From contig JAMONP010000018.1 of NCBI GenBank assembly GCA_027065695.1, positions 1 to 64,000 of the forward strand: a stretch of 64,000 nucleotides of DNA, in the 5' to 3' direction. The notes under the pieces are model-generated. The model was not told the DNA's origin and ran no database searches. It saw nothing but the letters and a program-made list of their open reading frames with translations. The first letter of the stretch is position 1, and each line of letters starts with the position of its first letter. Positions 1 through 64,000 of this stretch are shown here, in pieces. The position numbers were made by a program, and so were the translations under genes. This DNA comes from Desulfuromonadales bacterium. Its GTDB lineage: Bacteria > Desulfobacterota > Desulfuromonadia > Desulfuromonadales > BM103.

Positions 1-236
1 GTATATGGTACTGTTGTAGTACCACTCTGTCAAGTTGTGTGAGTTGTGAAAAGGCTAACATGTAATCTACTAGCGAGCACGCTTGATATCACTACACAAG
101 TAGAGGGTTAAAGTTCGTGTTTCAAGCCCTTAGATTATAACTTCTTTCAGAACAAAACTGCTGAAGTATTGAAGGACAATATCCGTGTATGGCTTTCCCC
201 CGTTTCCGTAACACTGAGGATATCAAAATTCATTGT
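1..236. other. Intergenic, no gene recognised
   Basis: No convincing coding region is seen. A short hairpin (GGTACT, 5-nt loop, AGTACC) lies at 7-23. The 65-codon open frame starting at 169 runs through the 147-bp repeat described next and is not supported as a gene. Confidence 0.5.
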
Positions 237-383
237 TGCTATTCAGCACATGTACTTAAACCATCAAGAACACCCCCCTGCTCGTGCTACTCGCTTCCCC
301 CCTGTAAAACAAGGGGGATTAAGGGTCTGGATTCCCGATTACACCCTCGGCAATGACGATCTTTAATTGAAAGCTGAAGTTAC
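237..383 (+). repeat. 147-bp MITE-like repeat, copy A
   Basis: This stretch matches 23294-23440 over its full length and in the same orientation, including a shared CCCCCCTGCTCGTG block, a TGTAAAACA block and AATGACGATCTTTAA near the right end. The right end is GCTGAAGTTAC; the left end is a degenerate form of the inverted complement, which is intact in the other copy. No coding capacity is visible, so it resembles a non-autonomous miniature element. Boundaries are judged by eye. Confidence 0.75.
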
Positions 384-385
384 AA

Positions 386-428
386 CTAAAAAACCGCCTA
401 AAACGGCTATAGCCGCTAAAGACGGTTC
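386..428 (-). terminator. Rho-independent terminator, probably of dnaE-accA
   Basis: Read on the minus strand, an AACCG/CGGTT outer stem encloses the GC-rich palindrome CGGCTATAGCCG and is followed by a run of six T. It lies about 160 bp beyond the accA stop codon. An A/T run on the other side (429 onward) would also let it work weakly in the plus direction. Confidence 0.7.
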
Positions 429-586
429 AAAAAAAATCTGAGTAGTCAAGTTCACCAGGTCCCCTCCCTGTGTCCAAGAAACTATTGTCACACCATATAG
501 CTACAAAATTTCACAGTCACGTCTGTTCAGTGTGAAAGGTACGTTCTGTACCATAGATTCATATCTTACGGCCCAAACAAATCGGA

Positions 587-1540
587 TCATTCTTCAACAA
601 CAGACATGGCCCTGAATTTCTGGTAGCGCTGTTCAACCAGTTCATCAGGAGAAAGTTTCTGCAGCTCAGTTAAATGTTTTTTGAGATATCCCTTCACCAT
701 TGCGGCCGCAGCAACGTGGTCATTGTGGGCACCACCAGCAGGTTCCGGGATAACGTCGTCAATAATTATACCGAGCGCATCGACATCCATGGAAGTCAAT
801 TTGAGTGCTTCCGCCGCTTCCGGTCCACGCGTGCCGTCGCTCCAGAGAATTGCTGCACAGCCTTCTGGAGAGATGACCGCATAAACGGAGTACTGCATCA
901 TCTGCACCTTGTTACCGACAGCAATCGCCAGCGCACCGCCAGAGCCACCCTCGCCGGTCACCGTAACGATGATCGGCACCGTCAGAGCAGCCATCTCACG
1001 CAAGTTGCGGGCAATAGCTTCGGCCTGACCACGCTCCTCGGCACCAATTCCAGGAAAAGCTCCCGGCGTATCAACAAAAGTGAAGATCGGCAAGCCGAAT
1101 TGCTCGGCCATCTGCATTACCCGTAGAGCCTTACGATAACCTTCAGGGTTCGGCATACCGAAATTCCGGTAGACTTTCTGCTTGGTATCGCGCCCCTTCT
1201 GATGACCGATAACCGCGCATGGCTCACCATCGATACGGGCGAAACCACATACCAGCGCCGGATCATCGCGGAAGTTGCGATCACCATGAACCTCAAACCA
1301 ATCGGTAAAAATGTGCTGAATGTAATCGAGAGTGTATGGACGGGCCTGGTGACGAGCCAGCTGGGTACGTTGCCAGCGTGTCAACTTGGAGAATATTTCA
1401 TCCCGTAATTTATTGGCTTTCTTCTCTAACTTCTTTATGTCAGAGGAAAAATCGACATTGTCCGTTGAATAATCACGCAACTCTTTTATCTTCTGCTCAA
1501 GCTCTACGATGGGTTTTTCAAAATCTAGAAAAAACTGCAT
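587..1540 (-). CDS. accA: Acetyl-CoA carboxylase carboxyltransferase subunit alpha
   Basis: Alpha half of the carboxyltransferase that moves the carboxyl group from biotinylated AccB to acetyl-CoA, the first committed step of fatty acid synthesis; it would partner with AccD encoded elsewhere. The 317-residue product has the usual family length, the N-terminal [10 protein letters not shown] start, the YTLDYI segment, and the glycine-rich [10 protein letters not shown] segment of the crotonase-like fold. An ATG 36 bp further upstream exists, but the chosen start at 1540 has an AGGAG site 7 bp ahead and matches known AccA N-termini. It lies 48 bp downstream of dnaE on the same strand, so the two are probably co-transcribed. 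Identification is secure. Confidence 0.95.
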
Positions 1541-1588
1541 TAGCAGGCTCCTGTAAATATGTCGGCAACCAGACATGAGAGGTCAAAT

Positions 1589-4500
1589 CTATTCAAAAGT
1601 GACGACATTATATCCGAACAACTTCTCGGCGTCATCCATCATTTCATCACTGGCTTGAAGGCGCAGTCCATCAGGCAATGATATCACGGTTTCGCTACGA
1701 TTGGGCACAACCAGGTGAATAAGCGCCTCGCATTCGCCGCGATAGCGAGTCATGATTTCCTTAAGAGAGCGCAACTGCCGATCATCAAGACCTGGAGTCG
1801 TCAAACGGAAATGAACCAGCATGGTATTGCGCCCCTGATAATCTTTAAGCGACAAAACTTCATTAACCAGAATTTTGCAGGCATCCTCGCCAACATCCAC
1901 ACTGCCTTTGATCAGCAAAGGTTCTTCGCTGTTAAGAAGTTCTGCTGACTCGGTGTAGGTTTCTGGGAAAACAACCATTTCCACAAAACCACTTAGGTCC
2001 TCCAGGGTGACGAAAGCCATCCGATCACCCTTACGCGTGTTCAGCAGCTTGATGCCGGTAACAATACCACAAACACGGACTTCCTCTTTGTCTGCACGTT
2101 CCATCAGGCCAGCCGTATCACAGGTACTGAAACGCTTGATGGCGTCACTGTGTCGCGCCAGCGGGTGACCGGTAATATAGAAACCGATGGCCTCCTTTTC
2201 GTTGGTCAGGAGAATATTCTCGGGCCATTCTTCGATATCCGGGAGTTGACCGTAGGCTTGCCCACTCTGAGTAAAAATCTGATCCGTTCCGAAGAGTGAT
2301 TCCTGGCCGCTCTCTTTCTCACGCTGAAGTTTCTGACCGTACTCCATCGCCTCTTCAAGAGCAGCCATAAATTGCGCACGTTTGCTCTGCAGGGAATCAA
2401 AAGCTCCACATTTAATTAATGCTTCAACAACGCGTTTGTTGACACGTCGCAAATCGACACGTTCACAAAAATCATGCAGGGACTCGAAAGGTCCATCTAC
2501 GCGTGCCTCGACAATTGCTTCGACAGCAGCACTCCCTACCCCTTTAACCGCACCCAAGCCAAAGCGGATACCATTGTCATGCACGGTAAAATCGCGATTC
2601 GACTCGTTGATATCTGGTGGCAATACGGAGACTTCCATATTGCGAATTTCATTAATATTCTTGATGACCTTGTCGGTATTCTCCATGTCCTCAGTGAGCA
2701 GTGCGGCCATGAATTCCAACGGGTAGTGGGCCTTGAGATAGGCGGTCTGGTAGGCAACATCGGCATAGGCTGCCGAGTGGGATTTATTAAAACCATACTC
2801 GGCAAATTTCGCCATCTGGTCGAATACTGCTTCGGCCTTCTTGGGGTTGAGCTTGTTCTCTGTAGCGCCATTAAGAAAAATTTTCTTCTGCTTGGCCATC
2901 TCCTCGGGCTTCTTTTTACCCATGGCTCGACGCAACAAGTCAGCGCCACCAAGAGTGTAGTTACCGAGCACCTGGGCAATCTGCATAACCTGTTCCTGGT
3001 AGACAATGACGCCGTAGGTATCTTTAAGGATCGGCTCTAACTGAGGGAAATCATAAGTGAAAGTCTCTACCCCGTGCTTACGCTTAATGAAAGAGTCAAC
3101 CATTCCCGAACCGAGCGGGCCAGGCCGATAGAGCGCTACCATGGCAATCAGGTCTCCGAAGCAGGTCGGCTTGAGTTTGATCAGGTATTCTTTCATGCCG
3201 GACGATTCCAATTGAAAGACACCGGTTGTTTCACCACGGCTGAGAAGTTGGAAAGCCTTTTCGTCATCATCAGAGACCATGGTCAGGTCGAAATCGGGGG
3301 TCTTGCCCGCTCTGATCAGACGAACTGCATTACTGATGACAGTCAGAGTCTTCAGGCCGAGAAAATCAAACTTGACCAGGCCGATCTTTTCAACAAAACC
3401 CATATCAAACTGGGTGACCTGCCCCTTCGACTTGGGATCTACATAGAGTGGCAGATAATTGGTCAAAGGCTCCGGGGTGACGACAACACCGGCCGCATGG
3501 GTTGAGGCATGGCGCGTCAAACCTTCTAGCGAAATGGCTACATCGAAGAGTTTCTTAACCCGGCGATCCTTCTCTATCAATTCGCGCAGACGTGGTTCCT
3601 GCTTTTGTGCATCCTTGAGAGTGACTTTTTTTCCGGTCGGGTTCGGGATCAGCTTGGCAATTGTGTCGACTTCCCCATAAGGCATGCCCATACCGCGGCC
3701 GACATCACGGATAACAGCACGGGCCATCATTGAACCAAAGGTGATAATCTGCGCAACTTTATCCTTGCCATACTTTTCGCGGACATAATTGATGACATCC
3801 TCACGACCATTGATGCAGAAGTCGATGTCGATATCCGGCATAGAGATACGTTCAGGGTTCAGAAAGCGCTCAAAAAGCAGGTCATAGGGGATCGGATCGA
3901 TATCGGTGATCTTGAGGGCATAGGCGACCAGGCTGCCGGCGGCACTGCCACGACCGGGACCAACCGGGATATCATGGTCTTTCGCCCAGTTGATGAAGTC
4001 AGCAACTATCAGGAAGTAGTCAGGGAAGCCCATCTGATTGATGATCTTCAACTCATCCTCAAGGCGAGCCTTGTAGGCTTCGACATCCTCAGCAGAGAAT
4101 TCAGGACGCACCTTGCGGATAGCAGAGAAACGCTGCTCCAGGCCCTCATAAGATTGCTCTTCGAGAGCCTGACTTGGTGTCTGTCCTTCACCGAGGGTCA
4201 GTTCCGGGAAATGATAGTTTTTGCCGGTAACATCCAACTCGAGGTTGCAACGCTCGGCAATTTCAACCGTATTACTGATCGCCTCAGGCACAACCTTGAA
4301 GAGTTCCGCCATCTCGTCAGGCGTCTTAACATAAAACTCTTCGTTGGGAAAACGCATCCGATTCGGATCGTCCATGGTCTTGCCAGTTTGAATGCAAAGT
4401 AATACCTCATGCGCAAAAGCGTCATCACGGGTCAGATAATGGCAATCATTAGTAGCGACCAGCGGCAGGCCGAGCTCCTTGCCGAGCTCAATCAGCCCTT

Positions 4501-5074
4501 TATTGACCACCTCCTGGTCTGACAAAAAATTTTCCTGCAGCTCAAGATAGAGTCTGTTTCGATCAAAGATACTGGAGATTTCTTCCAGCCGGCCCCGAGC
4601 GTGATCCATACGCCCCCGATTAATCAGGCTGGGGATCTCACCACCAAGACAAGCGGTCAAGGCAATCAAACCATCATTGTGTTCGTTTAGAAGCTGCCAG
4701 TCGATCCGTGGTCGATAATAGAAACCGTCCTGATAAGCCGTCGATACCAGGCGACAGAGGTTACGGTAGCCAGTACGGTTTTTACAGAGGAGAACCAGAT
4801 GTCCGGACGCATCGCCGGAAGAAGACGCGCCACTCTTATCGAGACGCGAACCAGGCGCAACGTAGACTTCACAGCCAATGATCGGCTTGACACCAGCAGC
4901 ATGTGCTTTGGTGTAGAAGTCCAACGCACCAAACATGTTGCCATGATCGGTAATCGCCATAGCCGGCATGCGATACTCTTTGGCACGAGCCACCAGATCA
5001 CTGATACGGATGGCGCCATCAAGCAGGCTGTACTGGGTGTGGACATGGAGATGAACAAAATTGGAGTGATGCAT
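1589..5074 (-). CDS. dnaE: DNA polymerase III alpha subunit
   Basis: Catalytic subunit of the replicative polymerase. The 1161-residue protein has the standard DnaE layout: an N-terminal PHP domain opening with HVHTQYSLLDG, a C-family polymerase core with the catalytic aspartates in PDIDIDFC near residue 410, a helix-hairpin-helix segment around residues 850-900, and a C-terminal OB-fold near residue 990. It is the DnaE1 type (no exonuclease insertion as in PolC). It is followed by accA, an arrangement known from several proteobacteria. No truncation or frameshift is visible. Confidence 0.96.
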   Translation of the reverse strand: MHHSNFVHLHVHTQYSLLDGAIRISDLVARAKEYRMPAMAITDHGNMFGALDFYTKAHAAGVKPIIGCEVYVAPGSRLDKSGASSSGDASGHLVLLCKNRTGYRNLCRLVSTAYQDGFYYRPRIDWQLLNEHNDGLIALTACLGGEIPSLINRGRMDHARGRLEEISSIFDRNRLYLELQENFLSDQEVVNKGLIELGKELGLPLVATNDCHYLTRDDAFAHEVLLCIQTGKTMDDPNRMRFPNEEFYVKTPDEMAELFKVVPEAISNTVEIAERCNLELDVTGKNYHFPELTLGEGQTPSQALEEQSYEGLEQRFSAIRKVRPEFSAEDVEAYKARLEDELKIINQMGFPDYFLIVADFINWAKDHDIPVGPGRGSAAGSLVAYALKITDIDPIPYDLLFERFLNPERISMPDIDIDFCINGREDVINYVREKYGKDKVAQIITFGSMMARAVIRDVGRGMGMPYGEVDTIAKLIPNPTGKKVTLKDAQKQEPRLRELIEKDRRVKKLFDVAISLEGLTRHASTHAAGVVVTPEPLTNYLPLYVDPKSKGQVTQFDMGFVEKIGLVKFDFLGLKTLTVISNAVRLIRAGKTPDFDLTMVSDDDEKAFQLLSRGETTGVFQLESSGMKEYLIKLKPTCFGDLIAMVALYRPGPLGSGMVDSFIKRKHGVETFTYDFPQLEPILKDTYGVIVYQEQVMQIAQVLGNYTLGGADLLRRAMGKKKPEEMAKQKKIFLNGATENKLNPKKAEAVFDQMAKFAEYGFNKSHSAAYADVAYQTAYLKAHYPLEFMAALLTEDMENTDKVIKNINEIRNMEVSVLPPDINESNRDFTVHDNGIRFGLGAVKGVGSAAVEAIVEARVDGPFESLHDFCERVDLRRVNKRVVEALIKCGAFDSLQSKRAQFMAALEEAMEYGQKLQREKESGQESLFGTDQIFTQSGQAYGQLPDIEEWPENILLTNEKEAIGFYITGHPLARHSDAIKRFSTCDTAGLMERADKEEVRVCGIVTGIKLLNTRKGDRMAFVTLEDLSGFVEMVVFPETYTESAELLNSEEPLLIKGSVDVGEDACKILVNEVLSLKDYQGRNTMLVHFRLTTPGLDDRQLRSLKEIMTRYRGECEALIHLVVPNRSETVISLPDGLRLQASDEMMDDAEKLFGYNVVTFE

Positions 5075-5235
5075 ATATGGTAAAACCTAAAAGCTAGAAA
5101 TCGGAAAACAGGGGACGGAATCTAACGGTAAGGATCAATTGTAAAAACAGAATTCAGAATACAGAAATACGGTTCGCGATGAAACATTAAAATACTGAAC
5201 ATGAAGATGAATATGATGTCTTTTTGTTTCGGGCC

Positions 5236-5387
5236 TATAACCCAAAAAAAGGTTTAACGCAGAGTCGCGAAGAACGCAGAGGAAAGACTACAATTTTCAT
5301 GGAAATGACACGATCAAGTCCATTCTTCTCTGCGCCTCCGCGTCTTAGCGTTAAAAAGTGATGTCATGTGTCTTTGTTTTGGTTATA
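5236..5387. repeat. Dispersed palindromic repeat, family 2, copy A
   Basis: The ends form an inverted repeat (TATAACCCAAAA at left, TTTTGGTTATA at right). Inside, TTTAACGCAGAG and GTCTTAGCGTTAA with CTCTGCG form a second inverted pair. A close relative lies at 50034-50193 and a diverged core at 10491-10613. It fills most of the 335-bp gap between dnaE and the maf-like gene; no gene is seen in the rest of the gap. Confidence 0.7.
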
Positions 5388-5409
5388 GATCCGTTTTGTT
5401 TTGTAGGTA

Positions 5410-5991
5410 TTAAAGGACGTCGACATCGAAGTGTTTCAACATGTTAACCAAAAGGATAAGGGGAAGTCCGATCAGACTGTTGTAATCATTACCGGCCATC
5501 TTTTCCATCAAGGCGATTCCCAAGCCCTCGATTTTAAATGAGCCAGCACAATCAACCGGGTTCTCTTTAGTAACATAATGCTTGATTTGCTTTTCGGTCA
5601 GCTCTCTCATAGAGACGGAAAAGGTTTCAAACTCAGTCAGACTATTGCCAGTTGCACTGTCATAAATCGCCAGACCGGTATAAAAAGTATGTTTGCGCCC
5701 CTGCATTTCCAACAGCTGTTCAATCGCTTTTTCCTGAGTTCCTGGTTTGCCCAGCAGGCGATGTCGAGCATCCACGAAAACCTGGTCGGAACCAATAATC
5801 AGGGCATCATCATACTGATCTGCGAGGCTTTTCGCCTTTTGCAAAGACTGGTGCTTGACCAGAAGTTCAGCAGAGACACTTGGGTACATCTGCTCCTTGT
5901 AGCGCGGAGCAGCGACATGAAAGCTCAGTTCAAGTTGACGCATTAACTGCAGACGATAGGGGCTGGTTGAGGCAAGAATAAGGGTGCGCAT
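5410..5991 (-). CDS. Maf/YceF-family nucleotide pyrophosphatase
   Basis: Nucleoside triphosphate pyrophosphatase of the Maf superfamily, thought to remove non-canonical nucleotides. The 193-residue product starts with LILASTSPYR, the family signature, and carries GSDQV near residue 69, a GKP motif, and FKIEGLGIAL near residue 152. The overall pattern (STSPYR, GSDQVF, FYTGLA, CAGSF) is closest to E. coli YceF, the 7-methyl-GTP pyrophosphatase subfamily, rather than to YhdE. The subfamily call is from remembered family sequences. It is monocistronic as far as can be seen and is separated from dnaE by a repeat. Confidence 0.88.
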   Translation of the reverse strand: MRTLILASTSPYRLQLMRQLELSFHVAAPRYKEQMYPSVSAELLVKHQSLQKAKSLADQYDDALIIGSDQVFVDARHRLLGKPGTQEKAIEQLLEMQGRKHTFYTGLAIYDSATGNSLTEFETFSVSMRELTEKQIKHYVTKENPVDCAGSFKIEGLGIALMEKMAGNDYNSLIGLPLILLVNMLKHFDVDVL

Positions 5992-6057
5992 GAAAACCTT
6001 CCAGAAAGAAAAAGTGTGTACACCTTTTTACCTCAATCGGTCGTTGTAATGCAATCG

Positions 6058-6420
6058 TCAGATAAGGTTCTGCCACGCAGGTGAAGATTCAGCAACTGTA
6101 CCGGCATAACTCGTGCTGTTACCATGTGGTTGACTGCGGCGAGTTTGCAAGAGCGGCATCTCACGAACCGATTCGAGCAAGGCACTTTCCAGAACATCAG
6201 AGCCACATCGATCAATAAATTCAGAGAACCCGGAACCACCAAGCCAGGCATCTGCAAAAGTCACAGAATCGTTGCGGCCAATCTCAACCAGAACTTCGCC
6301 TTCATAACAACCATCACCTACGGTTCCGGAGATACGCACTCCACGCCCCTGCCGTTCTGTCGCATAGATATCGAAATAGATAGCGCTGCCGTTGATTTCT
6401 GTCGTACCAATGTAGATCAT
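6058..6420 (-). CDS. Hypothetical protein, 120 residues
   Basis: Not recognised. The start is supported by GGGAGG 5 bp upstream of the ATG. The product begins MIYIGTTEINGSAIYFDIYATE and has a glycine- and acid-rich first half that looks like beta strands; the last 30 residues are polar and low in hydrophobics (SQPHGNSTSYAG). There is no signal peptide or membrane segment. It lies 66 bp upstream of the maf-like gene on the same strand and could share its transcript. No motif suggests a function. Confidence 0.6.
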   Translation of the reverse strand: MIYIGTTEINGSAIYFDIYATERQGRGVRISGTVGDGCYEGEVLVEIGRNDSVTFADAWLGGSGFSEFIDRCGSDVLESALLESVREMPLLQTRRSQPHGNSTSYAGTVAESSPAWQNLI

Positions 6421-6716
6421 AATTACCTCCCTGTTGGCTTTGATGTTACCTTAGCAGACAGCGAGACATAATATGTCACACATACCAAACAACCGTAATC
6501 GAACATCCGTAACCAAACATCCGTAGGGTTTGCAAACAGCTCCATCGTTTGCGAACGCGGAACCGACCAACAAACACTACCGCACAATAAAAAAACCAAA
6601 AACCGACGGTCGACCCGGTTACAAAATCAATGGGTTTTTTGTGTTGTAACGGACATTTTGTTCAAAACAATATTGTGGTGTATTGGGCTTTATGACGGCG
6701 TGCGCTGTTAGAACCT
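6421..6716. other. Intergenic region with short repeats
   Basis: No gene seen. It contains a doubled CATCCGTA near 6500-6525, the paired words GTTTGCAAAC and GTTTGCGAAC at about 6527-6557, and then AT-rich sequence leading into the GTGCGCAT hairpins. The repeated words suggest a decayed dispersed repeat rather than a promoter. Confidence 0.4.
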
Positions 6717-6752
6717 TACGGCGTGCGCATGGTGAGGCTATGCGCACCCTAC
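6717..6752. repeat. GTGCGCAT hairpin, copy 1
   Basis: GTGCGCAT and ATGCGCAC form a perfect 8-bp stem around a 9-nt loop (6723-6747), flanked by ACGGC and CCTACC. A near-identical unit lies about 120 bp further on. A partial third copy (GGCGTGCGC) sits at 6697-6706. REP-like; it could also end the transcript of the PAS-protein gene. Confidence 0.65.
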
Positions 6753-6839
6753 CGGACCGATCATTTGACGAATTTAGCGGTGGGTGGATATTGATTAATG
6801 ACCGTGTTTATGGGGATTTTGTGGTGCATGGGGATTTTT

Positions 6840-6875
6840 TACAGCGTGCGCATGGTGGGGCTATGCGCACCCTAC
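6840..6875. repeat. GTGCGCAT hairpin, copy 2
   Basis: Same unit as at 6717-6752: stem GTGCGCAT/ATGCGCAC with loop GGTGGGGCT (one base different from copy 1) and CCTACG following. It lies about 13 bp downstream of the stop of the PAS-protein gene on the minus strand and may act as its transcript end. Confidence 0.65.
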
Positions 6876-6887
6876 GTTATATTTATG

Positions 6888-7316
6888 TTAACCTTCCAAT
6901 TCCGCCAAACGATCACGCAACTCTTTTTCCTGCTGCCTTCTCTCGGTGATATCACGCATGATGGCGGCAACACCGAGAGGCTTGCCATTATCGTCCGACA
7001 ACAACACGATTGAGAATTCGGTGGACATTTTTGTGCCATTCTGGTGCATGGCCGGCACTGCCAGCATTTCGGTGCCATAGCGTGTCTCACCTGTAGCCAT
7101 GGTCTTGTGATAGCCAGCCCAGTGACGCTCCCTGAGTTTTTCAGGAATAATCAGATCGAGAGACTGACCGATCGCTTCTTTGGCGGTGCGGCCAAAAATC
7201 CGTTCGGCGCCCTGGTTCCATAAACGGATGATGCCATCACGATCTGCAAACAGGATCGCATCCGGGGCGAGAGTTAGAATCTGCTGGCTGAGAGTTGTGT
7301 TGTCGAAACTTGTCAT
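6888..7316 (-). CDS. Stand-alone PAS-domain protein at end of nar operon
   Basis: A 142-residue soluble protein consisting of one PAS domain (about residues 10-125) and a short charged coiled-coil tail (ITERRQQEKELRDRLAELEG). The PAS shows the usual ILFADRDGIIRLWNQGAERIFG beginning and an IMRDITERR end. No kinase, GGDEF or helix-turn-helix output is present. The start at 7316 is preceded by AGAGGAAA; an open frame extends further upstream but overlaps narK. It lies 29 bp after narK on the same strand, so it is probably co-transcribed with the nitrate genes. A role in sensing redox state or nitrate is an inference from position only. Confidence 0.8.
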   Translation of the reverse strand: MTSFDNTTLSQQILTLAPDAILFADRDGIIRLWNQGAERIFGRTAKEAIGQSLDLIIPEKLRERHWAGYHKTMATGETRYGTEMLAVPAMHQNGTKMSTEFSIVLLSDDNGKPLGVAAIMRDITERRQQEKELRDRLAELEG

Positions 7317-7345
7317 ATTTGATTTCCTCTTTTTCTGAATAATTC

Positions 7346-8950
7346 CTACGGATTTTGGATATATGCATTCTTCCTGGTATAGAACCACCAGTTAATCACC
7401 AGACAGACAAAGTAGAAGACGGCAAAACCGTACAGTGCATATTCCGGAGTCGTCGCCTTGATCTGCTCACCGAATACCTTGGGAATAATGAATGCGCCGT
7501 AGGCGGCAATCGCTGATGTCCAACCCAGCACAGGACCAGCCTGCTCAGCATTAAAAATCATGGCGACGGAACGGAAGGTTGAACCATTGCCAACGCCAGT
7601 TGCAGCAAACAGGATAATAAAGAGAATCAAAAACGGCACAAAAACCGTCTCCGGAGTCGCTGAAGCATAAGCTGCCTTCATAAAGTAGGCACAACCCAAC
7701 GCAGAAACAATCATCACTATGGAAACCCATTGAGTAACGATAGCTCCGCCCATTTTATCGGCGATCTTGCCACCAATTGGACGAATCAAGGCACCGATAA
7801 ATGGTCCCATCCAGGCAAACATCAGAGCACTTGGGCCATTAGGATTGACTGTATTGTGGGTCATGACACCATCAACCATGATATGCGAGAAACCGAAGAT
7901 GATCTTGATCGACAAGGCAAAGGCGGCCGAGTAGCCGATGAAGGAACCGAAGGTCATGGTATAGATAATGGTCATGGCCCAGGTGTGTTTATTGTTGAAA
8001 ATCTGATATTGCCGATCGAGGTTTTCACGCAAACCACCTTTGGTCAGGTACTTCATACCGAAGACCGTGGCGGCAATGACCAATGGCAACACCACCCATT
8101 TGCTGAGCAGACCGAGACCGACAGGGGCTGGCAGCAACAGGTAAAGGCCGAAAGTGGCAGTGACAAAGGCGATCAGTAACAGACCGCTGATCATGGCAAA
8201 CGATTTGCCGGTGGAACCAAGGTCGGGGGTGACCGTCTTGGTGGTTATATTATTCATGCCGAAGAAACCGGCAAAAGCCAACGGGATCAACAGCACCAGC
8301 CAGATATAGCCAGCGTTATGGATGTAGGTTTCGGAACCAGCCGGGATCTTGCCAATCAGGGTGCCGCTGGTATTGATCAGTTTTTGAGAAGTGCCGCCGA
8401 ACAGACCGAAGGTCATCGACAAAGGAATCAGGATCTGCATGGTGGTGACACCGAAATTGCCCAATCCAGCGTTGAGACCAAGGGAGGTTCCCTGAACTTT
8501 TTTCGGGAAAAAGAAGCTGATGTTCGACATGGAAGATGCGAAGTTGCCGCCGCCGAAACCGGAGAGCAGAGCCAGCAGGTAATAGACTTCGATCGGCGTA
8601 GCCGGATTCTGCAAAGCAATACCGGTGCCGAGCGCCGGGATCATCAGCAGTGCCGTGGTGAAGAAGATGGTGTTACGGCCACCGGCAATACGGATCATGA
8701 ACGAACTCGGTATCCGCAGGGTGGCACCGGTCAGACCGGCAATAGCCGACAAGGTGAAGAGTTGAGACGGGCTGAAGGGGTAACCAAGATTGATCATCTG
8801 TACCGTGATGATCCCCCAGTAGAGCCAGACGGCGAAACCACACAACAAGCTTGGAATCGAAATCCAGAGATTGCGATTGGCTATTTTTTTGCCGGTTGAA
8901 TTCCAGAATTTTTCGTCTTCTACGTCCCACTTATCTAGATTGATTGACAT
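7346..8950 (-). CDS. narK: Nitrate/nitrite transporter, NarK type
   Basis: Major facilitator of the nitrate/nitrite porter family, 534 residues with about twelve membrane segments. The N-terminus (FWNSTGKKIANRNLWIS) and the signature stretches LNAGLGNFGVTTMQ near residue 160 and ATGVGNGSTFRSVAMIF near residue 450 are like E. coli NarK, the nitrate/nitrite exchanger. A strong AGGAGG lies 6 bp before the ATG. It follows a second porter gene by 21 bp; the two probably correspond to the NarK1/NarK2 pair known from denitrifiers, with this one expected to export nitrite in exchange for nitrate. Confidence 0.92.
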   Translation of the reverse strand: MSINLDKWDVEDEKFWNSTGKKIANRNLWISIPSLLCGFAVWLYWGIITVQMINLGYPFSPSQLFTLSAIAGLTGATLRIPSSFMIRIAGGRNTIFFTTALLMIPALGTGIALQNPATPIEVYYLLALLSGFGGGNFASSMSNISFFFPKKVQGTSLGLNAGLGNFGVTTMQILIPLSMTFGLFGGTSQKLINTSGTLIGKIPAGSETYIHNAGYIWLVLLIPLAFAGFFGMNNITTKTVTPDLGSTGKSFAMISGLLLIAFVTATFGLYLLLPAPVGLGLLSKWVVLPLVIAATVFGMKYLTKGGLRENLDRQYQIFNNKHTWAMTIIYTMTFGSFIGYSAAFALSIKIIFGFSHIMVDGVMTHNTVNPNGPSALMFAWMGPFIGALIRPIGGKIADKMGGAIVTQWVSIVMIVSALGCAYFMKAAYASATPETVFVPFLILFIILFAATGVGNGSTFRSVAMIFNAEQAGPVLGWTSAIAAYGAFIIPKVFGEQIKATTPEYALYGFAVFYFVCLVINWWFYTRKNAYIQNP

Positions 8951-8971
8951 GTACTGCCTCCTAGAAATTGT

Positions 8972-10462
8972 TTATTTTCCTTCAATTTTCTGCATATCTT
9001 CAGGATGCTTATCTTTCATCATTTTCTGCGCAGTCAGATGTAACCAGATCAAGCAAACTACTGACAATATGAGAATAAACATCCAGCAACTGGTCCATAA
9101 CCCGGTATATTCGAGAAGATAGCCAAAGATGATAGGACAGAAGAAACCACCCAGGCCACCGAGCACACCGACCATCCCACCGACGACCCCCACCTCCTCC
9201 GGGAAATAATCGGGAATCAGTTTATAGACCGCCGCTTTGCCAATCCCCCAGATACTGCCGAGCGCAATGATTAATATCGCGAAGATCCAAACATTCGCCT
9301 GGAAAAAGATCCTGGTCACACCTTTGGCCAGCAATTCTTTTTTCTTGACGGTCTGGCCAACCTCAACCACAGGTTCCTGCCAGGATTGTTTACTGGGCAA
9401 AATAAGCATCTGCTCATCGAAAGCCTTTAACGGCTCAGGTTTGACCTTAATGCTGTAAGATTTGTCATCTACCACGATTGTACTGGAGCTCACATCAGTA
9501 ACAACTCCCGGCCTCTTCGCCATAATCCCACGGCCTGGAGAGTAGACATCCATCTTCGGGATGATAACGAGGAAACTGATCGCCACCGAAGCACCGAGGA
9601 CCCAGTACATAACCGTTCGGCCACCCAGTTTATCGGACATCCAGCCACCCAGAGCGCGGATTATGCCGGAAGGCAGACTGAACATTGAGGCAAAAATTCC
9701 GGCGGTGACCAGCGGCAGGTAGTAAACATTTACGAAGTAAGGAACCAGCCATTGCGAGAAGGCGACAAAACAGCCGAACACCAGGAAATAGTAGAGTCCG
9801 AACCGCCAGACGCGAACATTCTTCAAAGGTGTCAGCATCTCTCTGAATGATTTATTCGAAGATGCCGGTTTTCGATTCTCAGAAAAGATGAAGAAGATCA
9901 CGCCCATGATGGCAAGCATCGCAGCGTAGTAGACAGGGAGTTCACGCCAGGCCTCAATGTTGGCACCGTTATCGGTCAAGCGATTAAGTATGGTTGGTGC
10001 AAACAGGGTGGTCAGAGCCGCACCAGCATTACCGGCACCGAAGATTCCCAGTGCCGTACCTTGACGTTCACGCGGGTACCAGACCGACGAAAAAGCGATG
10101 CCTATCGAAAAGCTGACCCCTACCAGACCGAAGCCGAAGCTACAGAGAGCAAATGTGGTAAAACTGTCCGCAAAAGACAACAAATACATGGGAATGGCAC
10201 AGACCAACAGTAAAGTACCGTAAACCGGCTTACCACCGAACTTGTCAGTCAACATCCCGGCCGGTAAGCGGAAGATCGAACCGGTCAGTACCGGGATCCC
10301 CATCAACCAGCCAATCTCGATCGGTCCCCAATCAAAAACCTGATTGTCGGCCAGGAAAGTCACCAGAACACCATTGAACATCCATACGGCAAAACAAACA
10401 GTAAAGGCAAGTGTGTTCAGGAAGAGGACTTTATGTGATTTTGCGGTTGCGACTTCTAACAT
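8972..10462 (-). CDS. Nitrate porter, NarK1 type, with soluble insert
   Basis: Second nitrate/nitrite porter, 496 residues, with membrane segments in two groups. The nitrate-signature stretches GAGNAGAALTTLF (about residue 147) and GGMVGVLGGLGGFF (about residue 430) are present. NarK1-type proteins are thought to import nitrate with protons. Between the two halves of the C-terminal bundle, about residues 303-380 are hydrophilic and contain SPGRGIMAKRPGVV, a strand-rich stretch and VGQTVKKKELLAKG, which reads like a small barrel or lipoyl-like fold. The gene starts at an ATG with AGGAGG 4 bp upstream, 170 bp after narI, the gap being occupied partly by a repeat. Confidence 0.9.
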   Translation of the reverse strand: MLEVATAKSHKVLFLNTLAFTVCFAVWMFNGVLVTFLADNQVFDWGPIEIGWLMGIPVLTGSIFRLPAGMLTDKFGGKPVYGTLLLVCAIPMYLLSFADSFTTFALCSFGFGLVGVSFSIGIAFSSVWYPRERQGTALGIFGAGNAGAALTTLFAPTILNRLTDNGANIEAWRELPVYYAAMLAIMGVIFFIFSENRKPASSNKSFREMLTPLKNVRVWRFGLYYFLVFGCFVAFSQWLVPYFVNVYYLPLVTAGIFASMFSLPSGIIRALGGWMSDKLGGRTVMYWVLGASVAISFLVIIPKMDVYSPGRGIMAKRPGVVTDVSSSTIVVDDKSYSIKVKPEPLKAFDEQMLILPSKQSWQEPVVEVGQTVKKKELLAKGVTRIFFQANVWIFAILIIALGSIWGIGKAAVYKLIPDYFPEEVGVVGGMVGVLGGLGGFFCPIIFGYLLEYTGLWTSCWMFILILSVVCLIWLHLTAQKMMKDKHPEDMQKIEGK

Positions 10463-10490
10463 TAAACCTCCTGCGTAGAGATGAAAGACC

Positions 10491-10613
10491 TTTTAACGCC
10501 CGTTCGCTTTGCGCTCTCAAGACGCTAAGGGAACCAAGAAAGACGCAATGATAATCTTGTTTTTTGTGTAACCATAAAGCCTGTCCTTTGCATCTTTGCG
10601 TCTTTGCGTTTAA
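10491..10613. repeat. Dispersed palindromic repeat, family 2, diverged core
   Basis: TTTTAACGCCCGTTCGC and GACGCTAAGG at the left and CATCTTTGCGTCTTTGCGTTTAA at the right are inverted counterparts resembling the cores at 5236-5387 and 50034-50193. The terminal ATAACC ends are not clear here. It sits between narI and the NarK1-type gene and could form a hairpin in the operon transcript. Confidence 0.45.
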
Positions 10614-10632
10614 TACAGATTTTGTTCAAAAA

Positions 10633-11310
10633 TCACCTCACCCGACGTTGCCGGTACCAGACTACAACCTGGTAAGGACGCGACAAATAAGTCAATGGGA
10701 CACTGACGACATGAACCAGTCTTGAAAACGGAAACAGCGCAGCTATCAGGAAAGCATTAAATACATGCAGTTTGACGACTGCTGGCAAGGCCGCAAGATA
10801 GTGCACTTGGGGGTCCAGTTTTAAGAGTGACCAGAGCCAGGGCGTTGCCGTGTGCATGTACCAGACAGAACCCCAGCGTAAGGTGAAAGCGATATAGACG
10901 CCGGTTGCAACTTGTAGCAGCAAAGCCAGCAGCACCAGCCAGTCAACCACCGTGGTTACTGCGGAAACCCGGGCATTACCGATACGACGAGAGATCAGCA
11001 AGACAACTGCGATCAACGTACTGATACCGAGAGCCAGGCCAGTCACCTCAAGCAGGTAGAGACGCAAAGGACTGCCGACCACCACAGCCCAGCCAGACGG
11101 CACCAGGAAAGCCAGAAAATGTGCCATCAGGATAAGTAGAATCGCGTAGTGCCAGGGGATCGATCCCCAGAACAGCACACGGCTTTCCAAAAACTGCGAC
11201 GATTGTGACGACCAGGAGTAACGGTCAATACAATAGCGGTAAATACCAACACCGACCATCAGGGCCACGGCCACGTAAGGGAACACGCCAAACAGAATCA
11301 TATCAGTCAT
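10633..11310 (-). CDS. narI: Respiratory nitrate reductase gamma subunit
   Basis: Membrane cytochrome b subunit that oxidises quinol and passes electrons through two b haems to NarH. The 225-residue protein has five predicted membrane segments and family histidines in HYAILLILMAHF, MHTATPWLWS and VKLHVFNAF. The ATG at 11310 overlaps the narJ stop (ATGA) and has AAGGAG 8 bp upstream; a GTG three codons earlier is less likely. It is the last gene of the tightly packed cytochrome-narGHJI group. Confidence 0.94.
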   Translation of the reverse strand: MTDMILFGVFPYVAVALMVGVGIYRYCIDRYSWSSQSSQFLESRVLFWGSIPWHYAILLILMAHFLAFLVPSGWAVVVGSPLRLYLLEVTGLALGISTLIAVVLLISRRIGNARVSAVTTVVDWLVLLALLLQVATGVYIAFTLRWGSVWYMHTATPWLWSLLKLDPQVHYLAALPAVVKLHVFNAFLIAALFPFSRLVHVVSVPLTYLSRPYQVVVWYRQRRVR

Positions 11311-11882
11311 GATAAACACTCCTTTTGCCGATCCTCTGGCAATCGCTCGGTATCGGGTTTAGCGGTCTCAATCAGAAAGCTTTGCAGAGCATAAAGCAGA
11401 GCCACATAGGGATGATTGTCACCTTCAATTCCCTGAGTGATTTTTTCCAACGTGGGCAGGATACCATCCTGGATGATCTCCAGTCGGCAATCCTGATCGG
11501 TAATAGAACCGACAAAACGCAGCACTTCCGCCAGGTGGTCGGGAAGCTCGTTGCCGGAAACAAAATCATACTGCTGGTAGAGCTCCCGCAGCTTGAGCAT
11601 GAACATGGTGCGCTGCTGGCTCTCCCCACATAGCTGGTAGCCGACATAGGGATGACAGAGCGACTGCAGATCGAAAGTGCCGGTAAAGGCTTCCTCGATA
11701 CGCGAGAAGTCATTTGTTTCGATAAAATCGAGAAAACTCTGCAGAGCAGTGCCTGCCTCAGGGCTGACCCCCTGCATATGCGCAGCACATGCCGCCGCCT
11801 GCTCTTTGACATGGTCATCGGGATAACTGAGCAGATTCGCAAAGTCCCGGCAGATTTCCTGATGTTGTTGTAATTCAGTCAT
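11307..11882 (-). CDS. narJ: Nitrate reductase molybdenum cofactor assembly chaperone
   Basis: Dedicated chaperone of the TorD/NarJ family that binds NarG during cofactor insertion and membrane attachment; it is not part of the final enzyme. The 191-residue, mostly helical product contains LLSYPDD near residue 18 and the SLCHPYVGYQLCGESQQR segment around residue 74, similar to the family HPYV/GESQ motifs. It begins 2 bp after the narH stop and overlaps narI by 4 bp, so translation is probably coupled. Confidence 0.93.
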   Translation of the reverse strand: MTELQQHQEICRDFANLLSYPDDHVKEQAAACAAHMQGVSPEAGTALQSFLDFIETNDFSRIEEAFTGTFDLQSLCHPYVGYQLCGESQQRTMFMLKLRELYQQYDFVSGNELPDHLAEVLRFVGSITDQDCRLEIIQDGILPTLEKITQGIEGDNHPYVALLYALQSFLIETAKPDTERLPEDRQKECLS

Positions 11883-11884
11883 AT

Positions 11885-13372
11885 CTACCAGCGCCTTTTC
11901 GGTGAGATTCTCTTGCCGAAGCCCATCTCCTGTTTGTGTTCCTCTGGGTCCATGCCAGCCTCAATGGCCTGCTCACGCAACATCGGCGGCACGACAATAC
12001 GTTCCTTGATCCTGGTCAGCGTGGTCATGCGGTATATGGCATCGATAGCCTCTGTATCCAGTTGAGCAACCGTGCAGGCTTTGCTGACTTCCTCGGCAGG
12101 AAGATCACCAACGGTGACACTGCGGCGTTGGATACGTACGGCGATCAATTTACGATAGACAGCCTTGACTTCCTCTTCATTGCCACCGGCGAAGAGACTG
12201 GCCAGGTATTGCATCGGCAGTCGGGCCTCCTCCAGGGTGGCAAAGAAATCATCGGCCAGTTTCTGTTTGCCCTGGTTGTTCATCGACATAACCGGCAGCA
12301 ATGGCGGCACATAGAAGAGCATCGGCAGGGTTCTGAATTCGGGATGAAGTGGCAGGGCAATCCCCCACTCCTTGACAAACTTATAGACCGGCGATCTCTG
12401 TGCGGCTTCGATAACCTGATCGGCCACGCCTGACTTTTTGGCATCCGCGATAACCTGAGGGTCAAAGGGATCAAGGATCATTTCACGCTGCGCAGCTGGC
12501 AGGTCTTTATCATCCCTCTGGGCAACCGATTCGATCTGGTCAGCATCGTAGAGAAGAACGCCCAGGTAACGAATTCTGCCAACACAGGAATGGAAACAGG
12601 CAGGAGCTTCACCGGCCTCTTGGCGCGGATAGCAAAGGATGCATTTTTCCGACTTGCCGGTAGACCAACCATAGTAGGTCTTTTTATATGGGCAAGCTGA
12701 AACACACATCCGCCAGCCACGACATTTATCCTGATTGATCAGGACGATACCGTCCTCGCCGCGCTTGTAGATAGCCCCGGAAGGACAACTGGCGACACAG
12801 CCGGCATTCAGGCAATGGTTACAAATCCGCGGCATATGGAACATCACCATCTTTTCAATAGCAAAGAGTTGCTGCTGTTCTTCTGCGCTGAGCTTGACCA
12901 CGCCCGGATCGTTGGCAGCATAGATGTTGGAACCGGAGAGATCATCATCCCAGTTAGGACCGGCTTCGATCTTCATCGGTTTGCCGGTAACCATTGAGAC
13001 CGGTCTTGCCGTCGGCTGGTCATCACCGGCCGGAGCGCTGGTCAGATCACCGTAGCGGAAGGTAAAAGGCTCGTAATAGTCATCCATGGTCGGCATGCTC
13101 GGATTATGGAAAATTTTCCCCAGAGTACCCCAACGACCACCGATCCGCAGTTGCAATTGTTCACCCTGTTTCACCCAACCGCCCTGGTACTTTTCCTGAT
13201 CCTCCCATTGGGTCGGATAGCCAGTTCCCGGCTTGGTTTCCACATTGTTCCACCACATGTACTCGGCACCCTTGCGGTCGGTCCAGAGATTCTTGCAGGC
13301 GATGCTGCAAGTGTGGCAGCCGATACATTTATCAAGGTGGAAAACCGATGACACCTGTGCGCGTATATTCAT
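11885..13372 (-). CDS. narH: Respiratory nitrate reductase beta subunit
   Basis: Iron-sulfur subunit carrying four clusters between NarI haems and NarG. The 495-residue product shows CIGCHTCSIACKNLW near residue 16, CNHCLNAGCVASCP, then CRGWRMCVSACP and CILCYPR. The tryptophan in CRGWRMC replaces a cluster cysteine, as expected for the 3Fe-4S site. Two ATGs lie in the same frame (13378 and 13372); AAAGGAG is only 2 bp from the first but 8 bp from the second, and the second gives MNIRAQV as in other NarH proteins. The Shine-Dalgarno site overlaps the end of narG. Confidence 0.95.
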   Translation of the reverse strand: MNIRAQVSSVFHLDKCIGCHTCSIACKNLWTDRKGAEYMWWNNVETKPGTGYPTQWEDQEKYQGGWVKQGEQLQLRIGGRWGTLGKIFHNPSMPTMDDYYEPFTFRYGDLTSAPAGDDQPTARPVSMVTGKPMKIEAGPNWDDDLSGSNIYAANDPGVVKLSAEEQQQLFAIEKMVMFHMPRICNHCLNAGCVASCPSGAIYKRGEDGIVLINQDKCRGWRMCVSACPYKKTYYGWSTGKSEKCILCYPRQEAGEAPACFHSCVGRIRYLGVLLYDADQIESVAQRDDKDLPAAQREMILDPFDPQVIADAKKSGVADQVIEAAQRSPVYKFVKEWGIALPLHPEFRTLPMLFYVPPLLPVMSMNNQGKQKLADDFFATLEEARLPMQYLASLFAGGNEEEVKAVYRKLIAVRIQRRSVTVGDLPAEEVSKACTVAQLDTEAIDAIYRMTTLTRIKERIVVPPMLREQAIEAGMDPEEHKQEMGFGKRISPKRRW

Positions 13373-13385
13373 AGTCATAGCTCCT

Positions 13386-16300
13386 TTACCAGTTCGGCTC
13401 CCCTTTGAGTTTTCGTACCATGATGTAGGTGTCCCGGTTAGCACCAGTCGGCCCCCAGTAGTTCCAGGCATAAGTAAACTGACCGTAACCACCAAGCATC
13501 AGGTTCGGCTTGAGCCGTATCCGGTTGAGGCTGTTATGGCCACCGGCCCGCTTATTGTTACGTAGTGGCGACTTTGGTACGCCGATAGTACGTTCCGGCG
13601 AGTGATATAGAAATGAGATGCCGCGTGGCAATCGTGAGCTGACTACGGCTCTTGTCACCACTACACCGTGATCATTGTAGACTTCGACCCAGTCATTATC
13701 GACAACGCCGATTTGCTCTGCGTCCTGATCATTAAGCCAGAACGGATGACAGCCACGGGAGAGAGTCAGCATACGATGATTGTCACCATAGGTACTGTGG
13801 ATGCTCCACTTGCCGTGCGGAGTCAGATAATTGAGCATAATGCTGTTCTCATCCGCTTCCGTGACCAAAAAGTCCTGCAGAGTACTGTGATCCGGCTTGG
13901 GCTTGTAGGTCGGCAGATGTTCACCGGCAGCGATATAACCCTGATGATCAAGGTAGAAATGCTGGCGACCGGTCAGGGTACGCCACGGAACCAGTTTTTC
14001 AACGTTGAGGCAGTAGGCTGAATAAGCGCGACCATTGGTGTTCAAGCCACTCCAGATTGGACTATTCAGCAGGCGGCGCGGTTGCCGGTCGAGATCGGCA
14101 AAAGTAGTCCGTACATCACGACTGCCTTCAGCCAGATCGGTCAATGGCAGACCAACCTTCTTCTCTTCGGCCTCGAAAGCTCGATAGGCGATCTCGCCGT
14201 TGGTTTCAGGGGCCAGATGCAGGATGACGTTGGCTGCCTGAGAGGCAATCTCCAGCGAGGGATACTCCTCGCCTCCCCATTTCTGCGTTGGTGCCATCTC
14301 TTTCAATTCATCATAGAAATCGGCGACCGGGAAGTTGAGTCCATGGGCACCAAGGCCGTTTTTGCGGACTTCCGGTCCATAGGAAATAAACTTTTTGTAG
14401 AGATTGACGTAATCACGTTCGACCACCACCATGCCGGGCATGGTTTTACCGGGGATCGGCTCGCATTCACCATTGATCCAGTCTTTGATTTCGGGTTGGG
14501 CCATCTCGGCCGGGGTGTCATGCTGTAACGGTACCGTAACAATTTCACGAACCGGTTCCGGCAGGTGAGTTTCAGCCATCTGGCTGACCTTCTTGGCCAG
14601 CCCTTTGAAGATATCCCAGTCACTCTTTGATTCCCAACAAGGGGGCACAGCCGCCTGTAGCGGATGGATAAAGGAGTGCATGTCGGTGGTATTGAGATCG
14701 TCCTTTTCATACCAGGTTGCGGTCGGCAAGACGATATCCGAGTAGAGCGCCGAGGTATCCATGCGGAAGTTGATATCGACCACCAGGTCAAGCTTGCCCT
14801 GTGGGGCTTCTTTATGCCACTTGACGTCCTTAACAAATTCTTCAGCCGTTTCCGGAGCAATGGTGTTGGTATGAGTGCCGAGATAGTGCTTGAGGAAATA
14901 TTCATGCCCCTTGGCACTCGACATCAAGGCATTACCACGCCAGATAATCCACATGCGTGGCCAGTTCTCCGGTGCATCTGGATCTTCAACGGCAAACTTC
15001 ATCTTCTTTTCGGCCAGCTGCTTAACGGTCCAGTCAACAATCTCCTGATTGTTACTGGCACCGGCAGCTTCAGCCTCTTTCACTGCCTCAATCGGACTGC
15101 GATCAAATTGCGGGAAGAACGGCAGCCAGCCGTTGCGCACCGCTCGGATCTGATGATCCATGGTGTGCCCCCCAGTAATGTGACTATCCTCGGAGACTGG
15201 ATTGATTCTGGCCTCGTCAGAGGTACGCTCGTAGCGCCACTGGTCGGTATGGACGTAATGATAAGATGGAGCATTCATGAAGCGAGGCGGTTTTGACCAG
15301 TCGAGAGCGCCCATGATGCTAGCCCAGGGCGCAGCCGGAGCCAACTTTTCCTGGCCAACATAGTGGTTCAAACCACCGCCATTCTTGCCAACACAACCAC
15401 AGAGCATCAGAGCGACGATCCCGGCGCGGTAGGTCAGGTTAGCGTGATACCAGTGATTAATACCGGCACCGATAATAATCGAGCACTTACCCTCAGTCTG
15501 TTCAGCGGTAGCGGCCCATTCCCGGGCAAACTGAATAACATTAGCGCGGTCGAGGCCAGTATATTTTTCCTGCCAGGCAGGCGTATAGACGCTGTCAGCA
15601 TCGTAATTTTGTGGATAATCGCCTTCAAGTCCGCGATCGACACCAAACTGGGCCATCATAAGGTCGTAAACAGTGGTGACCGCTATCCGGCCTTTGGCGG
15701 TTTCTAGATAGCGAACCGGGACGCCACGCTGCACAGTATTACCATCTGAGAAATCGTCAAAGGCAACTTGCAGAATATCCTCATTACCATCCAGCAAGGA
15801 AAGACCAGTAGCTATATCGGAGCCGTCCTGGCCGTCCTTCATCTGCAGATTCCACTCACCTTTTTTCTCTTGCCAGCGGAAACCAAGAGTTCCCAACGGC
15901 ATGCGCGGCTGCTGACTGGTTTCATCCCAAACCAGATATTTGAAATCGCCATTTTCTTCTTCGCTGTAACGTTCCAGGTCACCAGCTTTAGCCATTCGTC
16001 CTGCAGTATAAACACCTTCTTTTTCATCTAGTTCAATCAGGAAGGGAGTATCCGTATAGCGCTTCAGGTAATCCATGAAATAAGGCGTTTTGGCCTTATG
16101 GTGGAATTCGCTTAAGATGACATGGTTGACTGCCATCCAAAAAGCACCATCCTGGCCAGCATGAGTCGGCAACCACCAGTCTGCGAACTTGCTCGACATG
16201 CTGAAGTCAGGCGAAAGAACCGTGACCTTTGAGCCATTATGACGAGCTTCGGTCAGGAAATGCACATCAGGAGTACGGGTCATGCCTGGGTTTGAGCCCA

Positions 16301-17006
16301 TGACAGCAATATATTTACTGTTATACCAATCGGCGCTTTCTGCCACATCGGTCTGCTCGCCCCAGATTTCTGGAGAAGCATTAGGCAGATCGCAATACCA
16401 ATCGTAGAAACTCAGATTGGCGCCGCCCATCAACTGCATAAAACGCGAGCCACCAGCGAAACTGAGCATCGACATAGCCGGAATCGGCGAGAAGCCAACC
16501 AGACGGTCGGCACCATATTTCTTAATGGTATAAATCGACGAAGCGGCAATGATTTCTTCGACTTCGTCCCAACTGGAGCGCCGGAAACCACCTTTGCCAC
16601 GGGCTTGCTGATAGCTCTTGCGAGCCTCCTCATCTTCCATAATGGAGGCCCAGGCTTCGACCGGGTCACCATGTTCTGCTTTGGCCTTGCGCCAGAGGTC
16701 GCACAGTACTCCACGCAGGTAGGGATACTTGATCCGCAACGGGCTATACAGATACCAGGAGAAAGATATCCCTCGCTGACAGCCACGCGGCTCGTAAGGG
16801 GGGAGTCCCGGCTCAAGTTCCGGGTAATCAGTTGCCTGCAGTTCCCAGCCAACGATGCCGTCCTTGACGTGGACGTTCCAGGAACAACTACCGGTACAGT
16901 TGACACCATGGGTGCTGCGCACCACCTTGTCACACTGATTACGGTTGCGATAAAACTCTTCCCATTTACGGGAATTAGGGTCGACGATATCTTTTATCCA
17001 ACTCAT
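13386..17006 (-). CDS. narG: Respiratory nitrate reductase alpha subunit
   Basis: Catalytic molybdenum bis-MGD subunit that reduces nitrate to nitrite at the membrane. The 1206-residue chain is close to the usual length. [12 protein letters not shown] near residue 34 holds the His/Cys ligands of the FS0 cluster, and the aspartate in [10 protein letters not shown] near residue 208 is the expected molybdenum ligand. The N-terminus ([15 protein letters not shown]) is shorter than in E. coli and has no twin-arginine motif, in keeping with a cytoplasm-facing enzyme. The start overlaps the cytochrome gene stop (ATGA). The window's molybdenum-cofactor genes lie divergently about 0.8 kb away. Confidence 0.97.
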
Positions 17007-17530
17007 GCTATCTCTCCCTTCCCTCTACGGGCCCGCTCAACCAGAGGTCGCCTTACACCTTGCAACCTCCGCCAACCTAGAGCCCCGATGACAATCAAAA
17101 ATAAAGCAGTAACGACAACAACATGAAGGGCCATACTTGAACCAATGTCTGGAACAACCCCCGTTGAAACCGTTCCAAGAAAAGCCACCAGATCAGTTTT
17201 TTCGGAATCGGTCAGAGGGCGATTTTCATAAATCGCCACCATACTCTCGAAAGAGAGATCCTCCAGAACATCGATGATCCCATCTTCACCATAGTCCTCA
17301 TAGATCGCGCTCAGGTCAGGGCCGTAACTGGCTCCTGCGGCACGGCCAAGTTCACGCCCGGCGATCCCATGGCAGGCCAGGCAGGGAGCACCACCGGCAG
17401 AGAAACTGGCCATGCCGACATACAGAGCTTCACCGCGTAGCGGATCTCCCGGTTGAGCCCAACTGGGCGTTGCAAGCAATAGTAACCCTACTGCCAGCAA
17501 CAGAAAACGATTCAACATTTGTCTAGTCAT
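17003..17530 (-). CDS. Membrane-anchored monohaem cytochrome c heading the nar operon
   Basis: A 175-residue protein with an N-terminal signal peptide ([16 protein letters not shown]), one haem-binding site CLACHG near residue 49, and a C-terminal membrane helix (about residues 132-152) followed by an arginine-rich tail facing the cytoplasm. [22 protein letters not shown] is a typical class I cytochrome C-terminal helix region; the distal ligand is probably the methionine there. It overlaps narG by 4 bp. NarC-like cytochromes are known in some nar operons (Thermus), but those are dihaem; this one has a single CxxCH. It may feed or take electrons from the nitrate reductase on the periplasmic side. 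Confidence 0.85.
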
Positions 17531-17608
17531 CGGTCTACCTCACCAGGTTAGAGAACGCCCAAACATTCAGATGTTATATACGAAATGAAAGATGATTCTT
17601 GAAACAGT

Positions 17609-17622
17609 TTGTTGAACATCAT
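17609..17622 (-). promoter_or_regulatory. Candidate FNR/DNR-type box upstream of the nar operon
   Basis: TTGTT-GAAC-ATCAT matches the FNR-family consensus TTGAT-N4-ATCAA with mismatches at one position in each half. Its centre is about 85 bp upstream of the cytochrome start codon, with TATATAAC on the minus strand (17580-17573) as a possible -10. The spacing is not the ideal -41.5, so this is tentative. Confidence 0.35.
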
Positions 17623-17725
17623 AAGTTATTTAAAATTGCCCTATCATCAAAGAGCAGAAAGCATATCGAATAATTTCTACAATTCCAGTCGTATTTAAAA
17701 ATAGTACGGTGTTCTATTTGTAAAA

Positions 17726-17739
17726 TTGACCTGCATCAA
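17726..17739. promoter_or_regulatory. FNR/DNR-type box between nar operon and mobA
   Basis: TTGAC-CTGC-ATCAA differs from TTGAT-N4-ATCAA by one base. The centre is about 64 bp upstream of the mobA ATG, which would place a start site near 17774 if the usual -41.5 spacing holds, and about 200 bp upstream of the nar operon start. It suggests anaerobic control of the molybdenum-cofactor genes and possibly of nar. Confidence 0.55.
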
Positions 17740-17796
17740 AAAGGCAAGAAATTATCAGCTTGAATTTAAGAATTGTTCGTCTATACTAACATCGCT

Positions 17797-18396
17797 ATGC
17801 AAAATTCGCACAACGACTTCATAGATGATGTAACCGGTGTTTTATTAGCGGGAGGCAAAAGCCGACGCATGGGATACGACAAGGCATCTATCGAGGTGGC
17901 TGGACAATCACTGATTTCCAAGTCGCTCGACTTGCTATGTCGATACTTTGCCACTGTTCTGATTTCAGGCGACCGGACAGATCTTGCACAAGCCGATATC
18001 CCGGCAATCGCCGACATCTACCCAGGCAGTGCCTTGGGTGGCCTTTACACAGGCTTGCGTGCCGCTAATACTGACTGGATCTTCGTAGCCCCCTGCGACA
18101 TGCCCTACCCAGATTCTCAGATACTCGAACTTCTGCTCAAACAACGCGATGGTTTTGACGCCGTTGTGCCACGTATCCCGGAAGGCTACGAACCTGTTTT
18201 TGCCCTCTACCACAAGAACTGCTTGCAACCCATGAAAGAGATGCTGCAGCAGGACCAATATCGCATCTATGATTTTTATCAGCGCATCAATATCCATTAT
18301 CTCGACTGGCAGCAGATGCCTGACGGATGGGAACGCAGCCTGCTGAATATCAATACGCCTGAACAACTGGATGAGTTACGGAAGGAGCTGAGATGA
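17797..18396 (+). CDS. mobA: Molybdenum cofactor guanylyltransferase
   Basis: Transfers GMP from GTP to molybdopterin to make the guanine dinucleotide form needed by NarG. The 199-residue product begins with the nucleotidyltransferase signature VLLAGGKSRRMGYDKASIEV, followed by GALGGLYTGL-like and APCDMPY motifs. The ATG at 17797 has no clear ribosome site; a TTG at 17773 in frame is an alternative. It overlaps mobB by 4 bp and is divergent from the nar operon. Confidence 0.92.
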   Translation: MQNSHNDFIDDVTGVLLAGGKSRRMGYDKASIEVAGQSLISKSLDLLCRYFATVLISGDRTDLAQADIPAIADIYPGSALGGLYTGLRAANTDWIFVAPCDMPYPDSQILELLLKQRDGFDAVVPRIPEGYEPVFALYHKNCLQPMKEMLQQDQYRIYDFYQRINIHYLDWQQMPDGWERSLLNINTPEQLDELRKELR

Positions 18397-18914
18397 AGCC
18401 ACCTGTCGTCTCAATTGTCGCCAAAAGCGGTACCGGCAAGACTACCCTGCTGGAGAAACTGATAGCCGAGATGAAAAGTCGCGGTTACCGGATCGCTGTC
18501 ATCAAACATGATGCGCACAGCTTCGATATAGACCGCGAGGGCAAGGATTCGTGGCGATTAACCCAGGCTGGCGCCGACACCATGCTGATCACCTCACCAG
18601 AGAAAGTCGCCATGGTCAAACAGAACCAGGCCGATCATGAACCCTCTCTTGACGAAACTCTTGCAACCTTCTGCACCGATGTTGACATCGTTCTGACCGA
18701 AGGCTTCAAAAAAAGTAAGATGCCGAAGATTGAGGTTCATCGTCATGAACGCAGCGAAAAGCTACTTTGTCGCGACGAGGAGTATGATCCGACCCTGATC
18801 GCTGTCGCCTCCGACACCCCACGGCAGGTCGATGTACCACTCTACGATATCAATGATGCCCAAGGACTCTGTGACCTGATCGTGGAACGTTACTTAGTAC
18901 CATGCAAACCATAA
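18393..18914 (+). CDS. mobB: Molybdopterin-guanine dinucleotide biosynthesis adaptor
   Basis: GTP-binding protein that assists MobA. The 173-residue product has a P-loop (AKSGTGKTTLLEKL) at residues 10-23, the HDAHSFDIDREGKDSWR segment typical of MobB near residue 40, and ILTEGFKKSKMPKIEV near residue 103. The ATG overlaps the end of mobA (GAGATGAA). No extra domain is fused. Confidence 0.92.
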   Translation: MKPPVVSIVAKSGTGKTTLLEKLIAEMKSRGYRIAVIKHDAHSFDIDREGKDSWRLTQAGADTMLITSPEKVAMVKQNQADHEPSLDETLATFCTDVDIVLTEGFKKSKMPKIEVHRHERSEKLLCRDEEYDPTLIAVASDTPRQVDVPLYDINDAQGLCDLIVERYLVPCKP

Positions 18915-18937
18915 ACTATCGCATCTTGCTTGTTCTT

Positions 18938-19012
18938 TGGCACGCCAACTGCGTTGTGGCTTCGGTTACATAGCGGTGCTATGCGCTCTCAGCCACGCCT
19001 TGTTGGTGCACC
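18938..19012. repeat. Long imperfect hairpin element
   Basis: GGCACGCCAACTGCGTTGTGGCT on the left is the imperfect inverse of AGCCACGCCTTGTTGGTGCACC on the right; the centre contains the perfect stem CATAGC-GGT-GCTATG. The left end also contains TGGCACG-N4-CTGC, one base off a sigma-54 promoter, about 120 bp before the ModE-like gene; this may be chance within the repeat. It could terminate mobAB transcription or be a dispersed repeat. Confidence 0.5.
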
Positions 19013-19019
19013 AAATCCC

Positions 19020-19035
19020 GTCGCAATTTTGCGAC
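19020..19035. promoter_or_regulatory. Palindrome upstream of the ModE-like gene
   Basis: GTCGCAA-TT-TTGCGAC, seven-base arms, lies 25 bp upstream of the ModE-like start codon. This could be an operator for that regulator or part of its promoter region. It does not resemble the E. coli ModE box. Confidence 0.35.
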
Positions 19036-19060
19036 ATTTTATGATGTACAAGGTACTGTC

Positions 19061-19411
19061 ATGAACCAGATGCGAATCCGCAGTAAAATCTGGCTTGAAG
19101 TCGATGGTCAGCCCTTCCTCGGTGATGGCCGCTACCGACTGCTGTCTGCGGTACAACGCAGGGGTTCTATCAATGCTGCAGCCAAAGATCTCGGCATTTC
19201 TTACCGCAAAGCCTGGTCCCAACTGCAGGCGATGGAGAGATTCTCGCCTTTCCCGCTTATCGAAAGACGGGTCGGCGGTAAAGATGGTGGCGCCTCAAAG
19301 TTAACACCGGAAATCCTCGAGTTGATGGAACGTTTCAAGACCCTGCGCATTCAGGTTAATGATGAGGCCGATCGTTGCTTCACAACGTGTTTTTCAGCTG
19401 GGGGAGATTGA
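19061..19411 (+). CDS. ModE-like winged-helix regulator without Mop domain
   Basis: A 116-residue protein matching the N-terminal DNA-binding domain of ModE: RRGSINAAAKDLGISYRKAWSQLQAME around residues 35-61 is the diagnostic LysR-type helix-turn-helix of this family, followed by GGKDGGASKLTPEILELMERF. The molybdate-binding Mop domains of full-length ModE are absent. Its stop overlaps the start of the binding-protein gene, so it probably regulates the adjacent importer. How it senses metal cannot be told from the sequence; it may only need a partner, or act as a TupR/ModE-short type. Confidence 0.85.
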   Translation: MNQMRIRSKIWLEVDGQPFLGDGRYRLLSAVQRRGSINAAAKDLGISYRKAWSQLQAMERFSPFPLIERRVGGKDGGASKLTPEILELMERFKTLRIQVNDEADRCFTTCFSAGGD

Positions 19412-20238
19412 TGCTTCGAATTCTTGCCCTGCTGACAATCCTCTTTACCATATTTATTACGCCAGCACTTTCAGCCACGGCGAAGCCGGTTGTGGTCTTT
19501 GCAGGCTCTGCCTCGCAGCCACCACTCGTGGAAGCCGCAAAAGCCTTTGAGGAAAAATTCGGTATACCGATTACACTGCACCAGGGCGGTTCCGGTGCCA
19601 TGCTCAGTCAGGTTCTGCTGTCTGGTCAGGGTGATCTCTACATTCCCGGCTCCCCCGACTACATGGACAAAGCCAGAGAGTTAGACTTGATCGATGGTGA
19701 GGAAACCAACCTGGCCTACCTGATTCCAGCCATACTGGTACCCAAAGGCAATCCACTGCAGATCAGAACGCTGCAGGATCTCAGCCGACCCGGTGTACGT
19801 GTCGGCATAGCCGAGCCCGAAAGCGTCTGTGTTGGCCTTTATGCCGTCGAAATAATGCAGACAAACAATCTGGCGGACAAAATTCGTCCCAACCTGCGAG
19901 GCCAGGTCGAGAGTTGTGCCAAAGCAGCAGCCATGCTGCCTCTTGGTACGGTTGACGCCGTACTTGGATGGCGTGAATTTGCCACATGGAACCCACAGGC
20001 CATGGAGGCAATCCTGCTCAAGCCGGAAGAAATCCCGCGCCTGGCCTATATCCCGGCAGCACGACTGCGTCAAGCGACAAACCCTGAAGGCGCTGAAGCC
20101 TTTGTTACCTATCTAAAATCAGAAGACGGGCAAGCGATCTTTCGCAAATGGGGATATTTCACTGCAGAAGAGAATGCCCGCATGTTGGCACCGTCAGCAC
20201 GTATCGGCGGAACCTATAATCTTCCGGAGGGTTGGTAA
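19411..20238 (+). CDS. Molybdate/tungstate ABC transporter, substrate-binding protein
   Basis: Periplasmic binding protein of the ModA/WtpA family, 275 residues with a signal peptide (about residues 1-24, ending TPALSA). VVFAGSASQPPLVEAAKAF near residue 29 and the QGGSGAM stretch near residue 55 are the oxyanion-binding start of the family. The chosen ATG overlaps the ModE-like stop by one base and has GGGGAG 4 bp upstream. Whether it prefers molybdate or tungstate cannot be settled by eye; the context (nar, mob, moeA) favours molybdate. Confidence 0.87.
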   Translation: MLRILALLTILFTIFITPALSATAKPVVVFAGSASQPPLVEAAKAFEEKFGIPITLHQGGSGAMLSQVLLSGQGDLYIPGSPDYMDKARELDLIDGEETNLAYLIPAILVPKGNPLQIRTLQDLSRPGVRVGIAEPESVCVGLYAVEIMQTNNLADKIRPNLRGQVESCAKAAAMLPLGTVDAVLGWREFATWNPQAMEAILLKPEEIPRLAYIPAARLRQATNPEGAEAFVTYLKSEDGQAIFRKWGYFTAEENARMLAPSARIGGTYNLPEGW

Positions 20239-21023
20239 TGCTGCGTCGTGACACCATATTTAAAGGCGCTATGCTGCTACCGCTGGTCGTTCTATGCGGC
20301 TACTTCCTGCTCCTCGTCGGCAGTCAGTCTGCTTTCTTCAGTATGACTGACTTCCTCGAACAGATTGGACAAAAGGATATCCGCTCTGCAATTGCCCTCA
20401 GTCTGATTGCTGCTACGGCAAGTACTGTTATAGCTGTCATTATCGCGATTCCAGCGGCATACGCCCTGGCCAGAATTGACTTCCCTGGCAAACGTCTGGT
20501 CGATACATTCATTGACCTGCCCATGGTCCTCACACCAATTGCTCTCGGTACCCTGATCCTGATGTCATGGAACACCTCTATCGGCAGGCTCCTGTCTGAT
20601 ATCGGCATAACCCTGCCCTTCACGTTTGCTGGTATCATCCTCGCCCAATTTACAGTCGTAGTTGCCATCAGCGTGCGTATGCTCAAGGCGACCTTCGAAC
20701 AGGTCGACCCGCGCCAGGAACAGGTCGCCCGTCTGCTCGGCTGCTCGGCCTTTGAGAGTTTTCTACACGTTACCCTGCCGCTCGCCCGGCGCGGTATACT
20801 GGCGGCAATCATCCTGACCTGGGCCCGCGCCATCGGTGAGTTTGGCGCAACAGTAATGGTCGCCGGTACAGCCAGAGGGCAGACCGCGACCCTGCCAAGC
20901 AGTATCTACCTAGCTATGTCGATGGCCGACTTGCCTCGGGCCGTCACTCTGGTCGTCATCCTGATCGGCATTTCGCTGCTGGTTCTGTTTGGCGTACGTA
21001 TGGTCCCGGAGTCGCGAGGATGA
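20238..21023 (+). CDS. Molybdate/tungstate ABC transporter, permease
   Basis: Inner-membrane permease of the ModB/CysT family, 261 residues with about six membrane segments. The EAA loop is seen as ARLLGCSAFESFLHVTLPLARRGI near residue 168, followed by WARAIGEFGATVMVAG, a stretch characteristic of ModB-type permeases. The ATG overlaps the stop of the binding-protein gene by one base, with GGAGG 7 bp upstream. It overlaps the ATPase gene by 4 bp. Confidence 0.9.
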   Translation: MLRRDTIFKGAMLLPLVVLCGYFLLLVGSQSAFFSMTDFLEQIGQKDIRSAIALSLIAATASTVIAVIIAIPAAYALARIDFPGKRLVDTFIDLPMVLTPIALGTLILMSWNTSIGRLLSDIGITLPFTFAGIILAQFTVVVAISVRMLKATFEQVDPRQEQVARLLGCSAFESFLHVTLPLARRGILAAIILTWARAIGEFGATVMVAGTARGQTATLPSSIYLAMSMADLPRAVTLVVILIGISLLVLFGVRMVPESRG

Positions 21024-22123
21024 TCAGAATCGAACAACTGACCACCCGGCAAGGCAGCTTTACTCTGGGGCCCATCGATCTCGATCTTGGCGAGAGTTCC
21101 TATCTGACTATCCTCGGACCTTCTGGTGCTGGCAAGACCCTGTTCCTGGAAGCTTGCATGGGTCTTTTGACAGCACACTCCGGAAGAGTCTGGATTAATG
21201 GCACAGACGTGACGCACATCCCCCCAGAACAGCGTCACATTTCCTATCTACCCCAGGATCTGGCACTCTTCCCTCATCTCGGCGTTAAAGAGAATATCCT
21301 CTTCGGTGCCCGACACCGCAAGGTCGACAAGGAGTTGGCAGAGAGCAGACTTGGAGAATTGCTCGACTTACTCGATCTGCACGGGATTGTCAACCGACAT
21401 GATGTGACCTCGCTATCAGGTGGCGAGAAACAGCGCGTCGCCCTGGCCCGTGCTCTCCTGCCAGGCCCTCGACTGCTTTTTCTTGACGAACCATTCTCGG
21501 CGCTGGATGCCACCATCAGAAGGCAGCTGCAAGTCAGTCTGCGTGAGATCAACCGGCAACTGGGAGTCACCATTCTGCACGTCACACATGACCAGGAGGA
21601 AGCTTTCATGCTCGGTGAACGCATCGCCGTGATGATCGCCGGTCGCCTACGGCAGATTGGTGATCGCGATAATATTTATTATCAGCCCGAATCATTGGAC
21701 GTTGCGAATTTTCTGCGTAACCAGAATATCTATGATACAACCGTGGCGGCCATTGCTGCTGATGGCTCTTTGCAGATGGAAAACAGCATCACAGGTGCGC
21801 CATCCTACCCTGGAGCACAAGTCGGTGATCATGTCGCCGTAGGTATCAGGTCGGAGGAAATCGTGATCATCCGGTCGAATAAACCTATCGGCCCTGAGTT
21901 GCAACAGAACCTGTTCGATGGCACAGTCAAGGACATCCTCGCTTTCGGTGGCACACATACCCTGATAGTTGAGGTTCTCAGCACAGGGACTTGTGTTGAT
22001 GTCGAACTACCGAACTGCGCCATGCGTGATCTCGGTTATAATATTGGCGATGAACTGCAGATCTGTCTGCGTCGACATAGCCTATGGACAATCAAGAAGG
22101 AGGTTAATGATGTTGCCGTATAA
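21020..22123 (+). CDS. Molybdate/tungstate ABC transporter, ATP-binding protein
   Basis: ATPase subunit, 367 residues. Walker A GPSGAGKT near residue 33, signature LSGGEKQR near residue 133, Walker B LLFLDEPFSALD and switch HVTHDQ are all intact. The last 120 residues carry the TOBE-type domain common to ModC and sulfate/molybdate importers. It overlaps the permease gene by 4 bp and moeA by 14 bp, giving a fully coupled operon from the ModE-like gene to moeA. Confidence 0.9.
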   Translation: MIRIEQLTTRQGSFTLGPIDLDLGESSYLTILGPSGAGKTLFLEACMGLLTAHSGRVWINGTDVTHIPPEQRHISYLPQDLALFPHLGVKENILFGARHRKVDKELAESRLGELLDLLDLHGIVNRHDVTSLSGGEKQRVALARALLPGPRLLFLDEPFSALDATIRRQLQVSLREINRQLGVTILHVTHDQEEAFMLGERIAVMIAGRLRQIGDRDNIYYQPESLDVANFLRNQNIYDTTVAAIAADGSLQMENSITGAPSYPGAQVGDHVAVGIRSEEIVIIRSNKPIGPELQQNLFDGTVKDILAFGGTHTLIVEVLSTGTCVDVELPNCAMRDLGYNIGDELQICLRRHSLWTIKKEVNDVAV

Positions 22124-23297
22124 AGATGCCCTGAATTCAGTCCTGGAAACTGTGCAGCCCCTGACTCCTTGCGAAAGATTGACTGCCGATACAGGGGGAC
22201 TGGTTCTGGCTGAAGCCATCAAGGCTCATTGGGATATGCCACGCTGCGATAACTCTGCAATGGATGGTTATGCCATTGCAGGAAGATCGTGTGCAAAGGA
22301 CTCTCCGTTGGAAATCATCGGGGCCTCTTATGCGGGACACCCTTTCACCGGGACAGTCCCGGCGGGGAAATCGATCCGTATCACAACGGGCGCCGCTCTG
22401 CCAAACGGTGTGGAGACAGTCATCCCCGTAGAGGACTCAAAAGAAGAGGACGGACAGCTCTGCATCCAAACGTCATTTTCAACAGGACAGCATGTGCGCT
22501 TGCAGGGTGAGGAGTTTCAGGCCGGTGTGCAGCTTCTGCAAGCCGGGACTTTACTTAAAGCGGGTGATATCAGTCTACTTGCCAGCGCAGGTGTTGACCG
22601 GGTCAGGGTTTATCCGCGGCCACGGGTCGCAATTATTTCAACCGGTGACGAACTGATCGAACTGGGCGAAACACCCAGGCCGGATCAGGTTGTCAATTCC
22701 AACCTACATTTTCTGACCACACGATTACAGGAATGCGGCTGTGAACCTGTATGTATCGGCATCGGCAAGGATGATACGGCATCGCTGGATGAATTCATCG
22801 CTCAGGCGCTGGATACAGACCTGATCCTTTCTACAGGCGGCGTCTCTGTCGGCGAAAAAGACCATGTCCAGGAAGCCTTGTCCCGTCATCGTTTCCAAAA
22901 GCGATTCTGGAGGGTTGCCATCAAACCAGGCAAGCCTGTGCTCTTTGGCCTCCTCGAAGACAAGCCTTTTCTGGGCCTGCCGGGGAATCCGGCCTCAACA
23001 GCAATGACCTTTGAACTCTTTGCCAGACCCGCCCTGAAAAAAATGGCCGGCCATACAGATTGTCATCTGCAACAACGTAGTGGCATTCTTACCAGTGGAG
23101 TCAAGGGTGGTGGGGACCGACAGATCTTTCGCTGGTGTAAGCTGGGGTGGCACAACGGTCGCTACGAAGTTGACGTTCAGTCACATCAAGGGTCGGGTCA
23201 AAACCTCAGTATTCAAGGTGCTAATGCTCTGTTGACGATCCCGGTGGGGACATCACAAATTGATCGAGGAGAGATCGTTGAGGTTTTCTTGTTGTAA
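22110..23297 (+). CDS. moeA: Molybdopterin molybdenumtransferase
   Basis: Inserts molybdate into adenylated molybdopterin, the last step before MobA. The 395-residue product has the MoeA domain order: PRCDNSAMDGYA near residue 46, the MoCF-binding domain with STGDEL and STGGVSVGEKDHV, then LPGNPASTAMTFELF. Two adjacent ATGs (22107 and 22110) are possible; the second has AGGAGG 6 bp upstream. The stop codon lies inside the left terminal repeat of a 147-bp element, so the natural C-terminus may have been altered by a few residues. Confidence 0.94.
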   Translation: MLPYKDALNSVLETVQPLTPCERLTADTGGLVLAEAIKAHWDMPRCDNSAMDGYAIAGRSCAKDSPLEIIGASYAGHPFTGTVPAGKSIRITTGAALPNGVETVIPVEDSKEEDGQLCIQTSFSTGQHVRLQGEEFQAGVQLLQAGTLLKAGDISLLASAGVDRVRVYPRPRVAIISTGDELIELGETPRPDQVVNSNLHFLTTRLQECGCEPVCIGIGKDDTASLDEFIAQALDTDLILSTGGVSVGEKDHVQEALSRHRFQKRFWRVAIKPGKPVLFGLLEDKPFLGLPGNPASTAMTFELFARPALKKMAGHTDCHLQQRSGILTSGVKGGGDRQIFRWCKLGWHNGRYEVDVQSHQGSGQNLSIQGANALLTIPVGTSQIDRGEIVEVFLL

Positions 23298-23440
23298 CTT
23301 CAGCGCCTATGCTTAAACCATTAAAAACACCCCCCTGCTCGTGATACTCGCTTCCCCCCTGTAAAACAGGGGGGATTGAGAGTCTGAATTCCCGCTTACA
23401 CCCTCGGGAATGACGATCTTTAACTGCAAGCTGAAGTTAC
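23294..23440 (+). repeat. 147-bp MITE-like repeat, copy B, with intact terminal inverted repeats
   Basis: Ends are GTAACTTCAGC (23294-23304) and its exact inverse GCTGAAGTTAC (23430-23440). Length and orientation equal the copy at 237-383. Internally it contains CCCCCCTGCTCGTG and a run-flanked CCCCCCTGTAAAACAGGGGGG hairpin. The moeA stop TAA (23295-23297) is supplied by the left end. Confidence 0.8.
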
Positions 23441-23510
23441 CTCCGTGGTTTACTAAAAAGATAATTTCTACAATAAATCCTTCATTTTAGAAGAGATAAC
23501 ATTGTGTCGT

Positions 23511-23539
23511 TTGACCCCACTCGGTAATCTATGTATCAT
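23511..23539 (+). promoter_or_regulatory. Sigma-70-type promoter of the proVWX leader
   Basis: TTGACC and TATCAT are separated by exactly 17 bp. A start site near 23546 would begin the transcript only 5 bases before the GGTGATG stem described next, about 325 bp ahead of proV. Confidence 0.6.
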
Positions 23540-23550
23540 TGCTTTGCTAA

Positions 23551-23697
23551 GGTGATGCCCTGCCAGGGTATTCCATCCTTGTCCCGCAAGGCCATCGTCA
23601 AGAACATCACCCCGAGTGATGCTTCACAGATCGCCTTTCCTTACAGAGTTGCGCTTGAGTCTGCTTTCCCGGCAGAACGGGTCGCGGGTTGCTCTGT
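23551..23697 (+). ncRNA. Candidate structured leader RNA upstream of the glycine betaine importer
   Basis: GGTGATG (23551-23557) pairs with CATCACC (23605-23611), enclosing two small hairpins: CCCTG-CC-AGGG and CCTTG-TCCCG-CAAGG. The same CATCAC can instead pair with GTGATG at 23616-23621 across a 5-base loop, so two mutually exclusive folds exist. Further on, ACAGAG (23643-23648) pairs with CTCTGT (23692-23697) around TCTGC-N7-GCAGA. It does not fit the riboswitch classes I can recall. The same stretch is also an open reading frame, so the RNA interpretation is tentative. Confidence 0.35.
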
Positions 23698-23710
23698 CTT
23701 TAAAAAATAA
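23555..23710 (+). CDS. Possible 51-residue small protein in the proV leader
   Basis: An ATG directly after the leader promoter opens a frame ending in TAA at 23708-23710. The predicted peptide begins MPCQGIPSLSRKAIVKNITP and ends RVAGCSVFKK; it is basic, has two cysteines, and has no membrane segment. AAGG lies only 2 bp before the ATG, a poor spacing. I do not recognise it. It overlaps the hairpins listed for the leader; it could be a leader peptide, a real small gene or chance. Confidence 0.25.
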   Translation: MPCQGIPSLSRKAIVKNITPSDASQIAFPYRVALESAFPAERVAGCSVFKK

Positions 23711-23869
23711 ATTTACGACGATTCTTGGGGCACTGCTGATTGCAGACGACCACCTTCTCTTCTGTTCACTTTAGGCCGTAACCACAGGTGCAACTTCCGC
23801 TTACCCGCAAGCTGTTTCACATAGTTACCCCGGAGAATCATGTATAAAGATGATTTTTAAGGAGAAAAA

Positions 23870-25099
23870 ATGTCACAAGAGATCAAGGTCTCTGTTAAAA
23901 ACCTATTCAAAGTCTTCGGTCCTCACCCGAAAAAAGCTATGGGTCTGCTTGAACAAGGCTTGGATAAAGAAGCGATTTTCGAAAAGATCGAAACAACAAT
24001 CGGTGTACAGAATGCCAGCTTCGAAATCTATACCGGTGAGATTTTCGTTATTATGGGACTTTCCGGTTCCGGAAAATCGACCATGGTGCGGATGATCAAC
24101 CGCTTGATTGAACCGACCGCCGGACAGGTGTTTATCGATGGCGAAGATATCGTCAGCATGAGCAATGACGAGTTGGTCAAGATGCGGCGCAAGAAAATGA
24201 GTATGGTTTTTCAATCCTTTGCCCTGATGCCGCACATGACGGTTCTGCAGAATGCAGCCTTTGGGCTTGAGATGGACGGCATCGATAAACTGACCCGTGA
24301 AGCACGGGCACTGCAGGCCTTGGAACAGGTTGGCCTGGAGGCCTGGGCAGGCAGCATGCCGAATGAACTCTCCGGTGGCATGCAGCAGAGGGTCGGTCTG
24401 GCTCGCGGTTTGGCGGTTGATCCAGATATTCTGTTGATGGACGAAGCTTTCTCAGCGCTTGACCCTCTGATTCGTACTGAAATGCAGGATGAACTCCTTA
24501 AGCTACAAGCAAAGGCGAAACGAACTATCGTCTTTATCTCCCACGATCTTGATGAAGCAATGCGCATCGGTGACCGGATTGCCATCATGGAAGGGGGCAA
24601 AGTAGTACAGGTAGGGACACCGGAAGAAATCCTGCAAAACCCGGCCGATGATTACGTGCGTGCCTTCTTCCGTGGCGTCGACCCGACCAACATTCTCACC
24701 GCTGGCGACATTGCCACTGACACTCAGGTCACCATTATCATCACCGATGGCAAAAACCCGCGCGCTGCCTTACAAAGACTGATTAAGAATGACCGTGATT
24801 ATGCTTATGTCATTGACAGCAACCGTATTTTCAAAGGGATTGTCTCAACAGATTCTTTGCGTGATCTGATTGACTCTCCGGATCAGCCGCAGTTGATTGC
24901 CAACGCCTACCTTGATGATGTCGTGCCAGCACATGCAAACGATTCAATGCAGGACATTCTTCCCGAAGTGGCAAGCCATTCCTGGCCACTACCGGTTCTC
25001 AAAGATGACAAGGAGTATGTAGGCGTCGTCTCAAAAAACCTCTTTCTGCGCACCCTGCACCGAAGCGAACAAGAAGACTCAACGGCAGCGACTGCCTGA
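23870..25099 (+). CDS. proV: Glycine betaine/proline ABC transporter, ATP-binding protein
   Basis: ATPase of an osmoprotectant importer, 409 residues. It has the ProV/OpuAA N-terminal extension, Walker A GLSGSGKST near residue 62, signature LSGGMQQRVG near residue 166 and Walker B ILLMDEAFSALD. About residues 280-395 form paired CBS domains, which in this family sense ionic strength or nucleotides. AAGGAG precedes the ATG. The three importer genes follow in order proV, proW, proX with gaps of 27 and 43 bp. Confidence 0.93.
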   Translation: MSQEIKVSVKNLFKVFGPHPKKAMGLLEQGLDKEAIFEKIETTIGVQNASFEIYTGEIFVIMGLSGSGKSTMVRMINRLIEPTAGQVFIDGEDIVSMSNDELVKMRRKKMSMVFQSFALMPHMTVLQNAAFGLEMDGIDKLTREARALQALEQVGLEAWAGSMPNELSGGMQQRVGLARGLAVDPDILLMDEAFSALDPLIRTEMQDELLKLQAKAKRTIVFISHDLDEAMRIGDRIAIMEGGKVVQVGTPEEILQNPADDYVRAFFRGVDPTNILTAGDIATDTQVTIIITDGKNPRAALQRLIKNDRDYAYVIDSNRIFKGIVSTDSLRDLIDSPDQPQLIANAYLDDVVPAHANDSMQDILPEVASHSWPLPVLKDDKEYVGVVSKNLFLRTLHRSEQEDSTAATA

Positions 25100-25126
25100 T
25101 CATCACTAAGGAGCAAATAAAGAGCG

Positions 25127-25966
25127 ATGCGAATTTTCAATTTTGATGAACAGCTGATACCTCTTGATGAATGGGTACAAACCGCCGTTGACTGGACGGT
25201 CCTTAACTATCGCGACTTCTTTCAGGTGATCAAGGTGCCGGTTGAACTCAGTCTGGAAGCCCTGGAATGGTTCTTTGCCACCCTGCCGCCCTTCGTAGTG
25301 ATCATGCTTTTTGCTCTTGCCGCCTGGCGTTATACTGGCAAAAGAGTGACTGTTTTTACGGTTCTCTCATTCCTGCTGGTTGGTTATCTCGGCCTCTGGG
25401 ATGACACTATGACAACCTTGTCGATGGTGATCTGCTCGGTATTGTTTTGCGCTATTGCCGGGATACCTCTCGGCATCATGGCGGGACGCAGTGATCGTTT
25501 CGAAATGTTCCTGCGCCCCTTCCTCGATGCCATGCAAACAACCCCGGCCTTCGTCTACCTGATTCCTGTGGTCATGCTCTTCAGCATCGGTACAGTCTCC
25601 GGTATCCTGGCAACCATCGTTTTTGCCTTACCACCAATTATTCGCCTGACCAGCCTCGGGATTCGCCAGGTTCACCCGGAACTGGTTGAAGCGGCACTCG
25701 CCTTTGGGGCTACCCCTTGGCAGGTTTTACGCAAGGTACAGTTCCCTCTCGCCATGCCCTCAGTCATGGCCGGGCTCAATCAGACCATTATGATGGCTTT
25801 GTCGATGGTCGTGATTGCGGCATTGATCGGCGCTGGTGGTCTTGGAAATCCGGTTGTGCAAGGTTTGAATACTCTGGAGATCGGCCTGGCCACCATCGGT
25901 GGTTTGTCGATTGTTCTCCTGGCAATGGTGCTTGATCGGATCACCCAGGGGATCTCTCAAAAGTAA
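25127..25966 (+). CDS. proW: Glycine betaine/proline ABC transporter, permease
   Basis: Inner-membrane permease, 279 residues. The N-terminal 50 residues are soluble and amphipathic, as in E. coli ProW though shorter; they are followed by about six to seven membrane segments. The EAA loop is EAALAFGATPWQVLRKVQFPLAMPSV near residue 188, and the QTTPAFVYLIPVVMLF segment near residue 140 is characteristic of the family. AAGGAG lies 13 bp before the ATG, rather far. Confidence 0.93.
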   Translation: MRIFNFDEQLIPLDEWVQTAVDWTVLNYRDFFQVIKVPVELSLEALEWFFATLPPFVVIMLFALAAWRYTGKRVTVFTVLSFLLVGYLGLWDDTMTTLSMVICSVLFCAIAGIPLGIMAGRSDRFEMFLRPFLDAMQTTPAFVYLIPVVMLFSIGTVSGILATIVFALPPIIRLTSLGIRQVHPELVEAALAFGATPWQVLRKVQFPLAMPSVMAGLNQTIMMALSMVVIAALIGAGGLGNPVVQGLNTLEIGLATIGGLSIVLLAMVLDRITQGISQK

Positions 25967-26009
25967 TCTTTCAAGATTCATTAACCCATAAATTTACAAG
26001 GAGAAAAGC

Positions 26010-27029
26010 ATGAAACGCATTTTATTAGTTCTACTGATGTTAGCTCTAACGATGCCAGCTTTAGCTGACCAGCAAAAGCCCGGCAAAGGCATCAAAGTTC
26101 AACCTGCCCGCGCAACCTGGAATACAGGCTACTTCCAGGAAGCCCTGGTAAGAGCAGGCCTGAAAGAGCTTGGCTACAATGTCAAGAAGCCTAAAGAGCT
26201 ACAGAACCCGCTCTTCTACCAAGCACTCGCTCTGGGTGATCTCGACTACTGGACCAACGGCTGGTTCCCTGTCCACGATGGACAAATGCCGAAGAATTTT
26301 TACGAGAAGGGTGAAAAAGTCGGCTACGTTGTCAAAGCTGGCGGCTTGCAAGGCTACATGGTCTCTAAAAAAGAAGTGGAAAAATACAACATCCAATCGC
26401 TTGCAGACTTCAATCGCCCGGAGGTCAAAGAAGCCTTCGATGCCAATGGCGACGGCAAGGCTGACCTGACTGCCTGCCCTGCCGGTTGGGGCTGTGAGGC
26501 CACCATTGCTCATCATATGAAAGCCTATGGTCTTGGAGATGATATCAATCTGATCAAAGCATCCTACTCGGCAAGCATGGCTGACGTCCTGGCCCGCTAC
26601 AAGTCCGGCGAACCAGCCTTCTTCTACACCTGGGCACCAAACTGGACAATTTTCAAGCTCAAGCCAGGCGAAGACGTGGTGTGGATGAATGTTCCTGAGA
26701 TCAAGCCTACGGAAGCGCAAATGCCACAGGTGGATCGTCTGACGATGAGCGGCGTTACCGGAGCAGTCAGTGATCCGATCAAACTCGGCTTTGTGGCTGC
26801 CGATATCCAGATTGTTGCCAACAAAGAATTCCTCGCCGCGAATCCTGCAGCGAAAGCTTTCTTCAAGGTCTTCACCTTGCCCCTCGGTGATATCAATGAG
26901 CAGAACACCAAGATGCAGGAAGGCGAGAAATCACAGAAGGATATCGAGCGACACGTCAAGGAATGGATTGCCAAGCATCAGGAGAAATGGAACGGTTGGC
27001 TTGAAGTAGCTCGCAAAGCAGCTTTGTAA
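26010..27029 (+). CDS. proX: Glycine betaine/proline ABC transporter, binding protein
   Basis: Periplasmic binding protein, 339 residues, with a clear signal peptide (LLMLALTMPALA, cleavage near residue 19). RATWNTGYFQEAL near residue 35, DYWTNGWFPVHDG near residue 78 and the CPAGWGCEATI stretch near residue 155 match E. coli ProX, including the tryptophans that box the trimethylammonium group and the two cysteines. It ends the operon, 21 bp before a strong terminator. Confidence 0.94.
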   Translation: MKRILLVLLMLALTMPALADQQKPGKGIKVQPARATWNTGYFQEALVRAGLKELGYNVKKPKELQNPLFYQALALGDLDYWTNGWFPVHDGQMPKNFYEKGEKVGYVVKAGGLQGYMVSKKEVEKYNIQSLADFNRPEVKEAFDANGDGKADLTACPAGWGCEATIAHHMKAYGLGDDINLIKASYSASMADVLARYKSGEPAFFYTWAPNWTIFKLKPGEDVVWMNVPEIKPTEAQMPQVDRLTMSGVTGAVSDPIKLGFVAADIQIVANKEFLAANPAAKAFFKVFTLPLGDINEQNTKMQEGEKSQKDIERHVKEWIAKHQEKWNGWLEVARKAAL

Positions 27030-27050
27030 GTCTGACTCAACCAGCACGAT

Positions 27051-27082
27051 AGCCCGGAGGATTGTTCCTCCGGGCTATTTTT
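27051..27082. terminator. Strong terminator between proX and the WYL regulator
   Basis: AGCCCGGAGGA and TCCTCCGGGCT form a perfect 11-bp stem with a TTGT loop, followed by ATTTTT on the plus strand. The stem lies at the 3' ends of two convergent genes and overlaps the last codons of the regulator, so it mainly serves proX. Confidence 0.92.
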
Positions 27083-28109
27083 GGTTTAAGGCTGGACAGG
27101 ACAAGCTACAAGATAACCCCTCCCGCAAACTCCGATAAAAAACTTCCCGCAACCCCGCAGGCTCCAGAACCTGTACGTGCGGCAGATAGGAATAAAGCCA
27201 CGCAAGAATCTCCTTTTCGCCACTGGCCTTGAAACAGAGAGTCAGTGTACCATCATCTTCTTCCACCAGTTCCTGACTCGGGTGCCAGATTCGCTCGCGA
27301 ATCAAGTGACCAATTTCCGCGCCAAAACGCACCTTAATCGTCTGTTGTTGTTCATCGATCAGGCCAAAGGCAGAACCGGTCAGGTCTGCAGCGGAAAAAT
27401 CCTTCGGGATTTCAAAGCGTTTATCAAGAACAGTCACCTGCTCGATACGATCAACCAGAAATAGCCTCAAAGCCTCTCGATTATGAGCATAACCACCCAG
27501 GTAGAGCGCTCCGTCGTAAAAAAGCAAGGTATAGGGATCGAATCGATAAACTTCAGTGGTTCGTCGTGCCGGAGTGTATGAGAGGTCAACACGATACTGG
27601 TAAAGCAATGCCCGGCGCAGTTCCTTCAGCAGTTCCTTCTTCGCCGCATAATCACGTTCCCCCTGAAATTTAGGCGAAGCCGTTTCAGCAATTCGCTCCA
27701 GGTGGGCAACACTACGCGGTGGCAAGCTCGAATGAATCCGTCCGAAAATGGCATCGAGATCGTCCTGAAATGGTGTCCCTTTAAGGAAGCCAAGCTGGCC
27801 GCGACAAAGGTAAAGAGTCATCAATTCTTCAAGTGAGAAAGTAATCGGCGGAGTTTTTTTATACCCGGTGATAAAACTATAAAGGGTGCGACCATCATCT
27901 TGCGGTTCGGATGTCAGAGGATATCCGGCTTCGCGGATTGCATCGAGGTCACGATAAATAGTTCGCCGGGTAACACCGCACTCTTCAGCCAGTTCATCGA
28001 CAGTCGCACCGTATCTTGCTTCAAGGATGCGGATTACATCATGCAGACGCGCGGCCTGGCTGTATTTTTTGGCGGGTTTGCCGGGGCGACGCTTTACTTC
28101 TTTATGCAT
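27075..28109 (-). CDS. YafY-type transcriptional regulator with WYL domain
   Basis: A 344-residue regulator. Residues 20-75 form a DeoR/HTH_11-type helix-turn-helix (ATVDELAEECGVTRRTIYRDLDAI), and residues 165-240 the WYL ligand-sensing domain, here with Y-F substitutions around RFDPYTLLFYDGALYLGGYAH. The C-terminal WCX extension continues to the end. The ATG has AAGGGTAAGG upstream. It is convergent with proX; its target is unknown, as WYL regulators act on very different genes. Confidence 0.88.
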   Translation of the reverse strand: MHKEVKRRPGKPAKKYSQAARLHDVIRILEARYGATVDELAEECGVTRRTIYRDLDAIREAGYPLTSEPQDDGRTLYSFITGYKKTPPITFSLEELMTLYLCRGQLGFLKGTPFQDDLDAIFGRIHSSLPPRSVAHLERIAETASPKFQGERDYAAKKELLKELRRALLYQYRVDLSYTPARRTTEVYRFDPYTLLFYDGALYLGGYAHNREALRLFLVDRIEQVTVLDKRFEIPKDFSAADLTGSAFGLIDEQQQTIKVRFGAEIGHLIRERIWHPSQELVEEDDGTLTLCFKASGEKEILAWLYSYLPHVQVLEPAGLREVFYRSLREGLSCSLSCPALNQK

Positions 28110-28492
28110 TACCTTACCCTTTGCTGAAAACCTAGTGATATTAAGGAGTTTTTTAAACTATAATACCAGACCTTCAGCCTCAGCACACAAAATTGTGCGT
28201 AGCTACAATCGCTCCAGGAAATGATCCCTGACTGTTCTCCTTACTTGTAAGTCACATCTTATCCCAAACCAATAATTTTGTTCAATCAGGAATGAAAAAG
28301 GTTCTCAGATTGAACGACTTGAGTTAATTTGGTGAAGAAGTTAACCATCATCTCATTACAGAGCTTCAAATCTGTCACCCAACTTATTTTCTGATTAAAA
28401 AAATGTTGATGGTCACCGTACTGAAGCAACTACGTTAAATCCAGTCCGAGATAATTATCAGCTTAAGAACGTATAAGAAAGGATAAATCCAC
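28110..28492. other. Intergenic region between divergent genes
   Basis: No gene is seen in this 383-bp gap between the WYL regulator (minus) and the CoA-transferase gene (plus). It is AT-rich and must hold both promoters. TATAAT-like words occur near 28158 for the regulator. AAAGGAT lies 8 bp before the CoA-transferase ATG. No clear palindrome stands out. Confidence 0.5.
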
Positions 28493-29728
28493 ATGGCAGG
28501 ACCACTCAAGCATATTCGCGTATTGGATCTCAGCCGGGTGTTGGCTGGACCCTGGGCCGGGCAGACACTGGCCGACCTCGGAGCAGAGGTCATCAAAGTC
28601 GAACGACCAGGAGTCGGTGACGACACCCGTAGCTGGGGACCACCTTTTTTAAACGATACAAGCAGTCAACCGACCACCGATGCCGCTTATTTCCTTGCCA
28701 CCAATCGCGGTAAAAAATCTGTCAGTATTGATTTCACCCAACCGGCAGGACGGGAATTGGTTTATCAACTGGTAAAACAGAGCGATATCCTGCTGGAAAA
28801 CTTCAAAGTCGGCGGGTTGGCCAAATACGGCCTAGATTACGAAACGCTCAAACAAATCAATCCGCAGTTGATCTACTGTTCAATCACTGGTTTCGGTCAG
28901 ACCGGCCCCTATCGGCAACGAGCAGGCTACGATTTCTTGATCCAGGGAATGGGTGGTTTGATGAGTGTCACGGGTGAACCGGACGGCGAACCTGGAGGCG
29001 GACCAATGAAAGTCGGCGTAGCAATCGTTGACATCTTCACCGGTATGTATGCCAGCACTGCTGTTCTGGCTGCCCTAACACACCGAGAGCAGACTGGTGA
29101 GGGACAACATATAGACCTGGCCTTGCTTGATGTACAAGTAGCGACACTGGCAAATCAGGCGATGAATTATCTTATTGAAGGCAGCGAACCGCAACGGATG
29201 GGCAATGCCCACCCCAACATCGTACCTTATCAGGCGCTGGCGACTGCTGACGGTCATATTATTCTGACGATCGGCAACGACAGTCAGTTCAGCAAATTCT
29301 GCGTTTTGGTGGGCCAACCTGAACTAGCTGAAGATTCACGGTTTGCCAGCAACGCTGCCCGAGTCGAGAACCGAAAGGTGTTGATCCCGATACTCGAACA
29401 GGCTCTGCAACAAAGAAGCAGCTCGGACTGGATTGCCCTGTTTAAGGAGACAGGCGTCCCCTGTGGTCCGATCAACACACTGGCTGAAGTTTTTGCCGAT
29501 CCCCAAGTAAAGTCCCGGCAGATGCGTATTGAGATGGAGCATAAGCGTGGTGGAAAGATTGCCCTGGTCGGTAGCCCAATGAAATTCTCGCAAAGTCCAG
29601 TAGAGTACAAACAGGCACCACCATTACTGGGAGAACACAATACGGAAATTCTCGGTGAACTGCTCGGCTTGTCAAAGCGGGAGCGTCAGAAACTGGCAGA
29701 AGAGGGGATTATCGATGTGGCCCCCTGA
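28493..29728 (+). CDS. CaiB/BaiF family CoA-transferase
   Basis: Family III CoA-transferase, 411 residues. The N-terminus GPLKHIRVLDLSRVLAGPWAGQ and the AEVIKVERP motif near residue 33 are diagnostic, and the aspartate in GVAIVDIFTGMYAS near residue 170 is the expected acyl-anhydride-forming residue. Members move CoA between organic acids (formate/oxalate, carnitine, bile acids, itaconate/mesaconate); substrate cannot be read from the sequence. It stands alone, with no acyl-CoA enzyme gene next to it. Confidence 0.9.
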   Translation: MAGPLKHIRVLDLSRVLAGPWAGQTLADLGAEVIKVERPGVGDDTRSWGPPFLNDTSSQPTTDAAYFLATNRGKKSVSIDFTQPAGRELVYQLVKQSDILLENFKVGGLAKYGLDYETLKQINPQLIYCSITGFGQTGPYRQRAGYDFLIQGMGGLMSVTGEPDGEPGGGPMKVGVAIVDIFTGMYASTAVLAALTHREQTGEGQHIDLALLDVQVATLANQAMNYLIEGSEPQRMGNAHPNIVPYQALATADGHIILTIGNDSQFSKFCVLVGQPELAEDSRFASNAARVENRKVLIPILEQALQQRSSSDWIALFKETGVPCGPINTLAEVFADPQVKSRQMRIEMEHKRGGKIALVGSPMKFSQSPVEYKQAPPLLGEHNTEILGELLGLSKRERQKLAEEGIIDVAP

Positions 29729-29874
29729 ACTGATCTTCCCTAAGGAATCACCCCAAACCACTCAGCTCAGGAAGGCTTATAACTAATGACATCATCACAT
29801 TTTACAACAAAGAACAAACTCCTCAAAAGTAGATACGGTTTTATTGCCATAATTTTCACTTCAAAGACCCCCTG

Positions 29875-30441
29875 TTACAAGCCCCCCTCTCTGATCCTGA
29901 CGGGCCCTTGCATCTCCGGTCGCTTACCAATTTTATCGTGGTAATACTCCTCCAGAATAGTAAAGTCCGCCTCAATATCGCCACTCGGCTCAAACATACG
30001 GTCAATACCAATCCGTTTGCGTGGATAGTCGATATACGCCAGAGCGATTGGTACTCTGGCTACCAAGGCAATACGGTAAAAACCTTCCTTCCATTGCTTT
30101 GTCAGGCTACGCGTTCCCTCTGGAGAGATCGCCATCACAAATTGGTCGCGGCGCGCAAAAAGTTTGATCACTTTTTTAAGGAAGCCAGTACTTCCAAGTC
30201 GATCAACCGGAATACCACCAATCGCCCGCATGATTGGCCCGAGCGGCCCTTTAAACAGGGTATGCTTGCCAACCCAGTTAAAACGTAAGCCACACGCCAA
30301 CATACCCAGCAGACCAAGAGGAAAATCCCAATTACTGGTATGCGGAGCACAGGTCAGGACATACTTGTCCCGAGCTGGTAGAGAGAAAGATACCTGCCAG
30401 CCGATCAGCTTGAGTATAGTTATTGAGATAGCTTTGATCAT
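29875..30441 (-). CDS. PlsC-like acyltransferase
   Basis: Small glycerophospholipid-type acyltransferase, 188 residues. The catalytic HX4D motif is HTSNWD near residue 33, and the acyl-acceptor motif is PEGTRS near residue 108. The protein lacks the N-terminal membrane segments of full PlsC and resembles short family members such as those annotated as 1-acyl-glycerol-3-phosphate acyltransferase-like. AGGA lies 11 bp before the ATG. It starts just after a decayed regulator remnant on the same strand. Confidence 0.82.
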   Translation of the reverse strand: MIKAISITILKLIGWQVSFSLPARDKYVLTCAPHTSNWDFPLGLLGMLACGLRFNWVGKHTLFKGPLGPIMRAIGGIPVDRLGSTGFLKKVIKLFARRDQFVMAISPEGTRSLTKQWKEGFYRIALVARVPIALAYIDYPRKRIGIDRMFEPSGDIEADFTILEEYYHDKIGKRPEMQGPVRIREGGL

Positions 30442-30489
30442 TGGGTGGATATCCTATCTGACAAACGAGGAAATGGCCACCCGCTTCCA

Positions 30490-30670
30490 GGTGACCATTC
30501 ATAATCAACGGCACCTTGGGTTGAGTCATCCCTAAAACTTCCGCTGCTTCTTTTTGAGTCATATAGCTTTTAGTAATGATCTGCACGATAAGCTGAGCAA
30601 TACGAGCTTTCGCAAGCGTTTCTTCAGGCATATTGATATCTAAATCAGCAAACACCTTGCCGCCGGATTC
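30490..30670 (-). pseudogene. Remnant of an XRE-type helix-turn-helix antitoxin-like gene
   Basis: The minus-strand frame reads ESGGKVFADLDINMPEE, then a helix-turn-helix (MTQKEAAEVLGMTQPKV) and IMNGHLE, which matches the short XRE proteins that accompany RelE-type toxins. It lacks a start (a stop codon lies directly before the first codon shown) and the expected SIDRLM-type ending is replaced by unrelated sequence running into the acyltransferase gene. Both ends are therefore lost. No toxin partner is left next to it. Confidence 0.65.
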
Positions 30671-30689
30671 TTAAAATTTAATACGAAAT

Positions 30690-31544
30690 TTATTTGCTCC
30701 CCGCACCCAGAATCCCACGCAACGCATTCGGCAGATCAGCCGGCAGCAGCACGGTTTTCGCGTTGGGCGAAGTAGCCATTGCCTGAATTGAATTAATGTA
30801 TTTCTCACCAAGCAGATACATGGCTGGCAATTCCTTGTCAGTAATCGCCTCGGTCACCTTGGTAATTGCCAACTGAGTCGCCTCGGCGAGTACTACTTGC
30901 GCCTTGGCATCACGCTTGGACGCCTCGAGGCGGCCCTCGGCCTCGAGAATGGCGGCTTCCTTCTCACCACCGGCCCGGGTAACCGTTGCTCGCCGTTCAC
31001 GCTCAGCAGCAGCCTGTTCTTCCATCGCCTTCTGCAAAGTCGGTGAGGGCTTGATATCCTGAATCTCAACGGTTTTCAGAGTAATCCCCCAATCGCTGAT
31101 ATCATCGGAGATTGCAGCTTTCAGATTGGCTTTGATCGCATCACGAGAACTCAAAGCGGCGTCCAATGACATCTCACCGATAATTGCACGTAGTGAGGTT
31201 TGTACCAGATTTTGGATTGCCAGATGATATGACTCAATTCCATAAACAGCCTTTTCCGGGCTGATCACGTTAATAAAGGCGACGGCGTTGGCCAGTATGA
31301 CCGCATTGTCCTTGGTGATGACTTCCTGTGAGTTTATATCGAGCACCTGATCCTTGGTTGTAACCTTGTAGGAGACGATATCTACATAGGGGATGATGAT
31401 ATTCAAGCCAGGACTGAGAGTTTTAGTGTATTTCCCGAACCTCTGCACGACCCACTTGCTGCCCTGTGGCACCAGGCGTACGCCCATGCTAATGGTGGTG
31501 ATAACCAGAATTGCGAAAATAACGACAACGATCAGAGCGCCCAT
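30690..31544 (-). CDS. SPFH/band 7 membrane protein
   Basis: Stomatin/prohibitin-family protein, 284 residues, with an N-terminal membrane anchor (LIVVVIFAILVITTISMGV), the SPFH domain (about residues 25-190) and a charged coiled-coil tail (AAAERERRATVTRAGGEKEAA). It resembles E. coli QmcA. The start is the ATG at 31544 with AGGAG 8 bp upstream; a TTG two codons earlier is less likely. It follows an NfeD-like gene, the usual genetic partner, suggesting a membrane-microdomain or quality-control complex. Confidence 0.9.
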   Translation of the reverse strand: MGALIVVVIFAILVITTISMGVRLVPQGSKWVVQRFGKYTKTLSPGLNIIIPYVDIVSYKVTTKDQVLDINSQEVITKDNAVILANAVAFINVISPEKAVYGIESYHLAIQNLVQTSLRAIIGEMSLDAALSSRDAIKANLKAAISDDISDWGITLKTVEIQDIKPSPTLQKAMEEQAAAERERRATVTRAGGEKEAAILEAEGRLEASKRDAKAQVVLAEATQLAITKVTEAITDKELPAMYLLGEKYINSIQAMATSPNAKTVLLPADLPNALRGILGAGSK

Positions 31545-31587
31545 GTTCAATTCTCCTTTTTACTTTGGCTAGCAGCCCGTCGGGCTA

Positions 31588-32049
31588 TCATTTAGAAACT
31601 TTCTTGACCACCATTGTGTTACCGGAAACATCCTGGACCATGACTCTTTCTCCAACGACAACCTCATCAACACTGATGAACGGCCAGGTATCTGAACCGA
31701 GCATCGGCACCGCAAAACGTATTTCACCACGGCGAGCACCTTCGGGTATGCGGGTCACCATGGCCGTTTCACCCAACACGGCTTCCATGGAGACCCCGGC
31801 CTTGGTCCGGTCTATCATACGCGGCTTAAGAACTTTGAACCAAAAGATTACAAATACAACCGAAGCGACAATCCAGATCAGAACCTGCACAGTCAGACTG
31901 ATTCCAGGCACGAGCAACAGCAAAATGCCAACAACCAGAGCCCCCAAACCGAACCAGAAAATTGTGAATGAAGGCACCGCCAGCTCCAGTAGGATCAAGA
32001 TCATGCCGAAGACCAGCCAGTACCAGTAGAGCATTTGAAAATCTTTCAT
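31588..32049 (-). CDS. NfeD-like membrane protein
   Basis: A short NfeD (153 residues, the form without a ClpP-like protease domain). The first 75 residues hold three to four membrane segments (LYWYWLVFGMILILLELAV and following); the C-terminal half is a small OB-fold (TAMVTRIPEGARRGEIRF to VVKKVSK). AGGAG lies 5 bp before the ATG. Co-encoded with the SPFH gene 43 bp downstream; a short AGCCCG-T-CGGGCT hairpin lies in that gap. Confidence 0.87.
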   Translation of the reverse strand: MKDFQMLYWYWLVFGMILILLELAVPSFTIFWFGLGALVVGILLLLVPGISLTVQVLIWIVASVVFVIFWFKVLKPRMIDRTKAGVSMEAVLGETAMVTRIPEGARRGEIRFAVPMLGSDTWPFISVDEVVVGERVMVQDVSGNTMVVKKVSK

Positions 32050-32129
32050 AAAAGCTCCTACTGTTAAGATGACAGAATCGAGTGTTTCAATATCGAACTC
32101 AGCTTCAGCTTTAAGGGAGCGACTGACTG

Positions 32130-32432
32130 CTAAGCGGCTTGATAGGCGTTAACTTCTTTTTCAAGTTTGTCTGCCAAATTATCTTCTGCAACTTCCAAGT
32201 CGTAACGACTTTGTAGATTCATCCAGAACTGCGGAGTCATATTGAAGAATTTTCCCAAGCGGAGAGCGGTATCAGCGGTAATTGATCTTTTACAATGGAC
32301 TATTTCGTTTATTCTCCGAGCTGGCACACTCGTGTCCTTTGCCACGCGGTACTGACTGATGCCCATCGGCTGCAAAAACTCTTCAAGGAGGATTATGCCT
32401 GGATGTATTGGTGCCATCTCTTTATTCTTCAT
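32130..32432 (-). CDS. higA: HigA-type antitoxin
   Basis: A 100-residue XRE-family protein. IHPGIILLEEFLQPMGISQYRVAKDTSVPARRINEIV is the characteristic HigA/VapI start, and SITADTALRLGKFFNMTPQFWMNLQSRYDL completes the family pattern. It follows the toxin gene by 38 bp, the toxin-first order typical of higBA. AGGAG lies 9 bp before the ATG. Expected to bind both the toxin and the operon promoter. Confidence 0.92.
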   Translation of the reverse strand: MKNKEMAPIHPGIILLEEFLQPMGISQYRVAKDTSVPARRINEIVHCKRSITADTALRLGKFFNMTPQFWMNLQSRYDLEVAEDNLADKLEKEVNAYQAA

Positions 32433-32470
32433 AACGTTTCGCTCCTGCCTTTAATAAAAAACCGTATGAG

Positions 32471-32752
32471 CTAATGGTAGTCGACAATTTCAACTTGGTA
32501 CGCATCACCAGCCTTCCAAACAAAGCAAATGCGCCATTGGTCATTAATACGAATACTATGTTGCCCTTTTCTATCTTCCCTCAGCTCTTCCAGCTTGTTC
32601 CCTGAAGGAACACGTAAATCGGTCAATTCAAAGGCAGCATCAAGCAACACAAGTTTTTGTCTGGCTTTCACCTGAATGTCTTGTGGCAGTTTTTTAGAGA
32701 AGATCCTCTCAAAAACTTTTTGCGTCTCTTTGCAATTGAATGATTTAAGCAT
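32471..32752 (-). CDS. higB: HigB-type toxin (RelE superfamily)
   Basis: A 93-residue mRNA interferase-like toxin. The C-terminal pattern GQHSIRINDQWRICFVWKAGDAYQVEIVDYH is the HigB/RelE core with the conserved arginine and final YH. It is the first gene of the pair and appears intact. There is no Shine-Dalgarno site before the ATG, so translation may be weak or leaderless. Confidence 0.9.
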   Translation of the reverse strand: MLKSFNCKETQKVFERIFSKKLPQDIQVKARQKLVLLDAAFELTDLRVPSGNKLEELREDRKGQHSIRINDQWRICFVWKAGDAYQVEIVDYH

Positions 32753-32762
32753 AGGAAAACAG

Positions 32763-32777
32763 TAACAGCATACGTTA
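32763..32777. promoter_or_regulatory. Candidate higBA operator
   Basis: TAAC-N7-GTTA lies about 11-25 bp upstream of the higB start codon, where autoregulating antitoxins usually bind. The identification rests on position and dyad symmetry only. Confidence 0.3.
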
Positions 32778-33079
32778 TTAATGTAAAGCGTTACGGTTTA
32801 AGGTTTTGTGAATATTTTATCCAGAACAGGCATGAACAAGGTCACGGAATAAACTTCTCTTTAACTTTATCACAGATATATGCGCCAATCGGTATCGCCG
32901 AAGTCAGCATTCGGACCGACAGTAACTGTACCATCAATCATAAGGAATCTGACTCTGTTCACAGAACGCGATGGTCGCGGCAACTCCCAAAAAGGGCAGA
33001 ATTCACAGATTCTTCTCGCACCACATGCCACAACTCGGTTCACATTATAACTATGCTGCCGAGTATGATCCAACGTTCC

Positions 33080-33345
33080 AGTGTCCTTCTGATACTCGCT
33101 ATACCACATACTCTTCAAGGTACGGTTTACGTCCGGCTGATTCAGTTTTTTGTAAAGATCGAGTTTAGTATGAACAAATTCGAGGAGAATATCGTCGAGC
33201 ACTTCATCGAACTTCATCTTGCGGATCGATGCCGGATTATCGGCACTAAAGACGCTACGCAAGTCATCATGCTGATAACCTTATCTTTCAGAGACTGCAA
33301 AGTGAGCCCAGCGAACAGGGGGGTCAGTCTTTCATCTCTACTACC
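33080..33345 (-). pseudogene. Decayed C-terminal fragment of an unrecognised larger protein
   Basis: Two overlapping minus-strand frames read as one protein if a single base was lost near 33273: first LTPLFAGLTLQSLKDKVISM, then DDLRSVFSADNPASIRKMKF and DEVLDDILLEFVHTKLDLYK, ending at about MWYSEYQK. The charged helical pattern looks like the end of a big restriction- or helicase-type protein, but I do not recognise it with confidence. No start, no upstream body and no sensible downstream frame are present, so it is a fragment. Confidence 0.45.
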
Positions 33346-33352
33346 AGACCAT

Positions 33353-34138
33353 TCAAAACCCCTTAACCATACCCCCATCAACCATAATGGCGGTACCTGA
33401 AACATAAGAACTGGCTGGTGAGGCCAGGAAGGTCACCATCCGCGCAAACTCTTCCGGCTCACCGTAACGACCAAGCGGAATGAGCTTCTGTGCTTCGGTT
33501 TCAACCTGTTCCACTGACACGCCACGCTTGTCTGCCTTGAGTTGATCAAGATAAAGGGTGCGATCGGTGGATATGCGTCCCGGAGCCACGGTGTTGACCA
33601 GAATATTGTATTGCGCCAGCTCGTTAGCAAGGCTTTTACCGAGACCGAGCAACCCCATACGAAACACGTTGGAGAGGATCAGACCGGGAATCGGCTGCTT
33701 GATCGACGATGATGTGACATTGATGATACGTCCGCCCTTTTGCTTGAGATCAGGTAGGGCCGCATCTATCATGCGCACGCAACTGAGCAGATTGAGTTCA
33801 AAAGCCTGCTGCCAAACAGCATCATCAATATCTTCAAAATTACCACCCGGAGGGCCACCAGCGTTGTTAATCAAAATGTCGATGGCTCCGAGCTTCTCGT
33901 GGGTGGCAGCCACCAGAGCGGTGATGTCCGCGGCCTTGGTGATATCACAAGGGTGGCAGGCCACCTTCCCTGTTGCTTTGGCCTGCAACTCCTGGCGTGC
34001 TGACTCCAGTCGAGCGACATCGCGACTGGTCAGCATGACATGGCAGCCCTCTTGAGAGAGTTGAGCGGCAATTGCCTTACCCAGGCCTTTGCTTGAGGCT
34101 ACGACCAGAGCGACCTTATCCTGTAATTGCAAGTCCAT
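33353..34138 (-). CDS. Short-chain dehydrogenase/reductase family protein, atypical active site
   Basis: A 261-residue Rossmann-fold SDR. The cofactor loop is VVASSKGLGKAIA in place of TGxxxGxG; NNAGGPPGG near residue 85 and the C-terminal YVSGTAIMVDGGMVKGF are typical. The usual YxxxK is not present: after the conserved serine (INVTSSS) the sequence reads LILSNVFRMGLLG, so tyrosine and lysine are replaced. This variant is known from a subset of SDR proteins whose reaction is unclear. It ends the TRAP transporter operon, 60 bp after the DapA-like gene; AGGAG precedes the ATG. Confidence 0.87.
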   Translation of the reverse strand: MDLQLQDKVALVVASSKGLGKAIAAQLSQEGCHVMLTSRDVARLESARQELQAKATGKVACHPCDITKAADITALVAATHEKLGAIDILINNAGGPPGGNFEDIDDAVWQQAFELNLLSCVRMIDAALPDLKQKGGRIINVTSSSIKQPIPGLILSNVFRMGLLGLGKSLANELAQYNILVNTVAPGRISTDRTLYLDQLKADKRGVSVEQVETEAQKLIPLGRYGEPEEFARMVTFLASPASSYVSGTAIMVDGGMVKGF

Positions 34139-34198
34139 CTTTATTCTCCTGGCTTCTGAGTGGATTGAATCTGACCAACTGTAAGTGTCTGGCCTTTG

Positions 34199-35143
34199 TT
34201 AAGCGACGAATACAGATAGATCCAGGCGCTTAGTCAGATCGCTACTCGGCAGCAGTTCTGCCAACAATTCCGTAAGTTGCGCAGCGGCCGTTGGGTTGAG
34301 CGGAACGCCTGGGTGACGAACGGTATTGTCGGCAATCAGACCACGCAGGCGGAAGAGTTCCTTGCGGACGGCGATGCCTGGTTGCTGTTCAAAGGCGATA
34401 AGCGGCAAGAAGTATTTATAAATGGCTGCTGCGGTTTCCGGACGTTGCTCGCGCACAGCCTGGACCATGGCCATCAGCACTTCGGGAAAGGCAAAACCGG
34501 TCATAAAGCCGCTGCTACCACTACGCAGGTCAAACAAACCATAGAGAGCACCTAGGCCTGTGAGGATAGGAACACTACGCTCGGTCATACCTTGCAGTAG
34601 TGCCTGCACACGAACCGGGGTTGGCAAGCCCTCCTCCTTGAAGCAAGCGACCTGTGGAAGTTCCCGAACCAGCCGCAGCAACAGGGGAATCGACATGTGC
34701 ACCTGGGTGGAACCAGGATGATCCTGAACGACCATCGGGATTGAGAGCCCATCGGCAACCTGCCGGAAGTAGTCAAATATCCTTTCTTCACTAGGTACCG
34801 GTTCCTGCGAGGGGGTGACCATAACGGCCGAGGCACCAAGGTCCGCGGCCATCTGACAGAGACCACGGGTCGCTAAGGTCCCCTTGTGGCTGGTGCCGAC
34901 CACGATCGGAATGCGTTTCTCAGCGGCATTCACAGCCACACGAATCAGCTGTTCGCGCTCAGCATCGAGCATACGGTTGGACTCGCCAAGCACACCGAGC
35001 ACGGTCACTCCGTCAACACCGATATCTGCCATGAAACGAATCATGCGATCAAAAGATTCGAAATCTGGTTGCTCCTGAGCATCGAAAGGTGTCACCAGAA
35101 TGGGATAGACTCCCCGGAAAGTCGGGGTTGGGATTGAGGTCAT
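34199..35143 (-). CDS. Dihydrodipicolinate synthase family (class I aldolase-like) protein
   Basis: A 314-residue TIM-barrel protein of the DapA/NanA family. It has GVYPILVTPFD at the start and the Schiff-base lysine in VACFKEEGLP near residue 170. The GTTGE motif is altered to GVLGES, and the active-site tyrosine of the usual YYNKP segment is missing (MVTPSQEPVPSEE). True lysine-pathway DapA activity is therefore unlikely; an aldolase, lyase or hydratase acting on the imported compound is more plausible. It lies 23 bp after the TRAP permease gene with AAGGAG upstream. Confidence 0.85.
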   Translation of the reverse strand: MTSIPTPTFRGVYPILVTPFDAQEQPDFESFDRMIRFMADIGVDGVTVLGVLGESNRMLDAEREQLIRVAVNAAEKRIPIVVGTSHKGTLATRGLCQMAADLGASAVMVTPSQEPVPSEERIFDYFRQVADGLSIPMVVQDHPGSTQVHMSIPLLLRLVRELPQVACFKEEGLPTPVRVQALLQGMTERSVPILTGLGALYGLFDLRSGSSGFMTGFAFPEVLMAMVQAVREQRPETAAAIYKYFLPLIAFEQQPGIAVRKELFRLRGLIADNTVRHPGVPLNPTAAAQLTELLAELLPSSDLTKRLDLSVFVA

Positions 35144-35166
35144 ATTTTCTCCTTACTATAGATTCT

Positions 35167-37140
35167 TCACGCGAGCGGCTGATCTGCAGGCTGTGGTCGC
35201 ATGCGTTCACGCACAGCAGCACGGCGTGGCCACTGTTTGAGCACCACAGCAACGAACAGGATCAGGCCAAGCAGGTCGAATAAAACACCCGGCCAGAACA
35301 AACAGGTCGCTGCGCCGAAGAGCAGCAGCACCTCGAACCAGGTCGCGTGGTCGAGAAAGTAGCGATCCAGACAGGCGGCAAAGGCAATCAGGCCAATCAG
35401 GGTGGCCAGCATGGTCGTTATCACATCAAAGGGTGTACCATTCATCAGTAACGGCCGGTATGCCATAACAATCGGGATGATGTAGATACCCTTGGCCAGT
35501 TTCCAGGAGGTGAAAGCCGTGCGCATCGGATTGGCACCGGCGACACCGGCGGCGGCAAAACTGGCGAGACTCACCGGCGGGGTCACATTCGAGTCCTGGG
35601 AATACCAGAAAACGATCATGTGGGCAACCACGATCGGTACACCCATGTCCTGCAATGCCGGACCAGCCAGGATCACCAATACGATATAAGAGGCAGTGAC
35701 CGGCAGACCCATGCCGAGTACTAGCGAAGCAGCACCAATCAGCAAGATGGCCAACACTTTGATGCCCATGGAGAGTTCTATAACCAGATGACTGAATTGC
35801 AGACCAAGGCCGGTCAATGAGACCATGCCGACAATGATACCAGCCGCAGCACAGGCCACTGAAACCATGACCGCATTCTTAGCCCCGAGCTCCAGAGTAT
35901 CCAGCAGTTGGCGGAAATTCATGCGGCTCTTCTTGCGTATGAAGCTGGCCGCGTAGGTGCTGACAACCGCAAGGAACCCTGCCCTCATCGGCGAGACATG
36001 GGACATTAGAGCAGAGATCAGGACGACTATCGGGATGAGAAAATGCAGGTTCTCTTTAATGACCTCAAACGCCTTGGGCAGTTGGTCCTTCGGTTGACCT
36101 TTCAGACCTAGCTTTTGGGCCTCAAAGTGCACGAACATAAGCACGGTGACGTAATACAGGATGGCCGGAACCGCCGCAATCTTGACAATCTCAAGGTAGC
36201 TGGTGTTAGTGAACTCCGCCATAAGAAAGGCACCGGCTCCCATGATCGGCGGCATCAATTGCCCTCCGGTACTCGCCGCAGCCTCCACTGCGCCCGCCAC
36301 GTGTGCTGGGTAACCTACCCGCTTCATCATTGGAATAGTGAAGGCACCGGTAGCCACCACGTTGCCCACCGCAGACCCGGAGACCGATCCCATAAAGCCG
36401 CTGGCGACTACCGCAGTTTTAGCTGGACCACCACTGAAACGACCGGTCAGGGAGTAAGCCAGGTTGATAAAGAAGTTGCCGCCACCAGTCGTCTCCAGAA
36501 ATGAGCCAAATAACACAAAGATAAAAACGAAGGTCGCAGCCACGCCGAGCGGGATACCGAAGACCCCTTCAGTGGTCAACCAAAGAGTCGTTGACATGCG
36601 TTCAATAGTGTAGCCTTTATGAATGATCAGATCCGGCATATATTGGCCGAAGTAGGCATAGAGCAAGAACGACAGGCAGATACCTGCCATGATGTTACCG
36701 ATCACCCGACGGCAAGCCTCAAGGACCAGACAGACACCGATCACACCCACAGCAACGTCCGCGGGAAGCCAGTCTCCTTGACGCTCGAAGATCTCTTCCA
36801 TGTTGAAGCCAAGATAGAAAATGGTGTAGAGAGAGATAGCCACCAAAGCAAGATCAAGAACCAACCAGACGCTGAACTTGTCCTTGCGGGCTCCCTTGAA
36901 CGGAGGATGGATCAGGAAGGTCAGGCAGAGGATCGCGCCGAGGTGTATCGAGCGTTGCAGAAGGGCTGTCATCGCCGTAAGACCGGCAGTGTAGAGCTGA
37001 AAAAGGCTCAGGGCGACGGCCAGAACAAAGACAACCCTGGCGATGGTCGCGACCAGTTTCAGGTTTTGATCCTCCGGAGGGATATCTTCGTAATGCTCAA
37101 CATGGACTTTAATCGGTTGCTGGGGTTTTACTTCTGACAT
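35167..37140 (-). CDS. TRAP transporter permease, fused small and large subunits
   Basis: A 657-residue membrane protein with an N-terminal four-helix DctQ-like part and a long DctM-like part, the 4TM/12TM fusion that goes with TAXI binding proteins. GSVSGSAVGNVVATGAFTIPMMKR near residue 240 and GMGLPVTASYIVLVILAGPAL near residue 475 are family hallmarks. The start at 37140 has AGGAG 6 bp upstream; a frame extending to 37170 is less likely. It overlaps the DUF1850 gene by about 32 bp. Solute unknown. Confidence 0.92.
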   Translation of the reverse strand: MSEVKPQQPIKVHVEHYEDIPPEDQNLKLVATIARVVFVLAVALSLFQLYTAGLTAMTALLQRSIHLGAILCLTFLIHPPFKGARKDKFSVWLVLDLALVAISLYTIFYLGFNMEEIFERQGDWLPADVAVGVIGVCLVLEACRRVIGNIMAGICLSFLLYAYFGQYMPDLIIHKGYTIERMSTTLWLTTEGVFGIPLGVAATFVFIFVLFGSFLETTGGGNFFINLAYSLTGRFSGGPAKTAVVASGFMGSVSGSAVGNVVATGAFTIPMMKRVGYPAHVAGAVEAAASTGGQLMPPIMGAGAFLMAEFTNTSYLEIVKIAAVPAILYYVTVLMFVHFEAQKLGLKGQPKDQLPKAFEVIKENLHFLIPIVVLISALMSHVSPMRAGFLAVVSTYAASFIRKKSRMNFRQLLDTLELGAKNAVMVSVACAAAGIIVGMVSLTGLGLQFSHLVIELSMGIKVLAILLIGAASLVLGMGLPVTASYIVLVILAGPALQDMGVPIVVAHMIVFWYSQDSNVTPPVSLASFAAAGVAGANPMRTAFTSWKLAKGIYIIPIVMAYRPLLMNGTPFDVITTMLATLIGLIAFAACLDRYFLDHATWFEVLLLFGAATCLFWPGVLFDLLGLILFVAVVLKQWPRRAAVRERMRPQPADQPLA

Positions 37141-37693
37141 CGACTGCTCCTGATTGAGGTGTTGCAGCATGTGGCACCCAATAGCGCCAGATGCTGTAAA
37201 AGCGTTTGACAGGACGAGCCGAAACCAGTACTGCGGTGCCGGCAGCTATGGCAGACAGATTAGTTTGCGTGTCTCTCCAGAGAATCGTGTGGTCAACTCC
37301 AGGGCTGCCGATGCGCAACACAAACTCGCCGAGCAGGTAGTGCATTCCCTTGATCATCTGTAGCCCATCGTGACCAACCCAATGACCTCGTCCTGGCAGG
37401 TCACCCATACCAGCGCCAACCATAACAAAACGTTCCTCCTCGATAAAAATATTCCCGGAACGATCCACGCTGTGAACCTCCCATATCGGCTCTTTATCTA
37501 CAGAATGTATATAGTAAAGAGTGAAACCTTCCCCTTCATCCAGAGGTGCGACCAGTAGAGGGGCACCACCAGCGACCGGTTCGATTCTGAGCTCCAAACC
37601 GGTCGTTGCAGCCATATACCAGCTACCAATCAGAAGAGAAGCAAGGATCAACAACAACTTGAAATGGGCGGTAACAAAATGCATTCGGTTCAT
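37109..37693 (-). CDS. DUF1850 domain protein of the TAXI-TRAP operon
   Basis: About 194 residues with an N-terminal membrane anchor (LLLILASLLIGSWYMAATTG) and a DUF1850 domain, recognised from YYIHSVDKEPIWEVHSVD and RFVMVGAGMGDLPG. DUF1850 proteins are commonly encoded between TAXI binding proteins and fused TRAP permeases; their role is unknown. The ATG at 37693 follows a hairpin that may limit expression; there is no good Shine-Dalgarno site, and the ATG at 37684 or a TTG at 37714 are alternatives. Confidence 0.82.
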   Translation of the reverse strand: MNRMHFVTAHFKLLLILASLLIGSWYMAATTGLELRIEPVAGGAPLLVAPLDEGEGFTLYYIHSVDKEPIWEVHSVDRSGNIFIEEERFVMVGAGMGDLPGRGHWVGHDGLQMIKGMHYLLGEFVLRIGSPGVDHTILWRDTQTNLSAIAAGTAVLVSARPVKRFYSIWRYWVPHAATPQSGAVDVRSKTPATD

Positions 37694-37702
37694 AAAAATG
37701 GA

Positions 37703-37726
37703 CGCCGTCCCCAAAAAGGGACGGCG
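37703..37726 (-). terminator. Intercistronic hairpin after the TAXI binding-protein gene
   Basis: CGCCGTCCC and GGGACGGCG form a 9-bp stem with an A/T loop; on the minus strand it is followed by GTCCATTTTTATG, so a T run reaches into the start of the next gene. It probably works as a partial terminator or mRNA stabiliser, giving more binding protein than permease. Confidence 0.65.
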
Positions 37727-37741
37727 CTCATACAGCTATGA

Positions 37742-38707
37742 TCAGGGTTTCAGTTTGGCTGGAACAGAGACGCCTTTCTCTTCAATGGCGCGAATGGCAC
37801 CGGGATGCAGTGGGATTGGCGACTTGCCCACGGCATTTTCCGGAGTTGAGTACTTGGCAAATGGATGGATTTTACGCAAAAACTCATTGTTTTCAAACAG
37901 CGTCTTGGCAAGGTTGTAGACCAGGTCATCAGGCAGGCTCTTCTGGACGATGATCACGTTCCAGACACTGATAGTTGGAACGGGCTTGTCAACCCCCTGG
38001 TAGGTTCCACCGTCTAAATCCCAACTGGAGTAGAAACCATACTTACTGGTAACCTTCTTCTGCTGCTCGGGGGTGAAAGAGATGATTTCTATATCGTGAG
38101 TACTCGCAAGGTCCATAATGGAACTGGTGCCTGGAGCCACAACCCAGAAGCCAGCATCAATGGTGCCATCCTTGAGAGCATTGGCTGTCTCGTTAAACGA
38201 CAGACGACTCGTATCGAAACTCTTCATATCGACGCCGATCGCTTTGAGTACCAGGTCTGCCATGAAGGCAGTACCGCTACCAGGCGCGCCGAGACTGATA
38301 TTCTTGCCTGCAAAATCAGTAACGTTTTTAATCCCAGAGCCTTTCAGAGTGACCAACTGCAGCACATTCGGATACATTGCTGCCATAGCCAGGACATTTT
38401 GAGGCTTGCCATCGAACTTGCCCACGCCGCCGTACGCCTGGAAAGCAACATCACCCATAACCATACCGACCACGGTTTCGCCGCGATGGGCAAGCTTAAT
38501 ATTCTCAACACTGGCACCAGTGACTTCCGCCACGGCCTTAACATCTTTGACATTCTTGGTCCAAACCTCTGCAAGACCGCCGCCATAGGGATAGTAGACA
38601 CCGCCGGTACCACCGGTACCGATGGAGATGAAGTTGGTCTTTGCCGCAACGGCAACAGGCAGGCTCAGGGCCACACATACAATAATGGTTGTCAGCACGC
38701 GTTTCAT
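37742..38707 (-). CDS. TAXI family TRAP transporter solute-binding protein
   Basis: Periplasmic binding protein, 321 residues, signal peptide at residues 1-22 (cleavage after SLPVAVA). FISIGTGGTGGVYYPYGGGLAEVW around residues 26-49 is the TAXI-family signature, and APGSGTAFMADLV near residue 136 is the second conserved loop. TAXI proteins bind glutamate, dicarboxylates or other acids in known cases. AGGAGG precedes the ATG. It is the second gene of the sigma-54-preceded operon. Confidence 0.92.
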   Translation of the reverse strand: MKRVLTTIIVCVALSLPVAVAAKTNFISIGTGGTGGVYYPYGGGLAEVWTKNVKDVKAVAEVTGASVENIKLAHRGETVVGMVMGDVAFQAYGGVGKFDGKPQNVLAMAAMYPNVLQLVTLKGSGIKNVTDFAGKNISLGAPGSGTAFMADLVLKAIGVDMKSFDTSRLSFNETANALKDGTIDAGFWVVAPGTSSIMDLASTHDIEIISFTPEQQKKVTSKYGFYSSWDLDGGTYQGVDKPVPTISVWNVIIVQKSLPDDLVYNLAKTLFENNEFLRKIHPFAKYSTPENAVGKSPIPLHPGAIRAIEEKGVSVPAKLKP

Positions 38708-38733
38708 TCTATAATACCTCCTTGAATCGTGGT

Positions 38734-39153
38734 TTATTGGCTTACAGTCTTGACCAGCAGGGTCACCTTGCCAGCCTTCTCAGCCATACCCTGGATAGGG
38801 TAGGTAAAAGACGCTTCTTCGCCCGGTTTGACTACCGGCGGCTTGCCTTTGCGCGGCAACAATCCACCTACAGCCTTACCATTGTCCAGGAAAAGGTTGA
38901 CCCGGTAGCGTTGATCGACGCTGGAGACATTCTTGACTGTAACCGCGAAATGCAACGATTTGACACCCTTATAGTCCTTAAAGGAGCAGTCAAAACCGAC
39001 AACTTCGGCTTCAGGCGCCACTTGAGCATCGATACTGCCAGCGTCCTCACACGACACGGCCGCTGAGGCTTCGATGGTGTTGGTTGCACCGTCAGTCAAG
39101 ACGAGTGTACAGGCCAGCAGGACCATCATTAACAGGCTTTGTGAAAGCTTCAT
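38734..39153 (-). CDS. Secreted protein of unknown function, first gene of the TRAP operon
   Basis: 139 residues, with a signal peptide (LLMMVLLACTLVLTDGATNT, residues about 8-27). The mature part carries two cysteines (SCEDAG and FDCSFKD), then alternating strands (LHFAVTVKNVSSVDQRYRVNLFL) and VVKPGEEASFTYPI, the pattern of an immunoglobulin-like FxLYD domain. The ATG at 39153 has AGGAGG about 6 bp upstream; an open frame extending to 39222 overlaps promoter sequence. It lies 26 bp before the TAXI gene and immediately after the sigma-54 promoter. I do not recognise it; an accessory periplasmic role in uptake is inferred from position. Confidence 0.75.
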   Translation of the reverse strand: MKLSQSLLMMVLLACTLVLTDGATNTIEASAAVSCEDAGSIDAQVAPEAEVVGFDCSFKDYKGVKSLHFAVTVKNVSSVDQRYRVNLFLDNGKAVGGLLPRKGKPPVVKPGEEASFTYPIQGMAEKAGKVTLLVKTVSQ

Positions 39154-39226
39154 TTCTGTTCCTCCTTCAGTGTGGGGTAAAAAAATTCCTGACACAGAGT
39201 CCCGTGCCCGGTAACGGATCAATCAG

Positions 39227-39240
39227 TACAGTATACTGTA
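39227..39240. promoter_or_regulatory. Perfect 14-bp palindrome in the TRAP operon leader
   Basis: TACAGTATACTGTA is its own reverse complement. It lies 74 bp upstream of the secreted-protein start codon and about 30 bp downstream of the predicted sigma-54 start site, so a bound repressor there would block transcription. CTGT/ACAG halves recall LexA or GntR operators, but the spacing does not fit LexA. Confidence 0.45.
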
Positions 39241-39282
39241 TGGATCACGAGATGATACTGAGCTTCAATAGAAATTATTAAG

Positions 39283-39297
39283 GCAAAGTATGTGCCA
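39283..39297 (-). promoter_or_regulatory. Sigma-54 promoter of the TRAP transporter operon
   Basis: On the minus strand TGGCAC-ATACT-TTGC matches the -24/-12 consensus TGGCAC-N5-TTGC at every conserved base. The predicted start lies near 39272, about 120 bp before the secreted-protein gene. A sigma-54 activator gene of the DctD type ends about 110 bp upstream. Confidence 0.8.
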
Positions 39298-39348
39298 GCG
39301 TGGAAAGTGCTAGTGGATTCGATCTTTATGATGATTTGGAAGGATTTT

Positions 39349-39366
39349 TCGGCGAAACCTTGCCGA
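39349..39366. promoter_or_regulatory. Candidate activator site for the sigma-54 promoter
   Basis: TCGGC-N8-GCCGA within a TTTTTCGG context lies about 60-75 bp upstream of the -24 element, a usual place for an enhancer-binding protein. Only one dyad is clear, so the assignment is tentative. Confidence 0.35.
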
Positions 39367-39404
39367 TTTTTCGTGGACAATGAGCAATATCTTGCCTAAC
39401 CTGC

Positions 39405-40769
39405 TCAAGTAAAATCTTTGCGTTCCAGCTTATAACGAGTCATTTTCTCATTCAGCGTGCGCCGTGGCAAATTAAGATCTTCCATCACCAACTGCACATC
39501 GCCCTTATGCCGTAACAGCGCCTGCTCAAGCAGGCAGCGTTCATAGTGACGTAGCAGATCCTGCAGTGAAGAGCCCTCCGGCAGCACGGCTTCCATATTA
39601 GGGTTCCTTAAAATTGCCGACAGTCTTTGCTCTTCAGGTAAGGAGGAAAGAACACAACGCTCGGCAACATTCTTCAACTCACGTACATTGCCGGGCCAGT
39701 TATGGGCCATCAGAAGGCCGGCATCCTGGTCCTTCAACGGCACCGCCGGACGGTTGTAAGTTGCTGAGGCCTGAGCGCTGAAATAATCAAACAGTAACAG
39801 TATGTCGCCACCGCGCTCACGCAACGGCGGCACACGCAACTCAACCACGTTGATTCGGTAATAGAGGTCTTCACGGAATCTCCCGGCAGAACATTCATCC
39901 AGCAGATCCTTGTTGGTGGCACTTATTAGTCGCACATCGATCGGTTGCGGCTCGTTAGAGCCAATGCGCACCACTTCCCGTTCCTGTAAAGCCCGCAGCA
40001 CCTTGACCTGTAGCGGCAGGGGCATAGTGCCGATCTCATCGAGAAACAGGGAGCCTTTTTGGGCATATTCGAAACGGCCGATGCGACGCCGGTCTGCCCC
40101 TGTGAAGGCACCCCGCTCATGACCAAAGAGCTCGCTTTCAAACATACTCTCCGGAACAGCACCACAGTTAATCGCAACATAATTGCCATCTTTACGGGCA
40201 CCAAAATCATGTAGACAGCGGGCAACAACCTCTTTTCCCGTACCGGTCTCTCCCTGGATCAACACCGGAACATCGGTATCGGATACATTGAGAATTTCTT
40301 CGCGCAAATGTCTGATAGCCGGACAGTTGCCGAGCAAACGCTGATCGATATCAACATTATCTGACAAACGACGACGAAGATCACGGTTCTCCATCACCAG
40401 ACGACGCATTTCACAAGCCCGCTGGATCACATCAAGAATTCGTTCCGGTGCGAAGGGCTTTTCGATAAAATCGTAGGCCCCCTGGCGCATTGCCTCGACT
40501 GCCATCTGAACATCCCCGTGTGCGGTGACTAAAATCACCGGGATCTCTTTATCAAAAGAATTCAGACGAGCAAGGAATTCCATGCCATCCATTTTCGGCA
40601 TCTTTACATCGGTGATAACTATACCTTCGATCTCTGCGTTCAGTTGCGCCAAGGCCGTCGGAGCATTCGGAAAGGTCGTGACATCATATCCGGCAAGTTC
40701 CAGCCATTGGGCCGTTGCCGCACGCATCTCCGCGTCATCATCAATCAGGTAAACCTTGTGACAAATCAC
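39405..40769 (-). CDS. Sigma-54-dependent response regulator, DctD-like
   Basis: 454 residues: receiver domain (phospho-acceptor aspartate in VITDVKMPKMDG near residue 54), AAA+ domain with Walker A GETGTGKE near residue 168, the sigma-54 contact loop GAFTGA near residue 219, and a Fis-type helix-turn-helix at the end. It starts at a GTG overlapping the kinase stop (GTGA), so translation is coupled. Context points to control of the TRAP operon just downstream. Confidence 0.93.
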   Translation of the reverse strand: MICHKVYLIDDDAEMRAATAQWLELAGYDVTTFPNAPTALAQLNAEIEGIVITDVKMPKMDGMEFLARLNSFDKEIPVILVTAHGDVQMAVEAMRQGAYDFIEKPFAPERILDVIQRACEMRRLVMENRDLRRRLSDNVDIDQRLLGNCPAIRHLREEILNVSDTDVPVLIQGETGTGKEVVARCLHDFGARKDGNYVAINCGAVPESMFESELFGHERGAFTGADRRRIGRFEYAQKGSLFLDEIGTMPLPLQVKVLRALQEREVVRIGSNEPQPIDVRLISATNKDLLDECSAGRFREDLYYRINVVELRVPPLRERGGDILLLFDYFSAQASATYNRPAVPLKDQDAGLLMAHNWPGNVRELKNVAERCVLSSLPEEQRLSAILRNPNMEAVLPEGSSLQDLLRHYERCLLEQALLRHKGDVQLVMEDLNLPRRTLNEKMTRYKLERKDFT

Positions 40770-42559
40770 TCTTTTACCTTATCGGTTTTCTTTGTTTGAT
40801 TCAAAAGAGGCAGCCGGACAACAAAACTGGCCCCCCGGTCATGATTATTCGCTGCATGAATTGTTCCGCCAAGGTCAGTGACAATACGATAGGAAATCGA
40901 CAGCCCCAACCCCAGGCCTTTGCCAACCTCCTTGGTTGTAAAAAATGGATTAAAGAGTTCTGCCAGATTTTTTTCTTCAATCCCTGAACCGGAGTCCTCA
41001 AAAACGATTTCAGCCTCCTGTTCCTGAACAAGGACCTGAATCCTCAATATGCGTTTTGAAGCTCCACGCATGGCATCCACAGCATTACGAATCAGATTGA
41101 CCAGAACCTGCTCTATCCGACCACGATCACCACTTATGACGACCGGCTCCTCCGGTATCTGTTTGCGAAGAGACACCTCGGCTTCGCTGAGCAGAGGATC
41201 CGTCATTGCCAGTGCCCCATCAAGACATTCCTGCACCACGACAGGTTTACGCAGCTTAGGGGCTTTATATGCGAAGGTTTTGAGCTGGGCAGTGATTGAT
41301 GCCATATGGTCCGTGAGCCGCTCCACCGACGCAAAGCTTTCACGCACCTTATCCGGCTCCTCGCGCTCAAGGAGCAAGCGCCCACTGGCAGCATATGTAC
41401 GCATGGCTGAAATCGGTTGGTTCAACTCGTGAACAATACCGGTTGCCATCTGTCCGAGAGCGGCTAATTTGCTACTCTGCACCAATTCTGTTTGAGCATC
41501 TAGCAAAGCTTTCTCAGCTCGATCACGTTCGTCTATTTCCTCCTGCAGACGCAAGTTCAACTCGCGCATGGCTTCGGCATCTCTGGCTTTACGTCGAGAC
41601 AGCTGTTTCTGGCGTCGTTCGCGGACATACATGACCAGTACCAGCGCCAGCAGTACCGAAGCAATGCCGATTATAGCCACTGCCTGAGTACGCTCTTCTA
41701 CAAGAGTCATAGGTGTCAGATGATGCAGTTCCCAGTCCATACCAGCTAAAGGTCTGGATAACATCAGGTAACTGATGCCTTCAGCGCGGACAATACGCCG
41801 TCCTTCACCCAGGATTTTTATTGTCTGTAATGGTGATAACTGCAGGGGTTGGTTGACATATTGCCTGCCAGCATGAATGCTGGCTCTCTGTACTTCGCTC
41901 AAGGGAGCAAGGGTTCTGTATTTCCACTCATCACGACTGGCAAGGAAGAGCACACCATTGTTGTCGCTGACCAGAACAGTCTCTCCACCTCGGCTCCAGT
42001 CATCCTGAAGAGGATCGAGGTCAACCTTGACGACAGCGGCTCCGACGAAACGTTCTTGTCGATAGACGGGATGAGACATGAATAAACCGGGTAGTCCGGT
42101 GGTGACACCAATCGCAAAGAAACGCCCCTGGCGGTTTTGTTGCGCATCGAAAAAGTAAGGACGGAAACCGTAGTTATTACCCACAAAGCTGAACGACTCA
42201 CGCCAGTTGCTCGAAGCCAGAGTCGTGCCTGAGGCAGCCATCACATAGAGGGCATCGGAACCAGCCTCACGATTCAACTCTTCAAGGTAACGATTTACCC
42301 TTTCGGCAGAGACGCCCCGATCAAGTAACTCCCGTACCGCTTCATTCTGAGCCAGGACATATGGCAGATACGCATAACGGCTCAAGGCTCCGCGCAGAGT
42401 GCCGGCATAAAGGGTTAAACGTTCACCACCAGTAGTTATCAAAGATTCAAGCGCTAGCTCGTGAGTAAGACGAGTCGCTTGCCAGACCAACCCCATAAAC
42501 AGAGATATAACAACTGCAAAGATCCAGTAGTGGACAGTCTGTTTTTTAAAATATGCCAT
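40766..42559 (-). CDS. Sensor histidine kinase, DctB-like
   Basis: About 597 residues: membrane helix near the N-terminus, a periplasmic double-Cache sensor (about residues 35-270, including SGTTLASSNWRESF), a second membrane helix, a coiled coil, then HisKA with the phospho-histidine in GIVHELNQPISAMRTYA and an HATPase domain (NLIRNAVDAMRG, GLGLGLSISYRIV). This is the DctB layout, used to sense C4-dicarboxylates in known cases. The open frame reaches a GTG at 42661, which would put it 5 bp after the flavoprotein gene; the ATG at 42559 is chosen because it precedes the usual first helix, without a good ribosome site. Confidence 0.9.
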   Translation of the reverse strand: MAYFKKQTVHYWIFAVVISLFMGLVWQATRLTHELALESLITTGGERLTLYAGTLRGALSRYAYLPYVLAQNEAVRELLDRGVSAERVNRYLEELNREAGSDALYVMAASGTTLASSNWRESFSFVGNNYGFRPYFFDAQQNRQGRFFAIGVTTGLPGLFMSHPVYRQERFVGAAVVKVDLDPLQDDWSRGGETVLVSDNNGVLFLASRDEWKYRTLAPLSEVQRASIHAGRQYVNQPLQLSPLQTIKILGEGRRIVRAEGISYLMLSRPLAGMDWELHHLTPMTLVEERTQAVAIIGIASVLLALVLVMYVRERRQKQLSRRKARDAEAMRELNLRLQEEIDERDRAEKALLDAQTELVQSSKLAALGQMATGIVHELNQPISAMRTYAASGRLLLEREEPDKVRESFASVERLTDHMASITAQLKTFAYKAPKLRKPVVVQECLDGALAMTDPLLSEAEVSLRKQIPEEPVVISGDRGRIEQVLVNLIRNAVDAMRGASKRILRIQVLVQEQEAEIVFEDSGSGIEEKNLAELFNPFFTTKEVGKGLGLGLSISYRIVTDLGGTIHAANNHDRGASFVVRLPLLNQTKKTDKVKE

Positions 42560-42666
42560 TTCTACAAATCCGACCAGTATCGCGGCAACGATGAAATGGC
42601 GCAAAATCACGCTGGTCAGCCTTAAGTTGATCCAGAAAAACCAGCTATAAGTTACACCCACCCATT

Positions 42667-43788
42667 TTACTGTTTAGACAGCTCGCCATCTATCTTTTCG
42701 CGTATGGCTATCACCACCGTGTAGGCATCATTGATTGCAGTATGAATCAGGTTGGGGTGCTTGCGCTCCTGAATGGAACTGCCACTGATACACATAAAGG
42801 ACGGAGAGATACCACCGCCAATGACATAGATCCCTTTCCTGGTAGATTCAAAATCAGCGGTCAGCAAGAGCAGCCGGTCACCTTCCTTGGCAACCCGGCA
42901 AACGCCCTCAGTACAGGCAATCGATTGTAAGCCAAGCTTATCGAAAACCGGCAGCGGACCTTGAGAACCGATACAGGCCAAGACATTCTGCATCGGAAAA
43001 CTTAATGCATTGTAAATTTCAATGCCATCAGACTGCCTCACCTCGCTGGTTCGTATAACCAGACGGTCGACCCCATACTTGTCAACCTCACCAATGCGCG
43101 GTTGAGCCCCAGGCAGCAACCGAACATGACCGCCGAGCAGGATCTCTTCACCTAGGCGCTGCGCGGTTTCTTTGTTAACATCAAAAGTCGCGGCAATATG
43201 GGCCCAGTAAACCGGTTGGTCATCCTCAGCCTCACGTTTGGCACGCAAAATCGAACTGATAACATCGGCGGCCGTATTGCCTCCGCCAATTACCAGGGTT
43301 CGCATGCCGATATATTTTTTTGGATCATCGAGGGTCTTGGCAACCATCTTGGCATCCCCATAAACAGTCAACTCCTTGGGGATACTACTACCAAAAGAGA
43401 GAATGATGCGCTTCACCCGCAACGCTCCTTTAGAGGTCGACACCAGATACCCTTGCCGTTCTTCCTGAACATCTTCAAACTGCGTTTCCAACTGCAGGTT
43501 CAGTTCCTCATGTTCAACAAAATGTTCCACATACTGCAGATATTTTTCTACCGTCACCGGTTTGTCCGGTGGCTGCAGAGCCGTGACTCGAAAGGGTTCT
43601 TCACTATCCTTAGGTCGTGATGGAAAAACATTTTTGCCAGCGGGGTAAGTGGTTGCTATGCCCTGAAAAACCCGCTTACCCGATTCAATCAGGAGATAAC
43701 TAATGCCTTGCTGGTGACACAGGTAGGCGGCGGCGACCCCGGCGGGACCGGCACCTATGATAAGAACTTCATATTCCTGTTGCGTCAT
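42667..43788 (-). CDS. FAD/NAD(P)-dependent oxidoreductase (YpdA-like)
   Basis: 373-residue flavoprotein. IIGAGPAGVAAAYL at residue 10 is the FAD-binding motif and VIGGGNTAADVI near residue 165 the NAD(P) motif, as in thioredoxin-reductase-like proteins. There is no CxxC redox pair, so it is not a thioredoxin reductase; RVFQGIATTYPAGKNVFPSRP resembles YpdA-type proteins. GGGAGG is 3 bp from the ATG. It lies upstream of the DctB/DctD-like pair on the same strand and may be co-transcribed. Confidence 0.82.
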   Translation of the reverse strand: MTQQEYEVLIIGAGPAGVAAAYLCHQQGISYLLIESGKRVFQGIATTYPAGKNVFPSRPKDSEEPFRVTALQPPDKPVTVEKYLQYVEHFVEHEELNLQLETQFEDVQEERQGYLVSTSKGALRVKRIILSFGSSIPKELTVYGDAKMVAKTLDDPKKYIGMRTLVIGGGNTAADVISSILRAKREAEDDQPVYWAHIAATFDVNKETAQRLGEEILLGGHVRLLPGAQPRIGEVDKYGVDRLVIRTSEVRQSDGIEIYNALSFPMQNVLACIGSQGPLPVFDKLGLQSIACTEGVCRVAKEGDRLLLLTADFESTRKGIYVIGGGISPSFMCISGSSIQERKHPNLIHTAINDAYTVVIAIREKIDGELSKQ

Positions 43789-43966
43789 AAATCCTCCCGT
43801 AATAATACAGCGTTAATCCGTATCGGTTAATCTGTTTGTAAAACACTCACAGACAGGTTTGATTCACCTCCGCGCTGCTCTTTTGATGCTCACTGTATCA
43901 CATATACTTCAAAGTTCTGTTCGCTTGCGGCTGTTTTAGTTTAATTATCCCGAGCCTCTTGCAAAA

Positions 43967-44050
43967 GTCGTCATCCTCGCGAATGCGGGGATCCATATTT
44001 TTGTCAACCCCAGTAAACCCCTGGATTCCCGCCTTCGCGGGAATGACGAT
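43967..44050. repeat. Hairpin-forming dispersed repeat
   Basis: GTCGTCATCCTCGCGAATGC at the left is the imperfect inverse of the right arm ending GCGGGAATGACGAT; the 29-base arms enclose about 26 bases. The words TGGATTCCCG and AATGACGAT also occur in the 147-bp repeats of this window, hinting at a common origin. It occupies part of the 387-bp gap between guaA and the flavoprotein gene; nothing else is seen there. Confidence 0.65.
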
Positions 44051-44175
44051 AAATGGACTTTACAGAGTTCATAAAAAGTAAAATAAAGGCAAAAAAGCGG
44101 CAACAGAATTGAGTTCCATTACCGCTCTTCTTATCAGATTTAGCTTGTAATGCGTCATTGCCACGCCCTACTGAT

Positions 44176-45735
44176 TCATTCCCATTCAATTGTCGCCGGT
44201 GGCTTACTCGAAATATCATAAGCAACCCGGTTAACTCCACGTACTTCATTGATAATACGGTTGCTGATGCGTGCTAAATCAGCATATGGCATCGGATACC
44301 AGCCAGCGGTCATGAAATCTTTGGTCTCTACGGCACGCAGGGCAATGACATACTCATAAGTACGTCCGTCACCCATAACACCAACGCTCTTCACCGGCAG
44401 GAAGACCGCAAAAGCCTGGCTGATCTTGTCATAATGGCCACTCTGATAGAGTTCTTCGATGTAGATGGCGTCAGCCTGGCGCAGAATATCGCAATATTCT
44501 TTTTTGACTTCACCAAGAATGCGTACCCCCAAACCAGGGCCCGGGAAGGGATGACGCCAGACCATGCGGTGTGCCAGACCAAGTTCCTCACCGATAGCGC
44601 GCACCTCATCCTTGAACAGCTCTCGCAAGGGTTCAAGCAGCTTGAGAGTCATGTAATCTGGCAAACCACCAACGTTATGATGGCTCTTGATATTATGCGC
44701 CTTACCAGTCTTGCCGCCTGCCGATTCAATGACGTCAGGATAGATGGTACCTTGAGCCAACCACTTGGCATTGGCCAGCTTTTTTGATTCTTCTTCAAAA
44801 ATATCGACAAACAGGTTGCCAATAATCTTGCGCTTTTTTTCGGGATCGGTTTCCCCGGCGAGCTTATTGAGAAAACGGTCTTCAGCATCGACGCGGATAA
44901 CCTTGACGCCGAAATTTTCAGCGAAAGAGGACATCACCTGATCGCCTTCACCCAGACGCAGCAGGCCGTTGTCGACAAAAACGCAGGTCAGTTGATTGCC
45001 GATGGCGCGATGTATAAGCGCCGCAGCGACTGAAGAATCCACCCCGCCGGAAAGACCAAGGATGACCTCTTCATCACCAACCTGTTCACGAATCCGCGCA
45101 ATTGCATTGTCGATGATATGCCCTGGCGTCCATTGGCCAGTACAGCCGGAGATCTTGCGCACGAAGGTATCGATCAAGAGTTCACCGCGCGGCGTATGAT
45201 TAACTTCAGGATGAAACTGCACACCGTAGAGATTGCGCTCAACATTCTGAATACCGCAAACCGGGGCGTTCTCGGTCACAGCAATTTCCTCGAAACCTTG
45301 CGGTACAACTTCGACATGATCACCATGGCTCATCCAGACCGGGCTATGGCCATCGGCAAAGAAACCGTCAAAGAGCGAACCGGGAGTTCCTTTGGCCAAC
45401 AGGTCGGCATGACCATACTCACGCTTGCCAGCCGGGACCACCTTGCCACCAAAGTGATGACACATCAACTGCATACCGTAGCAGATACCAAGGACCGGAA
45501 TACCGAGCTCAAAGAGCTCTTCTTCGATGGCCGGAGCATCGGCATCATAAACAGATTTTGGACCACCCGAGAGAATAATGCCGCTGGCAGCAAACGCCTT
45601 GATCTCATCCAGGCTCATGTCAAAGGGATGCAGTTCGCAGTAGACGTGCGTTTCACGCACCCGACGGGCGATCAGCTGGGTGTATTGTGATCCAAAATCT
45701 AGGATCAGTATCTTTTCAGCATGGATATCTTGCAT
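44176..45735 (-). CDS. guaA: GMP synthase (glutamine-hydrolysing)
   Basis: Converts XMP to GMP using glutamine. The 519-residue product has an N-terminal class I amidotransferase domain ([15 protein letters not shown]; nucleophile in GICYGMQLM near residue 86; HPEVNHT) and an ATP pyrophosphatase domain with the PP-loop [10 protein letters not shown] near residue 236, then the dimerisation domain ending ATIEWE. The ATG at 45735 has AGAGG upstream and matches the family; a frame reaching 45762 is less likely. It follows guaB. Confidence 0.96.
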
Positions 45736-45839
45736 TTTGCCTCTAAATCCAAGGACAGGCATTTGTGGAACCAGTCCCTCAGGTTAACCTCTTTTGATTC
45801 TACTCGTTCCTCGTCCCGCGTACCTCGTACCTGGTTTAA

Positions 45840-47321
<1,482 letters not shown>

Positions 47322-47385
47322 CTAAGGGGTCAATAATTAACCGCCATGTTTAGTTCAGGGTGCACATCTAGTCAAGGAGAATCGA

Positions 47386-48129
47386 CTAATACCAGACTTC
47401 TTGAAGACACAAGCCATGGGCTGGTGCTGTCGGCCCGCAAATCACACCTTTTTCTCCCTGCAGGAGTTTTTGCAGGTCATTTACCGGTCGTTTGCCCTGG
47501 CCAACTTCAACCAGCGTACCAGCTATTATCCGCACCATGTTTCGCAAAAAACCCGAGCCTTTAATATCGATATAGACGAATTCACGGTCGGCAGTAACGT
47601 CGATCTTAAAAATCTCACGGACACTTGTTTTAGCGACGCAACCGGAAGAACGAAAGGCTTGAAAATCGTGTTTGCCAACCAGAAACCAGGCCGCGGAGCG
47701 CAACAAATCCAGGTTCAGATTGCCACGCAGGTGCCAGGCTGTCTGGGCAGACAAAGGTGAGCGCACATCACCAAGATAAATCGTATAGCGATACCACTTG
47801 CCTTTGGCAGAATACCTGGCATGAAAGCCCTCCGGCATCTCACGAACTTCCCTGATAACTACATCAGCAGGAAGGAAGCGATTAGCTCCGTCTCGAAAAG
47901 CTTGCAGGGGAATGTCGCTTGCTGTCTTGAAATGCACCGCCATGCCGCGGGCATGAACTCCCGCATCGGTTCGTCCGGAAGAATGAATACGAACCTTTTG
48001 CTTGAGAACCTGAGCCAATGCTGATTCAACAACTTCCTGGACGGCAAGACCGTTGGTCTGGTTTTGCCAACCAACATAGGCGGTACCAACAAATTCAATA
48101 CTCAGAAAGATTGTACGCATGTAACTCAT
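47386..48129 (-). CDS. truA: tRNA pseudouridine(38-40) synthase
   Basis: Modifies the anticodon stem of tRNAs. About 247 residues; the catalytic aspartate lies in SSGRTDAGVHARG near residue 57, and FLRNMVRIIAGTLVEVGQGK near residue 200 is the second signature. Two ATGs are possible: the one at 48129 overlaps the EcfT stop (ATGA), suggesting coupling, and the one at 48120 gives the classical MRTIFLSIEF start. Confidence 0.94.
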   Translation of the reverse strand: MSYMRTIFLSIEFVGTAYVGWQNQTNGLAVQEVVESALAQVLKQKVRIHSSGRTDAGVHARGMAVHFKTASDIPLQAFRDGANRFLPADVVIREVREMPEGFHARYSAKGKWYRYTIYLGDVRSPLSAQTAWHLRGNLNLDLLRSAAWFLVGKHDFQAFRSSGCVAKTSVREIFKIDVTADREFVYIDIKGSGFLRNMVRIIAGTLVEVGQGKRPVNDLQKLLQGEKGVICGPTAPAHGLCLQEVWY

Positions 48130-48902
48130 CCGGCGAGCCAATAACAGATAATCACAAGGGTGAATACTAAAGAGAAAAGTTGATCCCGGAGGGCCATGGG
48201 CATAAATGGGGGCAGTTCTTTAGGAAGAGGCATGGTGTCTTCACTTGTTGCAAGACGATACGCAATGGCGTCCCCCCTATTTACCAACCGCAAAAGGAAG
48301 TCTTGAAGTGTCTGCATCCACACAGACCAGCGACCGACCTTGGCCGACTCGGCATGAGGTTCAACACCAGACGATCTTGAAGCATGGATTTCTTCTTGGA
48401 CAACCGGGATAAAATCCATAGTGAGCAGTAATATTTTCTGCCATTCTTCTGTTTTACATCCCAGCCACTGCAATGGCTGTACAAACCAACCGAAAGTCCT
48501 AGTCAGCTTTTCTGTCGATGTAGTCATGGCAAGAAGGGCAGCAGACACGGTCGCCAGGAGCACCTGCACGCATACGAAAGTTCCCATCAGTAGTCCATCA
48601 AAAGAAAGCCAACTGAGGCCCCAGAGAGTACGCCCGGGAGACAGCAGCAGATGCATCAACAGGTTAAAGAGCAGGAACCAGCGCAGCATCCAGCAGAGGC
48701 GCAATACCGGATTAAGCAAAGGGGAGGTCAAGCAGAGGATAATCGCAACGGTGGCCACCAGGGCAAAAAGTCGTATCCAGTCTGTCGCAGCAAAGGCAAG
48801 CACAACCAGCAACAGACTCGACAGGACTTTCACCCGTGGATCGAGTCTGTGCAGGAGTGTTTGTCCGGACTGGTAAAGTCCATTTTCCGTGACAGCAATC
48901 AA
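48126..48902 (-). CDS. Orphan EcfT-like transmembrane protein
   Basis: Energy-coupling-factor (CbiQ/EcfT) transmembrane protein, about 258 residues with five to six membrane segments. HRLDPRVKVLSSLLLVV near residue 18 is the family start; the coupling-helix region around VQEEIHASRSSGVEPHAESAK holds an ASRSSG variant of the usual ARxxRG motif. It begins, apparently at a TTG, one base after the asd stop. No EcfA ATPases or S-component are in the window, so it must share them from elsewhere or act differently. Confidence 0.78.
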   Translation of the reverse strand: MIAVTENGLYQSGQTLLHRLDPRVKVLSSLLLVVLAFAATDWIRLFALVATVAIILCLTSPLLNPVLRLCWMLRWFLLFNLLMHLLLSPGRTLWGLSWLSFDGLLMGTFVCVQVLLATVSAALLAMTTSTEKLTRTFGWFVQPLQWLGCKTEEWQKILLLTMDFIPVVQEEIHASRSSGVEPHAESAKVGRWSVWMQTLQDFLLRLVNRGDAIAYRLATSEDTMPLPKELPPFMPMALRDQLFSLVFTLVIICYWLAG

Positions 48903-48903
48903 T

Positions 48904-50004
48904 TCATGCTTTTTCCATGAGAATGCGGAGCATACGCCGCAGTGGTTCTGCAGCCCCCCAGAGTAACTGGTCTCCACAGGTAAAAGCAGAAATATACTGC
49001 GGACCCATCTTCATTTTGCGGACTCTGCCGATCGGAATTGCCAGCGTTCCGGAAACAGCTGTGGGAGTTAATCCCGCCAAAGAATCGTCCTTGGTATTGG
49101 GGACCAGCTTGACCCAATCGTTATCATTGTCGATAAGTGCTTCGATTTCAGAGATCGGCAGATCCTGGTTCAACCGAATCGTCAGCGCCTGACTGTGGCA
49201 GCGCATGGAACCGACACGAACACAGATGCCATCAATTGGAATTGGCTCAGCATAACCGAGGATTTTGTTGGTCTCGGCATAGCCCTTCCACTCTTCACGA
49301 CTCTGACCATCTGCAACTTCACGGTCGATCCAGGGCAGCAAGCTGCCGGCAAGCGGATAGCCGAACTCTTTGGTCGGCAGATCATTGCTGCGCAACCTCC
49401 CGGTGACTTTGCGATCAATATCGAGGATTGCTGAAGCCGGGTTGTTTAGCAAATTGGCAACAGAGCCTTGCAGAGACCCCATCTGGCTCAGCAATTCGCG
49501 CATATTTGGCGCACCGGCACCGGAGGCTGCCTGATAGGTCATTGATGAAACCCACTCCACAACACCGGCGCGGAACAGGCCGCCAATTGCCATGAGCATC
49601 AGACTGACCGTACAATTACCACCGATAAAATCTTTGACACCGCTAGCCAGGGCATCATCAATGACGCTGCGGTTAACCGGATCAAGGATAATCACGGCAT
49701 TTGAATCCATCCGCAAGGCGCTGGCGGCATCAATCCAGTAACCATCCCAACCTGTTTTGCGTAGCTCAGGATGAACCACCTTGGTATAATCACCACCCTG
49801 GCAAGTGATCACAACATCCAGCTTACTTAACTCGGCAAGATCATCAGCACTCTTGAGCGTACCTGCGCCCATTGGTGCCTCCTGTCCTGCTTGTGAGGTG
49901 GAGAAAAACACCGGTTCTATACCGTCCAGATCGTTTTCTTCCTGCATGCGCTGCATGAGGACCGAGCCGACCATGCCACGCCAACCAACAATACCAACCT
50001 TCAT
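48904..50004 (-). CDS. asd: Aspartate-semialdehyde dehydrogenase
   Basis: Reduces aspartyl phosphate to aspartate semialdehyde for lysine, threonine and methionine synthesis. 366 residues: NADP loop [14 protein letters not shown], catalytic cysteine in [10 protein letters not shown] near residue 132, and [14 protein letters not shown] near residue 268. It is the E. coli-like Asd type, longer than the Gram-positive kind. It is downstream of leuB, separated by 233 bp that contain a repeat. Confidence 0.95.
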
Positions 50005-50033
50005 CTTCTTGTCCCTTTTTATTGTTTCGGTTC

Positions 50034-50193
50034 AATAACCCAAAAAAAGGTTAAACGCAGAGGTGCAAAGAACGCAAAGAAAAAGCTCTTAAATCTCTGG
50101 AAAACATCTCAATCAAAGTCATTACTCTCTGCGTCTTCGCTTCTTTGCGTTAGTTAATTGCTTAAGTATTGCTTTGCCTTTGTTTGGGTTATA
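50034..50193. repeat. Dispersed palindromic repeat, family 2, copy B
   Basis: Ends are ATAACCCAAAA and TTTGGGTTAT. The inner TTAAACGCAGAG-GCAAAGAACGC and CTCTGCGTC-CTTTGCGTTA arms are inverted. It matches the element at 5236-5387 in ends and core while the centre differs. It occupies most of the leuB-asd gap. Confidence 0.7.
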
Positions 50194-50237
50194 AGTCCGT
50201 ATTATTTTGCCTTTTCACGCCACGCGCCACAAACCTT

Positions 50238-51338
<1,101 letters not shown>

Positions 51339-51576
51339 TTATATCAGTCTGAACAAGAATTTTATTGATGTGCCAAGATTTAACCGGATGCCACTATAAG
51401 AAGGGCGTCTCTCTTTGTCAAATGCTATGCTTTCAATGTTATGCTTTCAAACTGGGCGGAACTTCTCGCTTTTGCGGTGATTTCGGTATCACTAAACTTA
51501 CCAGGCAACTTTCTGTTGCCTCGGGCAACTGGCAAACCAGCAAATTGACGATATACTCAGCCGAGAAGTCATTGTT

Positions 51577-51714
51577 ATGAAGAAAATTATTGGGGCAATG
51601 ATTGTCTTTGTCCTCAGTCTGGCTGCTACGAAGTTCTTCTTCGGTGTTGACATCGAAGGTCTCACTGAACGGTTAATCGACTTCCTCTCAGAGATACTCG
51701 ATGGCCCTGGCTAG
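51577..51714 (+). CDS. Possible 45-residue small membrane protein
   Basis: The frame begins MKKIIGAMIVFVLSLAATKF, giving a basic N-terminus and one hydrophobic helix, followed by an acidic tail (DIEGLTERLIDFLSEILDG). Codon use resembles neighbouring genes. The upstream GAGAAG is a weak ribosome site. I do not recognise it. The rest of the 512-bp gap between leuB and the next region shows no other gene. Confidence 0.35.
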   Translation: MKKIIGAMIVFVLSLAATKFFFGVDIEGLTERLIDFLSEILDGPG

Positions 51715-51900
51715 GAACCTGTCGGACTCCTGGAAACAAAGAGAGCAGAAGAGGACAATTATTGCCCTCTCTCGCCCGGAAAAGATTTACATTTCAAATT
51801 CAATCGCAAAGAGTGGAACAATAAAAGCACATCGGTACCTATGTCCTTGACTCATAACACCTCCGGTCTGGAGGTGCCTTTGGTTTGCTGGCTGCCAGGA

Positions 51901-51981
51901 TTACGGCAGAAAGAGGTTTAAAAGCACACCGACGTGGCCAGCAAGGCCAATACCGAAGAGCAGTACCATAATGCCACCCAT
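51901..51981 (-). CDS. Possible 26-residue hydrophobic peptide
   Basis: ATG to TAA encodes MGGIMVLLFGIGLAGHVGVL followed by LNLFLP, almost entirely a membrane helix. There is no Shine-Dalgarno site. A CACCTCC/GGAGGTG hairpin lies 30 bp further on (51860-51878 region), which could end its transcript. Listed because of the strikingly regular hydrophobic composition; chance cannot be excluded. Confidence 0.2.
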   Translation of the reverse strand: MGGIMVLLFGIGLAGHVGVLLNLFLP

Positions 51982-52028
51982 AATCCAGACATATTAATTG
52001 TAAACGATAATTGACAGGAAGGATAGCC

Positions 52029-52196
52029 ATGTCTGTGCTTTGGCCCTCCATGATTATGGTTGCCACTGACAGGGGGCGTGTGATAGTAGAAATAGAGGCC
52101 GCTTTGAAGGCGTGGTTGGAACGGACGGAAAACACGACAACATCTATGGAGACAAAAATTGAATACTCAGACTCTGGACATACTGAAAATCTGTAA
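52029..52196 (+). CDS. Possible 55-residue small protein upstream of the ferritin-like gene
   Basis: The ATG has GGAAGGA 5 bp upstream. The product starts MSVLWPSMIMVATDRGRVIV, then a charged helix (EIEAALKAWLERTENTT). It overlaps the start of the ferritin-like gene by 38 bp. I do not recognise it; it may be an upstream coupling ORF for the TTG-initiated gene. Confidence 0.3.
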   Translation: MSVLWPSMIMVATDRGRVIVEIEAALKAWLERTENTTTSMETKIEYSDSGHTENL

Positions 52197-52644
52197 AAAT
52201 ATTGAAGAAATCTGTGCAGAGCTCTATTTCCTCTATGCTGAACAGTTTCGTGACGAACCGTTTCTGCACAAGCTCTGGACCAAGACTGCCAGAGAGGAAT
52301 TGAATCACGCCAACATCATTAAACTGGCAATAAATTGCCAGGAGGTCGAATTCATCGGCAATGCAGAGAGCCTGGCGAAATACCATGAGGGAGAGAAAGT
52401 CATCCAGGGGGTCCTTACTCTGGCCAAAGCAAGTCAGACAACACCCCTCAAGTCTCTGGAATCCGCGATCGAGGTTGAGGAGCGGCTAGCAGCCTTTCAT
52501 CTCGACGCCGTTGTCGATTTTCGCAACAACCAGGATGCGGGGTTTTTCGAGGCGCTGATCAATAGTGACCGACAGCATGTCGAAGCCCTGATAAGTGCAC
52601 GGGACAGTATCATGAGCGGCCAAGCCGGTTTTGCAGCGGAATGA
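52159..52644 (+). CDS. Ferritin-like (rubrerythrin-related) di-iron protein
   Basis: 161 residues, all helical. EEICAELYFLYAEQF near residue 16 and REELNHANII near residue 46 supply ExxH-type metal ligands; EVEERLAAFHLDAV near residue 105 and SDRQHVEAL near residue 140 supply the second pair. There is no rubredoxin domain. The start is a TTG with GGAG 7 bp upstream. Peroxide or iron handling is likely; partner genes are not adjacent. Confidence 0.75.
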   Translation: MNTQTLDILKICKNIEEICAELYFLYAEQFRDEPFLHKLWTKTAREELNHANIIKLAINCQEVEFIGNAESLAKYHEGEKVIQGVLTLAKASQTTPLKSLESAIEVEERLAAFHLDAVVDFRNNQDAGFFEALINSDRQHVEALISARDSIMSGQAGFAAE

Positions 52645-52662
52645 CAGGATTTTGTTTTTGAC

Positions 52663-52686
52663 ATGATGGCGCCACCGGCGCATCAT
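52663..52686. terminator. Hairpin between convergent ferritin-like and livF genes
   Basis: ATGATGGCGCC and GGCGCATCAT pair with one bulged base around ACC. No T run follows on either strand, so it may be an inefficient terminator or an mRNA end-protecting hairpin. Confidence 0.4.
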
Positions 52687-52732
52687 CACTCCGAACGGTG
52701 TGGGACGTGATAAAGCTTCATTTAATTTTAAG

Positions 52733-53440
52733 TTATAACCCCAGATAAGCCTCCCTGACCTGCTCATTATCAAGCAAATTCTCTGCGGTATCCGTCAAAG
52801 TAATTCGACCATTCTCCATAACGTAACCACGGTCAGCCAGTTTCAAAGCCTGGTTGGCATTCTGCTCGACCAGGAATACTGTCGTCTTCTGTTCCTGGTT
52901 GATCTTTTTGATGATTTCAAAAATCTGCTTGATAATCAATGGTGCCAAACCCAGAGAAGGTTCGTCCAGCAACAGCACCTGCGGACGCGCCATCAAGGCC
53001 CGGGAAATCGCCAACATCTGCTGCTCGCCACCACTCAAAGTCCCGCCCATCTGTGAGCGACGCTGGGCCAGGATCGGGAAGAGATCGAAAGCATAGTCGA
53101 TGTCCTTCTGAATTTCACTTTTGTCGCGACGAAGAAAAGTTCCCATTTCCAGATTTTCAAGAACCGACATGTTTGGAAAAATCCGGCGACCTTCTGGAAC
53201 CTGGACGAGGCCCATGGCAACAATCTTGTCGGTTGGCATCTTATGAATCGGCGTGCCCTTGAAATAAATCTCACCACTGCGCGGCGGGGTCACGCCACAG
53301 ATCGTCATAAGGGTTGTGCTTTTGCCTGCGCCGTTGGCACCGATCAAAGTGACAATCTCACCTTCATTGACATCAATAGAAATCCCTTTAAGTGCCTGAA
53401 TATTACCATAATAGGTATCTACATTCCGCAGTTCAAGCAT
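52733..53440 (-). CDS. livF: Branched-chain amino acid ABC transporter, ATP-binding protein LivF
   Basis: 235 residues. Starts MLELRNVDTYYGNIQALKG as is typical for LivF; Walker A GANGAGKST near residue 36, signature LSGGEQQ near residue 135, Walker B VLLLDEPSLGLAP. GGAGG lies 6 bp before the ATG at 53440, which overlaps the livG stop by 8 bp; the frame extending to 53512 is not used. Last gene of the livKHMGF-type operon. Confidence 0.93.
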   Translation of the reverse strand: MLELRNVDTYYGNIQALKGISIDVNEGEIVTLIGANGAGKSTTLMTICGVTPPRSGEIYFKGTPIHKMPTDKIVAMGLVQVPEGRRIFPNMSVLENLEMGTFLRRDKSEIQKDIDYAFDLFPILAQRRSQMGGTLSGGEQQMLAISRALMARPQVLLLDEPSLGLAPLIIKQIFEIIKKINQEQKTTVFLVEQNANQALKLADRGYVMENGRITLTDTAENLLDNEQVREAYLGL

Positions 53441-54269
53441 CGGTATCCTCCCCGAGGTAAGCCTCAATAACTTTCGGGTTACTACGAATATCCGCAGGCG
53501 TCCCCTGGGCAATCTCCTTGCCGTACTCCATGACGTAAATTCTTTGTGAAATATTCATAACCAGTTTCATGTCGTGTTCAATCAGCAGAATTGCGATTTG
53601 TTCCGTATTGCAGATACGTACAATCAATTCATCAAGAGCTTTGGTTTCCTGGGGATTCATGCCGGCGGCGGGTTCGTCCAGAAGCAGCAGAAACGGATCT
53701 GTCGCCATGGCTCTGGCAATTTCGAGGCGACGCTGAGCACCGTAAGGCAGGTTTTTGGCAAACTCATCGGCAAACTCAACCAGGCCGACCTTTTCCAGCA
53801 GATCATAACATATGTCTATAGTCTCTTGTTCCTGACGTTTGGTGGTACTGCCACGAAATATGGCACCAACAATGTTGGTTGTGGTGCGACAATGCCGACC
53901 GATCATAACATTTTCGAGGACCGTCATATTCTGGAAGAGACGAATATTTTGAAAGGTTCGGGCCATACCTATTGTGGTGACCCGATTCGGCTTGAAACCG
54001 TTTATCTTCTGTGTCTTCTTTTCAGGTGGATGAACCAGGACATCACCTCCGGTCGGTTTGTAGATCCCGGTTACACAATTGAAGAACGTTGTCTTGCCAG
54101 CACCATTCGGGCCGATCAGAGCAACGATTTCACCAGCACATATATTCAGAGAGACAGCGTCAACAGCGCGCAGACCACCAAAATCCATGGTCAGGTCTTT
54201 GACCTCAAGCAGTATTTTTCTGGTCTCAGGTATTGGCGTGGTCTCAAGTATTGGCTGAGTCTCAGGCAT
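53433..54269 (-). CDS. livG: Branched-chain amino acid ABC transporter, ATP-binding protein LivG
   Basis: 278 residues. After an unusual proline/threonine-rich N-terminal extension (PETQPILETTPIPETRK) it has KDLTMDFGGLRAVD, Walker A GPNGAGKTT near residue 55, NLPYGAQRRLEIARA near residue 160 and LLLLDEPAAGMNPQE. GGAGGAGG precedes the ATG. It overlaps livM and livF by 8 bp each. Confidence 0.93.
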   Translation of the reverse strand: MPETQPILETTPIPETRKILLEVKDLTMDFGGLRAVDAVSLNICAGEIVALIGPNGAGKTTFFNCVTGIYKPTGGDVLVHPPEKKTQKINGFKPNRVTTIGMARTFQNIRLFQNMTVLENVMIGRHCRTTTNIVGAIFRGSTTKRQEQETIDICYDLLEKVGLVEFADEFAKNLPYGAQRRLEIARAMATDPFLLLLDEPAAGMNPQETKALDELIVRICNTEQIAILLIEHDMKLVMNISQRIYVMEYGKEIAQGTPADIRSNPKVIEAYLGEDTDA

Positions 54270-55488
54270 TGGCCTCCTCCGTCTTCACCGTGCGACCGGC
54301 ATATTTCCGGCGCACATTGGCAATCAACCCTTCGGGACGGAAGATCATCATCAACACCATAACGGCACCAAACATCAGCATTCGGTATTCAGAAAAGGCT
54401 CTTAGATATTCGGGCATCAGGATCAGCACCAGGGCAGCAATAATAACGCCGATTATCGAGCCCATACCACCCATTACAACGATAGAAAGGACCAGCGCTG
54501 ACTCCATGAAAGTAAAACTGTTCGGATTGATATAAGTATTGCGAGCAGCGAAGACTACGCCAACCAAGCCAGCCCAGAAAGCGCCAAAAGCGTAAGCCGA
54601 GAGTTTGGTTCGTGCCATATCAACCCCCATGGCTACACAGGCAATCTCATCCTCTCGTAAAGCCATCCAGGCGCGTCCGATACGTGAATCCTTAAGTCGG
54701 TTGGTAATGAAGATGGTAAAAAGAACCATCAGAATCATCAGGTAGTAAGTATAAGTCGTTGCCGAAGCGATATTCATTTCGGCACCGAAGAATCCAGGTC
54801 GTGGAATCCCGGCTATGCCCTTGGCACCATTAAAAACTTCTTCCCAGTTCTCGATAACAATCTTGGCGATTGACCCAAAACCAAGCGTAACGATAGCCAG
54901 GTAATCACCACGCAAACGCAATATAGGGAAGCCAAGTGCTATGCCAAACAAAGCGCCCATCAAGCCGCCGATTGGCAGACTTATCCAGAAGCCGAACCCC
55001 CAGAAAGTGTTCAGGACTCCGTAGGTGTAAGCACCGACAGCAAAAAAAGCGACATAACCTAGATCCAGCAGACCGGCAAGGCCAACCGTGATATTGAGAC
55101 CCAGGCCAAGAACAACGAAAATCAGAGCCAGAACCATAATGTTGGTCTGATAGATGTCGACCAGCAGTGGAAAAACTATGGTCACCAGGGCAAGCACAAT
55201 CAGAACCGGCTTGAATACTTTGGGATCCTCCAGCAACCGCTGGCCCAAACCTGGCTTGACCAAGCCCTCTTCGCCGATTTCAGCTGCTTTACTTTTGAGT
55301 TGCCGACGAGCCATTGCCCAACGCCAGACAAGAGAAAGCACAAAGGCACCGATGGCAACCCAGAGCATGTTTATCCAGCGCCACTCAACAATATTCTTAA
55401 GTGTATTAACCTTGACCACCATCAAGGGAAAGGTCAGGAACACAAACCAGAGGGCGACCAGAAAAGATCGTTTAAAATTATCAACCAT
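54262..55488 (-). CDS. livM: Branched-chain amino acid ABC transporter, permease LivM
   Basis: About 408 residues with roughly ten membrane segments. The conserved part begins near residue 115 (YQTNIMVLALIFVVLGLGLNITVGLAGLLDLGYVAFFAVGAY is the family core, seen in pieces) and includes the LGFGSIAKIVIENW loop. An ATG at 55488 is chosen over a TTG at 55500. A charged loop of about 30 residues (RRQLKSKAAEIGEEGLVK) separates an extra N-terminal pair of helices. Confidence 0.92.
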   Translation of the reverse strand: MVDNFKRSFLVALWFVFLTFPLMVVKVNTLKNIVEWRWINMLWVAIGAFVLSLVWRWAMARRQLKSKAAEIGEEGLVKPGLGQRLLEDPKVFKPVLIVLALVTIVFPLLVDIYQTNIMVLALIFVVLGLGLNITVGLAGLLDLGYVAFFAVGAYTYGVLNTFWGFGFWISLPIGGLMGALFGIALGFPILRLRGDYLAIVTLGFGSIAKIVIENWEEVFNGAKGIAGIPRPGFFGAEMNIASATTYTYYLMILMVLFTIFITNRLKDSRIGRAWMALREDEIACVAMGVDMARTKLSAYAFGAFWAGLVGVVFAARNTYINPNSFTFMESALVLSIVVMGGMGSIIGVIIAALVLILMPEYLRAFSEYRMLMFGAVMVLMMIFRPEGLIANVRRKYAGRTVKTEEANA

Positions 55489-55560
55489 CGTATTTATCAA
55501 CCACCAGATTTATCAATCATTTGAGTTCACAGCAACAAAGTGATTTCACCAACAGAGAGT

Positions 55561-56463
55561 TCAAACCTTTTGTGTGACAGCTTTGCCAAGCAGACCGGAA
55601 GGCCGCAATATCAGTATCAACACCAGAACCCCGAAGGCAAAAACATCCTCATAGGCACTTGAAATGTAGCCTGCTGCGTAAGCCTCTGTCAGCCCCAGAA
55701 CCATGGCACCTAGCACTGCACCAGGGATATTGCCGATACCACCGAGAACGGCCGCCGTAAAGGCTTTAACACCAGCCATAAAACCGATATAGAAATTGAT
55801 CTGGCCAATGTAAGAGCCAACCAGAACACCGCCGATTGCCGCCAGAACTGATCCAATAATGAAGGTAGTGGAGATGACATTATCGACGTTGACCCCAACC
55901 AGGCGAGCCATGGTCATGTCCTGCTGAGTCGCACGCATTGCCTTGCCTATTCGGGTATATTTGATGAGTACGGTCAGAGCGACCATACTGACAGCACTGG
56001 TCACCAGAATGACCAGTTCAGCCGAACCCATAATATGCGCAATCGGCTCCATGAAGTCGAAATCGGGAATCAGTGCAGGAAATGGCAGGAAATCCGGTGT
56101 TTGTGCCAGAAGAACGTAATTCTGCAGGAACAGCGACATGCCAATGGCGCTGATCAACGGAGAAAGCCGTGGGGCATTTCGCAAGGGGCGATAAGCAATC
56201 TTTTCCAGAGTATAACCATAGGCTGCTGCGTAAATGACCGCGATCAGACCAGCCAGGATCAGGATCGAGACCCCGGAAAAACCATAGATCGTCAGTACTC
56301 CGGAGACGATCAGGGCGACAAAAGCTCCGATCATATAAATTTCGCCATGGGCAAAGTTGATCAACTGGATTATGCCGTAGACCATCGTATAACCCAGCGC
56401 GATCAGGGCATAAATACTACCCCGGACCAAGCCGCTACTGGAGAGTTCAAGAAAATATTCCAT
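55561..56463 (-). CDS. livH: Branched-chain amino acid ABC transporter, permease LivH
   Basis: 300 residues, about eight membrane segments. SGLVRGSIYALIALGYTMVYGIIQLINFAHGE near the start and GINFYIGFMAGVKAFTAAVLGGIGNIPGA-type stretch near residue 225 are diagnostic, though here QINFYIGFMAGVKAF. The ATG at 56463 has CGGA upstream; a TTG five codons earlier is possible. 72 bp precede livM. Confidence 0.92.
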   Translation of the reverse strand: MEYFLELSSSGLVRGSIYALIALGYTMVYGIIQLINFAHGEIYMIGAFVALIVSGVLTIYGFSGVSILILAGLIAVIYAAAYGYTLEKIAYRPLRNAPRLSPLISAIGMSLFLQNYVLLAQTPDFLPFPALIPDFDFMEPIAHIMGSAELVILVTSAVSMVALTVLIKYTRIGKAMRATQQDMTMARLVGVNVDNVISTTFIIGSVLAAIGGVLVGSYIGQINFYIGFMAGVKAFTAAVLGGIGNIPGAVLGAMVLGLTEAYAAGYISSAYEDVFAFGVLVLILILRPSGLLGKAVTQKV

Positions 56464-56556
56464 CGATGTTTTCCGCAATCCTTAAGGGTGTAGTTCCAAC
56501 CTAGTGAGTGTGAGATCCCAACTGGAATGGCAGTTGGTTGTTGAATACTCTAACAC

Positions 56557-56594
56557 AAAAAACGCGGGGGACAGGCCATTGAGCCTGACCCCCG
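56557..56594 (-). terminator. Hairpin between the liv binding-protein gene and livH
   Basis: On the minus strand CGGGGG-T-CAGG pairs with CCTG-T-CCCCCG, followed by CGTTTTTTG. It lies 34 bp after the binding-protein stop. It probably ends most transcripts there, so that the binding protein is made in excess over the permease genes. Confidence 0.85.
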
Positions 56595-56627
56595 ATTTAT
56601 TTCGTCGTATTCGATCATTTACTTCAG

Positions 56628-57749
56628 CTACTTCAGCTCAACAAATTTACCATTCTGCACCTGAAATACGGAGAAACCGACGCCTTCTGCATCACCTTTG
56701 GCGTCAAACTTGATTTTGCCAACCGCAGTGTCAACAAAGGAACTCTTGAGAGCTTTTTCCAGACCTGCATACTCGGTGCCGCCGGAAACCTTGATGGCAT
56801 TCAGAACAGTCTGCATTGCGGCATAACCCTGGTCAAAGAAAGTCCCTGGCTCTTTACCGTATTTACTGACGTAGTCTGCCTTGGCCTTTTGGTTTACAGC
56901 CAAGTTGGAAACATCCATCGGACCGGTTGCATAAACACCTTCAGCATTTTTGCCAGCGATTTCGAGGAAACCATCGCCTTTAACACCGTCAGGACCAAGG
57001 AAAGGAATTTTCATGCGCTTTTTCTTCATCTGGGAAACCAGCTTGGAGGCTTCAGGATGATAGCCACCGAAAATAACAGCATCAGCCTTCTCACGACGGA
57101 CTTTCTGTACAACAGCAGAATAATCCATGGCACCAGGAGTAATACCTTCAAAAAGGACTACTTCAGCCTTGCCACCGGCTTCGATAAATTGCTTGGAGAA
57201 ATCGGCAAACCCTTTGCCGTAATCGCCTTTGTCATGGAGGATGGCAATCCTCTTGGCGCCAAGCTTATCTGTAACAAATTCAGCAGCAAGTTTGCCCTGA
57301 TCATCATCTGGAGCAATAGTACGGTAGAAGTTGGGGTAATCACCGCTCTGAGTCAGAGGAGGATTGGTTGCTGAAGGTGAAACAGCAATAATACCTGCCT
57401 CCTTGTAGATACCAAGAGCCGCCTTGGTGGCACCGGAGCAAACGTGACCGATGACGACATCAACATCCAGCGAAACCAGCTTGGTTGCAGCGTTAGTGGC
57501 GATCTCTGGCTTGCATTGATCATCCATGGGAATAACTTCAATCTGCTTACCAAGGACACCACCTTTGGCATTCACCTGTTCGGCAACCATCTTTGCAGCT
57601 TCCATGGTCGGGATTCCATAGGGAGCCAGGTCACCCGTATGGGGGCCTGCCACACCAATTTTGATCGTATCAGCGGCAAAACCGGTTGCCGGAACAACCA
57701 TGCTCAGCAAAGCGACCAGGACAAGCTTCTTAATTACACTTTTGCGCAT
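56628..57749 (-). CDS. livK: Branched-chain amino acid ABC transporter, binding protein
   Basis: 373-residue periplasmic protein with signal peptide (LVLVALLSMVVPATGFA, cleavage near residue 25). IKIGVAGPHTGDLAPYG near residue 30, the paired cysteines (DQCKPEIATN and GHVCSGATKAAL) and SPSATNPPLTQSG are those of LivJ/LivK. AGGAGG lies 4 bp before the ATG. First gene of the five-gene importer, separated from livH by a terminator-like hairpin. Confidence 0.93.
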   Translation of the reverse strand: MRKSVIKKLVLVALLSMVVPATGFAADTIKIGVAGPHTGDLAPYGIPTMEAAKMVAEQVNAKGGVLGKQIEVIPMDDQCKPEIATNAATKLVSLDVDVVIGHVCSGATKAALGIYKEAGIIAVSPSATNPPLTQSGDYPNFYRTIAPDDDQGKLAAEFVTDKLGAKRIAILHDKGDYGKGFADFSKQFIEAGGKAEVVLFEGITPGAMDYSAVVQKVRREKADAVIFGGYHPEASKLVSQMKKKRMKIPFLGPDGVKGDGFLEIAGKNAEGVYATGPMDVSNLAVNQKAKADYVSKYGKEPGTFFDQGYAAMQTVLNAIKVSGGTEYAGLEKALKSSFVDTAVGKIKFDAKGDAEGVGFSVFQVQNGKFVELK

Positions 57750-58004
57750 ACTGCCTCCTTTTTAAAAAGTCAAATGGGTATTACGACCTCAAAGAATAGT
57801 CTTTTGTTATAAAGGAAATGTCCTTCGTACGTCAAGGTCCAACCTGCTGGGAATTTATCAGGACTGAAGAATCCATCAATTTATCGTTAAATCTAAAGGC
57901 AATCTTGTCAACTATATAGCCTCAATTCACGCTCACTGAGCAGTTCACAAATAATGGTAAACTGTAAAGTTATGACTTCACAGCCGCAGCCATAGCAGCC
58001 CAAA

Positions 58005-61000
58005 TTACTCCAGAACAATCAGCAAGTCTCCCTGATCAATCTGATTGCCATCATCAAAGCGGATTTCGGCAACCACACCGTCAACCTTGGTCTTGACATT
58101 GGTCTCCATCTTCATTGCCTCAGTAGTCAACAGAGTATCTCCGGCAGAGACCTTCTCACCGACACTCACCAGCATTTTAAATACCTTACCCGGCATCGGC
58201 GCACCGACATGCCTGGAATTAGCCGGATCAGCCTTCTCATGGCTGACCACATCGGGTTCAACCGAAAGGTCCTTGATTGAAACGACTCTTGGTTCACCAT
58301 TCAGTTCAAAATAGATGTTGCGGGTACCATCTTCATGGACACGACCGATGGCGTTCAGTTTAATAATCAGGGTCTTACCTGCCTCGATATCGATACTGAC
58401 TTCATCACCGACATCGAGTCCATAGAAGAAGACCGGGGTCGGCAGGAAAGATGTATCACTGTATTCCTGGCGAAAACGGTCATATTCCTCAAAAACTCCC
58501 GGGTAGAGAACTGCAGAGAGGACATCACGATCGCTCACGTCGTGACCTAGTTTAGTTTGCAGATCGTCTTTTTTAGCTGCAAAATCAACAGGTTCAAGTA
58601 ATTCACCAGGACGGCAGGTGAGCGGTTGCTCGCCTTTAAGGATGATCTTCTGTAGTTCCGGCGGGAAACCGCCGACCGGTTGACCGATCATACCCTTAAA
58701 GAAGTCGATCACGCTCTGCGGGAAGGCAAGCTCTTCGCCTTTGGTAAAAACATCTTCAGGTTCAAGATTGTTCTGCACCAGAAACATCGTCATATCACCG
58801 ACAATTTTGGAGGATGGAGTGACCTTGATAATGTCACCGAAAAGGTCGTTGACCTTACGATACATTTCCTTACACTCTTCCCATCGATGGCCGAGTCCCA
58901 GACCTTCAACCTGTGGTTTGTAGTTGGAGTACTGGCCGCCTGGGATTTCATGGTGGTAAACCTGTGCGGTACCACTACGCAGCTCCGATTCGAACGGAGC
59001 ATAAAAGGTGCGGACACTTTCCCAGTAGTTGGCCAGTTCCTGCAGACCCTTCTGGTCAAGTTGCGGATCCCAGATCGATCCTTCCAGGGTCGCAAGCAGA
59101 GCGTTCATGTTCGGCTGGGCGGTAAGGCCAGAGACCGATGAAAGTGCCACATCGACAATATCGACCCCGGCCTGGGCAGCCATCATCAGCATGGCACCAC
59201 CGTTGCTTGAAGTATCATGAGTGTGCAGATGAATCGGAATACTGATTTCGTTTTTCAACGCTTTGATCAATTTCACGGCAGCAAAGGGTTTGAGTAACCC
59301 AGCCATATCTTTAATAGCCAGGATATGGGCACCCATTTTTTCAAGTTCTTTGGCCAGGTCAACATAGTACTGCAGTGGGTACTTGTCACGTTTAGGATCG
59401 AGGATATCACCGGTGTAGCACATTGCGGCTTCACAAATGGCATCGGTCTGCTCACGCACAGCCGCCATCGCCACCTGCATCCCTTTGGTCCAGTTCAGTG
59501 AATCAAAGATCCGGAACACATCGATGCCACTCTCCGCGGCCTTAACGGTGAAATCTTTGACCACATTGTCTGGGTAATTAGTGTAACCAACAGCATTGGA
59601 GCCACGCAGCAGCATCTGAAACAGGATGTTCGGCACTTTCTTGCGCAGACGTTCAAGCCGATCCCAAGGATCTTCAGTAAGGAACCGCATAGAGACGTCA
59701 TAGGTCGCCCCACCCCACATCTCGAGCGAAAAAAGCCCGCCGCCGAGATGCGCTGTGGCCTCGGCAATTCGGTCGAGGTCATGGGTGCGAAAACGGGTCG
59801 CCATCAGTGATTGATGAGCATCGCGCCAGGTGGTATCGGTGATCAGTAGCTGCCTGTTCTTGCAAGCCCAGTCGGCCAGCCCTTGCGGACCCTTGTCGAG
59901 CAGAATATCACGGGTGCCACGTGGGTGCTGCTGACCATATGCAATCTCTGGGACATCTGGCTCTCGAAGATCACGAAAATTGAGGCGTTTCTCCGGTTTG
60001 ATACCGGGGTAACCATTGACTAGAGTGTGGCCGATATAGCTGAGAATCTTGTTGGCACGGTCTTGTTTGAACGCCAGTTGGAAGACCTCGGGGTGCTTGT
60101 CCAAAAACGATGTATCACACTTTCCTTCGAGAAAAACCGGATGTGTAATCACCCGTTCGAGGAAGCCTATATTGGTCTTTACGCCGCGGATACGAAACTC
60201 CTGCAGTGCACGGTGCATGGTGCGGGAGGCATCTGTGAAAGTCAGCCCCCAGGTCGATATTTTGACCAGTAGGGAATCGTAGTGCGGAGTAATCCGCGCC
60301 CCGGCATACCCAGCAGCAGCATCAAGGCGCACACCAAAACCGGCCGCAGTCCGATAAGCCTTGATCGTACCAAAATCAGGTGCGAAGTTATTCTTTGGAT
60401 CTTCGGTGGTGATACGGCTCTGGATGGCATAGCCACGCAGTTCGATGTCCTTCTGGCTCTTGATTCCAATCTCTGGATCACTGAGTTTGTAACCTTGTGC
60501 GATGTGGATCTGTGCCTGTACCAGGTTGCGCATAGTGACCAGTTCGGTAACGGTGTGCTCGACCTGAATACGTGGGTTTACCTCGATAAAATAGAAGTTG
60601 CCCTGCTTGTCCATCAGGAATTCGACAGTTCCGGCATTCCGGTAACCGACGTGCCTGGCCAGAGCCAGAGCGTAGTCACAAACTTCCTTACGCTTCTTGT
60701 TATTGAGATAGAGCGATGGAGCAATCTCGATCACTTTCTGATGACGACGCTGAATGGAGCAGTCTCGCTCGTAGAAATGCACAATATTACCATGATTATC
60801 GCCGAGGATCTGCACCTCGACATGCTTTGGATCTTCCACGAATTTCTCTATAAAAACGGTTGCATCACCAAAAGCTGCCTTGGCTTCCGAAGCTGCTGAT
60901 TTAAGCCCTTCGAGAAGCTCTTTTTGATTATAGGCAACACGCATGCCGCGACCGCCGCCACCGGAACTCGCCTTGATGATGACCGGATATCCGGCTTCCT

Positions 61001-61460
61001 TGGCGAATATCAGCGCCTCTTCTTCAGTGCGGATCGGATCATCAGTCCCAGGCACAACCGGGACCCCGGCAGCAACAGCGACCTTACGCCCGGAGATCTT
61101 GTCGCCGACGCGACGATGGATTTCAGGAGTCGGACCAATAAAAACAATGCCAGCCCGCTCGCAGGCCTCAGCAAATTCAGCATTTTCAGAAAGAAAACCA
61201 TAGCCTGGATGAATCGCGTCCACATCCTTTTTACGAGCCAGGTCGATAATTTCATCGATACTTAGGTAGGCATCAACAGGTCCTTTGCCTTTACCAATAA
61301 GGTAGGCCTCGTCAGCTTTATAACGATGCAGAGAAAGTTTGTCTTCATCTGAATATATTGCCACCGTATTGATACCGAGTTCCGTACAGGCACGGAAAAT
61401 TCGAATAGCGATTTCCCCGCGGTTAGCAGCCATAACCTTGTGAAATTTCTTAATTGGCAT
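58005..61460 (-). CDS. pyc: Pyruvate carboxylase
   Basis: Single-chain biotin enzyme forming oxaloacetate from pyruvate. 1151 residues in the standard order: biotin carboxylase (MAANRGEIAIRI, ATP-grasp loop KASSGGGGRGMR near residue 163, EVNPRIQVEHTVTE near residue 296), carboxyltransferase barrel (TWRDAHQS near residue 548, HTHDTSSNG), allosteric/PYC domain and C-terminal biotinyl domain with the target lysine in EAMKMET near residue 1117. GAGGAGG precedes the ATG. Supplies the TCA cycle or gluconeogenesis during growth on acetate or pyruvate. Confidence 0.97.
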   Translation of the reverse strand: MPIKKFHKVMAANRGEIAIRIFRACTELGINTVAIYSDEDKLSLHRYKADEAYLIGKGKGPVDAYLSIDEIIDLARKKDVDAIHPGYGFLSENAEFAEACERAGIVFIGPTPEIHRRVGDKISGRKVAVAAGVPVVPGTDDPIRTEEEALIFAKEAGYPVIIKASSGGGGRGMRVAYNQKELLEGLKSAASEAKAAFGDATVFIEKFVEDPKHVEVQILGDNHGNIVHFYERDCSIQRRHQKVIEIAPSLYLNNKKRKEVCDYALALARHVGYRNAGTVEFLMDKQGNFYFIEVNPRIQVEHTVTELVTMRNLVQAQIHIAQGYKLSDPEIGIKSQKDIELRGYAIQSRITTEDPKNNFAPDFGTIKAYRTAAGFGVRLDAAAGYAGARITPHYDSLLVKISTWGLTFTDASRTMHRALQEFRIRGVKTNIGFLERVITHPVFLEGKCDTSFLDKHPEVFQLAFKQDRANKILSYIGHTLVNGYPGIKPEKRLNFRDLREPDVPEIAYGQQHPRGTRDILLDKGPQGLADWACKNRQLLITDTTWRDAHQSLMATRFRTHDLDRIAEATAHLGGGLFSLEMWGGATYDVSMRFLTEDPWDRLERLRKKVPNILFQMLLRGSNAVGYTNYPDNVVKDFTVKAAESGIDVFRIFDSLNWTKGMQVAMAAVREQTDAICEAAMCYTGDILDPKRDKYPLQYYVDLAKELEKMGAHILAIKDMAGLLKPFAAVKLIKALKNEISIPIHLHTHDTSSNGGAMLMMAAQAGVDIVDVALSSVSGLTAQPNMNALLATLEGSIWDPQLDQKGLQELANYWESVRTFYAPFESELRSGTAQVYHHEIPGGQYSNYKPQVEGLGLGHRWEECKEMYRKVNDLFGDIIKVTPSSKIVGDMTMFLVQNNLEPEDVFTKGEELAFPQSVIDFFKGMIGQPVGGFPPELQKIILKGEQPLTCRPGELLEPVDFAAKKDDLQTKLGHDVSDRDVLSAVLYPGVFEEYDRFRQEYSDTSFLPTPVFFYGLDVGDEVSIDIEAGKTLIIKLNAIGRVHEDGTRNIYFELNGEPRVVSIKDLSVEPDVVSHEKADPANSRHVGAPMPGKVFKMLVSVGEKVSAGDTLLTTEAMKMETNVKTKVDGVVAEIRFDDGNQIDQGDLLIVLE

Positions 61461-61510
61461 TGTTCCTCCTCAAAAGCTGGATCCGTAACTCAAACCTGAA
61501 TCTAGAAGAC

Positions 61511-61548
61511 TGTCGGACTATTTACGACCAGACCCGTATAGTCCGACA
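61511..61548. promoter_or_regulatory. Perfect 11-bp inverted repeat in the pyc leader
   Basis: TGTCGGACTAT and ATAGTCCGACA enclose 16 bases, about 50 bp upstream of the pyc start codon. It could be an operator or form an mRNA hairpin in the 5' leader. No T run follows directly. Confidence 0.5.
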
Positions 61549-61960
61549 ACCTCCTGTGAGTACTAACGGATTCAGATTAAAGGTAAAAGTTTATTTACAA
61601 TAAAATTAATCAGCCTTGGTAAATATTTAGTCGCGTTAAAATTTTATAACAAAATTAAATACTTACAGGTTTCCCAGAGGTTAATCTAACCAAAACGAGG
61701 CAAAGAGTGTCAAGCGAAAAACCGTTCTATTTTCAACCCTTTAATATAACTGATAATTTTTATCTCTAATCGCATTGAAATCATAATCTCTCTGTAAAGA
61801 TGAATCTGGTCCCAATATAGCTTGGTTTTCTCTTCAGCCTTGAGATTTCATCAGGAGACCAAGCTGATTGCCCTTGCAAACCCTCAATATCCATGATAAT
61901 TTACGCAAAACGTCAATTTCATGACGCAACTTTATGATAAAATTGGGAGCCTTGCCGGTC
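61549..61960. other. AT-rich intergenic region between pyc and the NtrC-type gene
   Basis: No gene is seen. The region is AT-rich and must carry divergent promoters. Another inverted repeat, AGCTTGGT (61819-61826) and ACCAAGCT (61858-61865), lies about 95 bp before the regulator start. Confidence 0.5.
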
Positions 61961-63340
61961 ATGGACAATATCGCCCGTATTCTGTTTATAGATGATGATC
62001 CAGGTAGCCGGGAAAGTCTAACCCTACTCCTTGAGCTTGAAGGCTATCAGGTGGAAGCTGTCGCAGTTGGTGAAGATGCAATAGAATTGCTCTCCAGAAA
62101 GAGCTACGACGTCGTTATCACCGATCTCTTTCTACCAGGTGTAAGCGGCATAGATATCCTTAAATATGTTAAAGAGCATTCCCTGCCTTGCAACGTCATC
62201 CTTATCACCGGCAACGCAACGGCTGAAACGGCTGTCAAGGCAATGAAGGAAGGTGCTTTTGACTACATTACCAAACCCCTCAATTTTGAAGAACTGAAGG
62301 TACTGGTTACAAAGGCTGTCGAAAAAACCCGTCTGGTTGCTGAAAATCTTTATCTGCGCCAGCAATTACGCGGCAAATACAAATTTGATAACATTATTGG
62401 CAATAGCCCAGCCATCCAGCAAGTCTTTTCCCGCATGGAAAAGATCCTCCACACAGATTCAACCGTACTCATTCTTGGTGCGTCCGGAACCGGCAAAGAG
62501 TTGGTGGCACGCGCTATCCACTTCAATGGCTCACGTAAAGAAAAACCATTTATTCCGATAAACTGTGGAGCGATACCAGGCGAGTTACTGGAAAGTGAAC
62601 TTTTCGGTCATATACGCGGTTCGTTTACCGGGGCCGTTGCAGACAAACCGGGGAAATTCGAACTAGCCAACCATGGAACCATTTTTCTTGATGAAATAGG
62701 TACCATGCCTCTGCACCTGCAGATGAAACTACTGCGTGTTCTACAGGAACAGGAAATCGAACGGGTTGGTTCGACACATCCAACAAAACTGGACGTACGG
62801 GTGATTTCTGCAACGAATACCGACCTTGAGGAAAAAGTTCGTCTCGGTGAATTTCGCGAAGACCTCTACTATCGACTGAATGTTATCCCTATTCCTCTGC
62901 CGCCATTGCAAAAGCGGCGTGAAGACATTCCTTTGCTAGCTAAACATTTTCTAAGAAAAATCTGTATGGATATGCACCGTCCATTACTGGATCTGACACT
63001 GGATGCAATAAGAGCTCTGGAGAGTTATGAATGGCCAGGCAATGTTCGAGAGATGGAAAATGCCATTGAACGAGCTGTTGCCCTGACCGACAGCAACGTT
63101 ATTGATCTACAGGATCTGCCGCCCCAGATTGGCAACGTTTCTCAGGAAAACGGACACTTGCCGACACTGCATATCCCTGATGAAGGCTTGAACATGGCTG
63201 AAACGGTCGCGTATATTGAGCAGACATTAATCAAGCAGGCCATGGATAAATCAAGTAACGTCAAGGCCCGTGCCGCCAATCTTCTAAAAATTAATCGCAC
63301 AACCCTGGTTGAAAAAATCAAACGCTACGGTATGAATTAA
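61961..63340 (+). CDS. Sigma-54-dependent response regulator, NtrC family
   Basis: 459 residues. Receiver domain with acidic pair IDDDPGS and phospho-acceptor in VITDLFLPGVSG near residue 54; AAA+ domain with Walker A GASGTGKE near residue 170; sigma-54 loop GSFTGA near residue 221, where the usual GAFTGA has serine for alanine; Fis-type helix-turn-helix at the end (ANLLKINRTTLVEKIKRYG). The ATG at 61961 has GGGAG 11 bp upstream; an ATG at 61934 is possible. No partner kinase is adjacent within the window. Confidence 0.92.
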   Translation: MDNIARILFIDDDPGSRESLTLLLELEGYQVEAVAVGEDAIELLSRKSYDVVITDLFLPGVSGIDILKYVKEHSLPCNVILITGNATAETAVKAMKEGAFDYITKPLNFEELKVLVTKAVEKTRLVAENLYLRQQLRGKYKFDNIIGNSPAIQQVFSRMEKILHTDSTVLILGASGTGKELVARAIHFNGSRKEKPFIPINCGAIPGELLESELFGHIRGSFTGAVADKPGKFELANHGTIFLDEIGTMPLHLQMKLLRVLQEQEIERVGSTHPTKLDVRVISATNTDLEEKVRLGEFREDLYYRLNVIPIPLPPLQKRREDIPLLAKHFLRKICMDMHRPLLDLTLDAIRALESYEWPGNVREMENAIERAVALTDSNVIDLQDLPPQIGNVSQENGHLPTLHIPDEGLNMAETVAYIEQTLIKQAMDKSSNVKARAANLLKINRTTLVEKIKRYGMN

Positions 63341-63389
63341 AAACCGGGTCTGTCGGTTTGATCCATAACCATGATAAGGAGCCTATTCA

Positions 63390-63596
63390 ATGTCACAAAT
63401 ACCCGCTATCGACCCAGACTGCTGCATCGGCTGTGAAGTCTGCACTCAGGTCTGCCCAGAGGTCTTCCGTATGAAGGAGAGCCACAACGGCCACGACCAT
63501 GAGAACGCTATAGTTCACAACCCGACCGGGGCACCTGAGTCCAAAATTGAGACAGCTATGGATAATTGTCCATCAGCTTGCATTTATTGGACGTAG
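63390..63596 (+). CDS. Monocluster 4Fe-4S ferredoxin
   Basis: 68 residues. The cysteines in CIGCEVCTQVCPEVF (residues about 12-26) and in NCPSACIYW at the end match Desulfovibrio-type ferredoxins with one cluster, where the fourth ligand is the late CP cysteine. The loop between is His/Asn rich (ESHNGHDHENA), unusual for the family. AAGGAG precedes the ATG. It lies 49 bp after the regulator gene. Confidence 0.9.
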   Translation: MSQIPAIDPDCCIGCEVCTQVCPEVFRMKESHNGHDHENAIVHNPTGAPESKIETAMDNCPSACIYWT

Positions 63597-63619
63597 CACC
63601 CAGGAAAGCCCTTTCACCC

Positions 63620-64000
63620 GTGCCGCCACTTGATCTGATAAGCAAATACTATGACGGCCATGCTATGGCCAGAAGTATACTGATTGCGCATAGTCACCAG
63701 GTTGCCAGACTGGCCGTTACAGTAGCTGATCATGTTGGTCGAAGTGAATCTGTCGATATAGACTTTATCGAACAAGCCGCCATGCTACATGATATCGGCA
63801 TGCTTTACACTGACACGCCTATACTTGGCTGTCATGGTGACAAACCTTATATTGCCCACGGAATTCTTGGCGCAGAATTACTGTCCAAAGAAAACCTGCC
63901 TCGCCATGCCTTGGTTTGCGAACGCCACATCGGGGTCGGCCTGACTGTTGAGGACATAAAATTACAGGGTTTGTCACTGCCATTACGCGACATGCGTCCA
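63620..64000 (+). CDS. HD-domain phosphohydrolase-like protein, cut by window end
   Basis: The frame stays open to the window edge. HSHQVARLAVTVADHV near codon 30 and MLHDIGMLYTDTP carry the metal-binding H...HD pattern; IAHGILGAELL and CERHIGVGLT continue the HD superfamily fold. The pattern resembles the small HD hydrolases of archaea and deltaproteobacteria. The start is uncertain: a GTG at 63620, a TTG at 63587 overlapping the ferredoxin gene, or an ATG at 63665. Confidence 0.7.
   Translation, partial: MPPLDLISKYYDGHAMARSILIAHSHQVARLAVTVADHVGRSESVDIDFIEQAAMLHDIGMLYTDTPILGCHGDKPYIAHGILGAELLSKENLPRHALVCERHIGVGLTVEDIKLQGLSLPLRDMRP

Follow-up and report, generated by a model that had tools for sequence, protein, structure and literature searches.

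A conserved, riboswitch-like leader RNA, probably of a new class, upstream of osmoprotectant genes in the Desulfuromonadales

The window, i.e. the whole stretch of 64,000 nt that was analysed, comes from a Desulfuromonadales draft genome of 108 contigs. It carries a proVWX operon for glycine betaine import, and a leader of ∼320 nt lies in the interval between a moeA-like gene (end at 23297) and the proV start codon (23870). The features to which we refer below are:

23511-23539, + strand: sigma-70-type promoter TTGACC-17-TATCAT, 10 of 12 consensus matches
23511-23516, + strand: promoter -35 element TTGACC, followed by the 17-bp spacer
23534-23539, + strand: promoter -10 element TATCAT, preceded by the 17-bp spacer
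23549-23700, + strand: whole conserved RNA, ∼152 nt, positions 1-153 of covariance model R1 (163 bits; the window RNA is a training member of R1)
23549-23580, + strand: helix P1, 23549-23561 with 23565-23580, a hairpin with an internal loop; compensatory changes
23582-23587, + strand: linker TCCCGC, in which CCC 23583-23585 is the proposed pseudoknot partner of GGG 23686-23688
23588-23637, + strand: helix P2, 23588-23596 with 23629-23637, around the hairpin GAACATCAC/GTGATGCTTC (23602-23625); covariation
23644-23696, + strand: helix P3 with the conserved strand TCGCGGGT; covariation
23644-23649 with 23691-23696, + strand: P3 outer helix, CAGAGT with GCTCTG
23651-23653 with 23683-23685, + strand: P3 inner helix, GCG with CGC
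23654-23663 with 23673-23682, + strand: P3 distal stem
23727-23745, + strand: second, weaker conserved element GGGGCACTGCTGATTGCAG with a small hairpin CTGC:GCAG (23733-23736 with 23742-23745); 7 double-change cells in 2 pairs
23859-23872, + strand: proV Shine-Dalgarno sequence AAGGAG and ATG
23870-25099, + strand: proV, ATP-binding protein of a glycine betaine/L-proline ABC transporter, the regulated gene (NCBIfam PRK10070, 533.7 bits, cut-off 444)
25127-25966, + strand: proW, permease, regulated operon; same gene order behind the RNA in relatives
26010-27029, + strand: proX, substrate-binding protein, regulated operon; same gene order behind the RNA in relatives

In addition, a hairpin (CCCCCCTGTAAAACAGGGGGGATT) and more palindromic sequence lie 3' of the moeA-like gene (window 23328-23385) and are probably the terminator region of that gene.

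The near-consensus sigma-70 promoter with 17-bp spacing that had been recognised in the preliminary description holds up. Chance alone would give about one such site in this region (mean 0.9); nevertheless, across relatives TTGAC keeps a fixed spacing ahead of the RNA, and we therefore conclude that the promoter is real. Of 102 copies, 71 have the motif within 60 nt 5' of the RNA, in most cases 36-39 nt upstream of the RNA's first base, while the 60 nt 3' of the RNA, used as a control, contain it in none. Promoter scores of 9 or more were obtained for 54% of the copies versus 4% of shuffles. From the promoter position, the predicted transcript start is at ∼23546, 3 nt upstream of P1. Sequence conservation sets in just past this expected start and continues to ∼23700, beyond which it drops. 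The leader, a folded non-coding RNA as detailed below, is located where the proVWX transcript is expected to begin.

How widely is this RNA distributed? An initial DNA search with the leader found it in 18 of 58 relatives, several of them belonging to other families within the order. In the collection of named genomes, the near relatives are Desulfuromusa kysingii, Malonomonas rubra and Desulfuromonadales MAGs, which identifies the order as Desulfuromonadales. Covariance model R1 gave matches in 64 of 136 genomes of this order; the remaining class genomes sampled had none. The weaker R1 matches constitute a second type (type II), mostly located before KamA genes. A model built from 14 type II sequences only, with no proV-type members (R2), detected the RNA in 66 of the 136 genomes, and it also recognised the window RNA, which is outside its training set, at E = 3.3e-9. 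Taken together, R1 and R2 place the RNA in at least 75 of the 136 Desulfuromonadales genomes, and many of the order's families share it. When 395 genomes spread over the phylum were searched, the sole match was again inside the order; because filters were stricter in the large searches and E-values are rough, absence outside the order is provisional. A pattern scan of named genomes yielded nine scattered exact matches outside Desulfuromonadales, which we regard as chance because none contained the RNA by model. The presence of the RNA was associated with the presence of proX (counts 52/23/12/49 in 136 genomes, Fisher p = 6e-9, uncorrected for kinship).

The RNA consists of three hairpin domains (P1, P2 and P3), a linker and a likely pseudoknot. 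The evidence for this structure is comparative: the folding energy of the single leader (23540-23870), a check proposed in the preliminary description, is unremarkable (z = -0.96) and uninformative alone. Conservation without compensatory changes, which by the same description would speak against an RNA, is not what we observed. In the type I structure alignment (17 sequences), both sides had changed in 19 of 53 pairs, compared to 4-7 in slid controls and to 0 of 500 shuffles, and 95% of the pair cells held standard pairs versus 38-44% after sliding. For example, the P1 column pair 5-27 changes from C-G to U-A in seven sequences, the P2 pair 44-85 occurs as six pair types, and the P3 pair 100-149 changes from A-U to G-C. 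In type II (14 sequences), both sides had likewise changed in 19 of 53 pairs (1-7 in slid controls), and the P3 inner helix is GCAC:GTGC. When all possible helices were scanned without a prior structure in 37 full leaders, P2, P3, the P2 hairpin and P1 took the top ranks, P2 being the strongest covarying helix. The conserved unpaired and pseudoknot nucleotides are TCCCGC, TCGCGGGT and a CCCCG loop. The CCCGC of the linker is complementary to the conserved GCGGG strand of P3, and the CCC:GGG pairing is present in 17 of 17 type I sequences, although its three G-C pairs hardly vary, which leaves its support by covariation weak. In type II, an added A-U pair is found in 13 of 14 sequences, and RNAalifold proposes the pseudoknot pairing unprompted. 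We regard the CCC:GGG pseudoknot as likely. In one genome, an RNA copy (L018/L089, G041:C184) stands before a decayed proV and an intact proX; its pseudoknot GGG is now GAA and part of P1 is gone, which makes it a natural loss-of-function control.

The switch between alternative hairpins that had been suggested for this leader fared unevenly. The pairing of CATCAC (23605-23610) with the downstream GTGATG (23616-23621) covaries, but the alternative with the upstream GGTGATG is not conserved: this stretch (23551-23557) is GGTGACACC or GGCGACACC in relatives, where it forms P1. The GGTGATG/CATCAC switch is particular to this sequence and lacks support.

The genes behind the RNA were tallied by hand for roughly 100 copies, which had been picked by the RNA alone. 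About nine tenths stand before osmolyte genes, a coherent downstream gene set of the kind expected for a riboswitch. Approximately 50 copies precede proV (one of them the decayed proV), and ∼39 precede KamA-family genes, a family of aminomutases that includes ablAB; one copy each precedes a sucrose-phosphate synthase gene, a pair of NAGGN amidotransferase and synthetase genes and a gene for an EhuB-type ectoine binding protein, and one further copy precedes a loosely EhuB-like amino-acid ABC transporter. Representatives scored above curated cut-offs (TIGR02472, TIGR03104, TIGR03103, TIGR03820 with TIGR03827, TIGR02995 and PRK10070), and the remaining genes were assigned by BLAST to these representatives. 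Hence the same RNA precedes several unrelated osmoprotectant systems. It does so also within single genomes: before proV, kamA and ablAB in G001, before proV, sucrose-phosphate synthase and kamA in G111, and before proV and kamA in G051. In Pelobacter carbinolicus, salt tolerance has been proposed to rest on acetyl-beta-lysine made by ablAB (PMC3543383). The KamA proteins of two lineages, 358 and 391 aa long, score above the cut-off of TIGR00238, a subfamily model, and above that of no equivalog, so that beta-lysine, beta-glutamate or another product is possible. At five loci (L090, L095, L104, L107, L192), two different KamA-family genes follow a single RNA in tandem; their products may make an undescribed beta-amino-acid osmolyte. 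Among the copies found, none was seen before K+ or Na+ transporters.

Some ten copies are found at the ends of contigs or upstream of genes without an obvious osmolyte link (L087, L186, L189, L191 and the partial L105 and L106). L186 and L189 are good type II matches before genes with no evident osmolyte role, which by eye encode a 395-aa membrane-anchored SGNH-like protein and, 700 nt off, an adenylosuccinate-lyase-like protein. L191 has two RNA copies on the same strand ∼650 nt apart (G011:C173:6256-6413 and 7063-7218), with a 136-aa ORF between them, a tRNA gene nearby and downstream genes without an evident osmolyte link. The two partial copies in genome G083 (L105:3301-3401 and L106:2565-2680) comprise P1 and P2 only, with no P3, and one of them is located 5' of a gene whose product, judged by eye, resembles HipA; they may be decayed pieces, borrowed pieces or a different element.

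Most type I copies end 156-185 nt ahead of the start codon, and most type II copies about 190-205 nt ahead of it. This spacer contains the second, weaker conserved hairpin element (23727-23745), which is possibly part of the expression platform, and after it a C-rich, G-poor stretch (excess of C over G 0.20, ∼+40 to +75 past the RNA). Intrinsic terminators were found only sporadically in the leader spacers; most leaders have none, and none lies behind P3. Nor did we find a conserved partner that would mask the Shine-Dalgarno sequence, the partners varying from leader to leader.

Could the conserved block instead encode a small protein or a leader peptide (23531-23710 or 23555-23710)? The 51-codon frame of the preliminary description is indeed open here (59 codons from the ATG at 23531) and partly open in near relatives, but it is not a gene. 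Its start codon is present in 10 of 48 relatives and an in-frame stop interrupts it across the RNA in 29 of 47; substitutions relative to relatives outside the genus number 81/45/66 at codon positions 1, 2 and 3, with no third-position excess and no synonymous pattern; and one-base indels inside P3 and between P2 and P3 break the frame. The indels, missing start codons and in-frame stops indicate that the RNA block is not coding. Together with the base-pair compensation, they refute a peptide as the main cause of conservation and leave this reading an almost negligible chance. The preliminary description, which had left the choice between a new regulatory RNA, a leader peptide and a small protein, is therefore borne out in part: the RNA is strongly supported, the two peptide options are rejected. 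A free-standing, trans-acting small RNA that lies upstream of osmolyte genes by chance would also have a compact conserved fold, its own promoter and a drop of conservation past its end. We consider it very improbable, as it would be expected neither to lack a terminator behind P3 nor to keep a narrow range of distances to the start codon, and the several copies per genome, each ahead of a different osmolyte operon, are as in cis-regulation.

The same leader might be read by a protein, namely an RNA-binding regulator or an antiterminator for which the RNA is the binding site, and a regulon-wide leader with neither an evident terminator nor a Shine-Dalgarno mask would fit this. However, three helical domains with conserved unpaired and pseudoknot nucleotides over 150 nt look more like a receptor, and no candidate protein is known; we regard such a protein-read leader as rather improbable, though by a good deal the least so of the alternatives weighed here. 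That the RNA belongs, in divergent form, to a known class (c-di-AMP ydaO/yuaA, Na+-I DUF1646 or another Rfam family) is suggested by overlapping gene sets, since osmolyte genes such as ablA also have Na+-I and c-di-AMP riboswitches upstream (PMC9337991). Against it, no Rfam 15 family matched the window at gathering score and only unrelated, chance-level matches appeared up to E = 10, as the preliminary description had surmised in finding no riboswitch class that fits; 19 loci gave nothing at gathering score besides one tRNA; and true ydaO RNAs of the order are found by the standard model (RF00379, 5 of 58 relatives), where the loci read lie before kup or trkA-like genes. Divergent membership is thus scarcely probable. 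No description of this RNA was found in the literature, Weinberg et al. 2017 and supplementary alignments lying outside the search.

We therefore favour, with a probability of about 0.8, the view that the leader is a cis-regulatory, riboswitch-like RNA of an undescribed class that acts in osmotic stress, and it is likely that the RNA binds a small ligand or ion directly. The pseudoknotted three-domain part (23549-23700) would be the receptor. This receptor would read a common signal of osmotic state and not one osmolyte: between them, the regulated genes serve the import or synthesis of at least five different solutes, which renders a common signal likelier than feedback from a single solute. 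What might this signal be? The likeliest candidates, each with a chance of roughly one in three, are a monovalent cation, K+ or Na+, and, slightly behind it, c-di-AMP, whose cyclase is nearly universal in these genomes. Simple models with Na+ or c-di-AMP are weakened in that no RNA copy was seen ahead of a Na+ or K+ transporter. The receptor would then pass its state to the 156-185 nt that separate the RNA from the start codon, with their second hairpin and C-rich, G-poor segment. Because neither an intrinsic terminator nor a conserved Shine-Dalgarno mask was found, Rho-dependent termination or translation control are the candidate routes. As a whole, we lean slightly towards the new class being a general osmolyte switch of the Desulfuromonadales, serving the import and synthesis of at least five chemically different osmoprotectants and responding either to K+ or ionic strength or, as a second receptor class, to c-di-AMP.

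Only a few classes of RNA are known by which bacteria sense osmotic state. One RNA before genes for betaine import, ectoine import, acetyl-beta-lysine, sucrose and NAGGN points to a shared osmotic signal, and makes this signal directly accessible to a test in which the 152-nt RNA is probed with a handful of ions and nucleotides. The RNA would define an osmolyte regulon of the Desulfuromonadales, sediment bacteria important in sulfur and iron reduction, and it is probably a switch by which these bacteria cope with salt stress.

How does this RNA compare with known systems? Like our RNA, the c-di-AMP riboswitch (ydaO/yuaA, RF00379) is linked to osmotic genes, K+ genes being among those it controls, and the cyclase that makes its ligand is present here; the RF00379 model, however, did not match the window leader at any E up to 10 and has no match in this genome. 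Four canonical c-di-AMP riboswitches of relatives (L110-L113 in G016, G020, G021 and G057) lie before potassium uptake genes, three kup-like and one trkA-like. The cyclase domain is encoded in 53 of 58 relatives, this genome included; as ydaO riboswitches occur in 5 of the 58, c-di-AMP is probably both made and read in this order. The idea that the new RNA has replaced ydaO is unsupported, as the ydaO loci read control kup or trkA-like genes and the three ydaO genomes of the same family are all without proX. The Na+-I riboswitch (DUF1646 motif) resembles our RNA as a leader ahead of osmolyte genes, including ablA and eam, and in its osmotic stress biology, but it has two extended base-paired substructures and many ion-transporter or ATP synthase genes (PMC9337991); its model, provided that Rfam 15 includes the family, matched neither the window nor the 19 loci. 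Our RNA probably constitutes a new class, set apart from the proX and opuB motifs by taxa and described structure only. The proX motif (SRC-29-1) is likewise a riboswitch candidate ahead of a glycine betaine transporter gene, with 17 representatives mainly from Spiribacter and saltwater DNA, and its P2 masks the ribosome-binding site (PMC8632094); by description, our RNA differs in having no conserved mask, in belonging to another order with no overlap of taxa and in serving several osmolyte systems. Similarly, the opuB motif (SRC-50-1) is a leader RNA ahead of a compatible-solute ABC transporter, but it occurs mostly in Enterobacteriaceae, its P1 uses the Shine-Dalgarno sequence, and its ligand is believed to relate to shikimate/aromatic metabolism (PMC11109978).
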